Below are positions 1 through 64,000 of a stretch of 64,000 nucleotides of DNA, piece after piece. Under the pieces are notes generated by a model. It searched no databases. It was not told the origin of the DNA and saw only the letters and a program-made list of their open reading frames with translations. Numbering within the stretch: position 1 is the stretch's first letter; each line of letters opens with the position of its first letter. This DNA comes from Amycolatopsis sacchari. Its GTDB lineage: Bacteria > Actinomycetota > Actinomycetes > Mycobacteriales > Pseudonocardiaceae. Both the position numbers and the translations under genes were made by a program. The stretch spans positions 1-64,000 of the forward strand of contig NZ_FORP01000013.1 in assembly GCF_900114035.1 (NCBI RefSeq), given 5' to 3'.

Positions 1-112
1 CCACGAACCACTTCGCGAACGGGGCACCGGACCAGTCCAGCACCCGGGACCACTTCGTGTCCCACGTCAACCGCTCCGCCTGCTCCGCCCAGAACACTTC
101 CCGGTCCGCCAT
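1..112 (-). CDS. Acetyl-CoA/acyl-CoA synthetase, N-terminal part (cut by window edge)
   Basis: Reading leftwards from the ATG at 112, the frame begins MADREVFWAEQAERLTW and continues through VLDWSGAPFAKWFV. This pattern (FWAEQA..L.W, then a VLDWS..PFAKWFVG-like stretch) is the N-terminus of acetyl-CoA synthetase-type enzymes, which activate acetate or propionate to the CoA ester in the cytoplasm. Only about 37 residues are in the window. An in-frame ATG at 199 could extend it, but the extra residues are not family-like, and the operator-like box at 136-151 would then be coding. It is transcribed away from the GAF regulator. With the aldehyde dehydrogenase it would complete alcohol to acyl-CoA conversion. 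The family call is firm; the exact substrate is not known. Confidence 0.75.
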   Translation of the reverse strand, partial: MADREVFWAEQAERLTWDTKWSRVLDWSGAPFAKWFV

Positions 113-135
113 GCCCGGCAGCTTCGCCCGCCGAC

Positions 136-151
136 GTTGGCGGCACGTTGG
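136..151 (-). promoter_or_regulatory. Candidate GAF-regulator operator, copy 1
   Basis: On the minus strand this reads CCAACGTGCCGCCAAC: two direct CCAAC half-sites whose starts are 11 bp apart, about one helix turn. It lies 24 bp before the synthetase start. The copy before the aldehyde dehydrogenase (1449-1464) matches at 15 of 16 positions and has the same orientation relative to its gene. That the adjacent regulator binds here is inferred. Confidence 0.6.
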
Positions 152-240
152 TACCCGTCCGGCCGGGTAGGTGCGCCGGGCCCGATCGTCCGGCACCATG
201 AGGACGGTTGTGCGGGTGAACGAGACAACGGAGTCGGGAC

Positions 241-1446
241 ATGGCAGAGCGGAGTGCGCTCCACGAGCGCCGGGCGGTGCTGGAACGCGAATGGGCCCGC
301 TGGGTGCCGGCCAGGGCACGCCCGGAGACCCGGGAGCTGCCCAGCGAGGTGGCCGCGTCCTGGGCCCGCTCACTGTCCCTTGTGGACCCGGCGCGGGACA
401 GCGCGCCCGCGTCGGGTGACGAGGTGCGGGCCCGCTGGCGTGAGTCGCCGCTGCGCGGGCCGGTCACCGAACTGGCCGACGAGCTGCGCAGCATCGCCGA
501 CGACGCCGGGTTCGTCGCGGCCGTGACCGACGAGTCCGGCACGATCCTGTGGACCTGCGGCGGCCGGGTCATGCGGCGCCGCGCCGAGCAGGTGAACTTC
601 GCGCCGGGCGGCCGCTGGGACGAACCTGACATGGGCACGAACGCGTTGTCGCTGGCCTTGCGCACCGGGCGGCCCAGCAAGGTGTTCTCCGCGGAACACC
701 TGGTGGCCGCGCTGCACGGCTGGGTCTGCTACTGCGCGCCGATCCGGGACGCCAGCGGCCGTCAGCTGGGGGTGCTGGACCTCTCGACCACCTGGGACCG
801 CTCGCACCCGCTGGCCATGTCCACGGTGCGTACGCTGGTGACCGCGATCGAGTCACGACTGCACTCCGCCCCGGCCGCCGCGCCGGGGCTGCGGCTGTCC
901 TGCCTCGGCCCCGGCCACGCCACGCTCGACGGCTCCGCGTTGCGGCTTTCGCCGCGCCAGCTGGAGGTGCTCACCCTGCTGGCGCTGGAGCCCGCCGGGT
1001 TCTCACCGGAGGCGCTGCGCGAGGCTCTCTACGGCGATCTCCCCGTCACGATCACCACGATGCGGGCCGAGGCCTCGCACCTGCGGCGCCTGCTCAACGG
1101 GGCGCTCACCAGCCGCCGTTACACGCTCACGACACCGATCGACTGCGACGCCGCCGATGTGCTGACCGCGCTGAAATCCGGCGACACCGCGACGGCCGTG
1201 CACCGCTACACCGCACCCCTGCTGCCCGCCTCCGACGCACCGGGGATCACCCGGTGGCGTGACCATCTGGAGGTCGCCGTGCGGGAGGCGGTGCTGGCTT
1301 CGGGCAGCGCGGACCTCGCGCTGCGGTACGGCGAACGGCACCCGTTCGACCTGCAGGTCCACGAGTACGCCCACAACCTGCTCGCCCCCGGCGACGGGCG
1401 CCGGGGCATCGTCGCGGCGCGGGTGCGGGACGCGTTGCGGGACTGA
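241..1446 (+). CDS. GAF-domain transcriptional regulator
   Basis: This 401-residue protein resembles the actinobacterial AcoR-like regulators that lack an AAA+ domain. Residues about 20-85 hold the conserved leader with VAASWARSLSL. Residues about 85-205 form a GAF sensor domain, with the typical stretches GTNALSLALRTGRP and CAPIRDASGRQLGVLDLS. A C-terminal winged-helix region (about 235-300, LRLSPRQLEVLTLLAL) should bind DNA. The ATG at 241 has GGAG eight bases upstream. It sits between a divergent acyl-CoA synthetase and a downstream aldehyde dehydrogenase, and both carry the same candidate box, so it probably controls both. The ligand is unknown; an aldehyde or alcohol is a reasonable guess. 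Confidence 0.85.
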   Translation: MAERSALHERRAVLEREWARWVPARARPETRELPSEVAASWARSLSLVDPARDSAPASGDEVRARWRESPLRGPVTELADELRSIADDAGFVAAVTDESGTILWTCGGRVMRRRAEQVNFAPGGRWDEPDMGTNALSLALRTGRPSKVFSAEHLVAALHGWVCYCAPIRDASGRQLGVLDLSTTWDRSHPLAMSTVRTLVTAIESRLHSAPAAAPGLRLSCLGPGHATLDGSALRLSPRQLEVLTLLALEPAGFSPEALREALYGDLPVTITTMRAEASHLRRLLNGALTSRRYTLTTPIDCDAADVLTALKSGDTATAVHRYTAPLLPASDAPGITRWRDHLEVAVREAVLASGSADLALRYGERHPFDLQVHEYAHNLLAPGDGRRGIVAARVRDALRD

Positions 1447-1448
1447 CG

Positions 1449-1464
1449 CCAACGTTCCGCCAAC
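1449..1464 (+). promoter_or_regulatory. Candidate GAF-regulator operator, copy 2
   Basis: The sequence CCAACGTTCCGCCAAC lies just after the regulator stop codon and 60 bp before the aldehyde dehydrogenase start. It repeats the box at 136-151 with one mismatch and keeps the 11-bp step between CCAAC half-sites. Confidence 0.6.
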
Positions 1465-1524
1465 CTCCGCCGGGCACGGTGGCACCCATCACACCGACGT
1501 GATCGAGTGAAATGGAGTGCTTCC

Positions 1525-3041
<1,517 letters not shown>

Positions 3042-3042
<1 letters not shown>

Positions 3043-3401
3043 TGGTGCGGCGGGTCTCGATGACCGGGGCCGCCGCGGCGCTGCTGCGCCGGCTCGTCGA
3101 GCAGCACGGGCCGGTGATGTTCCACCAGTCCGGCGGCTGCTGCGACGGCAGCGCGCCCATGTGCTACCCGGAGGGGGAGTTCCGGGTGGGCGACTCCGAC
3201 GTGCTGCTCGGCCACGTCGGCGACGGCACGCCGTTCTGGATGAGCGCGGACCAGTACGCCTACTGGCGGCACACGCATCTGACGGTGGACGTCGTCGAGG
3301 GAAGGGGCAGCGGGTTTTCCCTGGAAGCGCCCGAAGGCGTGCGTTTCCTGATCCGTTCCCGCCTGCTCACCGACGAAGAGCTGGCACTGCTGGAAAAGTG
3401 A
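3042..3401 (+). CDS. DUF779 family protein
   Basis: A 119-residue protein whose ATG overlaps the aldehyde dehydrogenase stop (TGATG), which implies translational coupling. The sequence FHQSGGCCDGSAPMCYP is the conserved cysteine-rich core of DUF779; such a cluster could bind metal. DUF779 genes commonly follow acetaldehyde dehydrogenase genes, but their biochemical role is not established. A strong terminator follows directly, so this closes the operon. Confidence 0.9.
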
Positions 3402-3416
3402 ACACAACCGCGAAAA

Positions 3417-3450
3417 GGGCCCGGACGCTCGTCCGGGCCCTTTTTCTTTT
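3417..3450 (+). terminator. Rho-independent terminator after aldehyde dehydrogenase/DUF779
   Basis: A perfect 10-bp stem (3417-3426 with 3431-3440) closes a GCTC loop and is followed by a T-rich run at 3441-3450. It is the only textbook terminator with a U-tract I found in the window. It separates the aldehyde dehydrogenase operon from the methanol dehydrogenase promoter. Confidence 0.92.
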
Positions 3451-3463
3451 CGTGCCACCACAT

Positions 3464-3483
3464 CCCTGTCCGAAAGGACGGGC
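3464..3483 (+). promoter_or_regulatory. Candidate MnoR-type operator, copy 1 (mdo promoter)
   Basis: CCCTGTCCGAAAGGACGGGC contains the inverted repeat GTCC-N4-GGAC. Eighteen of 20 bases match 11740-11759, in the intergenic region before mftD. It lies 123 bp upstream of the methanol dehydrogenase start, a suitable place for an activator. Binding by the nearby LuxR-type response regulator is inferred. Confidence 0.65.
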
Positions 3484-3606
3484 TTTCCCCCGCCACCAAG
3501 GCGTTCCTGCCCTCCCGTCGAACAGTTCCCGCCGTACCGGCCCCTGGTTAGCGTCGGGAGTGCGCGTCATCACAGTCGCTCTCGCGCAGGAAAGGACGGA
3601 CCGGTC

Positions 3607-4899
3607 ATGCAGGTCGACGAACTACTGAAACCGTTTCCCATCAAGGAGTTCCACCCGTTCCCGCGCGCGCTGCTCGGGCCGGGCGCACACGAGATGATCG
3701 GCCCGGAGGCGCTGAAACTGGGCTTCCGCAGGACGCTGGTGATGACGAGCGGGCTGCGGGGCTCGGACATCGTGCACAAGATCACCGAGTCGCTGAAGTA
3801 CCACGGGCTGGAGGTCGTGGTCTACGACAAGGTGGAGTCCAACCCCAAGGACTACAACGTGATGGACGCGGTGAAGCTGTACCAGGAGCACAAGTGCGAC
3901 AGCTTCGTGTCCATCGGCGGCGGCTCGTCGCACGACGCGTGCAAGGGTGCGCGGATCTCGCTGGCCCACGACGGGCGCAACATCAACGACTTCGAGGGGT
4001 TCAACAAGTCGGAGAACCAGAAGAACCCGCCGCACATCGCGGTCTCCACGACGGCGGGCACGGGTTCGGAGACCTCCTGGGCCTACGTCATCACCGACAC
4101 CACCACCGACCCGGACAACCCGCACAAGTACGTGGCCTTCGACGACGCCTCGGTCGCCACCCTCGCGGTGGACGACCCGGTGCTGTACTACGACTGCCCG
4201 GTGGACTACACCGCGCAGTGCGGGTTCGACGTGCTCGCCCACGCCTCGGAGCCCTATGTGGCACGCCTGAACTTCGAGCCGTCGATGGGCAACGCGCTGT
4301 ACGCCACCAAGCTGGTGGCCGAGCACCTGCGGACGGCGGCGTGGAACCCGCAGGACCTGTCCGGGCGGCAGGGCATGATGTACGCGCAGTACATCGCCGC
4401 GCAGGCGTTCAACTCCGGCGGCCTGGGCATCATCCACTCGATCTCGCACGCCGTCAGCGCGTTCTACGACACCCACCACGGGCTGAACAACGCGATCGCC
4501 CTGCCGCGGGTGTGGGCGTTCAACCTGCCCGTCGCCTACCGCCGCTACGCCGACCTCGCCGAGATGATGGGTGTGGACACCAGCGGCATGACGGTGGTCC
4601 AGGCCGCGGACGCGGCGGTGGCCGCCGCCATCCGGCTGCTGCGTGACGTCGGCATCCCCGAGCGGTTCACCGACATCCGCCAGGACACCTACTCGAAGAA
4701 CCGGCTCGGGCAGGGCCCGACGAAGTTCTACCAGCGCGCGTCGGTCATCAAGGGCGACGACGGGGACATCGACCGCGTCACGCACCACGTCCTCGGCGAC
4801 GCCTGCACCCCGGGCAACGCCAAGGAGTGCACCTTCGAAACGGTGCGCCCGGTCGTCGACCACTGCTTCAACGGCGACCTGGACGACCTGATCAGCTGA
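3607..4899 (+). CDS. mdo: NDMA-type methanol dehydrogenase (iron-dependent alcohol dehydrogenase)
   Basis: This 430-residue group III alcohol dehydrogenase closely resembles the methanol:NDMA oxidoreductase (Mdo/Mno) of actinomycetes, with an N-terminus starting MQVDELLKPFPIKEFHPFPR. It oxidises methanol and other primary alcohols. Its tightly bound NAD is reoxidised by an artificial acceptor in vitro and, in mycobacteria, by mycofactocin. The cofactor loop is GGGSSHDACKG. Metal ligands by family spacing are D208, H212, H277 and H291. The start has AGGAAAGGA upstream. A candidate response-regulator box precedes it, and MoxR, VWA and MftM-like genes follow on the same strand, as in the mycobacterial mno locus. 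Confidence 0.95.
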   Translation: MQVDELLKPFPIKEFHPFPRALLGPGAHEMIGPEALKLGFRRTLVMTSGLRGSDIVHKITESLKYHGLEVVVYDKVESNPKDYNVMDAVKLYQEHKCDSFVSIGGGSSHDACKGARISLAHDGRNINDFEGFNKSENQKNPPHIAVSTTAGTGSETSWAYVITDTTTDPDNPHKYVAFDDASVATLAVDDPVLYYDCPVDYTAQCGFDVLAHASEPYVARLNFEPSMGNALYATKLVAEHLRTAAWNPQDLSGRQGMMYAQYIAAQAFNSGGLGIIHSISHAVSAFYDTHHGLNNAIALPRVWAFNLPVAYRRYADLAEMMGVDTSGMTVVQAADAAVAAAIRLLRDVGIPERFTDIRQDTYSKNRLGQGPTKFYQRASVIKGDDGDIDRVTHHVLGDACTPGNAKECTFETVRPVVDHCFNGDLDDLIS

Positions 4900-4905
4900 G
4901 GATCC

Positions 4906-4935
4906 GCCGGGGGCGGGCGCGGGCCCGCCCCCGGC
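4906..4935 (+). terminator. GC-rich hairpin between mdo and the MoxR gene
   Basis: A perfect 13-bp stem (4906-4918 with 4923-4935) has a 4-base loop and no following T-run. It starts seven bases after the mdo stop. It may end part of the transcripts or protect the mdo 3' end, so that the enzyme is made in excess over its helper proteins. Confidence 0.6.
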
Positions 4936-4958
4936 ACCGCGACGAAGGAGGGCGTGAC

Positions 4959-5972
4959 GTGGGCGCACCGGCGTTCGATTCGGTCGATGAGGCCGCGAAA
5001 GCACTGGCGGCACAGGGTTATCTCACCGACCGGCGGCTGGCGACGATGGTCTTCCTGCTCACCCGGCTGGAACGGCCGGTGCTGCTGGAGGGGCCGGCCG
5101 GGGTGGGCAAGACCGAACTGGCGAAGACGCTGGCCGCCGCGACCGGTCGCCGGCTGCTGCGCCTGCAGTGCTACGAGGGGCAGGACGAGGCCAGCGCGCT
5201 CTACGAGTGGGACTACGGCAAGCAGCTGCTGTACACGCAGCTCCTGCGGGAGAAGATCGGCCAGCTCGTCGCCGACGCGCCGGACCTGCACGAGGCGGTG
5301 GACCGCATCGGCGCGCAGGAAAGCGTTTTCTTCTCCGAACGCTTCCTCGCCGCGCGCCCGTTGCTGGAGGCCGTGCGCTCGGAGGAACCCGTGGTGCTGC
5401 TGATCGACGAGATCGACCGCGCCGACGAGGCGCTCGAAGCCGTGCTGCTGGAAATGCTGGGGGAGTACCAGATCTCCGTACCGGAACTCGGCACGTTCAC
5501 CGCTCGCAACCGCCCGTACGTCATCCTCACGTCGAACAACACGCGCGATCTGGCAGCGGCGTTGAAACGGCGCTGCCTGCACCTGTTCCTCGACTACCCC
5601 TCGGCCGAACGTGAACTGGAGATCGTCCGCAGCAAGGACACCGGGCTGCCCGACGCGCTGGCGCGTGAGCTCGTGGCCGTCGTGCGCGGGTTGCGGGAGC
5701 TGGAGCTGCGCAAGTCGCCCAGCATCTCCGAGACGATCGACTGGGCGCGCACGCTCGCCGTGCTGGGCGTCGGCGAGCTGACCGCGCCGGTGCTGGCGGA
5801 CACGGTGTCGGTGGTGGTCAAGTACGACAAGGACCTGCGCAAGGCGCTGGAGGCGCTGCCACGTCTGCTCGGCGCGGAACTCGAAACTCCGGACGTGCCA
5901 ACGGAACCCGCGTCGCCAAAGGTCAGCGCGGACCGGGGGAGCCGGTCGTTCGCGCGCCCGAAGTCGCGTTAG
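4959..5972 (+). CDS. MoxR-family AAA+ ATPase
   Basis: A 337-residue AAA+ protein with Walker A GPAGVGKTE near residue 46, Walker B VVLLIDEIDRAD and sensor-type ILTSNNTRDL. MoxR/NorQ/CbbQ ATPases work as chaperones with VWA-domain partners to insert metals or cofactors or to remodel enzymes. The GTG at 4959 has GAAGGAGG seven bases before it; longer starts would run into the mdo hairpin. The VWA partner follows after 10 bp. By position it should mature or reactivate the methanol dehydrogenase; this client is inferred, not shown. Confidence 0.9.
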   Translation: MGAPAFDSVDEAAKALAAQGYLTDRRLATMVFLLTRLERPVLLEGPAGVGKTELAKTLAAATGRRLLRLQCYEGQDEASALYEWDYGKQLLYTQLLREKIGQLVADAPDLHEAVDRIGAQESVFFSERFLAARPLLEAVRSEEPVVLLIDEIDRADEALEAVLLEMLGEYQISVPELGTFTARNRPYVILTSNNTRDLAAALKRRCLHLFLDYPSAERELEIVRSKDTGLPDALARELVAVVRGLRELELRKSPSISETIDWARTLAVLGVGELTAPVLADTVSVVVKYDKDLRKALEALPRLLGAELETPDVPTEPASPKVSADRGSRSFARPKSR

Positions 5973-5982
5973 GAGCGGTGGG

Positions 5983-7473
5983 GTGGAAGCCAGTCTGCAC
6001 CGGTTCGCGCGGTTGCTGCGCCTGCGGGACGTCCGGGTCTCGGTGTCGGAAGTGCTCGACGCGCTCCGCTGCGCGGCCGCGCCCGGGGTGCTGGCCGACC
6101 GGGGCGTGCTGAAGGAGGCGTTGCGGGGCGCGCTCGTCAAGGACCAGCGGGACGATCCGGTGTTCGAGGAGCTGTTCGACGCGTTCTTCGGGCTCATCCG
6201 CCTCGGCTCCGCCGAGCAGCGGCCGGGTGCGGAGCCGGGGGAGGGGCAGCCGGGCGACGGTGAGGTGACGTTGTCCGAGGGGGCGAGCCGGACGACGCAG
6301 CGGGGGCTGACGCCGGGCAAACCCGCGGACCTGCGGGACTTCTTCGACCCGGCGGACCTCGCCGAGCGGTACAACCTGCACGAGGAGGAGAACAAGATCG
6401 AGCTGGCGTCCGTCACCGACGAGATCGTGTTCGACAAGGACAACGTGGTGACCGGAGGGGACGGCTACCACGTGCAGGTCGACGCCGAGCGGCTGCACAC
6501 CGCGGCTCCACCCGGGCAGCTGACGACGCAGCCGGGCGCACCGATGGACTCGACGCTGTCGCTGGCCGAGCACGACGCGCTGCTCGCGTGGCTCGACCGG
6601 GTGGAGGACGCGGGTGGCGACGAGGAGGACGCGGCGGCACTGCGCCGACGGCTGGCGGGGGTGCTTGCGAATCTGCCGGAGGCGCTGAAACAGCACGCCG
6701 AAGCGTTGCTGGAGCTGGAAAGGGAGAGCGCGGAGCCCAGCCGGGCGGCGGACGTGGCGCGGGCGGGGGAGAGCGAACGCGCCGAGCTGGAGGAAGCGTT
6801 GCGCAGGCTCGCCGCCAGGCTGGGCGGGGCGCTCACCTCCCGCAGACGGGTTTCCCGGGCCGGGCGGGTGGACGCGGGGCGGACGATGCGACGCAACATG
6901 CGGTTCGACGGCATCCCGTTCAGCCCGGTCACGGTCCGGCGGGCCGAGGACCGGCCGCGCCTGGTGGTGCTCGCCGACGTCAGCCTCTCGGTGCGGGCGA
7001 CCGCGCGGTTCACGTTGCAGGTGGTGTACGGGCTGCAGGACCTGTTCGCGCAGGTGCGGTCGTTCGCGTTCGTCGACGGCATCGCCGAGACCACGGAGCT
7101 GTTCGCGGAGCACCCGCTGGAGCGCGCGCTCGGCCTGGTCTTCGGCGGGGACGTGCTGGACGTGGACGCCGGCTCCGACTACGGCAGGGCCTTCGGGGAG
7201 TTCCTCGCCGAGCACTCCTCCGCGGTCACCCGCCGCACCACGGTGCTCGTGCTGGGGGACGGCCGCGGCAACGGCAACGACCCCAACCTCACCGCGTTCG
7301 CCGAGATCACGCGCCGGGCGAAGGAGACCATCTGGCTCACCCCGGAGCCCCGCTACTCGTGGGGGCTCGGCGGCTGCGACCTGCCCGCCTACGCCGAGTA
7401 CTGCCGCCGCGTGCGCGTGGTCCGTGATCTGTCCGGTTTGGACCGGGTGGCACTCGACCTGGTGGCGCGGTGA
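5983..7473 (+). CDS. VWA-domain protein (CoxE-like), MoxR partner
   Basis: This 496-residue protein has a helical N-terminal part, a charged low-complexity middle and a C-terminal von Willebrand A domain from about residue 320. The MIDAS motif is DVSLS near residue 331. CoxE-like proteins work with MoxR ATPases as adaptor and substrate-recognition subunits. The GTG start follows an AGGAG ten bases after the ATPase stop. The stop overlaps the next gene in GTGA, so ATPase, VWA protein and methyltransferase are very probably co-translated. Confidence 0.88.
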   Translation: MEASLHRFARLLRLRDVRVSVSEVLDALRCAAAPGVLADRGVLKEALRGALVKDQRDDPVFEELFDAFFGLIRLGSAEQRPGAEPGEGQPGDGEVTLSEGASRTTQRGLTPGKPADLRDFFDPADLAERYNLHEEENKIELASVTDEIVFDKDNVVTGGDGYHVQVDAERLHTAAPPGQLTTQPGAPMDSTLSLAEHDALLAWLDRVEDAGGDEEDAAALRRRLAGVLANLPEALKQHAEALLELERESAEPSRAADVARAGESERAELEEALRRLAARLGGALTSRRRVSRAGRVDAGRTMRRNMRFDGIPFSPVTVRRAEDRPRLVVLADVSLSVRATARFTLQVVYGLQDLFAQVRSFAFVDGIAETTELFAEHPLERALGLVFGGDVLDVDAGSDYGRAFGEFLAEHSSAVTRRTTVLVLGDGRGNGNDPNLTAFAEITRRAKETIWLTPEPRYSWGLGGCDLPAYAEYCRRVRVVRDLSGLDRVALDLVAR

Positions 7474-8369
7474 CGGCCGTGCTGGACCCGCTCGGGTCGT
7501 ACCCGGCGGGTCAGTACCTCGACGACGTCGTGCGAGTGGTGCGCGCCGAGGACGACGGCGGGCCGGCGGTGGTGCGGACCGAGCACTTCCGGCTGTCCCG
7601 CGCGGGACGCCGGATCGAGGTCGCGCACCGGCTTCGCCCGGAACAGCTCGACAACGGGCTGACCGGGCTGCTGATCGACGAGCTGTTCGCCCCGGGCTGG
7701 CTGTGCGGCCAGGACGTCTTCGAGCGGGTGTTCACCGGCGTCGTGCGCAGCACCCTGCCCGACCCGCGGCAGGCGTGGTGCACCTTCTACGCCAACACGC
7801 TCGCCCACCTGCGCGAACCACGCCACGCGCCACCGCTGATCGCCGGGATCGCGCCCGTCTACTCGCGTGTGCTGAGGCTGGTGCGGCCCGGCAGCGTCCT
7901 GGACCTCGGTTCCTGCTTCGGGTTCCTGCCGCTGCTGCTCGCGCAACGGCCGCGCACCACCGTGACCGCCTCGGACGTCGTGCCGGGGACGATGCGGGTG
8001 CTGGACACCGTGGCCGCTGACCGCGGTGTGCCGCTGCGCACCCTGGTGTGCGACGCCGCCCGCGTCCCGCTGCCGGATTCCACTGTGGACACCGTGACGA
8101 TCGTGCACCTGCTGGAACACCTGCCACCTGTCGAGGGCGAGGCGGTGCTGGCCGAAGCGCTGCGGCTGGCCCGGTCCACCGTGGTCGTCGCGGTGCCGTT
8201 CGAGGACGTGCCGAACGCCGACTACGGGCACGTCCGCCGGTTCGACCTGGCGACGCTGACCGAACTCGGCGCGGGAACCGGCTGGCGCGCGCGGGTGTCA
8301 GCGTTCCACGGCGGCTGGCTGGTGCTGGACCGGCCGCGTCAGAGCAGTCCGCGCTTGCCCGCCTCGTAG
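7470..8369 (+). CDS. mftM: SAM-dependent methyltransferase, probable mycofactocin oligosaccharide methyltransferase
   Basis: A 299-residue class I methyltransferase with SAM motif VLDLGSCFGFLP near residue 145 and a later LLEHLPPVEGEAVL element. Its place after mdo-moxR-VWA and next to a MnoSR-type system mirrors the mycobacterial locus, where the homologous gene encodes MftM, which methylates the sugar chain of mycofactocin. The residue pattern is that of a class I enzyme; the MftM assignment rests mainly on this gene order. It overlaps the VWA gene by 4 bp. Its 3' end overlaps the response-regulator gene on the other strand by 31 bp. Confidence 0.72.
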   Translation: MTAVLDPLGSYPAGQYLDDVVRVVRAEDDGGPAVVRTEHFRLSRAGRRIEVAHRLRPEQLDNGLTGLLIDELFAPGWLCGQDVFERVFTGVVRSTLPDPRQAWCTFYANTLAHLREPRHAPPLIAGIAPVYSRVLRLVRPGSVLDLGSCFGFLPLLLAQRPRTTVTASDVVPGTMRVLDTVAADRGVPLRTLVCDAARVPLPDSTVDTVTIVHLLEHLPPVEGEAVLAEALRLARSTVVVAVPFEDVPNADYGHVRRFDLATLTELGAGTGWRARVSAFHGGWLVLDRPRQSSPRLPAS

Positions 8370-8986
8370 ACGGCCTCCGCGCGGCTGGACGCGCCGATCT
8401 TGCGCAGGACGTTGCGGACGTGGAACTTGACCGTGGTCTCCGAGATGTACAGGCGGGCCCCGATGTCGCGGTTGCTCAGCCCGCGGGCCAGCAGTTCCAG
8501 CACGTTCTGCTCGCGGGCGGTCAGCACAGGCTCCTCGCGCGGCGTGCGGATCGAGCGGACCATCGCCGAGGCGGAGCGGGAGTCGAAAGCGCTTTCCCCG
8601 CGTGCCACCGCGCGGATCGCCGACACCAGGCCCGTGGTCTCCACGTCCTTGATCACGTAGCCGCGCGCGCCGCGGTGGATCGCCTCCACCACGAGCGCGT
8701 CGTCGAGGAACGTGGTCAGCACCAGCACCCCGGTCTCCGGGTGCCCGGCGGCCAGCTCCGCACACAGGTCGAGGCCCTCGGTGTCGGAGCCGGTGGACAG
8801 CTTGAGGTCCAGCAGCACGATGTCCGGCCGCGTGCGGTCCACCACCGCCCGCGCCTCGGCCGCGCTCGCCGCCTCGCCGATCACGGTGAGGTCGTCCTCG
8901 CGGTCCAGTATCGTCCGCAGCCCCTGCCGCACGATGGCGTGGTCGTCCACCAGCACGATGCCCAGCGTCCGCTGCCCGGTGATCAT
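8339..8986 (-). CDS. mnoR: LuxR/NarL-type response regulator (MnoR-like)
   Basis: A 215-residue response regulator. The receiver domain has acidic residues D14/D15, phospho-acceptor D60 in IVLLDLKL and lysine in GYVIKD. The C-terminal LuxR helix-turn-helix (about 148-210) contains LTAREQNVLELLARGLSN and TVKFHVRNVLRKIGA. Its ATGA start overlaps the kinase stop. In Mycobacterium smegmatis, MnoSR activates the methanol dehydrogenase gene; the same neighbours here support an equivalent role. I propose it binds the 20-bp dyads at 3464 and 11740. The symbol is given by synteny. Confidence 0.85.
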   Translation of the reverse strand: MITGQRTLGIVLVDDHAIVRQGLRTILDREDDLTVIGEAASAAEARAVVDRTRPDIVLLDLKLSTGSDTEGLDLCAELAAGHPETGVLVLTTFLDDALVVEAIHRGARGYVIKDVETTGLVSAIRAVARGESAFDSRSASAMVRSIRTPREEPVLTAREQNVLELLARGLSNRDIGARLYISETTVKFHVRNVLRKIGASSRAEAVYEAGKRGLL

Positions 8987-10314
8987 CCGGCCTCCAGTGG
9001 CAGCGGGATCTCCAGCAGCACCTGGATCCCGCCGATCCGGGAACGCCGGATGGCCAGCGTTCCGCCCAGTTCCTCGGTCCGCGCGCGCATGTTCGCCAGC
9101 CCGCGGTGCGTGCCGGCCAGGTTCGTCGCCGACGCCAGGCGCAGTGTCCGGCGCAGCTGCCCGGGGTCGCCGTCCCCGTCGTCGGAGATCGACAGCCGGA
9201 TCCGGTCGGGCAGGTACCGCAGGCGGATGCGCGCGCGGGTGGCGTTGGTGTGCATCACGGTGTTGAACAGCGCCTCGCCGGTGATCCGCAGCAGCGAGTG
9301 CTCGGCCTCGCCCGGCAGCGGCACCGGCTCGCCGAGCACGGTGACGCCCACCTCGAGGTCGGTCGGAAGGTGCACTGTGGACAGTCGTTCGAGGAGCACG
9401 GGCAGCGAGCCGGGCGGCTCGGATTCGTTGTGGTGCAACGCGTAGATCGCGGCCCGCAGCCGTTCCACCGCGTGCCGGGTCAGCGCCTTGGCCTCGGTGA
9501 GTTTCTCGCGCACGGCGGCGAGGTCGGCGTCTGGTTCCGTCAGGTCGCTGCGGCAGATCTCGATCATCATCCCGGCGGAGAGCACGTCCTGGGTGACGCT
9601 GTCGTGCAGCTCCCGCGCGATCCGGTGCCGCTCGTCGTCCAGCGCCTGCCGTTGCATCACCCCGATGAGGCGGCGCTGGGTCTCCTGGAGTTCGGCGTTG
9701 CGCGCCGCCAGGTCGCGCGCCTGCTGCTCGGCCGCCTCGGACAGCTGCTCGGTGCGGCCCCGCAGCCGCATCGTGGCGTGCACGAGGAACGAGTTGTGCA
9801 GCGCGACCGCCGCCTGGTTGGCCAGCACGCGCAGCACCGCGAGATCGGTGTCGGCCACCTCCATCCCGGCGGCGGGCCGGGCGGCGATCCCGCCCACCGG
9901 CTCGCAGTCGAGCGTCATCGGCACGCGCACTCCGCTTCCGGTGGGTTCACCGGCCTCCCACGGTCTCGTCCGCAGGATCCGCAGGTGCGCCAGCGCGTCC
10001 GGCGGGAACAGCCGCTCGTCCTCCACGAGGTTTTCCCCAGCCAGCAACAGGAACCGCGGCCGGGCCGCGCGCAAGGCGCCATCGGCGAGGGCGAACAGCA
10101 GCCAGTCGGCCTGCACGTGGTCCGCCGCCGCGCGCACGACCGCTTCGACGAGCGCCCGCGGTCCTTCCCCGGTGCGCACGAGGGCCCGCGAGATGCGGTC
10201 GAGGGCGCCCACGGCGCGCTCCAGCCGCTCCGCGGTTCGGACGTACTCGGGGTAGTAGGACCGTTTGCCGGATCGCACGCCGGTCAGCGCGCCGAGGTAG
10301 TCGTTGGCCGTCAT
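8983..10314 (-). CDS. mnoS: GAF-domain sensor histidine kinase (MnoS-like)
   Basis: A 443-residue cytoplasmic kinase with no membrane segment. A GAF-like region covers about 35-190, then a short coiled coil (EQQARDLAARNAELQETQ). The HisKA_3 dimerisation domain has phospho-acceptor H237 in RIARELHDSV. The ATPase domain carries an N-box (GEALFNTVMHTNA) and a G-box (SISDDGDGDPG). The likely signal is a soluble small molecule such as an alcohol or aldehyde. It starts four bases after the dehydrogenase stop and overlaps the response-regulator gene by 4 bp, so dehydrogenase, kinase and regulator form one operon. Confidence 0.87.
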   Translation of the reverse strand: MTANDYLGALTGVRSGKRSYYPEYVRTAERLERAVGALDRISRALVRTGEGPRALVEAVVRAAADHVQADWLLFALADGALRAARPRFLLLAGENLVEDERLFPPDALAHLRILRTRPWEAGEPTGSGVRVPMTLDCEPVGGIAARPAAGMEVADTDLAVLRVLANQAAVALHNSFLVHATMRLRGRTEQLSEAAEQQARDLAARNAELQETQRRLIGVMQRQALDDERHRIARELHDSVTQDVLSAGMMIEICRSDLTEPDADLAAVREKLTEAKALTRHAVERLRAAIYALHHNESEPPGSLPVLLERLSTVHLPTDLEVGVTVLGEPVPLPGEAEHSLLRITGEALFNTVMHTNATRARIRLRYLPDRIRLSISDDGDGDPGQLRRTLRLASATNLAGTHRGLANMRARTEELGGTLAIRRSRIGGIQVLLEIPLPLEAG

Positions 10315-10318
10315 CGGT

Positions 10319-11536
10319 CTACAGCGCCTGCCGGAACAGCGCGGCGATGTCGGCGGCGTTCGCCGTGCGCGGGTTGGTCGCCAGGCACGCGTCCTGCAGC
10401 GTGGTGCGGGTCAGGGTGCCGATGTCGGCTTCGGTGACGCCCAGCGCGGCGAGCCCGCGCGGCACCCCCACCGCGTCGGCCAGCTCACGCACCCGGCACG
10501 CGAACGACTCGGCGACCTCGGCCGCCGACCTGCCCGCGACGTCCACCCCGGTCGCCGCGGCCAGCGGCACGAACCGCTCCGGGTCCGTGGCCGCGTTGAA
10601 CCGGATCGTGTGCGGCAGCAGCACCCCGTTGAGCACGCCGTGCGGCGCGTCGAGCAGGCCGCCGACCTGGTGGCTCATCGCGTGCGTGATACCGAGGATC
10701 GCGTTGGTGAAGGCCATCCCGGCCTCCAGCGCGCCCTGCGCCATCGCGATCCGCGGTTCGGCGGCGGCGGGGTGGACCATCGTGTGCAGCAGGTTGCGCG
10801 TGATCAGGGTGGCCGCGTGCAGGGCGTGCTGGTCGGTCAGCGGGTTGTGCGCCCGCGACACGAACGACTCGACGGCGTGGGTGAGCGCGTCCAGGCCGGT
10901 TGCGGCGTTCAGCTCGTCGGGCATGGTGGTCAGCAGGCGCGGGTCGACGATCGACACGTCCGGCACGAGCGTGCGGCTGATGATCGTGATCTTGGTGTGC
11001 TGGGTCGTGTCGGTGACGACCGCGAACTGCGAGACGTCGGCGCCGGTGCCGGACGTGGACGGCGCCATGACCAGCGGCGGGATCGGCTGCACGACGCGGT
11101 CCACGCCCGCGTAGCCGAGGATCGTGCCGCCGTTGCCGGACAGGATCGCCACGCCCTTCGCCGCGTCGATGCACGAGCCGCCGCCCACGGCGATGATCAC
11201 GTCCGCGCCCGCCGCCGCGTACTGCTGGTAGGCGGCCTCGATCTCGTGGTCCTTCGGGTTGGGCGTGACGCCGGAGAACACCACCGGCCGCAGCCCGACC
11301 AGTTCGAGGTGGCCGCGGGCCTCCTCGACCCAGCCCGCCTCGATCAGCCCGGGATCGGTCACGAGGAACGGCCGCCGGGCGCCGACGCGGAGCGCGGCGT
11401 GCCCGAGCTCGGCCAGCGAGCCGGGGCCGAACACGATCTCGGGGACGTGGAACTTCGCCAGCTCCGCCGGTGCGCCCGCGGCGGCCCCGCACGGTCCGGT
11501 CAGCGGTTCGGCCTCGTCGAGGGCTCTGCGCGGCAC
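10319..11536 (-). CDS. Iron-containing alcohol dehydrogenase (1,3-propanediol dehydrogenase type)
   Basis: A group III dehydrogenase distinct from Mdo. Its family core begins FHVPEIVFGPGSLAEL, the NAD loop is VGGGSCIDAAKG and the metal-site regions are GLDALTHAVESF and GITHAMSHQVGG. It matches by position the 1,3-propanediol dehydrogenase next to mnoSR in mycobacteria. I chose the GTG at 11536 (GGAGG five bases before; 405 residues). The ATG at 11668 also has a good AGGAG, but it would add 44 codons with only about 73 percent G/C in third position, far below the rest. It is first in an operon with the two-component system. Confidence 0.85.
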   Translation of the reverse strand: MPRRALDEAEPLTGPCGAAAGAPAELAKFHVPEIVFGPGSLAELGHAALRVGARRPFLVTDPGLIEAGWVEEARGHLELVGLRPVVFSGVTPNPKDHEIEAAYQQYAAAGADVIIAVGGGSCIDAAKGVAILSGNGGTILGYAGVDRVVQPIPPLVMAPSTSGTGADVSQFAVVTDTTQHTKITIISRTLVPDVSIVDPRLLTTMPDELNAATGLDALTHAVESFVSRAHNPLTDQHALHAATLITRNLLHTMVHPAAAEPRIAMAQGALEAGMAFTNAILGITHAMSHQVGGLLDAPHGVLNGVLLPHTIRFNAATDPERFVPLAAATGVDVAGRSAAEVAESFACRVRELADAVGVPRGLAALGVTEADIGTLTRTTLQDACLATNPRTANAADIAALFRQAL

Positions 11537-11739
11537 GGCGACCTCCGGCGGTTCGCGGTCACCGCGTCCTCGCGGCGACCGGTCCCACCGTACGGCACGA
11601 CGGCGGCCGTCGAGAACACCCGCGGCCCCGGTGCCGGGCGGTTTCGGCAGGTCGGACAGTCGTGGCATGACCTCGCTCCTCGTCGGGCCGACGCTACCGC
11701 CCCGGGGAGGGCGGGACACCTCTCCGCGCGGGCCGGCCG

Positions 11740-11759
11740 CCCTGTCCGATCGGACGGGC
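11740..11759. promoter_or_regulatory. Candidate MnoR-type operator, copy 2 (divergent promoter)
   Basis: CCCTGTCCGATCGGACGGGC contains a perfect 12-bp palindrome (GTCCGATCGGAC, 11744-11755) and matches 18 of 20 bases of the mdo box at 3464-3483. It lies 71 bp before mftD and upstream of the dehydrogenase-mnoSR operon, so it could serve both directions and give autoregulation. Confidence 0.65.
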
Positions 11760-11830
11760 AGGTCTTCCCCCCGAGCCGGTTTTCCCTAATACTGACACCC
11801 GGTGCCAAAATAGGGAAGGACGGCCGGGAC

Positions 11831-13003
11831 ATGGCGAGCACGAAGGACTGGTTCGAGACGATCGCCGAGGCGCAACGGCGCGCGAAGAAGCGGCTGCCGC
11901 GCTCGGTCTACCTCGCGCTGGTCGCCGGTACGGGGAAGGGCCTGACGACCGCCGACAACGTCGCCGCGTTCGACGAGCTGGGGTTCCTGCCGAGGGTCGC
12001 GGACCTGCCGGCGAAACGCGACCAGGCGACCACCGTGCTGGGGCAGGACGTCTCGCTGCCGGTGGTCATCTCCCCGACGGGCGTGCAGGCGGTGCACCCG
12101 GAGGGCGAGGTCGCGGTGGCGCGGGCCGCGGCGGCGGCGGGCACGGCGATGGGGCTCAGCTCGTTCGCCAGCCGGTCGATCGAGGACGTGGCGGCGGTCA
12201 ACGACAAGACGTTCTTCCAGATGTACTGGGTGGGCACGCGGGACCAGCTGCTCGCGCGGGCCGAGCGGGCGCGCAAGGCCGGGGCGAAGGCGCTGATCGT
12301 GACGCTGGACTGGTCGTTCGACTCGGCGCGGGACTGGGACGCGCCGATGATCCCGGAGAAGGTGGACCTCAAGGCGGCACTGCACTTCGCGCCGGAGGTG
12401 CTGCGCAAGCCGCGGTGGCTGTGGAGCTTCGCGAAGACCGGCAAGCTGCCGGACCTGACGACGCCGAACCTCGCCGCCGAAGGGGAGGCCGCGCCGACGT
12501 TCTTCGGCGCGTACGGGCAGTGGATGGGCACGCCGCCGGTGACGTGGGAGGACGTGGCGTGGCTGCGGGAGCAGTGGGGCGGCCCGTTCGCGGTGAAGGG
12601 GATCATGCACCCCGACGACGCCCGGCGCGCGGTGGACGCCGGCTGCACGGCGATCTCGGTGTCCAACCACGGCGGCAACAACCTCGACGGCACCCCCGCG
12701 TCGATCCGCGCCCTCCCGGCGATCGTCGACGCGGTCGGCGACCAGGTGGAGGTGCTGCAGGACGGCGGCATCCGGCGGGGCTCGGACGTGGTGAAGGCGC
12801 TCGCGCTGGGCGCCAGGGCGGTGCTGATCGGCCGCGCGTACCTGTGGGGCATGGCGGCCGCGGGCGAGCGGGGCGTGACCAACACCCTGGAGGTGCTGCG
12901 CCAGGGCATCGACTCCACCCTGCTCGCCCTCGGCAAGGCCAGCGTCCACGAGCTGAGCCGTGAGGACCTCGTCATCCCGGACGGGTTCGCGCTTCACGGG
13001 TAG
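11831..13003 (+). CDS. mftD: Pre-mycofactocin synthase MftD (FMN-dependent hydroxyacid-oxidase family)
   Basis: A 390-residue FMN TIM barrel that follows MftD throughout, starting with DWFETIAEAQRRAKKRLP. Where lactate and glycolate oxidases have a catalytic His-Gly-Gly-Arg loop, this protein has SNHGGNNLDGTPAS, as MftD does (H280 kept, arginine replaced by asparagine). MftD deaminates the Val-Tyr-derived intermediate to make the redox-active dicarbonyl of mycofactocin. The start is ATG 11831, with GGGAAGGA upstream. It is divergent from the dehydrogenase-mnoSR operon and shares its candidate operator. mftA, B, C, E and F are not in the window, so it is either displaced or a second copy. Confidence 0.92.
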   Translation: MASTKDWFETIAEAQRRAKKRLPRSVYLALVAGTGKGLTTADNVAAFDELGFLPRVADLPAKRDQATTVLGQDVSLPVVISPTGVQAVHPEGEVAVARAAAAAGTAMGLSSFASRSIEDVAAVNDKTFFQMYWVGTRDQLLARAERARKAGAKALIVTLDWSFDSARDWDAPMIPEKVDLKAALHFAPEVLRKPRWLWSFAKTGKLPDLTTPNLAAEGEAAPTFFGAYGQWMGTPPVTWEDVAWLREQWGGPFAVKGIMHPDDARRAVDAGCTAISVSNHGGNNLDGTPASIRALPAIVDAVGDQVEVLQDGGIRRGSDVVKALALGARAVLIGRAYLWGMAAAGERGVTNTLEVLRQGIDSTLLALGKASVHELSREDLVIPDGFALHG

Positions 13004-13759
13004 CCCGGGGCCGGTGGTCGGTGCGTGATGACCACCTTGCCGAAGTGCGTTCGCTCCGGGAAGTAGGCGAACGCCGCGGGGGCCTCGTCGAACGGGAAGA
13101 CCCGGTCGATGACCGGTCGCAGCTCGTGGCGGCTGATGACGCGGTTCATCCGCTCGAAGTCGCCGCGGCTGCCGACGGTGATGGTGCGCAGCGTCGCGCC
13201 GCGGTTCAGGAACTCGGTCAGGTCCATGCCCTCACCCGGGGCGAGGTTGCCGACGAGCGAGATGCGACCGCCGTGAGCTCGCGCACCCTGGCGCCCCACT
13301 CCGGCGTGCCGGTGTAGTCGATGACGTCCGACGCGCCGAGGGCGCGCAGGCAGGGGAGGGTGGCCGCCTCCTCGAACGACAGGCGCCCGGGTACCGGGAC
13401 GAGGCTCTGTTCGCCCACCGTGCGGTACTCGGTCAGCCATCCGTCGAGCTGCACCCCGTAAAGCTCGCCCCACCCGCCCAGCGAGCCGTAGAGCCAGTTC
13501 GGGTGGAAGGTGCCCATCACGCGATCCCCGGCTGGAACCGGGTGACCCCGGCGCCGACTGCTTCGACGACGCCCGCACCGTCGGAGAGGGGCACACGCCC
13601 GGGTGGCACCGGCCGCGAATACCGTCCCTCGACGATCGGCAGATCACGGGCGTTGAGTGAGCTGGCCTGCACCCGCACCAGCACCTCACCCGCCGCCGGC
13701 GCGGGCACGGGACGTTCCTCCGCGACCACCGGGCGGCCGTCGCCCCGCACCTGGAACAT
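12994..13759 (-). pseudogene. Zinc-independent alcohol dehydrogenase/quinone reductase, decayed
   Basis: Homology runs through three frames. The N-terminal part starts at ATG 13759 (MFQVRGDGRPVV) and ends near 13525. The middle (GTFHPNWLYGSLGGW to RVRELT) is in a second frame, and the C-terminal part (GGRISLVGNLAPGEG onward) is in a third. About 55 residues of the cofactor-binding fold are missing between EEAATLPCL and RALGASDVIDY, and about 20 more before GGRISLVG. No complete enzyme can be made. The 3' end overlaps mftD by 10 bp on the opposite strand. Confidence 0.85.
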
Positions 13760-13895
13760 CCGCGCCGTTCGCGCTGGCTCATCGGGTCCACTTTGGACCA
13801 ACCGGAGCAGCTGTCCACGAACGACTGTTCCTGGTCCGGGCGGGCGTCGAGTTCGCGCTGCAGGACGAGCAGGGCCGCGCACTCGCCGACTGTGA

Positions 13896-14390
13896 CTCGC
13901 CCAGGAGTCCGCGGCCAACGCGCTCGGCGCCGGGTTCGTCACGAGCCGCCTGTCCGACGTGCTGTTCGTCCAGGCGTTGCGCGCCGCCTGCAGCGACGTG
14001 GGCAGTGGGACGATCGGCTGGCTCGCGGCCCTGCGGGATCCTCAGCTGGCCACGGCGATCCACGAACTGCACGTGAACCTCGACCACCCCTGGGCCGTCG
14101 AGGCGCTGGCGCGTACGGCGGGCATGTCGCGCTCCGCGTTCGCCGCGCTGTTCAAGGAAAAGACCGGAGACGCGCCGCTGGGCTACCTCACGGCCTGGCG
14201 CCTGTACCGGACCAAGACCCTGCTGCGGGACACCTCCCTGAGCGTCCAGGAAATCGCCGTCCGGGTCGGTTACCAGACCGGCACCGCGCTGAGCCGTGTG
14301 TTCCTTCGCCGGGAGGGCGTCACCCCGGGCGCCTGGCGGAAGCGTGGTCAGGGCTCGCACTCCGCGGTCCCGACGCCCGCTTTGCCGTAG
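13896..14390 (+). pseudogene. AraC-family regulator, N-terminally truncated
   Basis: From 13896 the frame reads an AraC-type C-terminal half. The two helix-turn-helix units are seen in AVEALARTAGMSRSAFAALF and VQEIAVRVGYQTGTALSRVF. An in-frame stop at 13893-13895 and the lack of a cupin sensor domain upstream show that the front half is lost. Only a scrap in another frame (LVRAGVEFALQDEQGRALAD) remains. A GTG at 13959 could still give a 143-residue DNA-binding fragment. It faces the decayed dehydrogenase, its likely former target. Confidence 0.75.
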
Positions 14391-14469
14391 CGAGAACGAG
14401 CGCTCCTTGACAACCCGCTTGCGACGGCGTTTCATAACAGTGTCACAAAACCTTGTTCCGGAGGTAGCG

Positions 14470-15000
14470 ATGTCCGAGATCTTCCCTGGCCGCTGGACCG
14501 CCCGGCTCGACTCCGGGAGTCCGGACGACACGGGCGTGGTGCTGTTCCTGATCGGCATGCGGGTCAACAAGTGGTGGCGCGTCGACCAGTACGTGTGGGT
14601 GTTCCTGGCGATGGCGCGGATGCTGCGCCACCTCGCGGAGCACCCCGAGGCGGGGATGATTCGCGCGCGCAACTGGCTGGGCCGCACCACGATGCAGGTG
14701 GGGTACTGGCGCAGCCTGGAGCACCTGGTCGCGTTCGCCGCCGACAACGACGCGCCGCACGCGCCCGCCTGGCGGCGCTACTACCGCCGTGCCAGCCAGT
14801 CCGGCGCGGTGGGCGTGTGGCACGAGACCTACCTGGTGGGCCCGGGCTCCTTCGAGGCGATCTACGCGAACATGCCGCTGTTCGGCCTGGCCGAGGCGGT
14901 GGGGCACGCCAAGGTCGACCGCACCACGTCCAGCTCCCGCCAGCGCGTGGCCCGCGGACGCGTGTCCCGGCAGACGGCGGAAGCCCACGCCGCCCGCTGA
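14470..15000 (+). CDS. DUF4188 domain protein
   Basis: A 176-residue protein with WWRVDQYVWVFLAMARMLRHL, the double-tryptophan region TTMQVGYWRSLEHLVAFA and GVWHETY, which match the DUF4188 family (a dimeric alpha/beta-barrel, monooxygenase-like fold). The function is not established. The ATG at 14470 has GGAGG five bases before it, which rules out the longer frame. It is monocistronic and convergent with kptA. The upstream AraC remnant may have been separated from it. Confidence 0.8.
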   Translation: MSEIFPGRWTARLDSGSPDDTGVVLFLIGMRVNKWWRVDQYVWVFLAMARMLRHLAEHPEAGMIRARNWLGRTTMQVGYWRSLEHLVAFAADNDAPHAPAWRRYYRRASQSGAVGVWHETYLVGPGSFEAIYANMPLFGLAEAVGHAKVDRTTSSSRQRVARGRVSRQTAEAHAAR

Positions 15001-15011
15001 GGGTCCGCGCG

Positions 15012-15560
15012 TCAGCCGATCCTGCGCAGGAACTCCGGTGGCACGGCGGCGGTCAGCCACACCCCGTTGGCGCTGACGCGGAATTCGTGACCTTCCCGGC
15101 TCATCGCACCCGCGTCGACTTCCAGCACCACCGGTTTCCCCCGCCGCGAACCGACCCTGACGGCCGTCTCCCGGTCCGGGGAAAGGTGCACGTCGTGGCG
15201 GTTCATCGGGCGCAGGCCCTCGTGGAAGATCGCGGACAGGAAACGTTCGACGGTGCCGTGGTACAACACGGCCGGCGGCGTGGTGGCGGGCAGTCCGAGG
15301 TCGATTTCGACGCTGTGGCCCTGGTTCGCGCGGATCCGCTCACCGGTCGCGTCGAACGCGAACCGCTGTTTGTCGTTGCCCGCCACCACTTCTTCGAGAT
15401 CGGCGCGCGTGATCCTGACCCCGTCCCCGCGCAGTGCGGCGAGCAGGGACCTCACCTCGACCCAGCCGCCGGGGCCGAGGGTGATGCCGAGGGCTGCGGG
15501 ATCGTGGCGCAGGTGCCGCGCGAGGCGCTTGGAAAGCTTGACCATTTGCCGGTTGTCCAT
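15012..15560 (-). CDS. kptA: RNA 2'-phosphotransferase (Tpt1/KptA)
   Basis: The 182-residue length is normal for bacterial KptA. It has the N-terminal winged-helix part (VKLSKRLARHLRHDP) and the C-terminal ADP-ribosyltransferase-like domain with YHGTVERFLSAIF and MNRHDVHLSPD. The enzyme moves a 2'-phosphate from RNA to NAD+, giving ADP-ribose 1'',2''-cyclic phosphate. In yeast it completes tRNA splicing; in bacteria its job is uncertain, and RNA repair or NAD-linked modification have been suggested. No RNA ligase or RtcB gene is next to it. Confidence 0.93.
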   Translation of the reverse strand: MDNRQMVKLSKRLARHLRHDPAALGITLGPGGWVEVRSLLAALRGDGVRITRADLEEVVAGNDKQRFAFDATGERIRANQGHSVEIDLGLPATTPPAVLYHGTVERFLSAIFHEGLRPMNRHDVHLSPDRETAVRVGSRRGKPVVLEVDAGAMSREGHEFRVSANGVWLTAAVPPEFLRRIG

Positions 15561-15625
15561 GACCGTTCCATTGGTTCATGGCCAAGCCTGCTCGCGCAAG
15601 CGGAATTGCGGCCGGCAGGCGGCGC

Positions 15626-16615
15626 CTACGGGGAATTGCCTTCGCGCAGGGCGGCGGCCAGCCATTCCTGGACCGCCGCCGTCCGGTCCGGGTCCGGCTT
15701 GGCGGTGCCGTTGATCGTCGCGACAAGCGTGCTGTACCGGACTACCAGGTGCATCCCGGTCATGCGGGATCGCAGCGCCGCCGCCCTGTTCCGGTCGAAG
15801 CCGATCATGCTGCGGCGGGCCTTGTCGAGGTCGTGCTCGCCGGTCATCGCGGCGAGGAAGTCGGCCGAGCTGGCCGCCATGCGCTCGGCGATCTCCCTGG
15901 CCCGCGCGGAGTCCGCGGGTGCGCCGCTCTCCCGTACCGCCTGTGCCTCCCGGTAGAGAGCCAGGTGCTGCCCGGCGCGGTCCAGCATTTCCGGCGTGGC
16001 CATCAGCTTTCCCTGTTCCGTGCCGAAAACGCGGTGGTAGTAACCGCGCACGGCAGTGCGGAACTCCTCGTCGCGCACGAGCTCGGCGAGTTCGATCCAG
16101 GCTTCGAGCTGCTCGGTCGACGGGTCCTCGGGCAGGTGCGGCCGCTGCTGGTACAACCGCTCGACGTAGCCGGGGTGGACGTCCAGCCCGTCGGTCACGA
16201 AGTCCCAGAACTCGGTGATGAGCCGCTCCCGCTCGTCGTCGGACATCGACACCAGCTTGTGCATCAGGCTCACCTGCTCCGCCGTGGTGTGCTGCCGCAC
16301 GATGGTCCGCAGCACGGCGCGGCGCGCCCGGAACTGCCGCAGCTGGTCCTCCACCAGCCGCAGGTGGGTCACGGCCAGGTCGTGCAGGGTGGTCTCCGCC
16401 GCCAGCACCCCGCGGATCTCCTCCAGGCCGGCGCCCAGGTCGCGGAGGGTGCGCACGAGTTCGAGCCGGGCGATGGCGTGCACGTCGTACTGCCGGAAGC
16501 CGCCCTCGCTGAGCGCGGTGGGAGCGACGACGCCCTCGTCGGCGTAGAACCGGATCGCGCTCACGCTGAGCCCGGTGCGGCGGGCGACGTCCCCGATGGG
16601 GTAGAGCTCGTTCAT
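15626..16615 (-). CDS. MerR-family transcriptional regulator
   Basis: The N-terminal MerR helix-turn-helix has YPIGDVARRTGLSVSAIRFYADEGVV and the GFRQYD wing, followed by a dimerisation helix. The rest of the 329-residue protein is a large helical domain of unknown ligand. A GTG at 16624 is possible, but the ATG at 16615 starts exactly seven bases after a -10-like CATAGT, consistent with a leaderless message. A perfect 17-bp palindrome lies between the -35 and -10 elements, typical of MerR self-control. The upstream 69-residue gene ends within this promoter. Confidence 0.85.
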   Translation of the reverse strand: MNELYPIGDVARRTGLSVSAIRFYADEGVVAPTALSEGGFRQYDVHAIARLELVRTLRDLGAGLEEIRGVLAAETTLHDLAVTHLRLVEDQLRQFRARRAVLRTIVRQHTTAEQVSLMHKLVSMSDDERERLITEFWDFVTDGLDVHPGYVERLYQQRPHLPEDPSTEQLEAWIELAELVRDEEFRTAVRGYYHRVFGTEQGKLMATPEMLDRAGQHLALYREAQAVRESGAPADSARAREIAERMAASSADFLAAMTGEHDLDKARRSMIGFDRNRAAALRSRMTGMHLVVRYSTLVATINGTAKPDPDRTAAVQEWLAAALREGNSP

Positions 16616-16623
16616 GCCGGCCA

Positions 16624-16833
16624 CTATGAGATCTCAAGCGGCTTGAGAGTCAAGGACCGACGTACGAGCCTGCCCGTTTCGTCCCAGTACAGCTCCGGCC
16701 AGTTCGGCGGGAGTTCCCACGCGGGCAGCAGATCCGGGGTCACCAGCAACTCGTCGATGACCAGTTGTCGCCTCGCCCGCTCGCTGACCGACGGGCGGCG
16801 CGCCTGCTCGGCGAAGGTCGCCACCTCGGGCAT
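16624..16833 (-). CDS. Small hypothetical protein, 69 residues
   Basis: The frame starts at an ATG preceded by GGAGG four bases upstream and keeps high third-position G/C until its last few codons, so it looks real. I recognise no family. It is rich in charged residues, with WELPPNWPELYWDETGRL near the end, and has no membrane segment or signal peptide. Its last codons form the MerR operator and promoter, so its translation could interfere with merR transcription. Confidence 0.55.
   Translation of the reverse strand: MPEVATFAEQARRPSVSERARRQLVIDELLVTPDLLPAWELPPNWPELYWDETGRLVRRSLTLKPLEIS
16626..16655 (-). promoter_or_regulatory. MerR-type promoter with 19-bp spacer and palindromic operator
   Basis: On the minus strand TTGACT and CATAGT are separated by 19 bp. 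Within the spacer region lies the perfect dyad TCTCAAGC-N-GCTTGAGA (16632-16648). Overlong spacers with a central dyad are the hallmark of MerR-controlled promoters. The site overlaps the last codons of the 69-residue gene. Confidence 0.75.
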
Positions 16834-16858
16834 CGCACCTCCGAACCGGGGAAGGCGG

Positions 16859-17518
16859 TCACCGGTCGCCGGCGGGCTCCTGGGCCGAATAGTAGCGGGC
16901 GAGGGGCAGGAAGAGCTCGTCGACGATCGAGCGGATGCGGTCCGGCGGCACGGCTTCGAGGTCCACGAGCAGGTCGTGCCGCACCAGGTCGAACGGCAGG
17001 GCGAGCACCGCGGGCGGCACCCGCTCCAGGTCGATCTCGCCGCGGTCGTGCGCGCGCTGGTAGAGGGTCGCCACCCGGGACAGCCGTTGTTCGCCCAGGA
17101 TCCGGTCGCGGACCTGGCCCGGGGTCAGTCCGGGACCGGTGAGGAGTCCCGAAAAGGCCGTGGCGATGGCGATGGCGAAGAAGGCGGCGCGAGCCCGGCC
17201 CATGCCGGTCAGCGCGGTGACGAGGTCGTCGCGCAGGCTGCCGGTGTCGGGCAGGTCGACCGGATGGCTGATCCGGTGGTGCTCGAGTGCCGCGAGCACG
17301 AGTTCGTCCTTGTTCGCCCAGCGGCGGTACAGCACGGCGATGCCGGTGCCCGCCCGGGTGGCGACGGACTCCATGGTCAGCTTCGCGTAACCGGCTTCGA
17401 CCAGTTCCTCCCAGGCCGCGCCCAGCAGCGCGGCCTCGAGTGCGGGCCCGCGCCGCCGTTGGCGGGGAGACGGGCCGGGGGAGGAGCTCACGGCTCCCAT
17501 TATAAGGAAGGGTTGCAT
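16859..17518 (-). CDS. TetR-family regulator
   Basis: A TetR helix-turn-helix occupies about residues 25-75, with ESVATRAGTGIAVLYRRWANKDELV, followed by a C-terminal ligand-binding domain of the usual size (219 residues in all). The ATG at 17518 gives the longest form. However, a perfect TATAAT (minus strand, 17499-17504) sits seven bases before an in-frame GTG at 17491, so a leaderless start there is plausible. It diverges from the alpha/beta hydrolase at 17582, the likely target. Confidence 0.85.
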   Translation of the reverse strand: MQPFLIMGAVSSSPGPSPRQRRRGPALEAALLGAAWEELVEAGYAKLTMESVATRAGTGIAVLYRRWANKDELVLAALEHHRISHPVDLPDTGSLRDDLVTALTGMGRARAAFFAIAIATAFSGLLTGPGLTPGQVRDRILGEQRLSRVATLYQRAHDRGEIDLERVPPAVLALPFDLVRHDLLVDLEAVPPDRIRSIVDELFLPLARYYSAQEPAGDR

Positions 17519-17570
17519 CTCTTACCAGCCGGGCCTACTCTCGTAGGAGAGGGATCCAACTCTTATAAGG
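17499..17570. promoter_or_regulatory. Divergent TetR/hydrolase promoter region
   Basis: The gap holds two similar inverted AT-rich boxes, TATAAGGAAGGGTTGCATC (17501-17519) and GATCCAACTCTTATAAGG (17553-17570), one near each gene. Between them lies a short dyad, CCTAC-TCTC-GTAGG, near 17534-17547. These are candidate TetR binding sites overlapping the promoter cores. The exact operator cannot be fixed by eye. Confidence 0.5.
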
Positions 17571-17581
17571 GGAACCAGGGG

Positions 17582-18811
17582 ATGAGCACTGTGACGGAGA
17601 CGGGAACACGCGGCGTTTTCTTCGCCAACGCGAGGATGAACGCGATGACCCGGGCGATGCTCGGGCGCGTGTACACCGGTGCGGCGGACACCGGCGAGAC
17701 CTTGACGACGATCGACCGCATCACCGACGGCGACCTGGAGTCGTGGGTGAGGGAGTGGGAGGCGACCGCGGACCGCGTCGCGGCGATCGGCGACGACTGC
17801 GTGCGCCGGGGGCACCGGATCAGCGGCCGCAACGCGCTCCTGCGTGCCGCGACGTACTACGCGGTCTGCGTGATCGTGGCCGATGGGTGCGCGGAGCCCG
17901 AGGCCGTCCGGAAGCGGACCTTCGCCGCGTACCGCCGCCGCTGGGAGCAGTACCTGAGCCTCCTTGACAACCCGCCGCGGCCGCTGGAGATCCCCTACGA
18001 GGACACGACGATGCCCGGCTGGTTCTTCGCGGCGCCAGGGGAAGGACCGAAGCCGACGCTGGTGATGGTCAACGGAGCCGACGGTGCGGCGAGCTACCTG
18101 TGGCCCGGCTACGGTTCCGAGGCGACGCTGCGTGGCTACAACGTCGTGGTGTTCGACGGGCCGGGGCAGCAGCGCATGCTGTTCGAGCGGGGCGTGCCGT
18201 TCCGGCCCGACTGGGAGAACGTCCTCACCCCGGTCGTCGACCTGACACTGGGTCTTCCGGACGTGGACCCGGAGCGGCTCGTGCTGTACGCGGTCAGCCA
18301 GGGCGGGTACTGGGCCCCACGTGCGCTCGCGTTCGAGCACCGTTTCAAGGCCGCGGTCCTCGACGACGGCGTGGTCGACGTGTCGGCGGCCTGGCACGCC
18401 ATGCTGTCGCCCGAGCAGCGGGAATCGCTGGCCGCCGGGGACCGGGACGGCTTCAACGCGGCGATCGAAGCTCTTCCGGCGCGAGTCAAGTGGAACCTCA
18501 GCTGGCGGGCTCACCCGTTCGGCTGCCCGACCTTCTACGACACGTTCGTGGAAGCGGCTCGCTACCGGATCACGCCCGAACTCGCCGCGCGGATCACGAC
18601 ACCGGTGCTCATCGCCGACCCCGACCAGGAGGGGTATTTCGCCGGGCAGCCCCAGCGGCTGTACGACATGATCCCGGGGGAGAAGGTGCACGTCCGCTTC
18701 ACCGAAGCCGAGGGTGCCGCCGGCCACTGCGAGCCGATGGCCCGCTCCCTCGCCGCCCAGCGCTTCTTCGACTTCCTCGACGACCACGTCGGTCTCACCG
18801 GTTCGAAATGA
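17582..18811 (+). CDS. Alpha/beta hydrolase (FrsA/pseudooxynicotine hydrolase-like)
   Basis: A 409-residue protein with a helical N-terminal domain (about 1-140) and an alpha/beta hydrolase domain. The nucleophile elbow is AVSQGGYW (Ser in SxG context), the acid is probably in IADPDQEG, and the histidine is in AAGHCEPM near the end. This layout matches 2,6-dihydropseudooxynicotine hydrolase and related C-C or ester hydrolases. The start is ATG 17582 after AAGGGGAACCAGGGG. It diverges from a TetR gene that probably represses it. Its end overlaps the glycosyltransferase end by 17 bp. The substrate is unknown. Confidence 0.85.
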   Translation: MSTVTETGTRGVFFANARMNAMTRAMLGRVYTGAADTGETLTTIDRITDGDLESWVREWEATADRVAAIGDDCVRRGHRISGRNALLRAATYYAVCVIVADGCAEPEAVRKRTFAAYRRRWEQYLSLLDNPPRPLEIPYEDTTMPGWFFAAPGEGPKPTLVMVNGADGAASYLWPGYGSEATLRGYNVVVFDGPGQQRMLFERGVPFRPDWENVLTPVVDLTLGLPDVDPERLVLYAVSQGGYWAPRALAFEHRFKAAVLDDGVVDVSAAWHAMLSPEQRESLAAGDRDGFNAAIEALPARVKWNLSWRAHPFGCPTFYDTFVEAARYRITPELAARITTPVLIADPDQEGYFAGQPQRLYDMIPGEKVHVRFTEAEGAAGHCEPMARSLAAQRFFDFLDDHVGLTGSK

Positions 18812-19880
18812 GCCGGTCCAGCACTTCGGCGGGCGTGGGGCAGGCGCGGATCTGATCCCGCACCTGCTCGGCGGCCTGCCGGTAGCGGGGATCGGCGAGC
18901 ACCTCCGTCGCGGCCGTCCCCGCGGCGCCGGTCTCGCTGATCACCCGCGCGGCTCCCACGTGCTCGGCGCGCGCGGCGTTGAACGGCTGGTCCGCCATGA
19001 ACGGCTGGATGACCAGCGGCAGGCCGGCCGAGAGCGCACTGAGCACGGTTCCCGTGCCTCCGGCCGACACCACCACGTCCGCGGCGCCGAGCAACTCCGC
19101 GAGCGGGGTGAACCCGACGTGGTGGACGCGCGGGTGCGCGACGAGCTCCGCGGGGAGGTCATTGGTACAGACCACGTTGAACCCCGCTCCGGACAGCGCG
19201 GCGGCGAGCCCGGTCGCGACGCCGGGGTCCGGCAGGGTGGTGCCCAGGGTGAGCAGCGCGGTGGGTAAGCCGGGGTCGGCGAAGGAGGCCGGTCCGGGGG
19301 CCGAATCCGGGCGCTGGTAGGGCTGGAACCGCACCGGGTGGCGGTCGGCGGGCCAAGGGCCCGCGTGCAGCAGCTCCGGATAGGGGTCGAGGTAGGCGAG
19401 GCGCGGGGACGCCCGCAGGTCGTACTTCCGCAGCTCACTCGCCCACCGGTGGTCGAGCGCTTCGTGGAAGGGCGCCGGCAGCCCGCCGGAGATGCCGTGC
19501 GCGGCCCACGGGACCGCGAGTGCGGCGGCGATCATCGGTCCGACGAAGTCCAGGGGATCGCACAGCACCAGGTCCGGCGCGAACTGCCGGGCCCGCTCCA
19601 GGGCCGGGGGGAAGGTCATGTCCACCCGGGTGCCCGCGAACATCTCGGCGGCCTCGGGGCCGGGGGCGGTCCAGTCCCTGCCGAGGCGGCGGACGGTCGT
19701 CTCGCGCTGGACCCGGATCGACGGTCCCGCGACCAGCACGTCGAAAGGGGCCACCAGGTCGCGGAGGTCCATTGAGGACAGAACGGCGACGTCGTGGCCG
19801 GCGTCGCGGGCCGCGGTGGCCATCGGCAGCAGCGGTAGCAGGTGGCCGGCGACGGGCACGGCACTGATCAGCAGGCGCAT
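18795..19880 (-). CDS. Glycosyltransferase, UDP-glycosyltransferase/macrolide type
   Basis: A 361-residue GT-B fold enzyme. The N-terminal acceptor domain starts with LISAVPVAGHLLPLLPM. The C-terminal donor domain has HHVGFTPLAELL and VSAGGTGTVLSALSAGLPLVIQP, the nucleotide-sugar binding motif of the family. It probably attaches a sugar to a small lipophilic acceptor, as in natural-product decoration or detoxification. ATG 19880 lacks a clear ribosome site. A perfect 29-bp palindrome lies 17 bp upstream, shared with the divergent MarR gene, so MarR control is likely. Confidence 0.88.
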   Translation of the reverse strand: MRLLISAVPVAGHLLPLLPMATAARDAGHDVAVLSSMDLRDLVAPFDVLVAGPSIRVQRETTVRRLGRDWTAPGPEAAEMFAGTRVDMTFPPALERARQFAPDLVLCDPLDFVGPMIAAALAVPWAAHGISGGLPAPFHEALDHRWASELRKYDLRASPRLAYLDPYPELLHAGPWPADRHPVRFQPYQRPDSAPGPASFADPGLPTALLTLGTTLPDPGVATGLAAALSGAGFNVVCTNDLPAELVAHPRVHHVGFTPLAELLGAADVVVSAGGTGTVLSALSAGLPLVIQPFMADQPFNAARAEHVGAARVISETGAAGTAATEVLADPRYRQAAEQVRDQIRACPTPAEVLDRLISNR

Positions 19881-19896
19881 GGGGGAGGACCGTAGC

Positions 19897-19925
19897 ACCG
19901 ATGCGTGCGAATCGCACGCATCGGT
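19897..19925. promoter_or_regulatory. 29-bp perfect palindrome, MarR operator candidate
   Basis: The sequence forms two 14-base arms around a single central base (arm ACCGATGCGTGCGA). It is the longest perfect palindrome I found here. It lies between the divergent glycosyltransferase and MarR genes and overlaps both promoter zones, the expected setting for a self-regulated MarR repressor. Confidence 0.82.
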
Positions 19926-19944
19926 CGCGGCCTATGCTCGCCCG

Positions 19945-20379
19945 GTGGACGACGACCAGGCCGACCGGCTCCAGCGGGTGCTCAACCAGCTCATGCTGCC
20001 GCGGAACCGCAACCGGCTGTGCGCGCCGGTCATCGCCGCGGCGCCGGTCAGCCTCGATGCGCAGAGCTATTTCCTGCTGATCACCCTGGCGCGGCGCGGC
20101 CCGCTCTCCGCGGCGCAGGCGGCTGATGCGATCGGGATCGACCGCTCCGGCACCAGCCGCTACGCGGACCGGTTGAGCCGCGAAGGTCTGCTCTTTCGGG
20201 AACCCGATGCGGCCGATCGGCGGGCGAGCCTGCTCTCGCTGACTCCTGAGGGCCGCCGGCTGGCCGCCGAGTTGAACGAGGTGCTGGCCCGGAACGTGCG
20301 CTCGATGATCGGGTCCTGGCCGGAGGACCGGCTGAACGTGCTCATCGAGGGCATCGAACTCCTCCTTGGCGAGTCCTAG
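19945..20379 (+). CDS. MarR-family regulator
   Basis: A 144-residue protein. The winged helix-turn-helix spans about 50-110, with SAAQAADAIGIDRSGTSRYADRLSREGLL and the wing DAADRRASLLSLTPEG. No ATG fits; GTG 19945 lies six bases after a TATGCT -10-like element, so the message may be leaderless. It diverges from the glycosyltransferase across the 29-bp palindrome. Its stop overlaps that of the carboxylesterase by 4 bp on the opposite strand. Confidence 0.87.
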   Translation: MDDDQADRLQRVLNQLMLPRNRNRLCAPVIAAAPVSLDAQSYFLLITLARRGPLSAAQAADAIGIDRSGTSRYADRLSREGLLFREPDAADRRASLLSLTPEGRRLAAELNEVLARNVRSMIGSWPEDRLNVLIEGIELLLGES

Positions 20380-21944
20380 CCGCGGTCCCAGAACGCGCAG
20401 TCGTGCGTGGCGGCGAAATCGGTCTCGGTGCCGGGAGCGGGTGGCAGGAGTGATTGCACCCGCTGGCTGCCGTCGCCGAAGGACGGCCAGCGCGGGGTGC
20501 CCGCAGCGGTGGGCGACCCGGTCTTGGCGAAGTTCGTCCAGTACGTGCGCATGACCGTCGCCAGCTGCTGTTGCTGCGCCGACAGCGTCTTGGGGTAGGC
20601 GGCGTAGGGCAGGCCCAGCAGGTACTGGAGTTCGGACGCGTGCGGTGCGCCGTACGGGAAGCCCGCCGGGGGCAGGAAGTCCTCCGGTGCGTTCTCGTCG
20701 TTGAACTCGTAGGCGAAGGTCGGCACGAAGCGTGCGGCGGACCGGTCGATCGTCAGTGCGGGGCAGGCGAAGACCGCGTCCGTGCCGACCGCGCCGAGCG
20801 CGAGGGCCGGGCTGGGGTAGGCGGTCAGCGGGTACCGGGCGGCGACGGCCGCGGCGCGGGCCGGGGAGACCCCGAGGGCGGCGGAGATCATCGCCTGGTA
20901 GTCGGCCGCCGTGACGGGCCGGCCCGCGAGCGTGCTGCCCGCCACCATCAGCCGCCATTCGTCGTGGTTCGTGCCGTTGAGGATCGGGACGTGGTTGAAC
21001 AGGCCGGTGGCCAGGGCGGTCCCCACCGGCCGCGGCAGCACCTCGGTGTCGAGGTTCGGGCGGTACTCGGTGGCCTCGTCGGCCAGGATCGTGGAGACGG
21101 GCAGGGCGCGCAGGCACGCCGCGCTCTGGTCGGCGCAGCCCGCCTTGGCGGCGAAATCCGTTCCCGCCGACTCGGCCGCCGCGAGCGTCGTCTGCGTGGT
21201 GTCGTAGGAGCCGCTCTCGGCGATCGCTCGCTCGAACAGCCCGGCCGCCTGGGGTGAGACGACCTGTGCCAGCGCGGACGCCCCGCCCGCGGACTCCCCG
21301 AAGATCGTGATGTTGTGCGCGTCCCCGTGGAAGCCGGAGATGCTGCCTCGCACCCAGCGCAGGGCGGCCTGCTGGTCCATGAGGCCGTAGTCGCCCGACT
21401 GGCCGCGTGCGTCGGCCAGTGCCGGGTGCGCCAGGAAACCGAGCGCGCCCACCCGGTAGTTGATCGTGACCACGGTGACGCCGTCGGCCACCAGTGCCGC
21501 GGGGTCGTAGAAGCTGCCCGCTCCACTGTGGAACCCGCCGCCGGGGATCCACACCATGACCGGGAAACCGGAGCGTGGCGGCTTGCGGTGGGGCGTGTAG
21601 ATGTTCAGGTACAGGCAGTCTTCCGCCGTGCTGGGCCGGCCGAAGGGGCCCGTGGGTTGCGCGCAGTCGGGCGCGAACCGCGTCGCGTCCCGTACACCGG
21701 ACCACTTCGAGGCCGGCTGCGGCGGCTGCCACCGCAATGCACCGACCGGCGGTGCGGCATACGGGATGCCGAGGAACTCGTCGACCGGCCCCGCGGCGAG
21801 GCCGCGGACCGGGCCGCCGCTGGTGTGGACCACCAGGTCGTCGGCGGCCGCGTGCCCGCTGGACGCGGACGTGAGCAGCGCGCCCAGGGCGGTGCCCAGG
21901 GTGACCAGCACGGCCGCCAGCCGGGCGGTCCGTCGTGCGAACAT
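20376..21944 (-). CDS. Secreted type B carboxylesterase
   Basis: A 522-residue esterase with a signal peptide: MFARRTARLAAVL, a hydrophobic core, then SGHAAA as the probable cleavage site. The family signature appears as IPYAAPPVG, EDCLYLNIY, the oxyanion-hole GGGFH and the nucleophile in FGESAGGAS. Cysteines near CAQ, EDC and CADQSAAC could form disulfides, as in exported members. It should hydrolyse esters outside the cell. The nearest upstream gene on the same strand is a TetR regulator ending 16 bp before it, so the two are probably co-transcribed. Confidence 0.9.
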   Translation of the reverse strand: MFARRTARLAAVLVTLGTALGALLTSASSGHAAADDLVVHTSGGPVRGLAAGPVDEFLGIPYAAPPVGALRWQPPQPASKWSGVRDATRFAPDCAQPTGPFGRPSTAEDCLYLNIYTPHRKPPRSGFPVMVWIPGGGFHSGAGSFYDPAALVADGVTVVTINYRVGALGFLAHPALADARGQSGDYGLMDQQAALRWVRGSISGFHGDAHNITIFGESAGGASALAQVVSPQAAGLFERAIAESGSYDTTQTTLAAAESAGTDFAAKAGCADQSAACLRALPVSTILADEATEYRPNLDTEVLPRPVGTALATGLFNHVPILNGTNHDEWRLMVAGSTLAGRPVTAADYQAMISAALGVSPARAAAVAARYPLTAYPSPALALGAVGTDAVFACPALTIDRSAARFVPTFAYEFNDENAPEDFLPPAGFPYGAPHASELQYLLGLPYAAYPKTLSAQQQQLATVMRTYWTNFAKTGSPTAAGTPRWPSFGDGSQRVQSLLPPAPGTETDFAATHDCAFWDRG

Positions 21945-21960
21945 TTTCGGGCTCCCGTCT

Positions 21961-22518
21961 TCACAGGGTGGCGAAGAAGTTTTCGGCCGCGTCCTGCACG
22001 CGGTCCCGGTCGCCGGTGGCGAGCAGGTCGAGCAGCAGGCCGCGGATGGTCGCGATCACCAGGGTGGCCCTGCGCGTCGCCGTCGCCGGGTCGGTGCCGG
22101 GGCCTTGGGCACCGGTCAGTGCGTTCATCCAGTCCGCGACGACGTGCTCGAGGAAGTCCGGGAACTGGTGCGGCGCCTGCAAAGCGCGGCCGTAGACGGC
22201 GAAGAACAGTCTGAATTCCGCTGCCCGCCGGGGTGCGGAGGTCCGTGCCCACACCGCGCGAGCCGCGGTCGCGAGGTCGGGCTGCTGCCCGAGCGCGTCG
22301 CCGGTGGCGGCGAAGATGCGTTCCCGCAGGCGTTCGAGGACCTCCTCGAGCATCTGTTCCTTCGAGCCGAACCGGTGCACCAGCGTGGTGGGTGACACGC
22401 CGAGGGCGGTGGCCAGTGGCCGCCAGGACACTTCGGAGAACCCGTGCTCGACGGTGTAGTCGACCACCGCGTCCAGCAACTCCGCCCGCCGTTGGTGGTC
22501 GACCGGTCTGCCCGCCAC
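21961..22518 (-). CDS. TetR-family regulator
   Basis: A 185-residue regulator with an N-terminal helix-turn-helix (about 10-55, RPLATALGVSPTTLVHRFGSKEQML). The GTG at 22518 has GGGAGG five bases before it. It lies directly upstream of the secreted carboxylesterase. On the other side is a divergent start signal whose gene seems to be missing. Confidence 0.86.
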   Translation of the reverse strand: MAGRPVDHQRRAELLDAVVDYTVEHGFSEVSWRPLATALGVSPTTLVHRFGSKEQMLEEVLERLRERIFAATGDALGQQPDLATAARAVWARTSAPRRAAEFRLFFAVYGRALQAPHQFPDFLEHVVADWMNALTGAQGPGTDPATATRRATLVIATIRGLLLDLLATGDRDRVQDAAENFFATL

Positions 22519-22540
22519 GCCGCCTCCCGGTATTCTAGGC

Positions 22541-22585
22541 TTGAATTTCTAATACAGACGTTCAAAGAATAGGAGCAGACCGGTG
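22541..22585 (+). promoter_or_regulatory. Orphan divergent promoter and ribosome site with no gene left
   Basis: TTGAAT, an 18-bp spacer and AAGAAT are followed by AGGAG and, seven bases later, a GTG at 22583. The frame from this GTG is open for only about 46 codons and runs antisense into iclR, with no recognisable family. This looks like the remaining 5' end of a gene once divergent from the TetR repressor. Confidence 0.4.
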
Positions 22586-22668
22586 CCCCCGTCAACCGTG
22601 GCGCAGGCCACCAGGCGTCACCCCGGCGGGAGGTCAGTCCACAGGGGACAATGGACGCTCGCGGAACG

Positions 22669-23463
22669 TCAGAGCAGGCGGCCGAGCGCCGAGGCCTGGG
22701 CGCGCAGGACCGGGAGGTAGCGGCGGCGCATCTCCTCCATGGTCACCCGCGCCACGAACACGCTGGTGCTCATGGCCGCGTGCACGCGCCCCGCCGAGTC
22801 GACGACCGGAACCGCCATCGACCGCATGCCCAGTTCCAGCTCCTCGTCGGTGACGGCGAACCCTTCCGCGGCGGCCGCCTCGATCCGGTCCCGGATCTCC
22901 GGGATCGTGGTCACCGAATGGGGAGTGGTCCTGCGTGGTTCGCAGGTGCGCAGGTACCGCTCCCGCTCCTCCTCCGGCAGCCCGGCGAGCAGGACGCGAC
23001 CCGTGGCCGACGCGTACGCGGGCAGGCGCGCGCCCAGCCGCACGCCGGTGGACACGATGCGGTGCACCTCCGCCCGCGCGACGAACAGGGCGGTGCCCTC
23101 GTCGTAGACCGCGAGCGACATCGACTCGCCCAGCTCGTCGCGGCCGGCCTCCACGAAGGGCCTGGCGAGCGTCGGCAGCGTCGCGCCTTCCAGGTACGCC
23201 TCGCCCAGCCGCATCATGCGCGGGGTGGGGCGGAAGTAGCGGTCCTCCTGCACCAGGTAGCCGAGCTCGGTCAGGGTCAGCAGGCACCGGCGCGCGGCGG
23301 CGGGGGAGAGCGACACCGCGCGGGCGGCCTCCGTCACCGTCATCTGCGTCCGCTCCGCGCCGAACGCCTCGATGACGGCCAGCCCCTTGGCGAGCCCGGC
23401 CATGCCTTCGGACGGTGGGGACGGGCGGGTCCGGTCGTTCGCAGGCCTGGTGTCCGAACTCAT
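22669..23463 (-). CDS. IclR-family regulator
   Basis: A 264-residue IclR protein. The winged helix (about 22-85) has TEAARAVSLSPAAARRCLLTLTELGYL, and the effector domain (about 100-260) has the conserved YASATGRVLLAGLPEEE and AAAAEGFAVTDEELELGMRS. The closest groups by feel are PcaR/PobR/CatR-type regulators of aromatic-acid pathways. A TTCG-N5-CGAA box lies 20 bp upstream, and four related boxes are in the decarboxylase/transporter divergent region. It therefore probably controls these genes and itself. Confidence 0.9.
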   Translation of the reverse strand: MSSDTRPANDRTRPSPPSEGMAGLAKGLAVIEAFGAERTQMTVTEAARAVSLSPAAARRCLLTLTELGYLVQEDRYFRPTPRMMRLGEAYLEGATLPTLARPFVEAGRDELGESMSLAVYDEGTALFVARAEVHRIVSTGVRLGARLPAYASATGRVLLAGLPEEERERYLRTCEPRRTTPHSVTTIPEIRDRIEAAAAEGFAVTDEELELGMRSMAVPVVDSAGRVHAAMSTSVFVARVTMEEMRRRYLPVLRAQASALGRLL

Positions 23464-23483
23464 GTGCGCAGTCTAGCCACTTC

Positions 23484-23496
23484 TTCGGTATCCGAA
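23484..23496. promoter_or_regulatory. IclR box upstream of iclR
   Basis: TTCGGTATCCGAA fits the consensus TTCG-N5-CGAA that recurs in the decarboxylase/transporter intergenic region. It is a single copy here, 20 bp before the iclR start, suggesting autoregulation. Confidence 0.65.
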
Positions 23497-23508
23497 AACC
23501 GCCGGGTT

Positions 23509-24471
23509 TCAGAGCTTCAGCAGGGCCTCCGCGTTGCGGTGGCAGATCTTCGCCCGGTCCTCGTCGCTGATCGGCGCGTTGTCGATGAACTCCACCCCCT
23601 CGGAGTTGAGCTCGAACGGGTAGTCCACCGCGAACAGGACGCGGTCGATGCCCACCGTTTCCACGGCGCACAGCAGGGCCGGGTCCGAGAAGTGCCCGCT
23701 GGTGGTGATGTAGAAGTTCTCCCTGAGGTAGTCCAGCGGTTCCTTGCGCAGCGTGGTGCCGAAGCTGGCGCGCTTGAAGCTCCGGTTCAGCCGCCACGCC
23801 ATGTACGGGATGTTCTCGCCCATGTGCCCGAGGATGAGGTTGAAGCGCGGGAACGCGTCGAAGACACCGCTGAACAACAGGCGCAACGCGTGGGTGCCGG
23901 CCTCGAACGCGAAGCCCCAGCTCGGCCCGAGCAGCTCCGGGTGACCTTCGAAGATGCGCAGCTCGTCCGCCTGCTGGGGGCGCACCGGGTGCAGGTAGAG
24001 CGGCACGCCGAGCGCCTGCGCCCGCTCGTAGACGGGCCAGAAGTCCTTGTGGTCCAGGTAGCGGCCGCACGAGTGACCGTTGATCATCGCGCCACGCAGG
24101 CCCAGTTCGCGCACGGCGCGTTCGAGCTCGTCGGCCGCGGCGGCCGGGTCCTGCAGGGGCAGGACGGCGAAACCGGCGAACCGGCCGGGGTGCGCGGCCA
24201 CCCGGCCGGCGAGGTAGTCGTTGGTCGCCTGGGCGGCCTTCACCGCCGTGGCGGCGTCCGGCTCGGCCTGGATCCCCGGCTGGCGCAGGGACAGGACCTG
24301 CGTGGTGATGCCGTTCTCGTCCATGTCCCGCAACCGCTGCTCGCCGATGTCGAGCGTGTGCCCCAGTACGTACTCGACGTGGCTGGGGTCGATGACGAAC
24401 TTCGAGCCGCGGGAGTAGCGGTCGTAGAGCTCCTCGGTGACGAAGTGCTCCTCGAGCGCGATGCGTTTCAT
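23509..24471 (-). CDS. Amidohydrolase-family decarboxylase (gamma-resorcylate decarboxylase-like)
   Basis: A 320-residue metal-dependent TIM barrel of the ACMSD type. The N-terminal metal motif is E-x-H in MKRIALEEHF. Further ligands lie in LYLHPVRP, LILGHMGENIPY and FAVDYPFE. The ExH form (rather than HxH) is typical of gamma-resorcylate (2,6-dihydroxybenzoate) and salicylate-type non-oxidative decarboxylases. It would remove CO2 from a hydroxybenzoate. ATG 24471 gives the normal N-terminus; the longer frame adds unrelated residues. It diverges from a BASS transporter and shares IclR boxes with it. The exact substrate is open. Confidence 0.85.
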   Translation of the reverse strand: MKRIALEEHFVTEELYDRYSRGSKFVIDPSHVEYVLGHTLDIGEQRLRDMDENGITTQVLSLRQPGIQAEPDAATAVKAAQATNDYLAGRVAAHPGRFAGFAVLPLQDPAAAADELERAVRELGLRGAMINGHSCGRYLDHKDFWPVYERAQALGVPLYLHPVRPQQADELRIFEGHPELLGPSWGFAFEAGTHALRLLFSGVFDAFPRFNLILGHMGENIPYMAWRLNRSFKRASFGTTLRKEPLDYLRENFYITTSGHFSDPALLCAVETVGIDRVLFAVDYPFELNSEGVEFIDNAPISDEDRAKICHRNAEALLKL

Positions 24472-24482
24472 CGAGACCTGCT

Positions 24483-24656
24483 TTCGGATAACGAACGAAC
24501 CAACGAATATCGAAAAGTACAGCAGGCATCGGCAACAGGTGTCAAGGCGCGGGCTCTTGTGGTGCACCAGGCACTATCGACGCGCGGTGCCCTCTTGACA
24601 CATCGGGTTAAGCTGAGGAATCCGTTCGGTGTTCGAAGAGAATTTCGCTATCCGAA
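24483..24656. promoter_or_regulatory. Two pairs of IclR boxes in the decarboxylase/transporter divergent region
   Basis: Boxes at 24483-24495 (TTCGGATAACGAA), 24502-24514 (TTCGATATTCGTT on the minus strand), 24625-24637 (TTCGGTGTTCGAA) and 24644-24656 (TTCGCTATCCGAA) fit TTCG-N5-CGAA, the second with mismatches. Within each pair the centres are exactly 19 bp apart. One pair lies near each gene, as expected for an IclR tetramer acting on both promoters. Confidence 0.72.
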
Positions 24657-24683
24657 TACCGGCGATCCCGGAAGGACTGTCCC

Positions 24684-25892
24684 ATGACACCACGGCGTCT
24701 CACCGCGAGTTCCCAGATCTTGTTGCTCCTCGGCTTCCTCGTGCCCTTCGTCGTGTCCGGGTTCCGGGGCATGCCGATGGGAGCCAGTCCGGTGGCGCTC
24801 GCGGCGAGCGTCGTCCTCTGGGTCGCCGGTCTCGTGGTGGGGTACCGGGCGTTCCAGGCCCGGCGGCCCGCCGCCGAGCGGGGCTGGCGCGGGGTCTGCG
24901 CGTACGTCGCCGGCACCTCGGCGACCTGGCTCATGCTCGGTATCGGAGTCGGGTTCGTCTACCACCCGACCGTCTCCCACACCTTCGTCGGCACGCACTT
25001 CAGCTCGATACTGGCGATCACCCTCGTGGTGATGGGGGTGCAGATCATGGGCCGGGAGTGGCTGGGGGTGGCCCGCAACCTCCGCGCCGTGTCGGTCGTG
25101 GTCGTGCTCAGGTGGCTCGTCATGCCCCTGGTCGGCTACTGCGTTTCCTTCGTCGCCTTCCGGTTGCTGCTGCCCGCGCACCTGGCGGACGACCTCGCGA
25201 TCGGCATGATCCTGCTGTGCACCTCGCCGACCGGTGCGGCCTCGAACAGCCTCACCCTCATCGCGCGCGGCGATCTCGCGCTGTCGGTTTCGGCCACCAC
25301 GGTCAACGTGCTGCTCGCGCCGTTCCTGCAGCCGCTGCTGGTGAAACTGTTCGTCGGCAGCAGCACTTCCGTGGACGCCCACGGGATGTTCGTCGACCTC
25401 GCCACGACGGTCCTGGTCCCCGTCGTGGTGGCGAGCATCTTCGGCACGCTGTTCCCGAGGGTCGTCGAGGCGGTCAAACCCGTGCTGGGGCCGCTCGCCG
25501 TGCTGTCGCTGGCCTGCGTGCTCACGGGAACCGTCTCCAAGGGCACCGCCACCATGCTCAACAACCTCTACGTGCTCGGTTACGTCGCCGCCGCGTGCGT
25601 GGTCCAGGGCCTTGCCGGGCTGTCGCTGGGCTACTTCATCCCGAAGTACCTGCGGTTCACCACCGAACAGCGCATCGCGTCGTGCTTCGAGGTCGGGGTG
25701 GAGAACGCCGCGATCGCGCCCGCGCTGGCGGCCAGCTACTTCGGTCCGCTCGCGATCGTGCCGGCCGTGGTGTACGGCAAGACCCAGAACCTGCTGGCGG
25801 TGATGGTCTTCGCCCGCCGGTTCCAGCGGCGCGACCAGCCGGGCCGGGAGGCTCCGACGCAGCGGGTGCCGGACTCGGCGGTGGCCGACTGA
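24684..25892 (+). CDS. BASS-family (bile acid:sodium symporter) transporter
   Basis: A 402-residue membrane protein with about nine to ten hydrophobic helices. Family features include the polar stretch CTSPTGAASNSLTLIARGD in the middle and FEVGVENAAIAPALA near the end, which correspond to the sodium and substrate crossing region of BASS proteins. It probably imports an organic anion with sodium. Divergence from a hydroxybenzoate-type decarboxylase and shared IclR boxes suggest an aromatic acid as cargo. This is inferred from context. Confidence 0.85.
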   Translation: MTPRRLTASSQILLLLGFLVPFVVSGFRGMPMGASPVALAASVVLWVAGLVVGYRAFQARRPAAERGWRGVCAYVAGTSATWLMLGIGVGFVYHPTVSHTFVGTHFSSILAITLVVMGVQIMGREWLGVARNLRAVSVVVVLRWLVMPLVGYCVSFVAFRLLLPAHLADDLAIGMILLCTSPTGAASNSLTLIARGDLALSVSATTVNVLLAPFLQPLLVKLFVGSSTSVDAHGMFVDLATTVLVPVVVASIFGTLFPRVVEAVKPVLGPLAVLSLACVLTGTVSKGTATMLNNLYVLGYVAAACVVQGLAGLSLGYFIPKYLRFTTEQRIASCFEVGVENAAIAPALAASYFGPLAIVPAVVYGKTQNLLAVMVFARRFQRRDQPGREAPTQRVPDSAVAD

Positions 25893-25902
25893 CCTCGCCG
25901 AC

Positions 25903-26829
25903 CTACCTGCCCGCTACCTGCTTCACCGCCTCGGTGAAGCTGAGGGGCTGACGCGGCAGGATGCGCTGGATGGGGCCGGGGTCGCCGACCGAATCGGTCT
26001 TGAGGCCGGCCAGGAAGGCACGCAGCGAGCCGCGGGGCATGCGGCTCACCCGCTCGATCAGCGGCGCGGCCATGGCGAGCGGCCACCGCGGGAGGTGGAG
26101 CTTCACGGTGCGGCCGCGCCCGAGCACGCCGGCGGCCAGGTCGACCATCTGGTTGTAGCTCAGGATTTCGCTGCCGCCGACGTCGAAGGCCTGGCCGAAC
26201 GTTTCCGGCCGGGCCAGCGAGCCGACCAGGTAGTAGGCGAGGTCGGTCACGGCAATGTGCTGGAAGCGCTGTCTGCCGTTGCCCAGTATCACCGAGACCG
26301 GGTTCCTGGCCTGGCTCATCAGGACGCCGAACCCCCGCCCGCCGGTACCCACGATCATGCCGGGGCGGAAGACCGTCACGTCCAGGCCGCTGTCGAACAG
26401 GTACTGCTCGGCCTTCCAGCGGCCCCGCGTCCACGGGTTCTCGGCGTCGGGTCTGACGCCGAGGAACGTGACGTAGACGAGCCGTCCGACGTTGTTCGCC
26501 CGGCACCCGGCGACGATGTTCCGCAGGCCCTCGAGTTCGGTTTCGACGAAGTCGGCCGACGCGTCCGTCCCGCGCGCCCGGGGGAGCAGCGTGTGCACGC
26601 ACACGACGACGGCGTCCATCGAATCCAGCGCCCGCCCCATGGACCCCGCGTCGGTGATGTCGCCCTTGACGACCTCGCAGCCACGGGCGGCGAGGTCCTC
26701 GATCGCCTCGGGCCTGCGGGCGACGCAGCGCACGCGGTAGCCCTTTTCGAGCAGTTCGCCGACCGCGTGACGGCCGACGAACCCGGACGCGCCGATCACG
26801 AGCACAGACGAGATGTCTCTGGCTTCCAT
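25903..26829 (-). CDS. NAD(P)-binding atypical SDR (NmrA/epimerase-like)
   Basis: A 308-residue protein with the Rossmann motif VIGASGFVGRHAV at the N-terminus and CVARRPEAIEDL following. The usual YxxxK pair is absent; KAEQYLFDSGLDVTVFRPG is typical of atypical SDRs related to NmrA or NDUFA9. The ATG lies six bases after TACGCT, with a perfect TTGACA 18 bp further up, so it is probably a leaderless message. It diverges from a TetR gene whose candidate operator overlaps that -35. Confidence 0.83.
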   Translation of the reverse strand: MEARDISSVLVIGASGFVGRHAVGELLEKGYRVRCVARRPEAIEDLAARGCEVVKGDITDAGSMGRALDSMDAVVVCVHTLLPRARGTDASADFVETELEGLRNIVAGCRANNVGRLVYVTFLGVRPDAENPWTRGRWKAEQYLFDSGLDVTVFRPGMIVGTGGRGFGVLMSQARNPVSVILGNGRQRFQHIAVTDLAYYLVGSLARPETFGQAFDVGGSEILSYNQMVDLAAGVLGRGRTVKLHLPRWPLAMAAPLIERVSRMPRGSLRAFLAGLKTDSVGDPGPIQRILPRQPLSFTEAVKQVAGR

Positions 26830-26835
26830 GATGGC

Positions 26836-26865
26836 AGCGTAGGACTAATTGGCAGTCGCTGTCAA
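26836..26865 (-). promoter_or_regulatory. Reductase promoter with overlapping TetR operator
   Basis: On the minus strand, TTGACA (26865-26860), an 18-bp spacer and TACGCT (26841-26836) lead to an ATG six bases on. The near-perfect dyad TTGGCAG-TCG-CTGTCAA (26849-26865, one mismatch) covers the -35, a good position for repression by the divergent TetR protein. Confidence 0.7.
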
Positions 26866-26912
26866 AATGAAGGTAGCGGTCATATTGACACCGGTCGGGT
26901 AAGCTCGGCGGC

Positions 26913-27515
26913 GTGGAGGACGAGGAACGCAGGCCGCTCACGCTGCGCGAACGGTCCCGGCAGATGGCCGGGCGGGAGATCAGCGACACCGCGCTGCGGC
27001 TGTTCACCGAGCAGGGCTTCGAGCAGACGACGATCGCGCAGATCGCCCGCGAGGCCGGCGTCTCCCAGCGGACGCTGTTCCGCTACTTCGGCACGAAGGA
27101 AGACCTCATCGGTGGCGACGAGGAGATGTTCGCGGCGGTCCTGGTGGACACCGTCCGGAGGCAGCCCGCCGACGTCTCCGCCTGGACCGCCCTGCGCGCG
27201 GGCTTCCTCGCCACGCTGTCGTCCGGCCGGCCGGACCAGCTGCTCGAACGGATGCGCGTCATCCTGGGCACCGCGTCCCTGCGCGCCCGCTTCATCGAGA
27301 AGCGGCTGCGCATGCAGGACGCGCTGTTGCCGGTCGTCGAGGCGAGAATGGGCATCGAGGACCCGGGCCCCGACCCGCGCGCGCGTGCGCTGATCGCCGC
27401 GGCCGCCGCCTGCGCGGACGCGGCGCTGGAAACCTGGGTCGCCGGCGACGGCCGCGCCGAGATCAGCACGCTCTTCGACCAGTGCGCCGCCGTGCTCCGC
27501 ACCGAGTGCGGCTGA
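26913..27515 (+). CDS. TetR-family regulator
   Basis: A 200-residue regulator with a clear TetR helix-turn-helix (about 22-70, [27 protein letters not shown]). The GTG at 26913 lies seven bases after TAAGCT, a possible -10, which would make this message leaderless too. It diverges from the atypical SDR and probably represses it through the dyad at 26849-26865. Its stop is four bases from the end of the convergent carboxylesterase. Confidence 0.87.
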
Positions 27516-27519
27516 GTTC

Positions 27520-29010
27520 TCAGCGCAGGAAGCGCGTGGCAGGCATGGGCGGTTCGGCGGCAGCCGAACCGCCTGTCAGAGAGAACACCTGACGGTCGGC
27601 CCGGTCGAATTCAGGCCAGTCCGGACGTCCGGAGCGGGCGAACTCGATCCAGCGCCCGTGCACGGAGTCCGCCAGTTCCTGGGGGCGGGCCATCCCGAGG
27701 ACGCCGTGGGCGCCCCGTGCGGCGTCCAGCGTGTCGAAGACGAACGGCAGCTCCACCGCGTGTGCGGCACCGAATTCGCCGCCCAGTGCCGGTGAGCGCC
27801 AGTCGAACTCGCACACCCAGGAGCGGCCGGTGTGCACCTCGGCCGTCCGGCGTGCCATGGACCGGAACATCAGGTCGGTCAACGCGCGGGCGAGCACGTG
27901 GCCGGGCTTGTGGCCCGGGTCGTCGAAGCCGTAGGCGGTGAGCGCCTCTCGCGCGCGTGCCAGCCCCCGTTCCAGGAACAGCACCGCCGTTTCCCGGTCG
28001 ATGGTGTCCCGCAGGCCACCGGGCACGAGGAACAGGTTCGCCTCTTCCGCGTTGGTGCTGATGAGAAGGTCCACATCACGTCCCGCGCCCTGGCGGAGGG
28101 CGTCCAGCGGCGGCACCGGCAGGACATCGTCGCCGTGTACGGGCAGGAACCGCGTGAGACCGAAGCTGGGGTCCGTGCCGCTGGCGTCGCGCAGGTCGAT
28201 CCTGGCTTCGGGGGTCATGATCCACGCCTGTGCTTCGAGCATCCTCTCGACGCTCACCGCCAGGAAACCGTCCCGGTCCGGGGCGACGCCGAGGTAGCGG
28301 GCGGTTTGCTCGGAAACCTGGCGCAGGAGCGCTTCGTCGCGGCTGGCGTACGCGTGCCCGCTCTGGCAGATCGCGCGGTGGAAGAGCCCTCGGGCGAGGG
28401 GAGAGGTCATCAGCGCGGCCACGCAGTAGGCGCCTCCTGATTCGCCGAACATCGTGACGTTGTGCGGGTCCCCGCCGAACTGGTGCGCGTTCCGCGCCAC
28501 CCACCGCAGTGCCGCGATCATGTCCCGCAGCCCGAGGTTGGTGGGCACCCCGTCCAGTGGCAGGAACCCTTCGATGCCGAGACGGTAGTTGATCACCACG
28601 CAGACGACGCCGTCACGCGCGAAGGCGCGCCCGTCGGTGACCGGTGCGTCCTTGCTTCCCGCGACGAAGCTGCCCCCGTGGACGAACACCATCACAGGAA
28701 GTGCCGCCGAGGCTCGCACCGGAGCGAAAACGTTGAGGGTCAGGTAATCCGGGCCCGCAACCCCGGAAGTCGCGGCGAAGGGACCGAGGGCGATTTCGGA
28801 CGGTGGGGGAGGGTTCTGCGGCGCTGACGGACCCGGCCGCGTGGCGTCCCGGATCCCGCTCCACGGTTCGACGGGAGCCGGTGTCCGGAAACGGCGCCCG
28901 TTCGTCAGCGGTGCGGCGTAGGGCAGGCTGTAGAAGCACTGCACGCCTTGCGCCACAACACCCTCGGCCGTCCCGTCGGACAGCCGGACGCGGATCCTGT
29001 CCGAGGTCAT
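27520..29010 (-). CDS. Type B carboxylesterase, cytoplasmic
   Basis: A 496-residue carboxylesterase without a signal peptide. Motifs are LPYAAPL, DYLTLNVFAP, the oxyanion region VHGGSF, the nucleophile in FGESGGAYC and the histidine in AAHAVELPFVFD. It is the last gene of a minus-strand run that begins with the lipid-transfer thiolase: thiolase, two MaoC-type proteins, SDR, esterase. An esterase fused to a beta-oxidation-like set suggests the substrate enters as an ester or lactone. Confidence 0.9.
   Translation of the reverse strand: MTSDRIRVRLSDGTAEGVVAQGVQCFYSLPYAAPLTNGRRFRTPAPVEPWSGIRDATRPGPSAPQNPPPPSEIALGPFAATSGVAGPDYLTLNVFAPVRASAALPVMVFVHGGSFVAGSKDAPVTDGRAFARDGVVCVVINYRLGIEGFLPLDGVPTNLGLRDMIAALRWVARNAHQFGGDPHNVTMFGESGGAYCVAALMTSPLARGLFHRAICQSGHAYASRDEALLRQVSEQTARYLGVAPDRDGFLAVSVERMLEAQAWIMTPEARIDLRDASGTDPSFGLTRFLPVHGDDVLPVPPLDALRQGAGRDVDLLISTNAEEANLFLVPGGLRDTIDRETAVLFLERGLARAREALTAYGFDDPGHKPGHVLARALTDLMFRSMARRTAEVHTGRSWVCEFDWRSPALGGEFGAAHAVELPFVFDTLDAARGAHGVLGMARPQELADSVHGRWIEFARSGRPDWPEFDRADRQVFSLTGGSAAAEPPMPATRFLR
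27548..27573. terminator. Hairpin within the esterase 3' end
   Basis: A perfect 11-bp stem (27548-27558 with 27563-27573) has a 4-base loop. It lies in the last codons of the carboxylesterase, 33 bp beyond the convergent TetR stop. It could stop transcription from either side; there is no T-run. Confidence 0.5.
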
Positions 29011-29019
29011 GGTGCTCCT

Positions 29020-29850
29020 TCAGATCGTGAAACCGCCGCCGCAGACGAGGGTCTGGGCGCTGATGTAGTCGGATTCGGGCAGGCACAGCAGGTACACCGC
29101 ACCGGCGGCCTCCGCCGGGGTGCCCGCGCGGCCGAGCGGGATCTGCCGTTCCATCGTGGCGAGCAGGTCCGGGTTGACCCCGACCCGGATCTCGCGGCCC
29201 GCGACGTCGATGGTGCTGCCCTCGTCGGCGGTGGCGTCGGTCAAGCGCGTCCTGATCAGTCCGAACGCGACGGTGTTGACCGTGACGTTGTACCGGCCCC
29301 ACTCCTTGGCGAGTGCCTTCGTCAGGCCGGTGACGCCCGCCTTCGCCGCGGAGTAGTTGACCTGCCCGGCGCTGCCCCCGAGCCCCGCGATCGAGGAGAT
29401 GTTCACGACCTTCCGGCACGGCACCGGCTCGCCGTTCTCCTTCGCGGCCTTGACCAGGCGCGAGATGACCGGCTGCGCGGCGCGCAGGATGCGGAACGGG
29501 GCCTTGAGGTGGACGTCGAGGATCGCGTCCCACTGCTCGTCGGTCATCTTCTGCACGACCGAATCCCACGTGTAACCGGCGTTGTTGACGATGATGTCCA
29601 GCCCGCCGAAGGAGTCCGTGGCGGCGCGGACGAACCGGTCGGCGAAGCCGTCCTCCGTGACGCTGCCGGCGCACGCGACCGCCCTTCCCCCGGCCGCCTC
29701 GATCGCCGCGACGGTCTCCTTCGCCGGGGCCTCGTCGAGGTCGTTGACGACGACCGCGGCGCCCTCCGCGGCGAGCTTGCGGGCGAGCTCCGCGCCGATG
29801 CCCCGGCCCGAACCGGTGACGAGTGCCGTCTTACCGTCGAGTTTTCCCAT
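29020..29850 (-). CDS. SDR-family 3-hydroxyacyl dehydrogenase-like protein
   Basis: A 276-residue classical SDR with cofactor motif TGSGRGIG, the NNAG motif and catalytic YSAAKAG. It resembles FabG-like 3-hydroxyacyl-CoA or ketoacyl reductases. Neighbouring MaoC hydratases and a thiolase suggest it oxidises the 3-hydroxyacyl-CoA formed by hydration. Nine bases separate it from the esterase and 20 from the upstream MaoC gene. Confidence 0.87.
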   Translation of the reverse strand: MGKLDGKTALVTGSGRGIGAELARKLAAEGAAVVVNDLDEAPAKETVAAIEAAGGRAVACAGSVTEDGFADRFVRAATDSFGGLDIIVNNAGYTWDSVVQKMTDEQWDAILDVHLKAPFRILRAAQPVISRLVKAAKENGEPVPCRKVVNISSIAGLGGSAGQVNYSAAKAGVTGLTKALAKEWGRYNVTVNTVAFGLIRTRLTDATADEGSTIDVAGREIRVGVNPDLLATMERQIPLGRAGTPAEAAGAVYLLCLPESDYISAQTLVCGGGFTI

Positions 29851-29870
29851 GACTGTCCTGCCTTTTCCGG

Positions 29871-30257
29871 TCAGGCGAGCGCGATCGCGGCTTCGCCGGT
29901 GAGGGTGGTGGTGCCGTCGTCGAGGGTCACCGCGACCTCGACGGTGGCCACGCCGCCGGTGAGCGCGGTGACGCGCCCGGTGCAGGTCGGCCTGGTGTGC
30001 ACGGGCGTGATCGCCGCGAACCGGACGCGGTAGGCGCGGATGCGCTCCTGCGGCACCCAGTCGGTGAGGAGGCGGCCGAGGTAGGCCATCGAGAGCATGC
30101 CGTGGGCGAACACGTCGTCGAGCCCGGCGCCGCGCGCGACGTCGAGGTCGAGGTGGATCGGGTTGTGGTCGCCCGAAGCACCCGCGAACAGGGCCAGTGT
30201 GGTGCGGGAGATGGGCTCAGCGGTGAACGCCGGGAGTTCGTCGCCGACCTGGATCAC
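29871..30257 (-). CDS. MaoC-like hot-dog dehydratase
   Basis: A 128-residue hot-dog protein with the hydratase-2 signature GDHNPIHLDLDVARGAG and FAHGMLSMAY. It should hydrate enoyl-CoA or act as the catalytic half of a two-part hydratase with the next gene upstream. The GTG at 30257 overlaps the upstream stop in GTGA, which argues for equal translation of the two subunits. Confidence 0.88.
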   Translation of the reverse strand: MIQVGDELPAFTAEPISRTTLALFAGASGDHNPIHLDLDVARGAGLDDVFAHGMLSMAYLGRLLTDWVPQERIRAYRVRFAAITPVHTRPTCTGRVTALTGGVATVEVAVTLDDGTTTLTGEAAIALA

Positions 30258-30712
30258 GGGGCCGCCTCCGGGTTCCGCACGACGAGGGTCGAAGTGGCGT
30301 CCGCGACCGGCTCGCCGCCGCGGGTGATCTCGGTCTTCTTCACGAGGAACTCGAGCGCGCCGCCCTTCTTGGCGAACACGTCGACGATGCGGGGCCGCAG
30401 GGTGAGGGTGTCCCCGGCGTGCGCGAGCGAATGGTAGGTGAAGGCCTGTTCGCCGTGCAGCACGTCCCGCAGGTCGACGCCGAGCGCGGTGAGGTAGGCG
30501 AACGGATCGGGGGATTCGAGTTCCAGGCTGAAGAAGAACGTGGGCGGCACCGGGAGGTCCGGATGACCGGCGGCCTCGGCGGCGTCGGGATCGGAGTACA
30601 CGGGATCGTGCTGGCCGGTCGCCCGCGCGAAGAACGCCAGCCTGCCCCGCTCGACGGCCACCGTGATCGGGTCCAGCGCGAGCGCCTTCGCCCGGCCGGG
30701 ATCGATCGCCAT
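30254..30712 (-). CDS. MaoC-like protein, FAS1-dehydratase N-terminal type
   Basis: A 152-residue hot-dog protein of the kind that pairs with MaoC proteins to form heterodimeric enoyl-CoA hydratases in actinobacterial sterol and fatty-acid degradation. Visible features are RLAFFARATGQHDPVYSD, PPTFFFSLEL and HGEQAFTYHSLAHAGDTL. The start overlaps the thiolase stop (ATGA) and the stop overlaps the next MaoC gene. Confidence 0.85.
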   Translation of the reverse strand: MAIDPGRAKALALDPITVAVERGRLAFFARATGQHDPVYSDPDAAEAAGHPDLPVPPTFFFSLELESPDPFAYLTALGVDLRDVLHGEQAFTYHSLAHAGDTLTLRPRIVDVFAKKGGALEFLVKKTEITRGGEPVADATSTLVVRNPEAAP

Positions 30713-31887
30713 CAGCGGACCTTCTCGTAGAGGGTGACCACCGCGGCGCCGCCGAGCCCGATGTTGTGCTGCAGCGCGATGTTCGCGCCCTCGACCTGTC
30801 GCGGGCCGGCTTCGCCGCGCAGCTGCCACACCAGTTCGGCGCACTGCGCGAGACCCGTGGCACCGAGCGGGTGGCCCTTGGACAGCAACCCGCCCGAGGG
30901 GTTGGTGACCACGCGGCCGCCATAGGTGTTGTCACCGTCGGCGATGAACTTTTCGGCCGTGCCCTCCGGGGTCAGCCCGAGCGCCTCGTAGGACAGCAGT
31001 TCGTTCGTCGTGAAGCAGTCGTGCAACTCCACCACGGGAATGTCCTCTGGGGACACACCGGCGGTTTCGTAGACCTGGTGCGCGGCGGACTTCGTCATGT
31101 CGTACCCGACGAGCTTCATCAGGTCGCCGCCGAAGCTGGCCGGGGTGTCGGTGGTCATGGCCTGCGCCGTGATGACGACGCCGGTGCGCAGCCCGTGGCG
31201 GCGCGCGAACTCCTCGCTCACCACCACCGCCGCCGCGGCGCCGCACGTGGGCGGGCAGCACTGGAGCCGGGTGAGCGGCCCGGTGATGCGCGGTGACGCG
31301 AGCACCTCCTCGACCGTGACCTGCCCGGTGAACACCGCGTAGGGGTTGTTCGCGGCGTGGCGCCGCGCCTTGACCGCGATCCGCGCGAACACCCGCGGGT
31401 CCAGGCCGTAGCGCTCGCAGTACGCCGCACCGGCACCGCCGAAGTACCGCGGCGCCATCGGCACGTCCGCACCGTCGTCACCCAGCACCGCGTCGAACCG
31501 CGCGAACGGGCTGGGCCGGTCGTCCCAGTACCCTTTCAGCGCACCACGCCGCATCTGCTCGAACCCGAAGGCCAGTACGCAGTCCGCCGCCCCCGAGGTC
31601 ACGGCCTGCCGCGCCAGGAACAGCGCCGAGGACCCCGTCGAGCAGTTGTTGCTGACGTTGATCACCGGCACGCCCGTCATGCCGACCCGGTACAGCGCGT
31701 TCTGCCCGCTGGTCGAGTCGCCGTACACGTAACCGGCGTAGGCCTGCTCCACCCGGTCCAAGCCGATCCCGGCGTCGGTCAGCGCGGCCCGCACCGCGGT
31801 CTCGGCCAGCACGTCATAGCTCTTGCTCCGGCTCGGCGTCGCGAAGGGCACCATCCCCACGCCCGCCACCGCCGCCCGTCGGCCCAT
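30712..31887 (-). CDS. Lipid-transfer protein / thiolase (SCP-x thiolase-like)
   Basis: A 391-residue thiolase-fold enzyme with nucleophile C82 in NVSNNCSTGSSAL, VVELHDCFTTNEL and the C-terminal NPSGGLLSKGHPLGATGLAQ. Proteins of this group act as thiolases or aldol-lyase (retro-aldolase) partners in side-chain degradation. The ATG at 31887 has GGGAGG seven bases before it; the longer frame adds non-family residues. It heads the operon thiolase-MaoC-MaoC-SDR-esterase and diverges from an acyl-CoA ligase. Confidence 0.88.
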   Translation of the reverse strand: MGRRAAVAGVGMVPFATPSRSKSYDVLAETAVRAALTDAGIGLDRVEQAYAGYVYGDSTSGQNALYRVGMTGVPVINVSNNCSTGSSALFLARQAVTSGAADCVLAFGFEQMRRGALKGYWDDRPSPFARFDAVLGDDGADVPMAPRYFGGAGAAYCERYGLDPRVFARIAVKARRHAANNPYAVFTGQVTVEEVLASPRITGPLTRLQCCPPTCGAAAAVVVSEEFARRHGLRTGVVITAQAMTTDTPASFGGDLMKLVGYDMTKSAAHQVYETAGVSPEDIPVVELHDCFTTNELLSYEALGLTPEGTAEKFIADGDNTYGGRVVTNPSGGLLSKGHPLGATGLAQCAELVWQLRGEAGPRQVEGANIALQHNIGLGGAAVVTLYEKVR

Positions 31888-31911
31888 TCGGGCACCTCCC
31901 GCGGTCGTCTG

Positions 31912-31979
31912 TATCGGATATTCACTTAGTACCACTATCAGCATTGACAGAGGAAGACTTTGATCCGATAGTTGCGATA
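31912..31979. promoter_or_regulatory. Divergent thiolase/acyl-CoA ligase promoter region
   Basis: The 119-bp gap holds the inverted pair TATCGGAT (31912-31919) and ATCCGATA (31969-31976), about 57 bp apart, near AT-rich stretches of both promoters. They are candidate half-sites for a shared regulator such as the double TetR protein downstream of the ligase. The evidence is modest. Confidence 0.4.
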
Positions 31980-32006
31980 ACGGAGATTCACAACGGAGTG
32001 TGTCGC

Positions 32007-33554
32007 ATGTACCTCACGCAGGGCCTGCACCGGGCCGTCCAGCAGAACCCGAACGGAGTCGCGACCGTCTACCGGGACCGGCAACGCACCTTCGCGGAGG
32101 TGGCGGAGCGGGTCGCGCGGCTGGCCGCCGCGCTGCGCGGGCTGGGCGTCGGCGGCGGCGACCGGGTGGCGATGCTGTCGCTGAACTCCGACCGGTACCA
32201 CGAGTACCTGCTCGCGGTCCCGTGGGCGAACGCGGTGCTCAACCCGGTCAACGTCCGCTGGAGCGCGGCCGAGATCGCGTATTCACTCCGTGATTCCGGC
32301 ACTCGCGTGCTGCTGGTCGACGACGCGTTCGCGCACCTGGTCCCGGCGCTGCGCGACGCACATCCCGGGCTGACCACAGTGATCCACGCCGGGGACGGCG
32401 CGGCACCGGACGGCACGCTGTCGTACGAAGAACTGGTCGCGGGCAGTGAGCCGGCCGAGGACGTCCGCCGTGGCGGGAACGAGATCGCCGGGCTGTTCTA
32501 CACCGGCGGCACCACCGGCCACGGCAAGGGTGTCATGCTCTCCCACGACAACCTCATGGTCTCCGCGCTCGGGGTCGCCTCCAGCGGCCACCTCTTCGCC
32601 CCCGGGATGCGGTACCTGCACGCGGCACCGATGTTCCACCTCGCCGACTTCGTGGGCTGGAACGCCGCCACCACCAGCGGCAGCACGCAGGTGTTCGTGC
32701 CCGCGTTCGACCCGGCCGCCGTGCTGAGCGCGATCGCCGCCCACGGGGTCACCGACGTGCTGCTGATCCCGGTGATGATCCAGCTGCTGCTCGACAGCCC
32801 GGAGCTGGACCGCCACGACGTGAGCAGCCTGCGGACGATCGCCTACGGAGGTTCGCCCATCACGCAGCCGGTTCTCGAACGGGCCATGAAGGCGTTCCCC
32901 AACGCGTCGTTCACGCAGGCCTACGGGATGACCGAACTGGGCCCGGTGGCGACCCTGCTCGGCCCCGACGACCACCACCGAGCAGATCTCCTGCCGTCCG
33001 CGGGCCGGGCCGCTCCGCACGCGGAGGTCCGGATCGTCGACGCCGAAGACCGCGAGGTCCCGCGCGGCACCGTGGGGGAGATTGTCGTGAAGGGTGGGCA
33101 CGTCATGCTCGGTTACTGGAACCAGCCCGAGCAGAGCGCGGAAGCGTTGCGCGGGGGGTGGATGCACACGGGCGACGGCGGCTACATGGACGACGCCGGC
33201 TACGTGTACATCGTGGACCGGATGAAGGACATGATCGTCACCGGTGGCGAGAACGTCTACTCCGCCGAGGTCGAAAACGCGCTGGCGGCCCATCCCGCCG
33301 TCGCCGCGTGTGCCGTGATCGGAGTGCCCGACGCCGAGTGGGGAGAACGCGTGCACGCCGTCGTCGTCCTGCACGAGGGCCGGCACGTCACCGCCGAGGA
33401 GTTGCGCGAACACGCCAAAACCCTGATCGCGGGGTACAAAGCCCCTCGCACCGCCGAGTTCGTCGACGCGCTGCCCCTGTCGGGCGCGGGCAAGATCCTC
33501 AAGCGGGAACTGCGCAGGCGGTACTGGGGCGAAGCCGCCAGGCAGGTGCATTGA
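32007..33554 (+). CDS. Acyl-CoA ligase (AMP-binding, long-chain type)
   Basis: A 515-residue adenylating enzyme. Core motifs in order are YTGGTTGHGKGVMLSH (phosphate loop), QAYGMTELGP, HTGDGGYMDDAGYVYIVDR (hinge) and LSGAGKILKRELR with the catalytic lysine. It would activate a carboxylic acid to its CoA ester. The ATG at 32007 has CGGAG seven bases upstream and gives the usual beginning MYLTQGLHRA. It diverges from the thiolase operon and probably supplies its substrate. Confidence 0.9.
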   Translation: MYLTQGLHRAVQQNPNGVATVYRDRQRTFAEVAERVARLAAALRGLGVGGGDRVAMLSLNSDRYHEYLLAVPWANAVLNPVNVRWSAAEIAYSLRDSGTRVLLVDDAFAHLVPALRDAHPGLTTVIHAGDGAAPDGTLSYEELVAGSEPAEDVRRGGNEIAGLFYTGGTTGHGKGVMLSHDNLMVSALGVASSGHLFAPGMRYLHAAPMFHLADFVGWNAATTSGSTQVFVPAFDPAAVLSAIAAHGVTDVLLIPVMIQLLLDSPELDRHDVSSLRTIAYGGSPITQPVLERAMKAFPNASFTQAYGMTELGPVATLLGPDDHHRADLLPSAGRAAPHAEVRIVDAEDREVPRGTVGEIVVKGGHVMLGYWNQPEQSAEALRGGWMHTGDGGYMDDAGYVYIVDRMKDMIVTGGENVYSAEVENALAAHPAVAACAVIGVPDAEWGERVHAVVVLHEGRHVTAEELREHAKTLIAGYKAPRTAEFVDALPLSGAGKILKRELRRRYWGEAARQVH

Positions 33555-33598
33555 CCGCCGCCGGGGCGCGGGTCCCGCCGGAAGGGATAATCGCCTGC

Positions 33599-34780
33599 GT
33601 GGCCACGCCGAGTCGACAGCAGGCGGTCGCCCGGCGACGGCCGCGTGACCGGAAGCAGCAGATCCTCGACGCCGCCGCCCGTCAGTTCTGGCAGGTCGGT
33701 TACCACCAGGTCGCCATGGCCGACATCGCCGAGGCGGTCGACATCGGCGCCAGCGCGCTGTACCGCCACTTCCGCGGCAAGCAGGACCTCCTCGTCGCCG
33801 TCCTCGACCGCACCCTCGTCGAGCTCGACCGCCTGACCCGCGAGCCGCGGGACCTGGCCGCGACCGTCGAGGCGCTGGCCCGGCTCGCGCTGGAGCGGCG
33901 TGAGTTCGGCACGTTGTGGGGCCGGGACCTGGCGTCCCTGCCCGACGACGACAGGGCCGCGTTGCGCTCGCGGCTGAACGCGATCACAGTCCGGGTGACC
34001 AAGGCCGTGGCCGCCGAGTTCGCGCACCGCGCCGACGAGGCGCGGCTGCGGACGCACGCGCTGTACGCCGTGCTGTCGAGCCCCTCGCGGCACCACGTCG
34101 AGCTCGCGCCGGACGACTTCGTCCGGCTGCTCACCCAGGCCGCCGCCGCTGTGCTGCGCGCTCCTGTTCCCGCGCACGATGTCCTGCCCGGCGCCCCGAA
34201 GCCGGGCGCCGCGCCGCAGCTTCCCGCCTCGCGCCGGGAGGCGATTCTCGCCGCTGCCATCAGGTTGTTCGACCGGCGCGGCTACAGCGCGGTGGGGATC
34301 ACCGACATCAGTGCCGCCGCCAGTCTCTCCGGGCCGGTGATCTACAGGCACTTCGGCGGCAAGACCGAGATCCTGGTCGCGGCGCTCACCCGCGGCAACG
34401 AGGCGATCTGGCTCGCCCTGCACCAGGCTCTCGCCGCGGCCGACAGTGTGGCCGACGCGCTCGACCGGGTGCTGGACAGCTACGCCACCCTCGCCGCCGA
34501 GCTGCCGGCCACGATTTCGGTGCTGCTGTCGGAGATCATCAGCCTCGAGGAAGCCGACCGCGAGCGGTTCCGCCGGTACCAGCAGGCCTACGTCCACGAG
34601 TGGGCCGTCCTGCTCGGACGGTCCAGGCCGGAGCTGGCGGAGACCGACGTGCGGGTCCTCGTGCACGCGGCGCTGAGCGTGGTCAACCACTTCGTCGGCG
34701 TCCACCGGCTCGCCACGCGCCCGCACCTCGCCAGCGAGGCGGCCGCTCTGGCCAGGGCCGTCCTCAGCACCGGCGCCTAG
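33599..34780 (+). CDS. Tandem (double-headed) TetR-family regulator
   Basis: This 393-residue protein holds two complete TetR units. The first helix-turn-helix (about 18-65) has AMADIAEAVDIGASALYRHFRGKQDLL. The second (about 205-255) has ITDISAAASLSGPVIYRHFGGKTEIL. Each is followed by its own helical regulatory domain. It could bind as a pseudo-dimer or bridge two sites. GTG 33599 lies seven bases after GATAAT (33586-33591), so the message is probably leaderless. It follows the acyl-CoA ligase by 44 bp and may control the divergent ligase/thiolase promoters. Confidence 0.85.
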   Translation: MATPSRQQAVARRRPRDRKQQILDAAARQFWQVGYHQVAMADIAEAVDIGASALYRHFRGKQDLLVAVLDRTLVELDRLTREPRDLAATVEALARLALERREFGTLWGRDLASLPDDDRAALRSRLNAITVRVTKAVAAEFAHRADEARLRTHALYAVLSSPSRHHVELAPDDFVRLLTQAAAAVLRAPVPAHDVLPGAPKPGAAPQLPASRREAILAAAIRLFDRRGYSAVGITDISAAASLSGPVIYRHFGGKTEILVAALTRGNEAIWLALHQALAAADSVADALDRVLDSYATLAAELPATISVLLSEIISLEEADRERFRRYQQAYVHEWAVLLGRSRPELAETDVRVLVHAALSVVNHFVGVHRLATRPHLASEAAALARAVLSTGA

Positions 34781-35628
34781 TGCCCCCGTTCCGGGGCGAA
34801 CCGTTCGCTGCCGAGCACGGCGAGCAGGTCCAGCTTCTGCTGGCTGTCACTTCCCGGCAGGGCGGTGAACACGATCAGGGACTGCCCCTGCTGGTGGTCG
34901 TGGAGGATCTGGCAGTGCAGGCTCATCAGCCCGACTTCCGGGTGCTGGAGCCGTTTTTCGTAGGAATGCGGCGTCGTCACGTCGTGCTTCGCCCACAGGC
35001 CCGCGAACTCGGGGCTCTCCGCGAGCAGAGCGTCCACAACGGACCCCACGATCGACGAGGGCCCGTGGGTGCCGTATGCCGCGCGAAGGTCCGCCGTCAG
35101 GATCCCGGACTGCACAGCGTGATCCTCCGGCAGGTACGCGCTGCGGGACGAGGGATCGGTGAACCACCGGTACGCGGCGATCCGGGAGAGGCCGGTCAGC
35201 GTCCGTTCGTCGCCGAACAACGCTCTCGCGGGCGAGGTCTGCAGCAGCGTCTCACCGAGGCCGCTCATCACGACGACGGGGGTGTCGCTGAGCCTGTCGA
35301 GCAGCCGCATCAGCCCCGGCGCGACGTGCGAGTCGGCCGGTGTCCTCGTCGGCGGATTCTGCCCGGCGAGCCGGAAGAGGTGGTCGCGTTCGTCGACGGT
35401 GAGCCGCAGACCGCGGGCGATCGCCGCGAGCATCTGCTGCGATGGCTGCGAACTCCGCGCCTGCTCCAGCCGGCTGTAGTAGTCGACGGACATGTCGCAG
35501 AGCATCGCCACTTCCTCGCGGCGCAGCCCGGGAGCACGGCGCCGCGTGCCGCGGGTGAGCCCGACCTCCTCGGGTTCGAGTGCTTCGCGGCGCCGCCGCA
35601 GGAAGTCCGCGAGCTGTGATCGGTCCAT
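34777..35628 (-). CDS. Helix-turn-helix regulator with MmyB-like domain
   Basis: A 283-residue protein. The N-terminal XRE domain has LRREEVAMLCDMSVDYYSRLEQAR. The C-terminal MmyB-like ligand-binding domain (about 100-280) often binds fatty-acid-like molecules. The ATG at 35628 fits the usual start. It lies seven bases after the SDR stop on the same strand, so the two form an operon; such regulators are usually paired with an SDR. Confidence 0.87.
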   Translation of the reverse strand: MDRSQLADFLRRRREALEPEEVGLTRGTRRRAPGLRREEVAMLCDMSVDYYSRLEQARSSQPSQQMLAAIARGLRLTVDERDHLFRLAGQNPPTRTPADSHVAPGLMRLLDRLSDTPVVVMSGLGETLLQTSPARALFGDERTLTGLSRIAAYRWFTDPSSRSAYLPEDHAVQSGILTADLRAAYGTHGPSSIVGSVVDALLAESPEFAGLWAKHDVTTPHSYEKRLQHPEVGLMSLHCQILHDHQQGQSLIVFTALPGSDSQQKLDLLAVLGSERFAPERGH

Positions 35629-35635
35629 AAGGGTT

Positions 35636-36583
35636 CTATTCTTTCGCGAGCGATGCGACACCGGCCAGTTCCGCCGAGATCTCCCAGACGCGCGAGGCTT
35701 CCTCAGCGCTCGACAGCCGGCTGTACAGCGGCTCCGCCGCGGGTGCGCCGCGCAGATGGCGATAGCCACCCGGACCGTAGAACCCGCCGCCGACCGCGGA
35801 CGGATCGGTGGCGGCGTACACCGCGGGCAACGCCGCGGTCTCCGGAGTGCCGAGCAGCAAACCCAGCCGCGAGAGCAGCCGCGCGATGCGCACGTCGCGA
35901 GTGTCCTTCGGGCGGCCCATTCCCGGTTGCGCGGCGAGCAGGTTCGTCGGCGAGACACCCGGATGCGCCAGGTTGCTCGTGACGCCCCACCCGCCCCGGG
36001 TGCTGCGGCGGTCGAGTTCCAGCGCCCACAGCCCGAGTGCGATCTTCGACGAGCAGTAGGCGCGGAACGGGTGGTAGCCGCGCTCCCACTGCAGATCGTC
36101 CCAGTGCAGCTCGTGCTGATCGGCCGCGAGGGCGATCTGGGTGGTGACGCGGGCGCGGCCGGCCCGCAGCAGGGGGAGCAGCCGGGTGGTCAGCGCGACG
36201 GGGCCGAGGTGGTTGACGCCGAACTGCAGCTCGAAACCGTCGGCCGTGGTCTGGCGCGTGGGCGGCGACATGATCCCCGCGTTGTTGATGAGGATGTCGA
36301 TCGGGCGTCCATCGCTGAGGAGCCCGTCCGCCAGCGCGGCGACGGACTCCAGCGAGGCGAGGTCGAGCGTGCGCAGCGAGAGCTTCGCGCCCGGGGTCTG
36401 CGCGCGGATCCGCTCGACCGCGGCTGTCCCTTTGGGCCGTGAGCGCACGGGGAGGACCACCTCGGCGCCGGCACGGGCGAGGCGCGCGACGATGTGCCAG
36501 CCGATGCCGTCGCTCGCGCCGGTCACCACCGCGAGTTTTCCGCTGAGGTCGGGAACGTCGATATCCGTGGAAGTTCGAGCCAT
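35636..36583 (-). CDS. SDR-family oxidoreductase (retinol-dehydrogenase-like)
   Basis: A 315-residue SDR with [21 protein letters not shown] and catalytic YCSSKIALG. The segment [11 protein letters not shown] and the length fit the WWOX/retinol dehydrogenase-like group common in actinomycetes. NADP preference is suggested by the arginines after the second strand (VRSRPKG). It is the first gene of an operon with the MmyB-type regulator. The substrate is unknown. Confidence 0.87.
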
Positions 36584-36944
36584 GGCACCAGAATTGCCTG
36601 CGCGCTGCCGGACCAGAAGGGCTGTCTCGTCCGCGGTGCGATGCTCCCTGGACAGCTCGGACCGGTCGCCTTATCATCGCGCCGGCCGCCGGCCACGAGG
36701 AGCCCACGACCGGCTCGCCGAACAGCGGGACGCCGCTGCGGAGTTGTTCGCGGCAACTCGGCGCGGGTGCGCGCCTTCTTGCGCTCGCGCAGGGAACTCT
36801 GTTGGATTCCCGCGCCCGCGACGTTCTCGGCCGGGTGCGCGACCGACGACGTGCCGGGGATGATCATCGCGGCCTGGAACCTTGACGGCGGGGGTGACGC
36901 GAGCCACTATGCTACAAACCTACGAAATGTAGCTGGAGGCGGCC
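36584..36944. other. Gene-free stretch with two gene fragments
   Basis: No intact gene is present. On the minus strand, 36858-36802 reads MIIPGTSSVAHPAENVAGAG, nearly the C-terminal segment of the aldo/keto reductase at 54127. It is immediately followed by SLRERKKARTRAEL (about 36796-36755), the typical N-terminus of a TetR regulator, which then loses frame. Both are dead fragments from an old rearrangement. The remainder holds the promoter of the downstream carboxylesterase. Confidence 0.65.
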
Positions 36945-38268
36945 GTGGTCGACGTTGCGATTACCGGTGGGACCATCCGGGGCACGACCGAGTACGGGGT
37001 AGCGCGGTTCCTCGGGATTCCTTATGCCGCACCACCCTTCGGTCCGCACCGGATGAAGCCGCCGGCGCCGGTGCGCCCGTGGCACGGGGTGCGGGAGGCG
37101 ACCTCGTACGGGCCGACCGCCCCCAAGGGCGAGTATCCGCCGCAGTACCGGACCATTTTTCCCGAGCCGGTGATCCCCGGCGAGGAGTGCCTCAACCTCA
37201 ACGTGTGGACACCGGCCGATGCGCTCCCCGGTGGATCCCTGCCGGTCTTCGTGTGGGTGCACGGCGGCTCGTTCACGAACGGTTCCAACGCGGTCGCGGC
37301 CTACGACGGTTCCGCGTTCGCCAGGGACGGCGTGGTGTGCGTGGCTGTCAACTACCGCCTGGGCGCCGAAGGTTTCCTGTTCACCGCGGCCGATCGTGGT
37401 GCGGGAACGGCGAACCTCGGTCTGCTGGACCAGATCGCGGCGCTCCGCTGGGTCCAGGCGAACATCCGCGCCTTCGGCGGAGACCCGGCGCGGGTCACCG
37501 TCGGCGGGCAGTCGGCCGGAGCGATGGCGGTGACGACCCTGCTGTCGATGCCGTCGGCCGCTGGGCTCTTCAACCAGGTGATCGCCCAGTCCGGGGCGGC
37601 CGCGAACACCCTGACCGCGGAGACCGGCATCACCGTCGCCCGTACGCTGGCCGGAATGCTCGGCACCGAGCCCGAACGCGCGGCGATCGCGGACGTGGAC
37701 CTGGGTTCGGTGGTGGAGGCCGTCACCGAGCTCGTCACCGAGATCCAGACGACCCGCGATGTGGCGAAATGGGGTGCGCTCGCGCTGAGCACGCTGCCGT
37801 TCGCCCCCGTCGTCGACGGCGCGAACCTGCCACGGCACCCGCTGGAGGCTTTCAGCAGTGGCGCGGGCAGTGACGTCGCGGTGCTGGCCGGTGCCAACCG
37901 CCAGGAGGCGCGGCTCTTCCTCGTCGCCCCCGGGATCATCGGCGACATCGACGAGACGGCTCTGGCCGAGCTCGCGGCGGCGTACGGCCTCCCGCGGGCC
38001 GGGCTCGAAACCTACCGCCGCCGTTTTCCCGGGCTGGCGCCCGGCGACCTGCTGGCACAGGTGGTGACCGACTGGTACTACACCGTGCCGGCCGTCCGGC
38101 TCGCGGAAGCACGCGCACAAGGCGGAGGGACAACGTGGCTTTACCGGTTCGACTGGCCGCGCCCCGAGGACAACCACGGCCTCGGTGCCGCCCACGCGGT
38201 CGAACTGCCTTACGTCTTCGACACCACCGGCCGGCCGGAGCTCGAGCCCTTGACCGGGCCGGTCCCCT

Positions 38269-38278
38269 CCCGTGCGGT
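38269..38278. repeat. Target-site duplication, left copy
   Basis: The 10-bp direct repeat CCCGTGCGGT borders the element on its left side; the right copy is at 38500-38509. In the uninterrupted gene this would be a single copy encoding part of SRAVA. Confidence 0.8.
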
Positions 38279-38499
38279 CAATACCGCTAAGTTAGTACGT
38301 TTTACCTGGTCAGGGCGTTACCGGAGGCTCTGTTCAGTCGTTCCCGCCGGTTAGGCGGTTCTCCACTTAAGACAGTCGCCGTTGCGGTTGAGGGGAATCT
38401 TCAATTGAGGCAACTGTTCTGTCGGGGTGTGACCGCTCTGTGGGCGACGCCTCCAAACGCCTCTGAGCTGCGGAAACTCGCCTAAACTTAGCGGTATTG
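38279..38499. mobile_element. 221-bp non-autonomous transposable element (MITE-like)
   Basis: The ends are perfect 15-bp inverted repeats, CAATACCGCTAAGTT at 38279-38293 and its complement at 38485-38499. The flanking 10-bp sequence CCCGTGCGGT occurs at 38269-38278 and 38500-38509 as a target-site duplication. The inside is clearly less GC-rich than its surroundings and has no transposase frame. It must depend on a transposase elsewhere in the genome. The repeat size and duplication length recall IS4-type elements, but I cannot assign a family. Confidence 0.88.
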
Positions 38500-38687
38500 C
38501 CCGTGCGGTCGCCGCCTCGACGCACGACGTGTGGGTGCGGTTCATCACTGGCGGAGATCCCGGCTGGCCCGCCTACCGCGCCGAAACCCGCACGACGGCA
38601 CTGCTCGGCGAGACCGTTTCCGTGGTCGACGATCCGGACGCCGCACTGCGCCGGGCGTGGGACGGGTGCCGGTAGGCGTTGCCTCGC

Positions 38688-39734
38688 TCAGGCGGTGAGA
38701 CCGGCCCCCTCGGCGACCGCCCACGCGCGCTCGACCGCCATGCTGACCGCTTCCCGGGTGGCGGGCCCGCCCTCCGCGGCGTTGCGAGGCTCGTCGAGCG
38801 CGCGGCGCAACACGCCCTCGGCGATGATGGCGATCTTCCAGAGCCCGAAGGCGTGCCAGTAGTCCAGGTCCGCGCGGGCACGACCGGACGCCTCCAGGTA
38901 CGCGTCCGCCAGTTCGGCGCGGGACGCGAATCCGGGCAGCGCCGAAGCGGCGAACAGCTGGGTGGGCCCGTCCCCGGCTTCCGGCCAGTACGCCAGGAAA
39001 CTGCCCAGATCCGCCAGCGGGTCGCCGAGCGTGCCGAGTTCCCAGTCCAGCACCGCGCTGACCGCCCCGCCGTCCGGGGTCAGGATGACGTTGCGGAGGT
39101 GGAAGTCGCCGTGCACGAGGGTGACCTCGGTCTGCTCCGGCATCCGGCGGCGGAGCAGCTCGGTCAGCGCGTCGAGCCGGGGCAGGTCGCCGGTCCTGGA
39201 CTCCGCCCACTGCCGCGACCACCGCTTGAGCTGCCGTGCCGCGTACGGCGCGCGGCTGGCGAGCTCGCCCAAGCCGACCGCGTCGATGTCGGCCCGGTGT
39301 ACCTCGGCGAGTGTGCGCGCCAGCGACGGCCCGATCGCCGCGCGGGTGCCGTTGTCCAGCGACCACGCGACCTCCATCCGGTCGACGACCAGACCGCTCA
39401 CGTACTCCATCACCACGACGGCGGTTTCCGCGAGCCGGTCGTCGCGGTATGCGGCCACCGTGCGCGGGACCGGTACCCCGGTGCCCGAAAGCGCTTCCAG
39501 GATGCGGTACTCACGCAGCACGTCGTGGGCCGAGGCCAGCAGGTGCCCGCGTGGTGGCCGCCGGACGATCCACCGGTCGCCCGCCCTGTCCTCGACCAGG
39601 TAGGTCAGGTTCGACTGGCCCAGACCGACACGCGTGGCCGTGAGCTCGCCGGCGACGTCGATCCCGTCCCGCCGGAGCAATCGCCCGAGAGTGCCCAGGT
39701 CGAGTGCGATGTCCGCCTTGGCCGTGTGCGCCAC
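38688..39734 (-). CDS. Phosphotransferase-family protein (ACAD10/11 kinase-like)
   Basis: A 348-residue aminoglycoside-phosphotransferase fold protein. The catalytic loop is LVHGDFHLRNVIL and the metal-binding motif is VLDWELGTLGDPLADLG. Such proteins are encoded next to acyl-CoA dehydrogenases, and in animals are fused to them as ACAD10/11, where they phosphorylate 4-hydroxyacyl-CoA. The GTG start is four bases after the acyl-CoA dehydrogenase stop, giving a two-gene operon for 4-hydroxy fatty-acid catabolism by analogy. Confidence 0.87.
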   Translation of the reverse strand: MAHTAKADIALDLGTLGRLLRRDGIDVAGELTATRVGLGQSNLTYLVEDRAGDRWIVRRPPRGHLLASAHDVLREYRILEALSGTGVPVPRTVAAYRDDRLAETAVVVMEYVSGLVVDRMEVAWSLDNGTRAAIGPSLARTLAEVHRADIDAVGLGELASRAPYAARQLKRWSRQWAESRTGDLPRLDALTELLRRRMPEQTEVTLVHGDFHLRNVILTPDGGAVSAVLDWELGTLGDPLADLGSFLAYWPEAGDGPTQLFAASALPGFASRAELADAYLEASGRARADLDYWHAFGLWKIAIIAEGVLRRALDEPRNAAEGGPATREAVSMAVERAWAVAEGAGLTA

Positions 39735-39738
39735 CCGC

Positions 39739-40974
39739 TCACCCCTGCCGTTCCGTCGCGGGCGCCAGTCGCCGCAGCTCCATCCGGGCGATCGTGCGCT
39801 TGTGGACCTCGTCGGGTCCGTCCGCGAGGCGGAGCGTGCGCGCGTAGGCGTAGAACTGGGCGAGCGGGAAGTCCTGGGTCAGGCCGCCGGCGCCGTGGAC
39901 CTGGATCGCCCGGTCGATGACCTTCAGCGCGACCTGCGGGGCGGCGACCTTGATCGCGGCGATCTCGGTGCGGGCCGCCCGGTTTCCCACGGTGTCCATC
40001 AGCCAGGCCGTCTTCATCGTGAGCAGGCGGACCATCTCGATCTCGATGCGGGACTCGGCGATCCAGTCCTGGATGTTGGCGCGGCTGGCGACCGGCTCGC
40101 CGAACGTGACCCGGCTCTGCGCGCGGGTGATCAGCAGGTCGAGCGCGCGCTCGGCCATCCCGATCGCCCGCATGCAGTGGTGGATGCGGCCAGGGCCGAG
40201 CCGGGCCTGGCTGATCATGAACCCGTCGCCCTCGCCCGCCAGCAACGCCGTCTTCGGCACGCGGACGTCCTCGAAGACGATCTCGGCGTGCCCCTCGCGG
40301 TCCAGGTAGCCGAAGACCGGCAGGCCGCGGACGACCGTGACGCCCGGAGTGTCGAGCGGGACGACCATCATGGACTGCTGCCGGTGCACCGGGGCGCCGG
40401 CGTCGGTCTTGCCCATCACGATCAGCACGCGGCAGTGGGGGTGCAAGGTGTTGGACGCGAACCACTTGCGGCCGTTGAGCACGTAGTGGTCCCCGTCGGC
40501 CGTCATGCGCAGTCGCACGTTGGTGGCGTCCGAACTCGCGACCCCGGGCTCGGTCATCGCGAACGCCGACGAGACCTCACCGGCGAGCATCGGCTTGAGC
40601 CAGGTCTCCTTCTGCTCCGCCGTGCCGAAAAGCTGCAGCACCTCCATGTTGCCGGTGTCGGGTGCGTTGCAGTTCGTCGCCTCGGGCGCCAGCTGCGGGC
40701 TCCGGCCCATGATCTCGCACAGCGGCGCGTAATCGGTGTTGCTGAGCCCGGGCGAGCCCCACGCCTCGTCCCGGTGCGGGTGGAAGAGGTTCCACAGCCC
40801 GCGCTTCTTCGCTTCGGCCTTGAGCTCCTCGACGACGGGCGGGTGGAAGTTCGGGTTGCCCGATTCCGCCATCTGCGCGGCGTAGACCGGCTCCGCCGGG
40901 TACACGTGCTCGTCCATGAAGGCCAGCAGCTTCTCCTGGTACTCGCGTGCTCGCGGGCTGGGGGTGAAATCCAT
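39739..40974 (-). CDS. Acyl-CoA dehydrogenase (ACAD10/11-like)
   Basis: A 411-residue flavoprotein. Motifs include AFAMTEPGVASSDATNV (FAD contact), GRKWFASN and QVHGAGGLTQDFPLAQ near the end. It matches the ACAD11-type dehydrogenases. The ATG at 40974 has GAGGAG upstream. It is followed by its kinase-like partner. A perfect TGAAT-TCGG-ATTCA box lies 53 bp upstream. Together the two proteins could process hydroxylated acyl-CoA. Confidence 0.9.
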   Translation of the reverse strand: MDFTPSPRAREYQEKLLAFMDEHVYPAEPVYAAQMAESGNPNFHPPVVEELKAEAKKRGLWNLFHPHRDEAWGSPGLSNTDYAPLCEIMGRSPQLAPEATNCNAPDTGNMEVLQLFGTAEQKETWLKPMLAGEVSSAFAMTEPGVASSDATNVRLRMTADGDHYVLNGRKWFASNTLHPHCRVLIVMGKTDAGAPVHRQQSMMVVPLDTPGVTVVRGLPVFGYLDREGHAEIVFEDVRVPKTALLAGEGDGFMISQARLGPGRIHHCMRAIGMAERALDLLITRAQSRVTFGEPVASRANIQDWIAESRIEIEMVRLLTMKTAWLMDTVGNRAARTEIAAIKVAAPQVALKVIDRAIQVHGAGGLTQDFPLAQFYAYARTLRLADGPDEVHKRTIARMELRRLAPATERQG

Positions 40975-41026
40975 CGGCTCTCCTCGGTTGCCGGGCGGCC
41001 CTGACGGGGCCACCCTAAAATAAACG

Positions 41027-41040
41027 TGAATTCGGATTCA
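41027..41040. promoter_or_regulatory. TGAATTCGGATTCA operator candidate, copy 1
   Basis: The perfect dyad TGAAT-N4-ATTCA lies before the acyl-CoA dehydrogenase operon. A 13 of 14 match is at 41951-41964, between the next SDR and the quinone reductase-like gene, suggesting one regulator for all three transcription units. Confidence 0.6.
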
Positions 41041-41129
41041 AGTCCGGTGTGGACGCCGGGTGGCGCGGGCCGTCGTCTCCGGGTTCGGCGCTCGACGTCA
41101 CACACCTCCGAATTCGAGGAGGACCGCGG

Positions 41130-41939
41130 TCACGCGAGCGCCTCCTGGTAGCGGCGCATTCCGGCGAGCCACCGGTCGTAGTCGGCGGCCTTGTGCCGGA
41201 AGAAGCCGAGTACCTCCGGGTGGGGCAGGATCAGGAAGCGCTCGTCGCGAATGCCCTCCAGCACGGCGTCCGCGACGTCGAGTGGCTCCATGACCGCGCC
41301 TGAGTCCGCGACGGCCTTCGCGGCCAGCCGGGCCACGGCGTCAGCGGACTGCCTGCCGTCGTGGAGCATGGCGGTGTTCACGCCCATCGGGCACAGGCAG
41401 CTGACGGCGATCCCGCGGGAGCCGTAGGTGACCGACAGCCACTCGGCGAACGCCACGGCGGCGTGTTTGGTGACCGAGTAGGCGGCGGAACCGAGCTGCG
41501 TCAGCAGGCCGGCCGCGGAGGCGGTGCTGAGGAAGTAGCCGCGGCCGCGGTCGAGCCAGCCGGGTACCAGCAGGCGGGCCGCCCGGACGTGTGCCAGGAG
41601 GTTCACCTCGACCGACGCCGCCCAGTCGGTATCGGAGGCTTCGAGCCCGCTGCCGAGCGCCACCCCGGCGTTGGCGGCGAAGAGGCCGACCGGCCCGAAC
41701 CGGGCCCGGGCCAGGTCGATGGCGGCTCGCAGGTCGTCCTCCGCGGAACAGTCACCGGCCAGTCCCGCGACCTGTCCCGGCGCGTGCCGGGACAGGCTGT
41801 CCACCGCGGCCTCGACAGTCCGGGCCGTGAGATCGAGGACGACGACCTGTGCGCCGTGTTCCAGCAATCGCCTCGCGATCGCGTATCCGATGCCTCCTGC
41901 CGCGCCGGTCACCACGGCGACCGTGCCTGCCACCTTCAT
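41130..41939 (-). CDS. SDR-family oxidoreductase
   Basis: A 269-residue classical SDR with TGAAGGIGYAIA, NAGVALGSGLEAS (the NNAG motif reads ANAG) and catalytic YSVTKHAAVAF. NAD preference is suggested by VLDLTAR. It diverges from a quinone reductase-like gene across the second TGAATTCGGATTCA-type box. It probably acts on an alcohol or hydroxyacyl compound in the same catabolic set. Confidence 0.87.
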   Translation of the reverse strand: MKVAGTVAVVTGAAGGIGYAIARRLLEHGAQVVVLDLTARTVEAAVDSLSRHAPGQVAGLAGDCSAEDDLRAAIDLARARFGPVGLFAANAGVALGSGLEASDTDWAASVEVNLLAHVRAARLLVPGWLDRGRGYFLSTASAAGLLTQLGSAAYSVTKHAAVAFAEWLSVTYGSRGIAVSCLCPMGVNTAMLHDGRQSADAVARLAAKAVADSGAVMEPLDVADAVLEGIRDERFLILPHPEVLGFFRHKAADYDRWLAGMRRYQEALA

Positions 41940-41950
41940 GTCGCTCCTTA

Positions 41951-41964
41951 CGAATCCGAATTCA
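41951..41964. promoter_or_regulatory. TGAATCCGAATTCA-type operator candidate, copy 2
   Basis: CGAATCCGAATTCA differs by one base from the complement of the box at 41027-41040. It lies 12 bp before the SDR start and 55 bp before the divergent quinone reductase-like gene. Confidence 0.6.
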
Positions 41965-42018
41965 AGTTCAGTTTCATGCTAGGGTAGGCGTGGGCCACGG
42001 ATCAACGAGGAGTTCGGC

Positions 42019-43005
42019 ATGCGAGCGATGAGGGCGTGGCAGGTCGTGCGCCTCGGGGAGCCCGAGGAAGCGCTTTCGCTGGGCGAGGTGCCCGAGCCCG
42101 AACCCGGGCCGGGACAGGTGCTCGTCCGCGTGCTGGGCGCCGCGGCCAACTTCTCCGACGTGCTGATGTGCCGCGGGCAGTACCAGGTCAAGCCGCCGCT
42201 GCCGTTCACGCCCGGCGTCGAGCTGTGCGGCGAGGTCGTGGCGCTGGGCGCTGCCGTGGAAGGCCTGGCGGTCGGCGAGCGGGTGGTGGGCGCTTCCGTG
42301 GCGGGAGCCTTCGGCGAACTCGCGTTGATGAACGCGGGCACCACGTTCCGTGCTCCCTCCACACTGGATGACGCGCAGGCCGCGGCCTTCTACATCGGCT
42401 ACCAGACCGCGTGGTTCGCGCTCCACCGGCGGGCCCGCATCGCCGCCGGGGATGTCCTTCTGGTGCACGCGGCCGCGGGTGGGGTGGGGAGCGCCGCGGT
42501 CCAGCTGGGGAAGGCGGCGGGGGCAACGGTCGTCGGTGTGGTGGGCGGGCCTGGGAAGGCGGAGGCGGCGCGCGGGCTGGGCGCCGACGTCGTGGTCGAC
42601 CGGCGTGAGGAGGACTTCGTGGCGGTGGTCAACGAACTGACCGGACGGCGAGGCGCCGACATCGTCTTCGATCCCGTGGGCGGCGAGACCTACCGGCGGT
42701 CGACCAAGTGCGTCGCGTTCGAGGGGCGCATCGTGGTCGTCGGCTTCGCCGGCGGCGAGATCCAGTCCGCGCCGCTGAACCACGCGCTGGTGAAGAACTA
42801 CTCCGTGGACGGCCTCCACTGGGGGCTGTACCTCGAGCGCGATCCTGCGCTGGTGCGGAGCTGCCACGAGGCGCTGACCGGGCTCGCGGCGGCCGGGGCC
42901 GCCGTTCCCCTGGTCAGTGAGCGGATCGCGCTGGAGGAGGTGCCCGAAGGCCTCCGGCGGCTCGCGGCCGGTGAGACGACCGGCCGTGTGGTGGCCTTGC
43001 CCTGA
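42019..43005 (+). CDS. NADPH:quinone oxidoreductase-type MDR protein
   Basis: A 328-residue medium-chain dehydrogenase/reductase without zinc ligands. The GroES-like N-terminal domain has FSDVLMCRGQYQVKPPLPF and GVELCGEVVALG. The Rossmann domain has VLVHAAAGGVGSAAVQLGKAAG. It resembles NADPH:quinone reductases that reduce double bonds or quinones. The ATG at 42019 has GAGGAG seven bases upstream. It runs convergent to the enoyl-CoA hydratase gene with a 6-bp gap. Confidence 0.88.
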   Translation: MRAMRAWQVVRLGEPEEALSLGEVPEPEPGPGQVLVRVLGAAANFSDVLMCRGQYQVKPPLPFTPGVELCGEVVALGAAVEGLAVGERVVGASVAGAFGELALMNAGTTFRAPSTLDDAQAAAFYIGYQTAWFALHRRARIAAGDVLLVHAAAGGVGSAAVQLGKAAGATVVGVVGGPGKAEAARGLGADVVVDRREEDFVAVVNELTGRRGADIVFDPVGGETYRRSTKCVAFEGRIVVVGFAGGEIQSAPLNHALVKNYSVDGLHWGLYLERDPALVRSCHEALTGLAAAGAAVPLVSERIALEEVPEGLRRLAAGETTGRVVALP

Positions 43006-43011
43006 CGCGGG

Positions 43012-43848
43012 TCAGGGCAAGGGCTTGCAGCGGGGTGGGAACACGGGGGATCGCTTGGCGGTGAACGCGTGGACCGCGGCCACGTGGTCCGCCGTGGTGC
43101 CGGTTGCCTTGTGCAGTGCGACTTCGGCGTCCATCGAGTCTTCGAGCTCTGCCAGCGGGGCACGCAGGAGGTTGGCCTTCATCCCCGCCAGTGCCTGCGA
43201 CGGACCGCGTGCCAGCCGCTTGGCGAGGTCCAGGGCGGCGGAGTCGAGTTCGTCGTCGGGCACGAGGCGGTGCACCAGGCCGAGTGCGAGGCATTCGTCG
43301 GCACCGAGCCGCGGACTGAGGTAGAGCAGTTCACGGGCCTTGGCGGGCCCGACGATCCGGTCGAGCAGCCAGGCGACGCCGAAGTCGCCGGACAGGCCGA
43401 CGGTGGCGAACGCGGTGACGAGCACTGTGCCGGCGCATCCCACGCGGAAGTCGGCGGCGAACGCGAGTCCGATCCCCGCACCGGCCACCGCGCCGGGAAG
43501 CGCCGCGACCACGGGCTTCGGCGAGCGGTAGATCGTCCCCACGGTGGCGCGCTGGGCCTGGCGTTGCAGCTCGATCGCGGCCGGGTCGGGCACCGCCGCC
43601 CCGCCCCCCTCGCCGCCCTGCTCCGCGAAGGCCTTGACATCGCCTCCCGAACAGAACGCCCGGCCCGCGCCGGTGATCAGCAACGCGGCGACGGTGTCGA
43701 GCTCGGTGAGCTCCGACAGCGCCCGGGCGAGTTCGCTGATCATCTCGGGGGACAGCGCGTTGCGGCGCTCGGGCCGGTTCAACGTTATGCGGCCGACACC
43801 GTCCACAACAGAGACCAGCACCGGTGCGCCGGAGTCGTTCTCGTCCAT
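43012..43848 (-). CDS. Enoyl-CoA hydratase/isomerase (crotonase family)
   Basis: A 278-residue crotonase-fold protein. It has the CoA/oxyanion signature LNRPERRNALS, AFCSGGDVKAF and LPGAVAGAGIGLAFAADFRV. At the second acidic position it has GLSGDFGVAWLL, so the hydratase glutamate pair is not obvious, and isomerase-like or unusual chemistry is possible. The ATG overlaps the MaoC stop (ATGA), giving an operon with the upstream MaoC gene. Confidence 0.87.
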   Translation of the reverse strand: MDENDSGAPVLVSVVDGVGRITLNRPERRNALSPEMISELARALSELTELDTVAALLITGAGRAFCSGGDVKAFAEQGGEGGGAAVPDPAAIELQRQAQRATVGTIYRSPKPVVAALPGAVAGAGIGLAFAADFRVGCAGTVLVTAFATVGLSGDFGVAWLLDRIVGPAKARELLYLSPRLGADECLALGLVHRLVPDDELDSAALDLAKRLARGPSQALAGMKANLLRAPLAELEDSMDAEVALHKATGTTADHVAAVHAFTAKRSPVFPPRCKPLP

Positions 43849-44300
43849 CACGGGACCAGCAGAGTGAGGGTGTCGGCCACGCAGACGGGTTTTCCGGAAC
43901 CTTCGCGTTCGACGGTGACCCGCGTCGTGGACAGCGCCCCCGCGGTGGTGCTGTCCACCGAGACGAGGTCGACGCCCGCGCGGATGCGGGAGCCGACGGG
44001 CAAGGGAGCGGGAAAACGTACCTTGCCGCAGCCGTAGTTGACGGCCGCCGCAAGACCCGCCACCCGCACGATCCCCTCCGTCAGCGCCGGGATCAGCGAG
44101 AGCGTGAGGAAGCCGTGGGCGATCGTGGTGCCGAACGGCCCCGCCTCCGCCCGCCGCGGGTCGACGTGGATCCACTGGCGGTCACCGGTGGCGTCGGCGA
44201 ACCGGTCGATGCGGTCCTGGGCCACTTCGAACCACTCGCCGTGCCCCAGCCGGGTGCCGGCGGCACGCTCGAACTCCCGCAGGCTCTGGAAAACCCTCAT
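43848..44300 (-). CDS. MaoC-family dehydratase
   Basis: A 150-residue hot-dog protein with FADATGDRQWIHVDPRRA, containing the hydratase-2 catalytic Asp and His, followed by TTIAHGFLTLSLIP. It resembles stand-alone (R)-specific enoyl-CoA hydratases of the NodN type. It is translationally coupled to the crotonase downstream and 15 bp after the alpha/beta hydrolase stop. Confidence 0.88.
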   Translation of the reverse strand: MRVFQSLREFERAAGTRLGHGEWFEVAQDRIDRFADATGDRQWIHVDPRRAEAGPFGTTIAHGFLTLSLIPALTEGIVRVAGLAAAVNYGCGKVRFPAPLPVGSRIRAGVDLVSVDSTTAGALSTTRVTVEREGSGKPVCVADTLTLLVP

Positions 44301-44315
44301 CTGCGACTCCCGCGT

Positions 44316-45419
44316 TCAGAGTGAGTGGGCGAAGCGGTGGATGTCGGCGGTGGTCGCGTCGAAATATCCGGCCGCCGCCTCCCGGAAGATCGATTCGGCG
44401 GCGTGCGTGATGCCGAGGTTGACCCGGCCGACGACCGGCACCCCGGCGTCCTGGAGCTTGCGGAAGTAGGCGATCCCTTCGTCGCGGAGGGGATCCAGCT
44501 CGTCGACCGAGATCACGTGCGGCGGAAGACCTTTGACGTCCTCTGCCGTCGCGAAATACGGCCACGCCAGCGGATCGGTGGTGTGCGTCGCTGTCGGGTC
44601 GTAGCTGTGCACGAGGAGGTCCATTTCCGCGCAGTTCACGAAGTACCCGTCGTTCTCCACGAGCGAGGGCAGCTCCCGCAGCTTGCGCTCCCTCGGCCAG
44701 CCGTAGGCCCCGCTGATGTAGGGGACCAGGGCGTAGACCCCGGCGATCCGGTCACTCCACCCACCGCGGTTCGCCGCCAGTGCCACGGCGAGGGCCAAGT
44801 TGGCGCCCCCGGACTCGCCCTGCAGGACGATGTTCGAGACCCCGAGGTCGGCGCGGTGCTCGTCGAGCCACCGCACGGCCGCGACGCAGTCGTTCAGCCC
44901 GGCGGGGAACGGGTTCGGGCCGCCGTGGTGTGCGTTGCGGAAGTCCACGCCGACGACGACCAGTCCGAGGTTCGCGAGTTCGCGGCACCAGGTGCTCGTC
45001 CCGCGGTTGTCCGCCGAAACGATCGTCATACCGCCGCCGTGGAAGTAGACGACCGCGGGAAGGGTGCCACTCCGGTCCGCGGGTGCGTAGACGTAGAGGT
45101 CGATCGGGTTGCCGTCGGCGCCGCGGATCGTCAGGACGTCCCGCGTGACCCGCTCCAGCGTGCGACGGGGATCCGAGTTCGGCAGGGACTCGAGGAGGAG
45201 TTCGGTGCCGGCGTGCGAGCTTTCCAGGACGGCGTGGATGTCGGCGGGAGCGCCCGAGCGGTCCACCGGGGGATCGGCGGCGGCCGCATCGAGCCCGAAC
45301 CGCGCCAGGGTGTCCAGCAGTTCGCCGTTCATGCGCGGATCGGTCGCGGGGGTGCGAGCCGGGTCGCCGAGGCGTCCTGGCGCCTCGGCGGGAAGAAGCG
45401 GGGGATGAGCGGATGCCAC
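44316..45419 (-). CDS. Alpha/beta hydrolase, hormone-sensitive-lipase type
   Basis: A roughly 367-residue esterase. The HGGG motif is in VYFHGGGMTIVS, the nucleophile in QGESGGANLA, the acid in VDELDPLRDEG and the histidine in GITHAAES. AAGGAG lies too close (one base) to the ATG at 45425 but seven bases from the in-frame GTG at 45419, so the GTG is preferred. It precedes the MaoC and crotonase genes on the same strand and may release the acid that enters the pathway. Confidence 0.87.
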   Translation of the reverse strand: MASAHPPLLPAEAPGRLGDPARTPATDPRMNGELLDTLARFGLDAAAADPPVDRSGAPADIHAVLESSHAGTELLLESLPNSDPRRTLERVTRDVLTIRGADGNPIDLYVYAPADRSGTLPAVVYFHGGGMTIVSADNRGTSTWCRELANLGLVVVGVDFRNAHHGGPNPFPAGLNDCVAAVRWLDEHRADLGVSNIVLQGESGGANLALAVALAANRGGWSDRIAGVYALVPYISGAYGWPRERKLRELPSLVENDGYFVNCAEMDLLVHSYDPTATHTTDPLAWPYFATAEDVKGLPPHVISVDELDPLRDEGIAYFRKLQDAGVPVVGRVNLGITHAAESIFREAAAGYFDATTADIHRFAHSL

Positions 45420-45493
45420 TGCCATGCTCCTTTGCATCGCGGGCCGAAGCCGAGGCATGCAACATATTTCGATTTTGTAGTCGGTGTCAACCG

Positions 45494-46069
45494 TCAGGAG
45501 TGGCCGCCCAGGAACGCGTCCAGCACCCGCTCGGCCCCGGCCGGATCGGGGTTCTGCCCGGTGATCGTCGGGAGGTAGGCGTAGGACTCCGCGATGCGGA
45601 CGGTCGCGTAGGCGAGCTCGTCCAGCGAGAGCCGCGACGTGATCCGGCCGGTACGGACGTCGTCCTCGAGGTAGCCGCGGACGGCGGCGACCAGGCGGGG
45701 CTGGTAGCCGTAGGAGGCGAGCGTGAAGATCTTCATCGCCCGCTCGTTCTCCTCCAGCAGGAACCGCTGAGCGGGCCCGCGGAACAGGTTGGCCCGCAGG
45801 TAACCGCCGACGAGAGGAGGCACCCGTGGCCCGGGCAGAGACTCGACCTTCGCCCATTCCCGGTCGAGCGTGGCCTGCGTGAGGGGCCAGACGACCTCGA
45901 CGATCAACGCGTCGCGCGTGCCCACCCAGCGCTGGAGGGTGACCCGGTTGACCCCCAGTTCCTGTGCGAGGCGCCCGATGTCCAGCCGCTCGCCGGCGAG
46001 GTACTTCCGCTTGGCCAGCTCCAGGGCTTTGGCCCGGCCACTGCCCGTGGACTCTCGGTCGGCGCCCAT
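45494..46069 (-). CDS. TetR-superfamily regulator, QsdR-like
   Basis: A 191-residue protein whose helix-turn-helix (about 28-65, IGRLAQELGVNRVTLQRWVGTRDAL) and following helices match the QsdR group. QsdR represses gamma-butyrolactone/quorum-signal lactonase genes in Rhodococcus. Here the nearest downstream gene on the strand is the HSL-type esterase, a plausible target. It lies nine bases downstream of another TetR gene. Confidence 0.85.
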   Translation of the reverse strand: MGADRESTGSGRAKALELAKRKYLAGERLDIGRLAQELGVNRVTLQRWVGTRDALIVEVVWPLTQATLDREWAKVESLPGPRVPPLVGGYLRANLFRGPAQRFLLEENERAMKIFTLASYGYQPRLVAAVRGYLEDDVRTGRITSRLSLDELAYATVRIAESYAYLPTITGQNPDPAGAERVLDAFLGGHS

Positions 46070-46078
46070 GGCGTGATC

Positions 46079-46825
46079 CTAGGACCGGGTACGGCCGGCC
46101 CGCTGGCGAGGCCGGTCCGGCCGCCGCGCGGGGGAGCGCTTCTTCGCCCCGGAGCCGGACTGCTCCTCGTCCTGGTCGAGCCTCAGCGCATTGGCCCACA
46201 GCCTCGTCGCCGTGGCGACGAGGTCGTCGAGCGGGACCTCCTCGCCGAGGCAGTACACGACGTACGCCATGCGGCTCACCATGCCGGAAAGCGCGCGTGC
46301 GGCGAGGTAGGGATCGAGCCCGGGGTCGGCGAGGCCCCGGTCCTGCAGATCCTTGATGCTCCGCGCGTTGCGCTGCCCGAAGGCGACGTTGCGCCGCGCG
46401 CGCAGGACCCGGAAGGCCGGATCGCTGGCCGCCAGCTGGTCCAGGATCAGCATCAACTTGGCGTTGCGCTCGTAGGCCACGAAGTAGGCCCGGTTGCTCG
46501 CCTCGATGACGGCGAGGGGCGAGGAGTCGTCGGGGCCCAGCCGTGGCAGGCCGGGGTGGAGCATGTCGTGCTCCGCGGCTTCGATCACCGCCTGCAGGAC
46601 TTCGTCCTTGCTCGCGAAGTAGGTGTAGAACGTGCCGATCGAGCACCGCGCTTCAGCGGTGATGTCGACGAGCCGCGTGTCGAAGTAGCCGTCCCGCTCG
46701 AAAACCCTGCGGGCGGCGGCGATCAGCGCCGACCTCGTGCGGTTGCCCTTCGCCGTCGGCGGCTCGCGCAGTGCCGTGGTGTCGGCGAGGCTCGGGACGT
46801 CCGTGGACGCGTCGTCGGCCGCCAT
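46079..46825 (-). CDS. TetR-family regulator
   Basis: A 248-residue regulator with an N-terminal extension, a helix-turn-helix (about 32-80, ITAEARCSIGTFYTYFASKDEVL) and a very basic tail (AKKRSPARRPDRPRQRAG). It sits 64 bp after the acyl-CoA ligase stop on the same strand, just before the QsdR-like gene, so two TetR regulators are in tandem. It may control the ligase operon through TGAATCCGA-like boxes. Confidence 0.86.
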   Translation of the reverse strand: MAADDASTDVPSLADTTALREPPTAKGNRTRSALIAAARRVFERDGYFDTRLVDITAEARCSIGTFYTYFASKDEVLQAVIEAAEHDMLHPGLPRLGPDDSSPLAVIEASNRAYFVAYERNAKLMLILDQLAASDPAFRVLRARRNVAFGQRNARSIKDLQDRGLADPGLDPYLAARALSGMVSRMAYVVYCLGEEVPLDDLVATATRLWANALRLDQDEEQSGSGAKKRSPARRPDRPRQRAGRTRS

Positions 46826-46889
46826 CGCTGCTCCTTCCTGCCGGCCCGTGGGCTCCCGGCCGTACCATCCTGCCAGACGGTGTCCTCCG

Positions 46890-48389
46890 CTACCCGCGCA
46901 CGGCGACGCTCAGGAGCGCGCTCCTGTCGAGGCCGCGCTTGAGGATCTTCCCGGTGGACCCTTTGGGCAGCGCGTCCACGAAGTGGTACAGGCGGGGAAC
47001 CTTGTACGCCGCGAGGCGGTCCTTGGCCCAGGCTTTCAGTTCCCGCGCCGGGACAGCGGAACCGGGCCGCAGCGCCAGAACGGCGGCGACCTCCTCCCCG
47101 TAGTAGCTGTCGGGGACGCCGAGCACGGCGACCTCCACGACGTCCGGATGGGTGATCAGCACCTCCTCCACCTCGCGGGGGTAGACGTTGTAGCCGCCAC
47201 GGATGATGAGGTCCTTGATCCGGTCCACAATGGTCAGGTACCCCTCGGCGTCCAGGACGCCGAGATCGCCGGTCCGCAGCCAGCCGCCGGTCATCGTCTC
47301 GGCCGTCGCCTCCGGGCGGTTCCAGTAGCCCTTCATCACGGTGGGCCCTGACACGTGCACTTCGCCGACGGCACCGGGCTCTGCCGGCCGGTTCGCCTCG
47401 TCGCGGATCTCGATCGAGACGCCCGGTGCCGGCCGGCCGACGGTCCCGGGTTTCCTGGTCGTCCTGGCGTCGTTCGTCGTGGCGATGGCGCAGGTTTCCG
47501 TGAGTCCGTAACCCTCCAGGATCTGGCAGCCGAACCGCTCCTCGAACTCCCGCAGCACTTCCAGGGGCAGCGCGGCGCCACCGGAAGTGGCGTAGCGCAG
47601 GGTGCCGAAGTCGGCGGGTGCCCCCTCGCGGGCTGCTTGGAGCAGGGCGGTCCACATCGTCGGCACACCGGACACGAGCGTGATCGCGTCCCTGCGGATG
47701 ACGTCGAGCAGCGCGGCGGCGTCGAAGGGGGCCAGCAAGGAGATCGACGCTCCGTTGGCGAGTGCGCTGTTCAGCACGGCGGCCTGCCCGAAGACGTGGA
47801 ACAGCGGCAGGGCCGTCGCGAAGCGGTCTTCGACGCGGAAGTCGAAGCCGTCGAGCAGCATCGTCGCGGCCGTGTCGAGGTTCCGTGCCGTCAGCTCCGC
47901 GCCCTTCGGCCGCCCGGTCGTGCCACTCGTGTACAGGATCACCTGCGTGTCGTCCTGGGCGAACTCGTGGACCTCCGCGAGCGGGGCGGCGTCGGACCGC
48001 GCGCCGTCACCCAGTTCCCGGAAGGGCACGCCCGCGGCCCCGGCGGCGGACCGGGCCGCGCCTGCGTTTTCGTGCCAGGCGAGGACGAGGGACGCGCCCG
48101 AGTCGGCGAGGACGTATTCGATCTCGGGCACCGTCGACATCGTGTTCATCGTGATGACGGTGGTGCCCGCGGCGGCCAGGCCGTAGTAGGCCACCGGGAA
48201 TTCGGGCACGGTCGGGCAGATCAGGACGACCCGGTCGGCGGGCTCCAGGCCCGCCGCGCGGACGGCCCCGGCCAGGCGGCTGCTCCGCTCCCGCAGGTCC
48301 GCGTACGACAGGTCGAGGCGTGCCGAGCGCACAGCCACCTTCGAACCTCGGAGGTCGGCCTGCCGCCACACCTTGGCTGCGATGTTCAC
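46890..48389 (-). CDS. Acyl-CoA ligase (AMP-binding)
   Basis: A 499-residue adenylating enzyme with ILYTSGTTGRPKGAELT, EGYGLTETC, RTGDLGVLDAEGYLTIVDR and LPKGSTGKILKRGL with the catalytic lysine. It activates a medium or long carboxylic acid to its CoA ester. The GTG at 48389 is the best start, although the nearest AGGAG is 13 bases away. A TGAATCCGA-like sequence lies about 60 bp upstream, related to the boxes at 41.0 and 41.9 kb. It follows the ABC permease by 68 bp and could belong to that operon. Confidence 0.88.
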   Translation of the reverse strand: MNIAAKVWRQADLRGSKVAVRSARLDLSYADLRERSSRLAGAVRAAGLEPADRVVLICPTVPEFPVAYYGLAAAGTTVITMNTMSTVPEIEYVLADSGASLVLAWHENAGAARSAAGAAGVPFRELGDGARSDAAPLAEVHEFAQDDTQVILYTSGTTGRPKGAELTARNLDTAATMLLDGFDFRVEDRFATALPLFHVFGQAAVLNSALANGASISLLAPFDAAALLDVIRRDAITLVSGVPTMWTALLQAAREGAPADFGTLRYATSGGAALPLEVLREFEERFGCQILEGYGLTETCAIATTNDARTTRKPGTVGRPAPGVSIEIRDEANRPAEPGAVGEVHVSGPTVMKGYWNRPEATAETMTGGWLRTGDLGVLDAEGYLTIVDRIKDLIIRGGYNVYPREVEEVLITHPDVVEVAVLGVPDSYYGEEVAAVLALRPGSAVPARELKAWAKDRLAAYKVPRLYHFVDALPKGSTGKILKRGLDRSALLSVAVRG

Positions 48390-48457
48390 CTTGGACTGCT
48401 CTCCTGGACGTGAGTGCGTGTTTGATCGATCGAACCTGAATGAACATGTACTCGGAT

Positions 48458-49465
48458 TCAATATTTTGCTGCGAGAGCCTGCTGCGTGGCCGCGGCCGTG
48501 CGGCGTCTCCGCAAGCGAGGTCGTGCGCCCGGTCGTCGCGCAACCGCCAGCGCCACCGCCGCGATGACCGCGATGCCGTTGAACATGTCGTTGATCCAGG
48601 AAATGCTGGTCAGCAGCTGGAGTCCGAGCACGCCGGTGGCGAGTACGAAGATCGCCAGCACGGTGCCCAGGATGTTGAAGCGGCCGGGCTTGAGCTGGGT
48701 GGAGCCGAGGAACACCGCGGCGAAGGCCGGCAGCACCAGCGAGTTGCCGAAGGAGACCGACGGCCCGGTGAGCGAGACGTAGAGGACGCCAGCGACGGCG
48801 GAGATCCCACCAGCCGCCACGAAGGAAGTCCAGGACCAGACATCGGTGCGTACCCCGGACAGTCGCGCTGCCTCGACGTTGCTGCCCGTGGCCATCATGT
48901 AACGGCCAACGGGGGTGTATTCCAGTACCCACCAGGCGATGCCGACGGCCACGACCAGATAGAGGAACACGACCTGGAAACCGAAAACCTCCTTCTGGGT
49001 GATGGCCGACCACAGCGACGATTCAGGCACCGGGGGAAGCTCGGACTTGGTCACCATGGTTTGGAAGGCGGTCAACACGGAGGCCATTCCCAGCGTGGCG
49101 ATGAAGGAGCTCACGCCGAGCTTGACCACGATGAAGCCGTTCGCGATGCCGATCGCGATCCCGAGCACGACGGCGACGGCGACGGCGGGCACCACGGATA
49201 TCCCCTTCTCGACCTGCAGTTGCACGGCCACCATGGCGACCAGGTTGGCGTTGGCGCCAACGGAGAGATCGAACTGCCCGCAGATCGTCGGGATCAGGAC
49301 GGCGATCGCCACCAGGCCGTTGAGAGCCTGACCGGAGGCGAGCAGGTGGACGGTGTCCATGGTCAGGAAGGTGTCCGGCCGCAGCGCACCGAAGACGACG
49401 ATGAAGACCACGAGGAGGTAGACGCCGCTGAGCCGATCGAACTTGAGGTTCAGGCGCTTGGTCAT
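48458..49465 (-). CDS. ABC transporter permease, CUT2 (RbsC-like)
   Basis: A 335-residue membrane protein with eight to ten hydrophobic helices and the CUT2 permease signature GLVAIAVLIPTICGQFDLSVG and NGFIVVKLGVSSFIATLGM. It forms the membrane channel of a ribose/autoinducer-type importer. The ATG overlaps the ATPase stop (ATGA). The C-terminus is basic and ends in the region just before the acyl-CoA ligase promoter. Confidence 0.9.
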   Translation of the reverse strand: MTKRLNLKFDRLSGVYLLVVFIVVFGALRPDTFLTMDTVHLLASGQALNGLVAIAVLIPTICGQFDLSVGANANLVAMVAVQLQVEKGISVVPAVAVAVVLGIAIGIANGFIVVKLGVSSFIATLGMASVLTAFQTMVTKSELPPVPESSLWSAITQKEVFGFQVVFLYLVVAVGIAWWVLEYTPVGRYMMATGSNVEAARLSGVRTDVWSWTSFVAAGGISAVAGVLYVSLTGPSVSFGNSLVLPAFAAVFLGSTQLKPGRFNILGTVLAIFVLATGVLGLQLLTSISWINDMFNGIAVIAAVALAVARRPGARPRLRRRRTAAATQQALAAKY

Positions 49466-51087
49466 GGGCGGGTCCTTTCGGTAGTGGGCGACTGCCCGTG
49501 TCCCGAGTGGTTCAGCCGCCTGTTGAGTTCCGCCTCGGTGATCTCGTCAGCCACCAGCGTGTCGACGATGCGACCCCGTTGGAAGACATGGACCTTAGAG
49601 CAGAGGGCCGCGAGCTCTTCGTGGTCGCTGGAGGCGATGGCCACGGCCAGCCCGTTCGCGGCAGCATCCAGTACCGTGCGGTGGATGGCCGCCTTCGCGC
49701 CGACGTCGACGCCCTGGGTCGGCTCATCGAGCAGGAGTACCCGGGGGCCTTTCCTGAGCCATTTGGCGAGGACGACTTTCTGCTGGTTGCCGCCGCTGAG
49801 ACTGGACAGGGGCAGGTCGGCGCTGCTGGGCGGGCGCACGTCCAAGCGCCTGAGCCACGTCCTCGTCTCGGTCAGCTCGGCGGTCGCATCGAGCCGTCCC
49901 CGCCGCCAGAAGGCGCCGAGGCCCGGCAGGGTGAGGTTCTCCTTGACTTTCAGGTCGAGGTGTCCGCCACGCGCCTTGCGGTCGGCGGGGACGAACCCGA
50001 TGCCGTTCGCGATCGCGAGGTCAGGCCGATCGGGTACGAGTTCGGTTTCCGCTGTCCGTACTGATCCCGCGACTCGGTGCTCGGCGCCGAATACGGCGCC
50101 CAGGACCGAATCCCGGCCTGACCCGCTCACCCCGTGGAAACCGACGATCTCTCCCGGCGCGATCGAGAAGGAAACGCCATGAATCCTGGCCGCCGTGAGC
50201 CCCTCGACGACGAGCGCGGGGTCCTCGTCGCGGGCTGCGCCATCGGAGTGTGCGGCACCGGTGGGGCGGTGCAGCTCCTCGAGCTCACTGCCGACGAGGT
50301 GGTGGATGATCTCCTCGCGGCTGAACTCGGTGACGGGACCCGACGCCACCGTTCGCCCGTCCCGCAGGACCGTGACGCGCTCCGCGATCGAAAAGACCTC
50401 ATCGAGGTGGTGGGTGATGTACAAGACCGCGACTCCAGCGTCGGCTACACCCCTCAGCATGCCCAGGAGCCTGTCGACCTCGGGCGCGGGCAGAGTGGCG
50501 GTGGGCTCATCGAGGACGAGAACGCTGGGCACGCTGTCGCTGTCGGTGGCGAGCGCTCTCGCGATCGCCACGCCCGTTCTTTCCGCGGGACCCAGTGTGC
50601 CCAGGCGAGCGTCCGGATCCACCGACGCGAGGCCAACCCCCGCCAACGCCTCTCGAGCATTCGCTCGTGCGCTGCGGGTGCTCACGGTGAGGCCACGGGT
50701 CGGATAAGCGCGCCCGAGGTAGAGGTTGTCCACGATCGACATCGCCGGGACGATGCCGAGGTCTTGGTGCACGAAGCGGAGCCCGGCTCGCCGGGCCATG
50801 TCGCCCGCGTTCGGGGAGATGTCCACTCCCGACACCCTGACCGTCATACCCGGTTGTGGATCGGGATCGTGGTATCCGGACAGGATCTTGATCAGCGTCG
50901 ATTTTCCCGATCCGTTCTGGCCGAGCAGGGCGTGGACCTCGCCCGCTCTGATGTCGAGCGCCTCGACGTCGAGCACCGTCCGGCTGCCGAACGATTTGAC
51001 GACATGGTGTAGCTCCAAGGCGGGCGCCGGAACCCCGGCCGTCTTGGGTGATGGCACGGTTGAGCTGGCCACGTCGGCGTCCGTCAC
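49462..51087 (-). CDS. ABC transporter ATP-binding protein, CUT2 (RbsA/MglA-like)
   Basis: A 541-residue tandem ATPase. The first cassette has Walker A LLGQNGSGKSTLIK and VLVLDEPTATLP. The second has the degenerate Walker A GFHGVSGSGRDSVLG usual for CUT2 proteins, the signature LSGGNQQKVVLAKWL and LLLDEPTQGVDVGAK. I chose GTG 51087, which overlaps the binding-protein stop as GTGA; an ATG at 51105 is also possible. It powers the importer with the neighbouring permease and lipoprotein. Confidence 0.9.
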   Translation of the reverse strand: MTDADVASSTVPSPKTAGVPAPALELHHVVKSFGSRTVLDVEALDIRAGEVHALLGQNGSGKSTLIKILSGYHDPDPQPGMTVRVSGVDISPNAGDMARRAGLRFVHQDLGIVPAMSIVDNLYLGRAYPTRGLTVSTRSARANAREALAGVGLASVDPDARLGTLGPAERTGVAIARALATDSDSVPSVLVLDEPTATLPAPEVDRLLGMLRGVADAGVAVLYITHHLDEVFSIAERVTVLRDGRTVASGPVTEFSREEIIHHLVGSELEELHRPTGAAHSDGAARDEDPALVVEGLTAARIHGVSFSIAPGEIVGFHGVSGSGRDSVLGAVFGAEHRVAGSVRTAETELVPDRPDLAIANGIGFVPADRKARGGHLDLKVKENLTLPGLGAFWRRGRLDATAELTETRTWLRRLDVRPPSSADLPLSSLSGGNQQKVVLAKWLRKGPRVLLLDEPTQGVDVGAKAAIHRTVLDAAANGLAVAIASSDHEELAALCSKVHVFQRGRIVDTLVADEITEAELNRRLNHSGHGQSPTTERTRP

Positions 51088-52238
51088 GAGCCCGAAACCA
51101 GCCACAGCTTCTTGAACTGCTGCAGACCGTCGGCCGGCTCGCGGAAGATGGCGTTCGCGGGCAACTGGTTCGCGGTCGCACTCGTGATCAGCTGCGAGGG
51201 CTGCACGGACTTCGGGTTCGCGACCGGGTCTCCGACCGACTTGCGCGCGGCGATGTCCGTCGCCGCCCAGCCCGAGTACCGGAAGTTGTACGCGATGAAC
51301 GCCTTGGCCTGGCCCGATTCCAAGCTCTTCAGGGTGACCGGGTCGATGCCGTGGCCGATGACCTTCACGTCCGTGCGCCCGGCGGTCTTCAGTTGCGCAT
51401 CGAGACCGGCGATCTCGCCGGAGTTGTCGAACACCGCGTACTTGATCGACCGGTCAGCACGGAGCTTGGCGATGACCTGCGCGGTCAACGTGCCCTTGAG
51501 TGCATCACCGATGGTCGACTTGATCGTGTCGGTCCTGCACGACGGGCAGATTTTCGCCACCTCGGCTGAGAAGCTGTCCGTGAACAACGTGAGCGACGGG
51601 TAGGTCGTGAGGTTCACGACCAGCGCGGTCCCCTGCCCGTCGGCGTCGGTCACGAACCAGTCGGCGAGCTGCTTGCCGGCGAGGACGTAGTGGTTCTGAT
51701 CGCTGTAGTCGCCGAGCAACGTATCGGTCTCGGGCACGGGAGTGGTGCCGACGACGATGATCGGGACGCCCGCTGCCTTGAACTTGGCGACGGTCGACGT
51801 GCTCAGCTGACTCTCGGGAAAGCCCGAATCGACGACGTAGTCCGCGCCGGTCGTGAGTGCTTGCAGCAGGCCCGCGTTGAGTGTGGACAGGTCGGCCGGA
51901 TCGAACTTGATGGACCTCGCGGTCCATCCGAGAGCCTCGGCGGCCTCTTGGATTCCACCGTAGATCTCCACGCTGGGCTGGGTCCCGTCCTGGAGGAAGA
52001 CGATGGACTTGCCCGTTGGCGGTCGCTTCGTCAGCGGCGTCGTGGCGGAGATCGTCGTAGGGACTTTCTCCGCTTCCCTCACGGTCGCCTGTGCACCCTC
52101 GATTGCCGCCGACGACGGGCGTTCACCGGTCTGCGTCGTGGAGCCGCACGCCGTGACCAAGGTCCCGACGGCGAGAAGTGCCGGTACCAGTACCGTCGCC
52201 GACCGGGCCGACGGGATGCCTCTTGTGAACGACCTCAT
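51084..52238 (-). CDS. ABC transporter substrate-binding lipoprotein
   Basis: A 384-residue exported binding protein. The signal peptide ends in a lipobox (LVTACGS) with the lipid-anchored cysteine, followed by a linker and a periplasmic-binding fold (GKSIVFLQDGTQPSVEIYGG at its start). Two cysteines in KICPSCRTD are unusual. CUT2 binding proteins usually take sugars, but the catabolic neighbours here (acyl-CoA ligase, SDR) suggest another ligand. It is the first gene of the importer operon. Confidence 0.87.
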   Translation of the reverse strand: MRSFTRGIPSARSATVLVPALLAVGTLVTACGSTTQTGERPSSAAIEGAQATVREAEKVPTTISATTPLTKRPPTGKSIVFLQDGTQPSVEIYGGIQEAAEALGWTARSIKFDPADLSTLNAGLLQALTTGADYVVDSGFPESQLSTSTVAKFKAAGVPIIVVGTTPVPETDTLLGDYSDQNHYVLAGKQLADWFVTDADGQGTALVVNLTTYPSLTLFTDSFSAEVAKICPSCRTDTIKSTIGDALKGTLTAQVIAKLRADRSIKYAVFDNSGEIAGLDAQLKTAGRTDVKVIGHGIDPVTLKSLESGQAKAFIAYNFRYSGWAATDIAARKSVGDPVANPKSVQPSQLITSATANQLPANAIFREPADGLQQFKKLWLVSGS

Positions 52239-52329
52239 GATTCTCCTGACTCGTAGCGGTTCCCCCGGGTCGTGTTACATCTTCGAAAAATGTAGCTTCC
52301 GCCACAGCGGCGGTCAACGACTTTCTGAA

Positions 52330-52344
52330 ACCTAACTCAGGTTC
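52330..52344. promoter_or_regulatory. Dyad upstream of the ABC importer operon
   Basis: AACCT-N5-AGGTT (AACCTAACTCAGGTT) lies about 92 bp before the binding-protein start. A TCAGGTT-containing stretch also occurs upstream of the acyl-CoA ligase (minus strand near 48440). It is a candidate operator for the importer; support is limited. Confidence 0.35.
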
Positions 52345-52390
52345 ATGTTTGGGGGAATGGGCTTCGAGTGCCAAGCCGGGCGGGAGGCTC

Positions 52391-53161
52391 TCAACGGGTC
52401 AGCAAGACCCCGCCGTCGACGGGGACCGTCGAGCCGACGACGTAGTCACCGGCCCGGGACGCCAGGTAGATCGCCACTCCCGCCATGTCCTCGGGTTCAC
52501 CGATCCGGGCGGCGGGGATGTGCCCGAGGATCTTCCCGGGGGTGTCGCGGGCATCGGTGTTCATCGCCGAGGGGAACGCCCCGGGGGCGATCGCGCTGAC
52601 GGCGATCCGGTCCTGGATGAGGCGCAACGCCATCCGCTTGGTGAGGTGGAGGACTGCCGCCTTGCTCGCGTGGTACGAGTAGGTCTCGTAGGGGTGCATC
52701 GAGAGCCCGTCGATCGAGGCGACGTTGATGACCTTCGCGAGGTGATCGGTCGCCGCCGCCGCCAGATCGGGTTTCAGTGCCTGGGTGAGGAAGAAGACGC
52801 TCTTGACGTTGAGGTCCATCACCTTGTCCCAGCCGGACTCCGGGAACTCGTCGAACGGGGCCGACCAGGCGGTGCCCGCGTTGTTGACGAGGATGTCCAG
52901 CGACGGCTCGCGTGCTCGGTAGCGGGCGGCCAGCTCGTCGATCCCTTCGCGGGTCGAGACGTCGGCGGGCAACGACACGCACGTGCCCAGCTCCGACAGT
53001 TCCGCCGCGGCCTGGTCACACGCTTCGGCCTTGCGTGCCGAGAGGTACACGCGGGCGCCCTGGGCGAGGAAACCCGCCGCGATCATCCGGCCGATCCCCC
53101 GGGAACCACCGGTGATCAACGCCGACCGCCCGGCGAGGGAGAAGAGCTTGGAGGTGTCCAT
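52391..53161 (-). CDS. SDR-family oxidoreductase (gluconate 5-dehydrogenase/FabG-like)
   Basis: A 256-residue SDR with TGGSRGIGRMIA, LVNNAGTAWSA and catalytic YSYHASKAAVLHL, ending in VGSTVPVDGGVLLTR. The arginine in LSARKAEA suggests NADP. The ATG at 53161 has AAGGA upstream and the usual N-terminus; the longer frame adds 13 residues. It precedes the ABC importer by about 150 bp on the same strand. The segment upstream shares a TTCAGTTTC stretch with the 41.95-kb operator region. Confidence 0.87.
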   Translation of the reverse strand: MDTSKLFSLAGRSALITGGSRGIGRMIAAGFLAQGARVYLSARKAEACDQAAAELSELGTCVSLPADVSTREGIDELAARYRAREPSLDILVNNAGTAWSAPFDEFPESGWDKVMDLNVKSVFFLTQALKPDLAAAATDHLAKVINVASIDGLSMHPYETYSYHASKAAVLHLTKRMALRLIQDRIAVSAIAPGAFPSAMNTDARDTPGKILGHIPAARIGEPEDMAGVAIYLASRAGDYVVGSTVPVDGGVLLTR

Positions 53162-53254
53162 CGGCGTCCTTCGGCGGCTTGGATCCAGTGGGATGCGCAC
53201 GATTGTGGACAGAAACTGAATCTGAAGTCAATCTCAACTTTGCCGCGGGGAGGG

Positions 53255-53812
53255 CTACGCGACGACAGGCCGCCGGTGCCCGGCGCACCCGGCGCGCGCC
53301 CCGCGCTCGATGGCCGCGGCCACCCGGAAAGCCGTGGTGTCGGCCCACCTTCCGGCGACGACCTGCACCCCGGTGGGCACGCCGTGCCAAGCCCGGCCCG
53401 AGGGGACGGCCACCACCGGATGCGCCGAGCAGATGTTGAACGCCGGCGTGAGCGACGCGTCGGAGAAGTGGTCCAGTTCCCCGCCGTCCACGACCAGCTT
53501 CGTGCCGACGTAGCCCTCCCCGGCTGCGAAGGAGGTCGCACCCACGGTCGGCAGCACCAGTGCGTCGTAGCGGGCCAGCACGCGATCCAGCTGCTCCTGG
53601 ACGGCGAGTTCGAGGGCACGGCCGGTCGCGGCGTCCACCCGGGCCGCGGCCTCCGCACCGTGCTGCGCGTAGTCCAAAGTGTACGGAGTGATCAGCCCCG
53701 GTCGTCGCCGGTGCAGCTCCAGGATCTCGGCGGACCGGCCGACGCCGAAGTGCGCCCACAGCGCCCGTTTGATGTCGTCCAAGCGCCAGGTGAGGTCGAC
53801 GCCGGCCCGGAA
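53255..53812 (-). pseudogene. Amidase, C-terminal fragment
   Basis: From about 53812 down to 53255 the minus strand encodes the last third of an amidase-signature protein: RRPGLITPYTLDYAQHG, LVLPTVGATSFAAGEGYV, FNICSAHPVVAVPSGRA and GVPTGVQVVAGRWADTTAF. The catalytic Ser-Ser-Lys region lies in the missing N-terminal part. The joined upstream sequence belongs to an unrelated exported protein on the other strand, so a rearrangement removed the front of this gene. Confidence 0.8.
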
Positions 53813-53864
53813 CCCACCGCTGCCGTGCCGCGCGCCTTTCCCACCCTTGCTGACGAATCGCCGG

Positions 53865-54075
53865 GACCGTCTTGTCGGAAACACCTGTTCGGCAAGACCA
53901 CTGCCCTCTTGTGCGCTGTCGCCGCGCTGACGGTCGCGGCCGCCGGTCCGGCTTTCGCCGCGCCCAAGGGTGACGCGACCGCCGCCGCGGACGGCAACTT
54001 CCGGTACCAGAACCAGGCGCCGCCCTACCTGTGCATGTCGGGCACCGACCGCGGGTTCCGGGCGGGCAGTAGGGC
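53865..54075 (+). pseudogene. Exported protein, N-terminal fragment
   Basis: The plus strand encodes KHLFGKTTALLCAVAALTV, an Ala-rich hydrophobic core, AGPAFA as signal-peptidase site and then NFRYQNQAPPYLCMSGTDRG. The latter resembles the beginning of small secreted ricin-B-like proteins. The start codon seems lost at the junction with the amidase fragment, and no ricin-like repeats follow. Probably non-functional. Confidence 0.5.
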
Positions 54076-54080
54076 CACTA

Positions 54081-54118
54081 CGGGCGCACGCGGTGGTCTC
54101 GTCGACCGCGTGCGCCCG
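54081..54118. terminator. Perfect 14-bp hairpin after the aldo/keto reductase
   Basis: 54081-54094 pairs with 54105-54118 around a 10-base loop. It lies eight bases beyond the aldo/keto reductase stop (minus strand) and after the exported-protein fragment (plus strand). No T-run is present; probably a bidirectional terminator or transcript-stabilising stem. Confidence 0.55.
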
Positions 54119-54126
54119 GTCCCGGA

Positions 54127-55098
54127 TCACCCGGCGACGTGCTCCGTCGCGCCGATCTTGTCCAGTTCGGCGAGGTCGTCCTCGGAGAGCCGGATTCCGG
54201 CGCCCGCGACGTTCTCGGTCAGGTGCGCGACCGACGACGTGCCCGGGATGAGCAGGATGTTCGGTGACCGGTGCAGCAACCAGGCCAGCGCGACCGACAG
54301 TGGCGTCGTGCCCAGGCGGGAGGCGACGGCCGACAGCGCCGAGGACTGGAGCGGGCTGAACCCGCCGAGCGGGAAGAAGGGCACGTACGCGATGCCCTTG
54401 CCGGCGAGCTCGTCGATCAACGCGTCGTCGTGCCGGTAGGCGAGGTTGTACAGGTTCTGCACGCACACGATGGGCGCGATCGTCAGCGCTTCGGCGACCT
54501 GCTCCCTGGTGGCGTTGGAGACGCCCAGGTGCCGGATCAGGCCCTGTTGCTGGAGTTCGACCAGGGTGCCCAGCGCCTCGGCGAGCGAGCCCGGCCGCGG
54601 CCCCTGTGCGTCACCGAGCCGGAGGTTGACCAGGTCGAGCCGCTCGACGCCCAGGGTTTCCAGGTTCTCGTGCACGGAGCGGCGAAGGTCGGCGGGCTGC
54701 CGGGCGGGCGGCCAGCCACCCTGCTCGTCGCGGTCGGCGCCCACCTTGGTCGCGATGAGCAGCGGTTCGGGGTACGGGTGCAGCGCCTCGCGGATCAGCT
54801 CGTTGGTGATGCGGGGGCCGTAGGCGGCCGCGGTGTCGATGTGGGTGATGCCGAGTTCCACTGCCTTGCGCAGGACGGCGAGTGCGCCGTCGTGGTCGGC
54901 CGGCGGGCCCATGACCCCGGGGCCGGCCAGCTGCATGGCGCCGTAGCCGAACCGGGTGACGGTGAGGTCGCCCAGGGACCACGTGCCGCCGGGCAGGGGA
55001 ACAGCTTGTGCGTTCGTGCTCCTGCCGCCGATCCTCCGCAGCGGTCGCGAAGACGGCCAACACCGATCCGGTACCTCGTGATACTCCCCAGGTATCAC
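54127..55098 (-). CDS. Aldo/keto reductase
   Basis: The (beta/alpha)8 reductase has HIDTAAAYGPRI (catalytic Asp and Tyr), LLIATKVGADRD (Lys), RLDLVNLRLGD where many members have a His, and NILLIPGTSSVAHLTENVAG near the end. It should reduce aldehydes or ketones with NADPH. The start is unclear: no ATG fits, the family core begins near 55005, and the only upstream in-frame start before the MarR gene is GTG 55098 (323 residues). A fragment of a close relative lies at 36.8 kb. Confidence 0.8.
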   Translation of the reverse strand: MIPGEYHEVPDRCWPSSRPLRRIGGRSTNAQAVPLPGGTWSLGDLTVTRFGYGAMQLAGPGVMGPPADHDGALAVLRKAVELGITHIDTAAAYGPRITNELIREALHPYPEPLLIATKVGADRDEQGGWPPARQPADLRRSVHENLETLGVERLDLVNLRLGDAQGPRPGSLAEALGTLVELQQQGLIRHLGVSNATREQVAEALTIAPIVCVQNLYNLAYRHDDALIDELAGKGIAYVPFFPLGGFSPLQSSALSAVASRLGTTPLSVALAWLLHRSPNILLIPGTSSVAHLTENVAGAGIRLSEDDLAELDKIGATEHVAG

Positions 55099-55100
55099 GC

Positions 55101-55556
55101 TCAGGGGTGCCGGTTGTGGTGGTCCAGCAGCCTGGACAGCAGCTCGGTCAACCGCTGCCGCTCCCTGGGGGACAGCGGGGCCAGCAGTTCTTCCTGCGTT
55201 TCGGCCAGCCGCTTCTCCAGCCGCCGGAGCTGCCGCCTGCCCGCGGCGGTCAGCGAGATGACGTTGCGCCGCCGGTCGGCGGGGTCGGGCGCGCGCTCGA
55301 CCAGTCCGCGCTCGGCGAGGTCGTTGACCGTCGCGACCATGTCGCTGAGGTGGATGCCGCTGCGGCGGCCGAGCGTGGCCTGGCTGGCCGGACCGGACTC
55401 CTCCAGCGTCGCCAGCAGGCGGTAGTGGTAGCCGCGTGCCCCGACGGCCGAGAACCCGTCGGCCACCAGGCGGTGCGCGTGCTGGGCGGTCTGGGTGAGC
55501 AGCCAGCTGGGCAGGCTCTGCCAGCCGGGGGGCGGGTCCTCGGGCGGGTTCTCCAC
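55101..55556 (-). CDS. MarR-family regulator
   Basis: A 151-residue MarR protein with SQATLGRRSGIHLSDMVATVNDLAERGLV and the wing DPADRRRNVISLTAAG. The aldo/keto reductase follows directly. A perfect inverted repeat of 9-bp arms at 55572-55594 lies 15 bp upstream, facing the divergent SnoaL-like gene. It probably represses both directions. Confidence 0.88.
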   Translation of the reverse strand: MENPPEDPPPGWQSLPSWLLTQTAQHAHRLVADGFSAVGARGYHYRLLATLEESGPASQATLGRRSGIHLSDMVATVNDLAERGLVERAPDPADRRRNVISLTAAGRRQLRRLEKRLAETQEELLAPLSPRERQRLTELLSRLLDHHNRHP

Positions 55557-55571
55557 GGGGCGAGCCTACCA

Positions 55572-55594
55572 AATCGTTGGACCGGCCAACGATT
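55572..55594. promoter_or_regulatory. MarR operator candidate
   Basis: AATCGTTGG-ACCGG-CCAACGATT has perfect 9-bp arms. It lies 15 bp before the MarR start and 70 bp before the divergent SnoaL-like gene. Confidence 0.75.
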
Positions 55595-55663
55595 GTGATA
55601 TCGTTCGGTAGACAAACGTTAGCCGCCCAAACGGTTATCCGTGGCGCTGCCCGAGGAGGCCCC

Positions 55664-56098
55664 ATGTCCACCACCGAAAACCTGACCTGTGAGCTCGCCG
55701 ACCGCGCCGAACTCGCCGATCTGGTCGCCCGCCACAGCCTGTGGATCGACGAGAGCCGCTACGACGAGACCGCCCGGCTGTTCACCGAGGACGTCGTCGT
55801 CACTTCCCCGCGCGGGGAGGCCCGCGGTGTCACGGCGCTCATCGAACTGGCGCGCTCGGGCCACGACAGGTACGTCCGCACCCTGCACAACAAGTCCAAC
55901 CTCGTCATCGAGGTCCAGGGCGACACCGCCGCGGTGCGGGCGCACGACGTCGCCGTGTTCGTGATCGACGACGCGACCGAGGCCATCGCGGCCGGGGTGC
56001 ACCGCTACCGGGCACGCCGCACTGAGCACGGCTGGCGCTTCGACCACCTCGAGATCACCCCGGTCGCGCTGACCGAAGCCCTCGGCCGGGCTCTCTAG
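55664..56098 (+). CDS. SnoaL-like (NTF2-fold) protein
   Basis: A 144-residue protein with LADLVARHSLWIDESRYDETARLFTEDVVV, the usual start of NTF2-fold SnoaL-like domains, and FDHLEITPVAL at the end. Members include small isomerases, dehydratases and proteins of unknown role. The ATG has GAGGAGG upstream. It diverges from the MarR gene across its operator and is thus a likely MarR target. Confidence 0.83.
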   Translation: MSTTENLTCELADRAELADLVARHSLWIDESRYDETARLFTEDVVVTSPRGEARGVTALIELARSGHDRYVRTLHNKSNLVIEVQGDTAAVRAHDVAVFVIDDATEAIAAGVHRYRARRTEHGWRFDHLEITPVALTEALGRAL

Positions 56099-56116
56099 CG
56101 GGGCCGGGCCTCCGCT

Positions 56117-56929
56117 TCACCGCGCGGGCAAGCGGCCGGGGTCGAAGACGCGCGTCATCATCAGCGCGGTTCGCCGGCGGCTCAGCAGCCGGGTCGCGAG
56201 CACGCCGAACCTGTCCGAACGCCCGTCGATGACGACGGGGCCGGGGCCGCGGCTGTCGAGGTGGTTCAGCGCCGTGTTCACGACGTCGTCTGGCCGGCGT
56301 ACTCGTCCAGCGGTCAGCACGGCGGCGTCCGGCCCCAAGTCGCGGGTGAATTCGGTGGCGGTGGCGCCGGGGCAAACCGCGAACACGGTGACCCCGGTGC
56401 CACGCAGCTCCGTCCACAGTGACTCCGTGAAGCTGAGCGTGAAGGCTTTCGTGGCGCCGTAGACCGCCATCCGGGGAGAGGGCAGGAAAGCGGACACGCT
56501 GGCGACGTTGACGACGAAGCCGTGGCCGGCGTGCACCATCGCGGGGAGGAACGCCGCCGTCAGCCGCATCGGCGCCAGTGCGCCGACGGCGATCTCGGCG
56601 GAAAGGGTGCCGGGATCGGAACCGGCGAACGGGGCGAACGACCCGGACGCGGCGTTGTTGATCAAGCCCGTGACCTGGATGCCCCGCTGGGCGACCGCTT
56701 GGCGGAGTGCGTCCGCGACGTCCGGGCGGGACAGGTCCGCGGGGAGCGCTTCGACGCGGACGCCGGTGGAGCGGCGGAGTTCCTCCGCCAGCGAGGTCAG
56801 GCGGTCCGCGCGCCGGGCGACGAGCACGAGGTCAGCGCCGCGTGCGGCCAGTGCCCTGGCGAACGCCGCCCCGATACCGGAACTCGCTCCGGTGAGCAGC
56901 ACGGTCTGGGCGCGGTAGTCGGTGGTCAT
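56117..56929 (-). CDS. SDR-family oxidoreductase
   Basis: A 270-residue SDR of the DltE/YqjQ type with TGASSGIGAAFA, LINNAASGSFAPF and catalytic YGATKAFTLSF. The arginines in VARRADRL suggest NADP. It converges on the SnoaL-like gene with an 18-bp gap. Upstream lies a 191-bp gap without a recognisable operator. Confidence 0.87.
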   Translation of the reverse strand: MTTDYRAQTVLLTGASSGIGAAFARALAARGADLVLVARRADRLTSLAEELRRSTGVRVEALPADLSRPDVADALRQAVAQRGIQVTGLINNAASGSFAPFAGSDPGTLSAEIAVGALAPMRLTAAFLPAMVHAGHGFVVNVASVSAFLPSPRMAVYGATKAFTLSFTESLWTELRGTGVTVFAVCPGATATEFTRDLGPDAAVLTAGRVRRPDDVVNTALNHLDSRGPGPVVIDGRSDRFGVLATRLLSRRRTALMMTRVFDPGRLPAR

Positions 56930-57120
56930 GGCACCCAGCGAACTCGCCGCCGGTCACCGCGTCCAAGACCTGTTCCGCACCTCGTCATGCGGTCCGGGTA
57001 TGGCCGGGACGGTCCGAAGTGGACGCCGGCGACATCGTGACCCCGGTTGCCGTTTGCCGTGCCCGGTGCGCGGGAAGGTGTCAGGGACGAAGGATCGTGC
57101 CCGCAGCGGGAGGAGCAACT

Positions 57121-57378
57121 GTGCGTACCAAGGAGTTCATCCGCGAATTCCCGGCTGTCCACCTCGCCATCGGAGTGGTCGGCAACGTGATCTTCTTCGT
57201 CGGGAGCGTGCTGTTCCTCTGGAAGGCGGTCGAGCTCGTCGCGATCTGGCTGTTCATCGTCGGCTCGTTCGGCATGATGCTCGGTGCCATCGGCCAGGCG
57301 GTGTACATCCACGAGCGGCACCGCCTCAACGGTGCCCCGGGACGCCCGGCGCCCGCCGAGGCCGGCTTCCGTTCATGA
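57121..57378 (+). CDS. YrhK-like small membrane protein
   Basis: An 85-residue protein with two predicted membrane helices, AIGVVGNVIFFVGSVLFLW and VAIWLFIVGSFGMMLGAIG, separated by a short charged loop. It resembles YrhK-domain proteins of unknown function. The GTG at 57121 has GGAGGAGC upstream; the longer ATG frame adds arginine- and cysteine-rich residues unlike the family. It is convergent with the MarR gene. Confidence 0.7.
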   Translation: MRTKEFIREFPAVHLAIGVVGNVIFFVGSVLFLWKAVELVAIWLFIVGSFGMMLGAIGQAVYIHERHRLNGAPGRPAPAEAGFRS

Positions 57379-57393
57379 TCTTTGCGCGACGCA

Positions 57394-57819
57394 TCAATGC
57401 TCGGCGGCGGCTGCGGTGAACTCGGCGAACGCGGCGACGACCGCGGCCCGGGTTTCCGGGCTCAGCCGGTCCAGCACCGCGCCGAGCACCTCCTGGCGGT
57501 CGGCGTCGACCTGGTCGACGATCTGGCGGCCCCGCGCGGTCGGGGCGAGCAGGGTCTCCCGCCGGTTGAGGGGGTTCTGCGCCCGGTTCACCAGGCCGAG
57601 CGCGACCAGCTTTTCGCAGGCCCGCGTCACGGAAGACGGGTTGAGCTCCAGTTCCTGCGCGACGCGGGTGATGGTCACGGGGGTGCGCTCGGCGACCGTG
57701 CGCAGCGCGCGGAACTGGGTGAGGGTCAGCTGGTTCGTCACCTTCGCGAGGGTGGCGTCCCCGATGGACACCATGGTGCGCAGGGCGGCCAGTGCCACCC
57801 GCGTGTCCTCGTTCGCCAT
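57394..57819 (-). CDS. MarR-family regulator
   Basis: A 141-residue MarR protein with TITRVAQELELNPSSVTRACEKLVALGLV and the wing NPLNRRETLLAPTARG. A perfect TTGCGT-N-ACGCAA dyad lies seven bases before the ATG and just after a TACAAT -10 element, so it probably represses itself. It diverges from the large chimeric gene at 57872, a possible target. Confidence 0.88.
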   Translation of the reverse strand: MANEDTRVALAALRTMVSIGDATLAKVTNQLTLTQFRALRTVAERTPVTITRVAQELELNPSSVTRACEKLVALGLVNRAQNPLNRRETLLAPTARGRQIVDQVDADRQEVLGAVLDRLSPETRAAVVAAFAEFTAAAAEH

Positions 57820-57825
57820 GCACTT

Positions 57826-57838
57826 TTGCGTCACGCAA
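57826..57838. promoter_or_regulatory. MarR operator candidate
   Basis: TTGCGTCACGCAA is a perfect palindrome with a single central base. It sits between the TACAAT -10-like element (minus strand, near 57842-57847) and the MarR start, where binding would block transcription. Confidence 0.65.
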
Positions 57839-57871
57839 GTATTGTAGGGGTAGACGGACGCGGGAGGTCGG

Positions 57872-60262
57872 ATGAGTACGACGAACCTGCCGGATCCGGT
57901 GATCCGGTATGAAAACGGACGAACGGACGTCGAGGCGCTCGCCGCGGCGCTCCGCGAGCGCGTGGACGGCGAGGTCCGGTTCGACCGCGGGAGCCGCGCG
58001 GCGTACTCGACCGACGCCTCGAACTTCCGGCAGGTGCCGATCGGGGTCGTGGTGCCCCGCACCCCGGAGGCGGCCGCGGAGGCCGTCGCGGTCGCGCGTG
58101 AACACGGCGCGCCGGTGCTTTCGCGAGGCGGCGGCACGAGCCTCGCGGGCCAGTGCACCAACACCGCGCTCGTGCTCGACTGGTCGAAGTACTGCCACCG
58201 GCTGGAATCCGTGGACGCCGCGGCCCGCACGTGCGTGGTGCAGCCGGGCATCGTGCTCGACGAGCTGAACCGGCGGCTCGCGCCGACCGGGCTGCGGTTC
58301 GGCCCCGAGCCCGCGACGCACCCGAACTGCACGCTCGGCGGCATGATCGGCAACAACTCGTGCGGGGCGACGGCCCAGCGCACGGGCAAGGTCGTCGACA
58401 ACATCGCCGCGCTGGAGGTGCTCTGCTACGACGGCACGCGGTTCTGGTGCGGCCCCACGACCGACGAGGAGTACGCGGAGATCGAGCGCCGCGGTGACCC
58501 GAAGGCGGCGATCTACCGGCAGTTGCGGGCGTTGCGCGACCGGTACGCCGACGAGGTCCGCGCCCGCTTCCCGGACATCCCGCGCCGCGTGTCCGGGTAC
58601 AACCTCGACTCCCTGCTGCCCGAGCACGGGTTCGACGTCGCGGGCCTGCTGGTCGGCAGCGAGTCCACTTTGGTCACGGTGTTGCGCGCGGAGCTGAAGC
58701 TGGTCCCCGTCGTCCGCGAGCGCACACTGGTCGTGCTCGGCTACCCCAGCGTAGACAGGGCGGCCGACGCGGTGCCCTCGATCCTGCCGCACGAGCCGAT
58801 CGCGCTGGAGGGGCTGGACGCGAAGCTGATCCGCGACGAGCGCATCAAGCACCTCAACCCGCGGGCCCTGCGGGAACTGCCCGAGGGCAAGGCGTTCCTG
58901 ATGGTCCAGTTCGGCGGGGACACCACCGACGAGGCCGACGAGCGGGCGCACCGGATGCTCGCCGCGCTCCACGACACCGAGCACGACCCGGCGGTCTCGT
59001 TCCTCGACGACCCGGACCGGGAGCACGAGCTGTGGCAGGTCCGCGAGGCCGGGCTCGGGGCGACCGCCCACGTGCCGGACCGCCCGGACACGTTCGAGGG
59101 CTGGGAGGACTCCGCCGTCCCGCCGGAGCGGCTGGGCGACTACCTGCGCCGGCTGCAGCGGCTGTACGAGGAGTTCGGGTACGCGAGCGACACCGGGCCC
59201 GCGCTGTACGGCCATTTCGGACAGGGCTGCGTGCACACGAGGATCCCCTTCGACCTCTACACCGCGGTGGTCGTCGTCCACGTACTGGCCGGCGGGGAAA
59301 CGGGGCTGGGCTGGACCTACGCCGACGCCGCCGTGGCCGACGTCGTCACCGGGGTGCTCGCCCCGGTGGTCAAGGGCCAGGAGGTGCTCGACGTGCCGGC
59401 GCGGTGGGAGGCGATGCGCCGCCGGATCCGCAACCTCGGCCGCCCCGGGATCGTCTCCTGTGCACTGTCCGCTGTGGACATAGCGCTCTGGGACGCCGCC
59501 GCCAGGGTCGCGGGGCTGTCGCTCAGCCGCCTGCTCGGCCGGGTGCGGGACGAGGTCGAGCTGTACGGCAGCGGTGGTTTCACCAGCGAGAGCGTGCCCC
59601 AGCTGCGGGCGCGGCTCGACGGGTGGGTGCACCGGCAGGGCATCCCGCGGGTGAAGATCAAGATCGGGGAGGCGTGGGGCGGCGAACCCGAGCGCGACCT
59701 CGCCCGCGTCCGCGCCGCGCGTTCGGTGATCGGCCACGACGCCGAGCTGTACGTCGACGCCAACGGCGGCTACTCGATCGGCCAGGCCCGCCGGATCGCC
59801 CGCCGGCTGGAGGACCACGACGTGCGCTGGTTCGAGGAACCGGTGTCCAGCGACGACCTGGCGGGCCTGGCGGAGCTGCGCGCGAAGACCACGATGGACG
59901 TCGCGGCGGGGGAGTACGGCTACGACCTGCCCTACTTCGCGCGCATGGTGCCCGCCGTCGACTGCCTGCAGATCGACGTGACCCGGTGCGGCGGGTACAC
60001 CGAATGGCGCCGCGCCGCGGCCGTCGCCGCCGCCGCGAACCGCGAGGTGTCGGCCCACTGCGCGCCGAACCTGTCCGCGCACGTGGCCGCGGCCACGCCG
60101 AACTTCCGGCACCTGGAATGGTTCGCCGACCACGACCGCATCGAGTCGCGGTTCTTCGACGGAGCGCTCGACCCGGCGTGCGGCCGCGTCGCGCCCGACC
60201 CGGGCGTGCCCGGGCACGGGCTCACGCTCAAACCCGACATCGAAGCCTTCGCGGTCGGCTGA
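57872..60262 (+). CDS. Chimeric protein: FAD-linked oxidase joined to enolase-superfamily enzyme
   Basis: One open frame of 796 residues. Residues 1 to about 465 are a GlcD/D-lactate dehydrogenase-type FAD oxidase: SRGGGTSLAGQ, GPEPATHPNCTLGGMIGNNS and YGHFGQGCVHTRIPFDLYTA. It stops in the middle of the C-terminal cap and lacks the Fe-S domain of the full-length family. From residue about 467 it continues as a mandelate racemase/muconate-lactonising enzyme: VKIKIGE (catalytic lysines), VDANGGYS, WFEEPVSSDD and AAGEYGYD. This part lacks roughly the first 35-40 residues of its capping domain. Two genes seem to have been fused in frame by a deletion near 59261-59268. Whether either half works is uncertain. 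The following genes suggest sugar-acid metabolism. Confidence 0.85.
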   Translation: MSTTNLPDPVIRYENGRTDVEALAAALRERVDGEVRFDRGSRAAYSTDASNFRQVPIGVVVPRTPEAAAEAVAVAREHGAPVLSRGGGTSLAGQCTNTALVLDWSKYCHRLESVDAAARTCVVQPGIVLDELNRRLAPTGLRFGPEPATHPNCTLGGMIGNNSCGATAQRTGKVVDNIAALEVLCYDGTRFWCGPTTDEEYAEIERRGDPKAAIYRQLRALRDRYADEVRARFPDIPRRVSGYNLDSLLPEHGFDVAGLLVGSESTLVTVLRAELKLVPVVRERTLVVLGYPSVDRAADAVPSILPHEPIALEGLDAKLIRDERIKHLNPRALRELPEGKAFLMVQFGGDTTDEADERAHRMLAALHDTEHDPAVSFLDDPDREHELWQVREAGLGATAHVPDRPDTFEGWEDSAVPPERLGDYLRRLQRLYEEFGYASDTGPALYGHFGQGCVHTRIPFDLYTAVVVVHVLAGGETGLGWTYADAAVADVVTGVLAPVVKGQEVLDVPARWEAMRRRIRNLGRPGIVSCALSAVDIALWDAAARVAGLSLSRLLGRVRDEVELYGSGGFTSESVPQLRARLDGWVHRQGIPRVKIKIGEAWGGEPERDLARVRAARSVIGHDAELYVDANGGYSIGQARRIARRLEDHDVRWFEEPVSSDDLAGLAELRAKTTMDVAAGEYGYDLPYFARMVPAVDCLQIDVTRCGGYTEWRRAAAVAAAANREVSAHCAPNLSAHVAAATPNFRHLEWFADHDRIESRFFDGALDPACGRVAPDPGVPGHGLTLKPDIEAFAVG

Positions 60263-60275
60263 AGCGGAGGAAACC

Positions 60276-60626
60276 GTGAAACCCGAACCGGAACACGCGC
60301 GGCGCGAGGCGCTGCGCCGCTACGTCGAGGCGGTCGCGGGGCTGCTCGGCGTCGAACCCGCGGCGTGCTGGAGCGAGCCCAACGCGCCGTCCACCGCCTA
60401 CATCGCGCTCGCCGACCGTTCGCCGCGCCACCCGGGGCGGTTCCTGATGCTCCAGTGGAGCAGTGACGGCGGCTGGAGCCTGGCCGTCGAGCCGGAACGC
60501 AACGAACCGCCCGACGTCCTCGCGGCCTGGCCCGCGCCCGTCCGGCCGCGACCGGACAGGCTGGTGCGGAAGGTCCGGGCGGCACTGGAGCAACCCGAGG
60601 GAAGGAACCGGAAATGCGTGCGCTGA
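60276..60626 (+). CDS. DUF6292-like small protein
   Basis: A 116-residue protein with YVEAVAGLLGVEP, STAYIALADRSPRHPGRFLMLQWS and GWSLAVEPE, which resembles the DUF6292 family of actinomycetes (function unknown). The GTG has GGAGG five bases upstream. It overlaps the dehydrogenase gene by 13 bp, so it is part of the operon with the chimeric gene and the sugar enzymes. Confidence 0.7.
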   Translation: MKPEPEHARREALRRYVEAVAGLLGVEPAACWSEPNAPSTAYIALADRSPRHPGRFLMLQWSSDGGWSLAVEPERNEPPDVLAAWPAPVRPRPDRLVRKVRAALEQPEGRNRKCVR

Positions 60627-61672
60627 CCGTCATCCCCGGCCACGGCGGCTCACTGGCCGTGTCCGAGGTGCCCGACCCGGAGCCGGGGGAGCACGAACTG
60701 CTCGTCGAGGGGCTCGCGCTCGGCGTGTGCGGCACGGACAAGGAGATCGCCCGCGGCGAGTACGGCTGGGCACCACCGGGCAGGGACCGGCTCGTGCTCG
60801 GCCACGAGTCGCTCGGCCGGGTCCGCCGCGCGCCGCGGGGCGGCGACTTTGCCGAGGGGGACCTCGTGGTCGGTGTCGTGCGACGGCCGGACCCGGAGCC
60901 CTGCGGCGCCTGCGCGCGGGGGCAGTTCGACATGTGCCGCAACGGCCGCTACACCGAGCGCGGGATCAAGGAGCTCGACGGCTACGGCAGTACACTGTGG
61001 ACGGTCGAGGCCGACTACGCCGTCCGCCTGGACCCGGGGCTGCACGAGACCGGGGTGCTGATGGAGCCGACCACGGTCGTCGCCAAGGCCTGGGACGAGG
61101 TGCAGCGGGTGGGCGAGCGGGCCTGGTTCGAGCCCCGCCGGGCACTCGTCACCGGAGCGGGCCCGATCGGGCTGCTCGCCGCGCTGCTCGGCGTCCAGCG
61201 CGGGCTCGACGTGCACGTGCTGGACCGGGTGGAGGACGGGCCGAAGCCGGGCCTGGTATCGAGGCTGGGCGCCACGTACCACGCCGAAGACGCGGCGGCC
61301 GTCACCGAACGGCTCCGCCCCGACGTCGTGATCGAGGCGACGGGCGCGGGACCCGTCGTGTTCGACGTCATCAGCGGCACCGCGCCGTACGGCATCGTGT
61401 GCCTCACCGGCGTCTCCGCCACCGGCCGCCCGCTGCGCGTCGACGCCGGTTCGGTCAACCGGGACCTGGTGCTGGACAACGGGGTCGTGCTCGGCTCCGT
61501 CAACGCGAACCTGCGCCACTACCGCGCCGCCGCCGACGCCCTCGCCAAGGCGGACCGCTCCTGGCTGGAAGCGCTGATCACGCGGCGGGTCCCGCTCGAA
61601 CGTGCGAAGGAGGCCTTCGACGGCGGCGAGGACGACGTCAAGGTGGTGCTCACGCTCGACGGGGAAGGCTGA
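60614..61672 (+). CDS. Glucose 1-dehydrogenase-like MDR enzyme
   Basis: A 352-residue zinc-type MDR. Catalytic zinc ligands are C39 in GVCGTD and H64/E65 in LGHESLG. The lobe PEPCGACARGQFDMC supplies structural-zinc cysteines. The cofactor motif is VTGAGPIGLLAALLG. The sequence follows archaeal and actinobacterial glucose dehydrogenases that oxidise aldoses to lactones with NAD(P). It lies between the DUF6292-like gene and a GH15 hydrolase, four bases before the latter, so released glucose could be its substrate. Confidence 0.88.
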   Translation: MRALTVIPGHGGSLAVSEVPDPEPGEHELLVEGLALGVCGTDKEIARGEYGWAPPGRDRLVLGHESLGRVRRAPRGGDFAEGDLVVGVVRRPDPEPCGACARGQFDMCRNGRYTERGIKELDGYGSTLWTVEADYAVRLDPGLHETGVLMEPTTVVAKAWDEVQRVGERAWFEPRRALVTGAGPIGLLAALLGVQRGLDVHVLDRVEDGPKPGLVSRLGATYHAEDAAAVTERLRPDVVIEATGAGPVVFDVISGTAPYGIVCLTGVSATGRPLRVDAGSVNRDLVLDNGVVLGSVNANLRHYRAAADALAKADRSWLEALITRRVPLERAKEAFDGGEDDVKVVLTLDGEG

Positions 61673-61676
61673 GCCG

Positions 61677-63485
61677 ATGGCGCTCATCGAGGACTACGCC
61701 CTGCTCGGCGACCTGCACACCGCCGCGCTCGTGTCCCGGGACGGGGCGGTGGACTGGCTCTGCCTGCCCCGCTTCGACTCGCCCGCGTGCTTCGCCGCGC
61801 TGCTCGACGACGAGAAGGCGGGCAGCTGGCGGCTGGCCCCCGCGTCGGGTGGCCCGGCGACCCGCCGCGGCTACCGGGGCGACACCCTGGTCCTGTCCAG
61901 CGAATGGGACACCCCGGAGGGCACCGTGCGGGTGCTGGACTTCATGCCCCCGCGCGGCGAGGCGCCGGACGTGGTGCGCATCGTCGAAGGCGTGTCGGGC
62001 CGGGTGCCGATGCGGATGTCGCTGCGGCTGCGGTTCGACTACGGCTCGATCGTCCCCTGGGTCCGGCGCCAGGACGGCGGACTGGCGACGGTCGCCGGTC
62101 CCGACGCCGTGTGGCTGCGCACCCCGGTGCCCCTGCACGGGGACGACTCGGCCACCACGGCGGAGTTCACGGTGGCCGAGGGCGAGCGCGTGCCGTTCGT
62201 GCTCACCCACCGGGAGTCCCACCTGCCGCACCCGAAGGTGGCCGACCCCGAGGAGTCGTTGCGGGACACCGAGCGCTTCTGGACGGAGTGGATCTCCCGC
62301 TGCCGGTACGAGGGCCCGTGGTCCGCCGAGGTCCGCCGCGCACTGGTCACCCTCAAGGCGCTGACCTACCGGCCCACCGGCGGCATCCTCGCGGCCGCGA
62401 CGACGTCACTGCCCGAGCAGTTCGGCGGTGCCCGCAACTGGGACTACCGCTACTGCTGGCTGCGGGACGCCACCTTCACCCTGCAGGCGCTGCTGGGCAC
62501 CGGGTACACCGACGAGGCCCGGCAGTGGCGCGAGTGGCTGGTGCGGGCGGTCGCGGGTGATCCCGCCGACCTGCAGATCATGTACGGCCTCGACGGCACC
62601 CGCCGCCTGCCCGAGTCCACTTTGGACTGGCTGGCCGGGTACGAGGGCTCCTCGCCGGTGCGCGCGGGCAACGCCGCCGCCGGCCAGTTCCAGCTCGACG
62701 TGTGGGGCGAGGTCCTCGACGGCCTGCACCTGAGCCGGGAGGCCGGGCTGCCCACGGTCGAGCCCGCGTGGGACCTGCAACGCGGGCTGCTCGACTTCCT
62801 CGAAGGCCACTGGGACCAGCCGGACAACAGCCTGTGGGAGGTCCGAGGCCCGCGCCGGCACTTCGTGCACTCGAAGGTCATGGCGTGGGCCGGGGTGGAC
62901 CGGGCCGTCCGGACCGTCGAGCACCACGGTCTCGACGGTCCGGCGGATTCCTGGCGGAGCCTGCGTGACCGCATCTTCGACGACGTCTGCGCGCACGGCT
63001 ACGACGCCGAGCGCGGCACGTTCACCCAGTTCTACGGCTCCCGCGGGCTGGACGCGGCGCTGCTGCTCATCCCGCGGGTCGGTTTCCTGCCCTGGTCGGA
63101 CCCGCGCGTGCGCGGCACCGTCGACGCCGTGCGGAAGGAACTCGACCATGACGGCTTCCTGCGCCGCTACGACCCCGACGCGGACGGGGGAGTCGACGGC
63201 CTGGAAGGGCAGGAAGGCGCTTTCCTCGCCTGTTCCTTCTGGCTCGCCGACGCGCTCCACGGCACCGGCCGCACGGCCGAGGCGCGGCGCCTGTTCGAGC
63301 GGCTGCTCGACCTGCGCAACGACGTCGGCCTGCTGAGCGAGGAGTACGACACCACGCGGGGGCGCCAGGCGGGCAACACCCCGCAGGCGTTCAGCATGGT
63401 GGGCCTGGTCAACACCGCCCGCCACCTCACGGCCACCGACGAGCCGGTCGACACCAGGGCCGGGACGCGGCCGCCGCACCGGTGA
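61677..63485 (+). CDS. Glycoside hydrolase family 15 (glucoamylase/trehalase-like)
   Basis: A 602-residue GH15 enzyme. The N-terminal beta domain begins IEDYALLGDLHTAALVSRDG. The (alpha/alpha)6 domain has QFGGARNWDYRYCWLRDA, SLWEVRGPRRHFVHSKVM with the probable general acid and GLLSEEYDTTRG with the probable base. No signal peptide is present, so it acts in the cytoplasm. Mycobacterial relatives act on trehalose. The ATG at 61677 is four bases after the dehydrogenase stop. Confidence 0.92.
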   Translation: MALIEDYALLGDLHTAALVSRDGAVDWLCLPRFDSPACFAALLDDEKAGSWRLAPASGGPATRRGYRGDTLVLSSEWDTPEGTVRVLDFMPPRGEAPDVVRIVEGVSGRVPMRMSLRLRFDYGSIVPWVRRQDGGLATVAGPDAVWLRTPVPLHGDDSATTAEFTVAEGERVPFVLTHRESHLPHPKVADPEESLRDTERFWTEWISRCRYEGPWSAEVRRALVTLKALTYRPTGGILAAATTSLPEQFGGARNWDYRYCWLRDATFTLQALLGTGYTDEARQWREWLVRAVAGDPADLQIMYGLDGTRRLPESTLDWLAGYEGSSPVRAGNAAAGQFQLDVWGEVLDGLHLSREAGLPTVEPAWDLQRGLLDFLEGHWDQPDNSLWEVRGPRRHFVHSKVMAWAGVDRAVRTVEHHGLDGPADSWRSLRDRIFDDVCAHGYDAERGTFTQFYGSRGLDAALLLIPRVGFLPWSDPRVRGTVDAVRKELDHDGFLRRYDPDADGGVDGLEGQEGAFLACSFWLADALHGTGRTAEARRLFERLLDLRNDVGLLSEEYDTTRGRQAGNTPQAFSMVGLVNTARHLTATDEPVDTRAGTRPPHR

Positions 63486-63548
63486 GCGGGGGAGACCGGT
63501 CAGGAATCGAGAAGCGGCGGTCACGGCTGCGGACCTAGCGTTACCGGC

Positions 63549-64000
63549 ATGACCTCAATCGACACGATCACCCTCGAGGTGGCCGATCCCGCGGCCGCCG
63601 AACGTTTCTACGCCGCCGCCTTCGGACTCGGCGACCGGCTGCGCCTGCGGGCGTCGCAGGAACCCAGCACGGGATTCCGCGGGTTCACCCTGTCGTTGGT
63701 GGCGTCCCAGCCCGCCGACGTCCGTGCCCTGGTCGACGCCGCCGTGGCCGCCGGTGCCACCACCCTCAAGCCGGTCGCGAAGTCGATGTGGGGCTGGGGC
63801 GGGGTGGTGCGGGCGCCGGACGGGACGATCTGGAAGGTCGCCACGCCGGCGAAGAAGGACACCGGCCCGGCCACCCGGCGGGTGGACAGCGTCGTGCTCC
63901 TGCTCGGCGTCGCCGATGTGGCCGCCAGCAAGCGGTTCTACACCGAGCACGGGTTCACGGTGGGGAAGAGCTTCGGCCGGATGTACGTCGAGTTCGCCGG
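63549..64000 (+). CDS. VOC-family (glyoxalase-like) protein, cut by window edge
   Basis: About 150 residues are visible: MTSIDTITLEVADPAAAERFYAAAF begins the first VOC module, and SVVLLLGVADVAASKRFYTEHG begins the second. Two-module VOC proteins include dioxygenases, isomerases and small resistance proteins. The end is beyond 64000. Upstream 60 bp hold no clear operator. Confidence 0.8.
   Translation, partial: MTSIDTITLEVADPAAAERFYAAAFGLGDRLRLRASQEPSTGFRGFTLSLVASQPADVRALVDAAVAAGATTLKPVAKSMWGWGGVVRAPDGTIWKVATPAKKDTGPATRRVDSVVLLLGVADVAASKRFYTEHGFTVGKSFGRMYVEFA

Follow-up and report, generated by a model that had tools for sequence, protein, structure and literature searches.

The DNA analysed here, referred to as the window, is a stretch of 64,000 nucleotides (71% GC) from Amycolatopsis sacchari, which carries genes for alcohol oxidation and mycofactocin together with three copies of a palindromic box. 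The features are as follows, with NCBIfam matches for the genes and scores on the box matrix described below for the boxes.

153–172, no strand: third MadR-type box, ACCCGTCCGGCCGGGTAGGT, lying 68 bp ahead of the start of the DhaR-like gene (21.4 bits; third among 17 profile matches in the genome)
241–1446, + strand: DhaR-like regulator, a weak match (NF008485, 74.3 bits, far under the cut-off of 551)
1525–3042, + strand: exaC, acetaldehyde dehydrogenase (NF050026, 963 bits, cut-off 900)
3042–3401, + strand: small open reading frame matched by no NCBIfam family, which we take to be DUF779
3417–3450, + strand: terminator-like hairpin with a T run, upstream of the mdo box (read by eye)
3464–3483, no strand: MadR-type box of mdo (17.0 bits; found by exact genome search), 123 bp before mdo
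3549–3554, + strand: TAGCGT, -10-like element of mdo, 65 bp past the box (other loci cluster at 60–63)
3607–4899, + strand: mdo, NDMA-dependent methanol dehydrogenase (TIGR04266, 693.4 bits, cut-off 625)
4959–5972, + strand: MadB-like AAA ATPase (NF047784, 386.5 bits, under the cut-off of 475)
5983–7473, + strand: MadC-like VWA protein (NF047783, 278.2 bits, under the cut-off of 600)
7470–8369, + strand: mftM, mycofactocin oligosaccharide methyltransferase (NF041255, 358 bits, cut-off 200)
8339–8986, - strand: madR (mnoR), response regulator, the proposed binder of the boxes (NF047785, 348.6 bits, cut-off 300)
8983–10314, - strand: madS (mnoS), sensor histidine kinase (NF047786, 634 bits, cut-off 500)
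10319–11536, - strand: ADH2, iron-type alcohol dehydrogenase, ErcA-like (best match NF041833, 456 bits, under the cut-off of 550)
11691–11696, - strand: TAGCGT, -10-like element of ADH2-madS-madR, 43 bp from the box
11740–11759, no strand: MadR-type box between ADH2-madS-madR and mftD (22.1 bits; rank 1 in the genome)
11794–11806, no strand: degenerate MftR-operator-like palindrome, GACACCCGGTGCC (one mismatch to GGCA-N5-TGCC)
11831–13003, + strand: mftD (TIGR03966, 709.9 bits, cut-off 470.85), the only MftD over the cut-off in the genome

The products of exaC, mdo, mftM, madR, madS and mftD score over their NCBIfam cut-offs, and MadB, MadC, ADH2 and the DhaR-like regulator score under theirs; as the cut-offs of the MadB and MadC equivalogs were not reached, these two proteins are named MadB-like and MadC-like. 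ADH2 likely starts at the GTG at 11536, behind GGAGG. The madSR pair is the one called mnoSR in an earlier, sequence-only reading of this DNA.

That reading had claimed that two 20-bp dyads match at 18 of 20 positions, and direct alignment bears this out in coordinates and letters, positions 3464–3483 being CCCTGTCCGAAAGGACGGGC and positions 11740–11759 being CCCTGTCCGATCGGACGGGC. Both are imperfect dyads, since they match their own reverse complements at 12 of 20 (3464) and 16 of 20 (11740) positions. A genome search for the dyad core, which had been proposed as a check, found exact copies of CCTGTCCGNNNGGACGGG at only two places in 7,587,467 bases on 72 contigs, and these are the two dyads. 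Allowing one mismatch gives seven places; two of these (L113 and L114), examined with wider flanks, scored at most 11.1 bits and were set aside, and no second regulon was found at either when the flanks were scored. With up to two mismatches the count rises to 125 (70 forward, 55 reverse), and the reversed pattern reaches 95, so these loose look-alikes are background.

A 20-bp matrix was trained on the regions upstream of mdo in 80 named loci (79 of which entered it, the window being excluded from training). The actinobacterial consensus from these mdo upstreams is the palindrome ACCTGTCCGATCGGACAGGT (20.5 bits), and the highest score among 400 shuffled upstreams was 13.0 bits. The window sites at 153–172, 3464 and 11740 deviate from the consensus at 5, 5 and 3 of 20 positions, respectively, and the two dyads are diverged members of the actinobacterial palindrome. 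Under a third-order Markov model, random sequence of 7.59 Mb would hold about 8.5 sites of at least 17 bits, which puts three such sites within 12 kb far beyond chance. With the third site included, the earlier claim that the dyads occur solely in front of genes for a single process is correct; the box at 153–172 had itself been overlooked. In a sequence-only profile search of the genome, in which 150 of 12,787 candidates were scored, 17 matches were obtained with 11741 ranking first and 153 third; the mdo site is not among these 17, the profile being too weak for it. On the inner 18 columns the three sites of the cluster take ranks 1–3 among the mdo site and the 28 genome places of the pattern CCYNNCCGNNCGGNNRGG. 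On all 20 columns a site on another contig, C67:84060 (18.2 bits), scores above the mdo site; it was dropped as a further box, as was C31:169446 (15.9 bits), both lying inside open reading frames.

Across the 80 mdo loci (1.59 Mb) the matrix finds 125 sites of at least 17 bits, and none in the reversed sequence. All but five lie within 450 bp before mad, mft, exaC, dhaR-like or mftM genes, that is, genes of alcohol oxidation or mycofactocin; 75 of these 120 precede mdo, a number that is partly circular with the training, and 45 precede other genes of the system and are independent of it. A box of at least 15 bits is found before mdo in 71 of 80 loci and before ADH2 in 37 of 55. In Mycobacterium litorale the box is 131–150 bp before mdo.

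The response regulator encoded between the dyads had been put forward as their binder, and it is the best candidate, as the box tracks MadR across genomes and a MnoR palindrome has been published. The cluster encodes a MadR-family response regulator and, adjoining it, the cognate MadS kinase, both over their NCBIfam cut-offs. Among the 80 loci madR is present in 58, and 57 of those 58 have an mdo box of at least 15 bits; in loci with full flanks, the median mdo box is 24.0 bits with madR (n = 55) and 15.9 bits without (n = 15; p = 6e-6). Of 200 genomes from the family, 48 contain the strict pattern CCTNNCCGATCGGNNAGG and 54 a MadR over its cut-off, with MadR found in 27 of the 48 genomes that have a match compared to 27 of the 152 others (p = 6e-7), which leaves 21 strict-match genomes without MadR over the cut-off. 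When a symmetric strict box is demanded, a subset chosen post hoc, MadR is found in 24 of 28 genomes compared to 30 of 172 others (p = 2e-12). Of the 33 strict sites in MadR genomes, 23 lie within 10 kb of madR. The A. sacchari genome itself has MadR and lacks the strict pattern. The reversed strict pattern was found in none of the 200 genomes, but genomes of this kind have few copies of CTAG, which is part of the reversed pattern, so this control flatters the result. The box is very probably a MadR operator, MadR being the counterpart of the MnoR of M. smegmatis. According to PMC11303327, MnoR is a positive regulator that binds a single palindrome 137 bp before mno in EMSA and MST measurements, work attributed there to Dubey and Jain 2019, and MST binding was weakened by two mismatches and abolished by four. 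The window boxes deviate at three to five positions from the consensus, which counts against their being bound. PMC6529628 reports the MSMEG_6236-6242 cluster to be up with ethanol in the wild type.

The boxes also keep a regular distance from promoter-like elements. A TAGCGT-like -10 is present in 39 of the 71 boxed mdo upstreams and absent from 32, at 60–63 bp from the nearest box in 20 loci, 83–85 bp in 10, 72 bp in 4, 49–51 bp in 4 and 45 bp in 1. At ADH2 such an element lies 42–45 bp from the box in 15 of 37 boxed loci, and in the window the spacings are 65 bp (mdo) and 43 bp (ADH2). These spacing classes are approximately whole helical turns apart, as would be expected for an activator facing polymerase.

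In 35 of the 80 loci, mftA, mftB or mftD is preceded within 450 bp by a box of at least 17 bits, and in 31 of these the same box also precedes a divergent mdo. In three Nocardioides with mft co-oriented with mdo, a separate box precedes mftA. On the mft side of the 35 loci, TAGCGT lies 42–45 bp from the box in 22 and 20–22 bp in 5, compared to scattered matches, five in all, for a control motif. Fifty loci have mftA or mftB, with a box of at least 17 bits before them in 29 and an exact MftR palindrome in 12: 26 loci have the MadR box only, 3 both, 9 the palindrome only and 12 neither (Fisher p = 0.017, kinship ignored), and in two of the three loci with both (L091 and L098) the MftR match falls inside the box itself. 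Mutual exclusivity of the two sites may be taken as a lead. As a general rule, it is likely that a cofactor gene shares the switch of the enzymes, and the distribution of boxes indicates that joint control is common, but absent for the M. smegmatis mft genes, which fall outside the MnoR regulon because of the single MnoR site there, and for the mft cluster of this genome. Searches of an open-access library brought up no title or abstract opening that described MadR or MnoR control of mft genes.

We consider it likely that the dyads are MadR operators that co-activate the enzyme operons, with mftD probably included. The sites, their conservation, the -10-like spacing, the association with MadR and the probable acquisition of mftD by horizontal transfer were derived here by computation, and the regulation would proceed as follows. 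An alcohol or its oxidation product would cause MadS to phosphorylate MadR, and MadR dimers would then occupy the 20-bp palindrome ahead of the promoter, turning on transcription of mdo-madBC-mftM, of ADH2-madS-madR (autoregulation) and of the DhaR-like/exaC set, with alcohol and aldehyde oxidation induced together. As the 11740 box also faces mftD, the penultimate step of mycofactocin synthesis would probably be increased together with the enzymes dependent on mycofactocin, and MftR, via the degenerate operator at 11794, would perhaps temper mftD. Promoters without a box (9 of 80 for mdo, 18 of 55 for ADH2) and the position of mft outside the M. smegmatis regulon count against this proposal.

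For mftD the main alternative is that it is a bystander, MadR using the 11740 box for ADH2-madS-madR only and the incoming mftD having its own MftR-type promoter; we regard this as unlikely, and the evidence from relatives falls on both sides. In ten same-genus relatives with madR loci, the mdo box (at least 18 bits) is present in 10 of 10, the ADH2 box (at least 23 bits) in all nine pieces that hold ADH2, and a site of at least 12 bits in seven of the nine pieces with a DhaR-like gene, and mftD lies at the madR locus in none of the ten. Relatives that have no mftD there thus keep the box and the TAGCGT at 43 bp on the ADH2 side, which makes 11740 an old box of ADH2-madS-madR and mftD a newcomer. 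In ten relatives mftD lies elsewhere (72–74% identical, without further mft genes for up to 20 kb). Each of these ten mftD genes has a perfect MftR palindrome between -53 and -74, and none has a MadR box near it, the one 14.7-bit site being 6.5 kb off (L145). A scan between the 11740 box and mftD found no TANNNT -10. Both the missing -10 and the lack of a same-genus relative with mftD at an 11740-type box count against the shared switch.

The origin of the gene points the other way. The window MftD is 86.9–88.9% identical to five Pseudonocardia MftD (two of the five mutually identical) and groups with them in a quick tree of 70 rows (SH-aLRT 99, the only support measure used); a placement beside Saccharopolyspora in a first, more careful tree of 44 rows (100/97) was dropped when MftD moved once Pseudonocardia was added. 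Mdo, MadR, MadS and ADH2 of the window are 84–94% identical to those of the nearest relatives. A horizontal arrival of mftD beside 11740 is probable on these comparisons. In the five Pseudonocardia mftD promoters, box-like sites (16.6, 14.7, 12.2, 9.4 and 9.4 bits) lie at -106 to -116 and are accompanied by a perfect MftR palindrome at -67 or -68. In the window, the box before mftD is strong and lies at -91, and the MftR palindrome, at -37, has one mismatch. The stretch 11794–11806, compared to T-N2-GGCA-N5-TGCC-N2-A, departs from it at one position of GGCA-N5-TGCC and does not have the first T, and a second one-mismatch match overlaps the 11740 box. About 0.04 such palindromes would be expected by chance in the 71-bp stretch (0.61 per kb), which is weak by itself, but the box-then-palindrome order common to the window and Pseudonocardia gives the 11794 palindrome more weight. 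That mftD or the mft operon has shared boxes in many other lineages likewise argues against a bystander.

The remaining mft genes of this genome show no such link. Its one MftC is encoded on contig C34 with mftR, mftA, mftB, OYE, mftF and an NDMA-dependent ADH (NCBIfam), and the matrix scan of that contig found nothing above 7.5 bits; the further boxes predicted at mftA-F are absent here, though present in many other genomes. A perfect MftR palindrome lies within 1.5 kb of mftC in all 18 relatives and in this genome, and no box of at least 9 bits was found in the mftC region of any of them. The idea that a cofactor gene is under the same switch as the enzymes that use its product finds backing in other lineages; for this mftD, beside a box that is conserved without it, a shared switch is plausible. 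For this locus the mftD link is a reasonable inference, and as a general rule it is stronger still.

A different binder of the boxes, such as the DhaR-like protein at 241–1446, is very unlikely. This protein is itself a member of the regulon, and loci that encode it tend to have stronger mdo boxes (p = 0.004), which also counts against MadR as the binder. The tie to MadR is stronger in the same loci, though, 43 of the 70 loci with full flanks lack a nearby DhaR-like gene and still have a median box of 20.4 bits, and MnoR is reported to bind the mno palindrome. That the dyads are chance or RNA hairpins with no DNA-binding role, for which the 71% GC of the window and the several hundred loose look-alikes that can be drawn would speak, is hardly credible given positions kept before the same genes, the absence of matrix sites from reversed controls and a spacing to -10-like elements that is phased on either strand.

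With MadR operators as the preferred reading, the palindrome before the enzymes, the sensor genes and one cofactor gene probably serves as the binding site of a single regulator that responds to alcohol. A wider and more tentative possibility, which we would not yet favour, is that actinobacterial mycofactocin synthesis is under two switches that can replace each other, the repressor MftR, which responds to acyl-CoA, and MadSR, which responds to alcohol, with the MftR palindrome usually missing where a strong MadR box lies on the mft promoter. Here a transferred mftD at the ADH2-madSR box may have formed a chimaeric box, the left half being that of the genus ADH2 box and the right half, CGGACGGGC, that of a Pseudonocardia mftD (L222; compared by eye), which together with a decaying MftR operator would represent a cofactor gene moving between switches. 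Induction of mycofactocin is a puzzle: alcohol oxidation depends on this cofactor, but the known repressor, MftR, senses long-chain acyl-CoA. If true, a common alcohol-responsive operator for the enzymes and the cofactor would resolve this directly in many actinobacteria and would point to exact sites.

Finally, three known systems can be compared. In pseudomonads, ErcA/ErdR-type alcohol regulation and the control of PQQ enzymes place a NarL-type two-component response regulator beside alcohol oxidation genes; by description these systems are set apart through another cofactor and another regulator family. The MftR operator (PMC8728441) is similarly a palindrome before mycofactocin genes, and its GGCA-N5-TGCC is perfect near mftC and degenerate before the window mftD, but its sequence differs and MftR is a TetR-type repressor answering long-chain acyl-CoA; the 3464 and 11740 dyads, as read from their letters, are not MftR operators. 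The closest likeness is to MnoR and mno of M. smegmatis, where a two-component system also lies beside a methanol dehydrogenase and a second alcohol dehydrogenase, and a palindrome upstream of the dehydrogenase gene (approximately 137 bp there) serves positive regulation. The palindrome before mno was thus already known, and A. sacchari differs from that single site in having three boxes, one of which also faces mftD.

In an alignment with loci L147-L155 from same-genus relatives, the MadR-type box of the window's methanol dehydrogenase gene mdo (3464-3483), a 20-bp palindrome predicted to be the operator of the response regulator MadR, lies about 20 bp closer to the gene than the relatives' box. 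This shift relative to the genus suggests, from the aligned sequences, that the site has undergone turnover.

Two boxes, 51-54 bp apart, occupy the interval between mdo and the mycofactocin (mft) operon in Streptomyces and Saccharopolyspora, a spacing of roughly five helical turns:
L026, L027, L030, L034, L037, L042, L043 and L060, paired-box loci between mdo and the mft operon

Boxes of 27-31 bits were also observed about 350 bp upstream of molybdenum hydroxylase genes in another genus of the family (L245-L249, near position 1500). These hydroxylases resemble aldehyde or glyceraldehyde oxidoreductases, with matches below the cut-off, and are annotated at two of the five loci; in four genomes of this set, madR lies 26-29 kb from the boxes. 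The target of these boxes could instead be an open reading frame on their opposite side.

Among the 19 genus genomes, comprising 18 relatives and the window's own, MftC exceeded the cut-off in all and MftD in only 11, with a partial match in one further genome. The mft cluster of the window's genome, at 5-22 kb on contig C34, lacks mftD and contains further genes:
C34, 5-22 kb, genes for flavoproteins of OYE and FixC-like type, together with one for an NDMA-dependent alcohol dehydrogenase

A third MadR-type box is located near the start of the window:
153-172, upstream of the DhaR-like/exaC genes
A site of at least 12 bits also lies upstream of the DhaR-like gene in seven of nine genus relatives.
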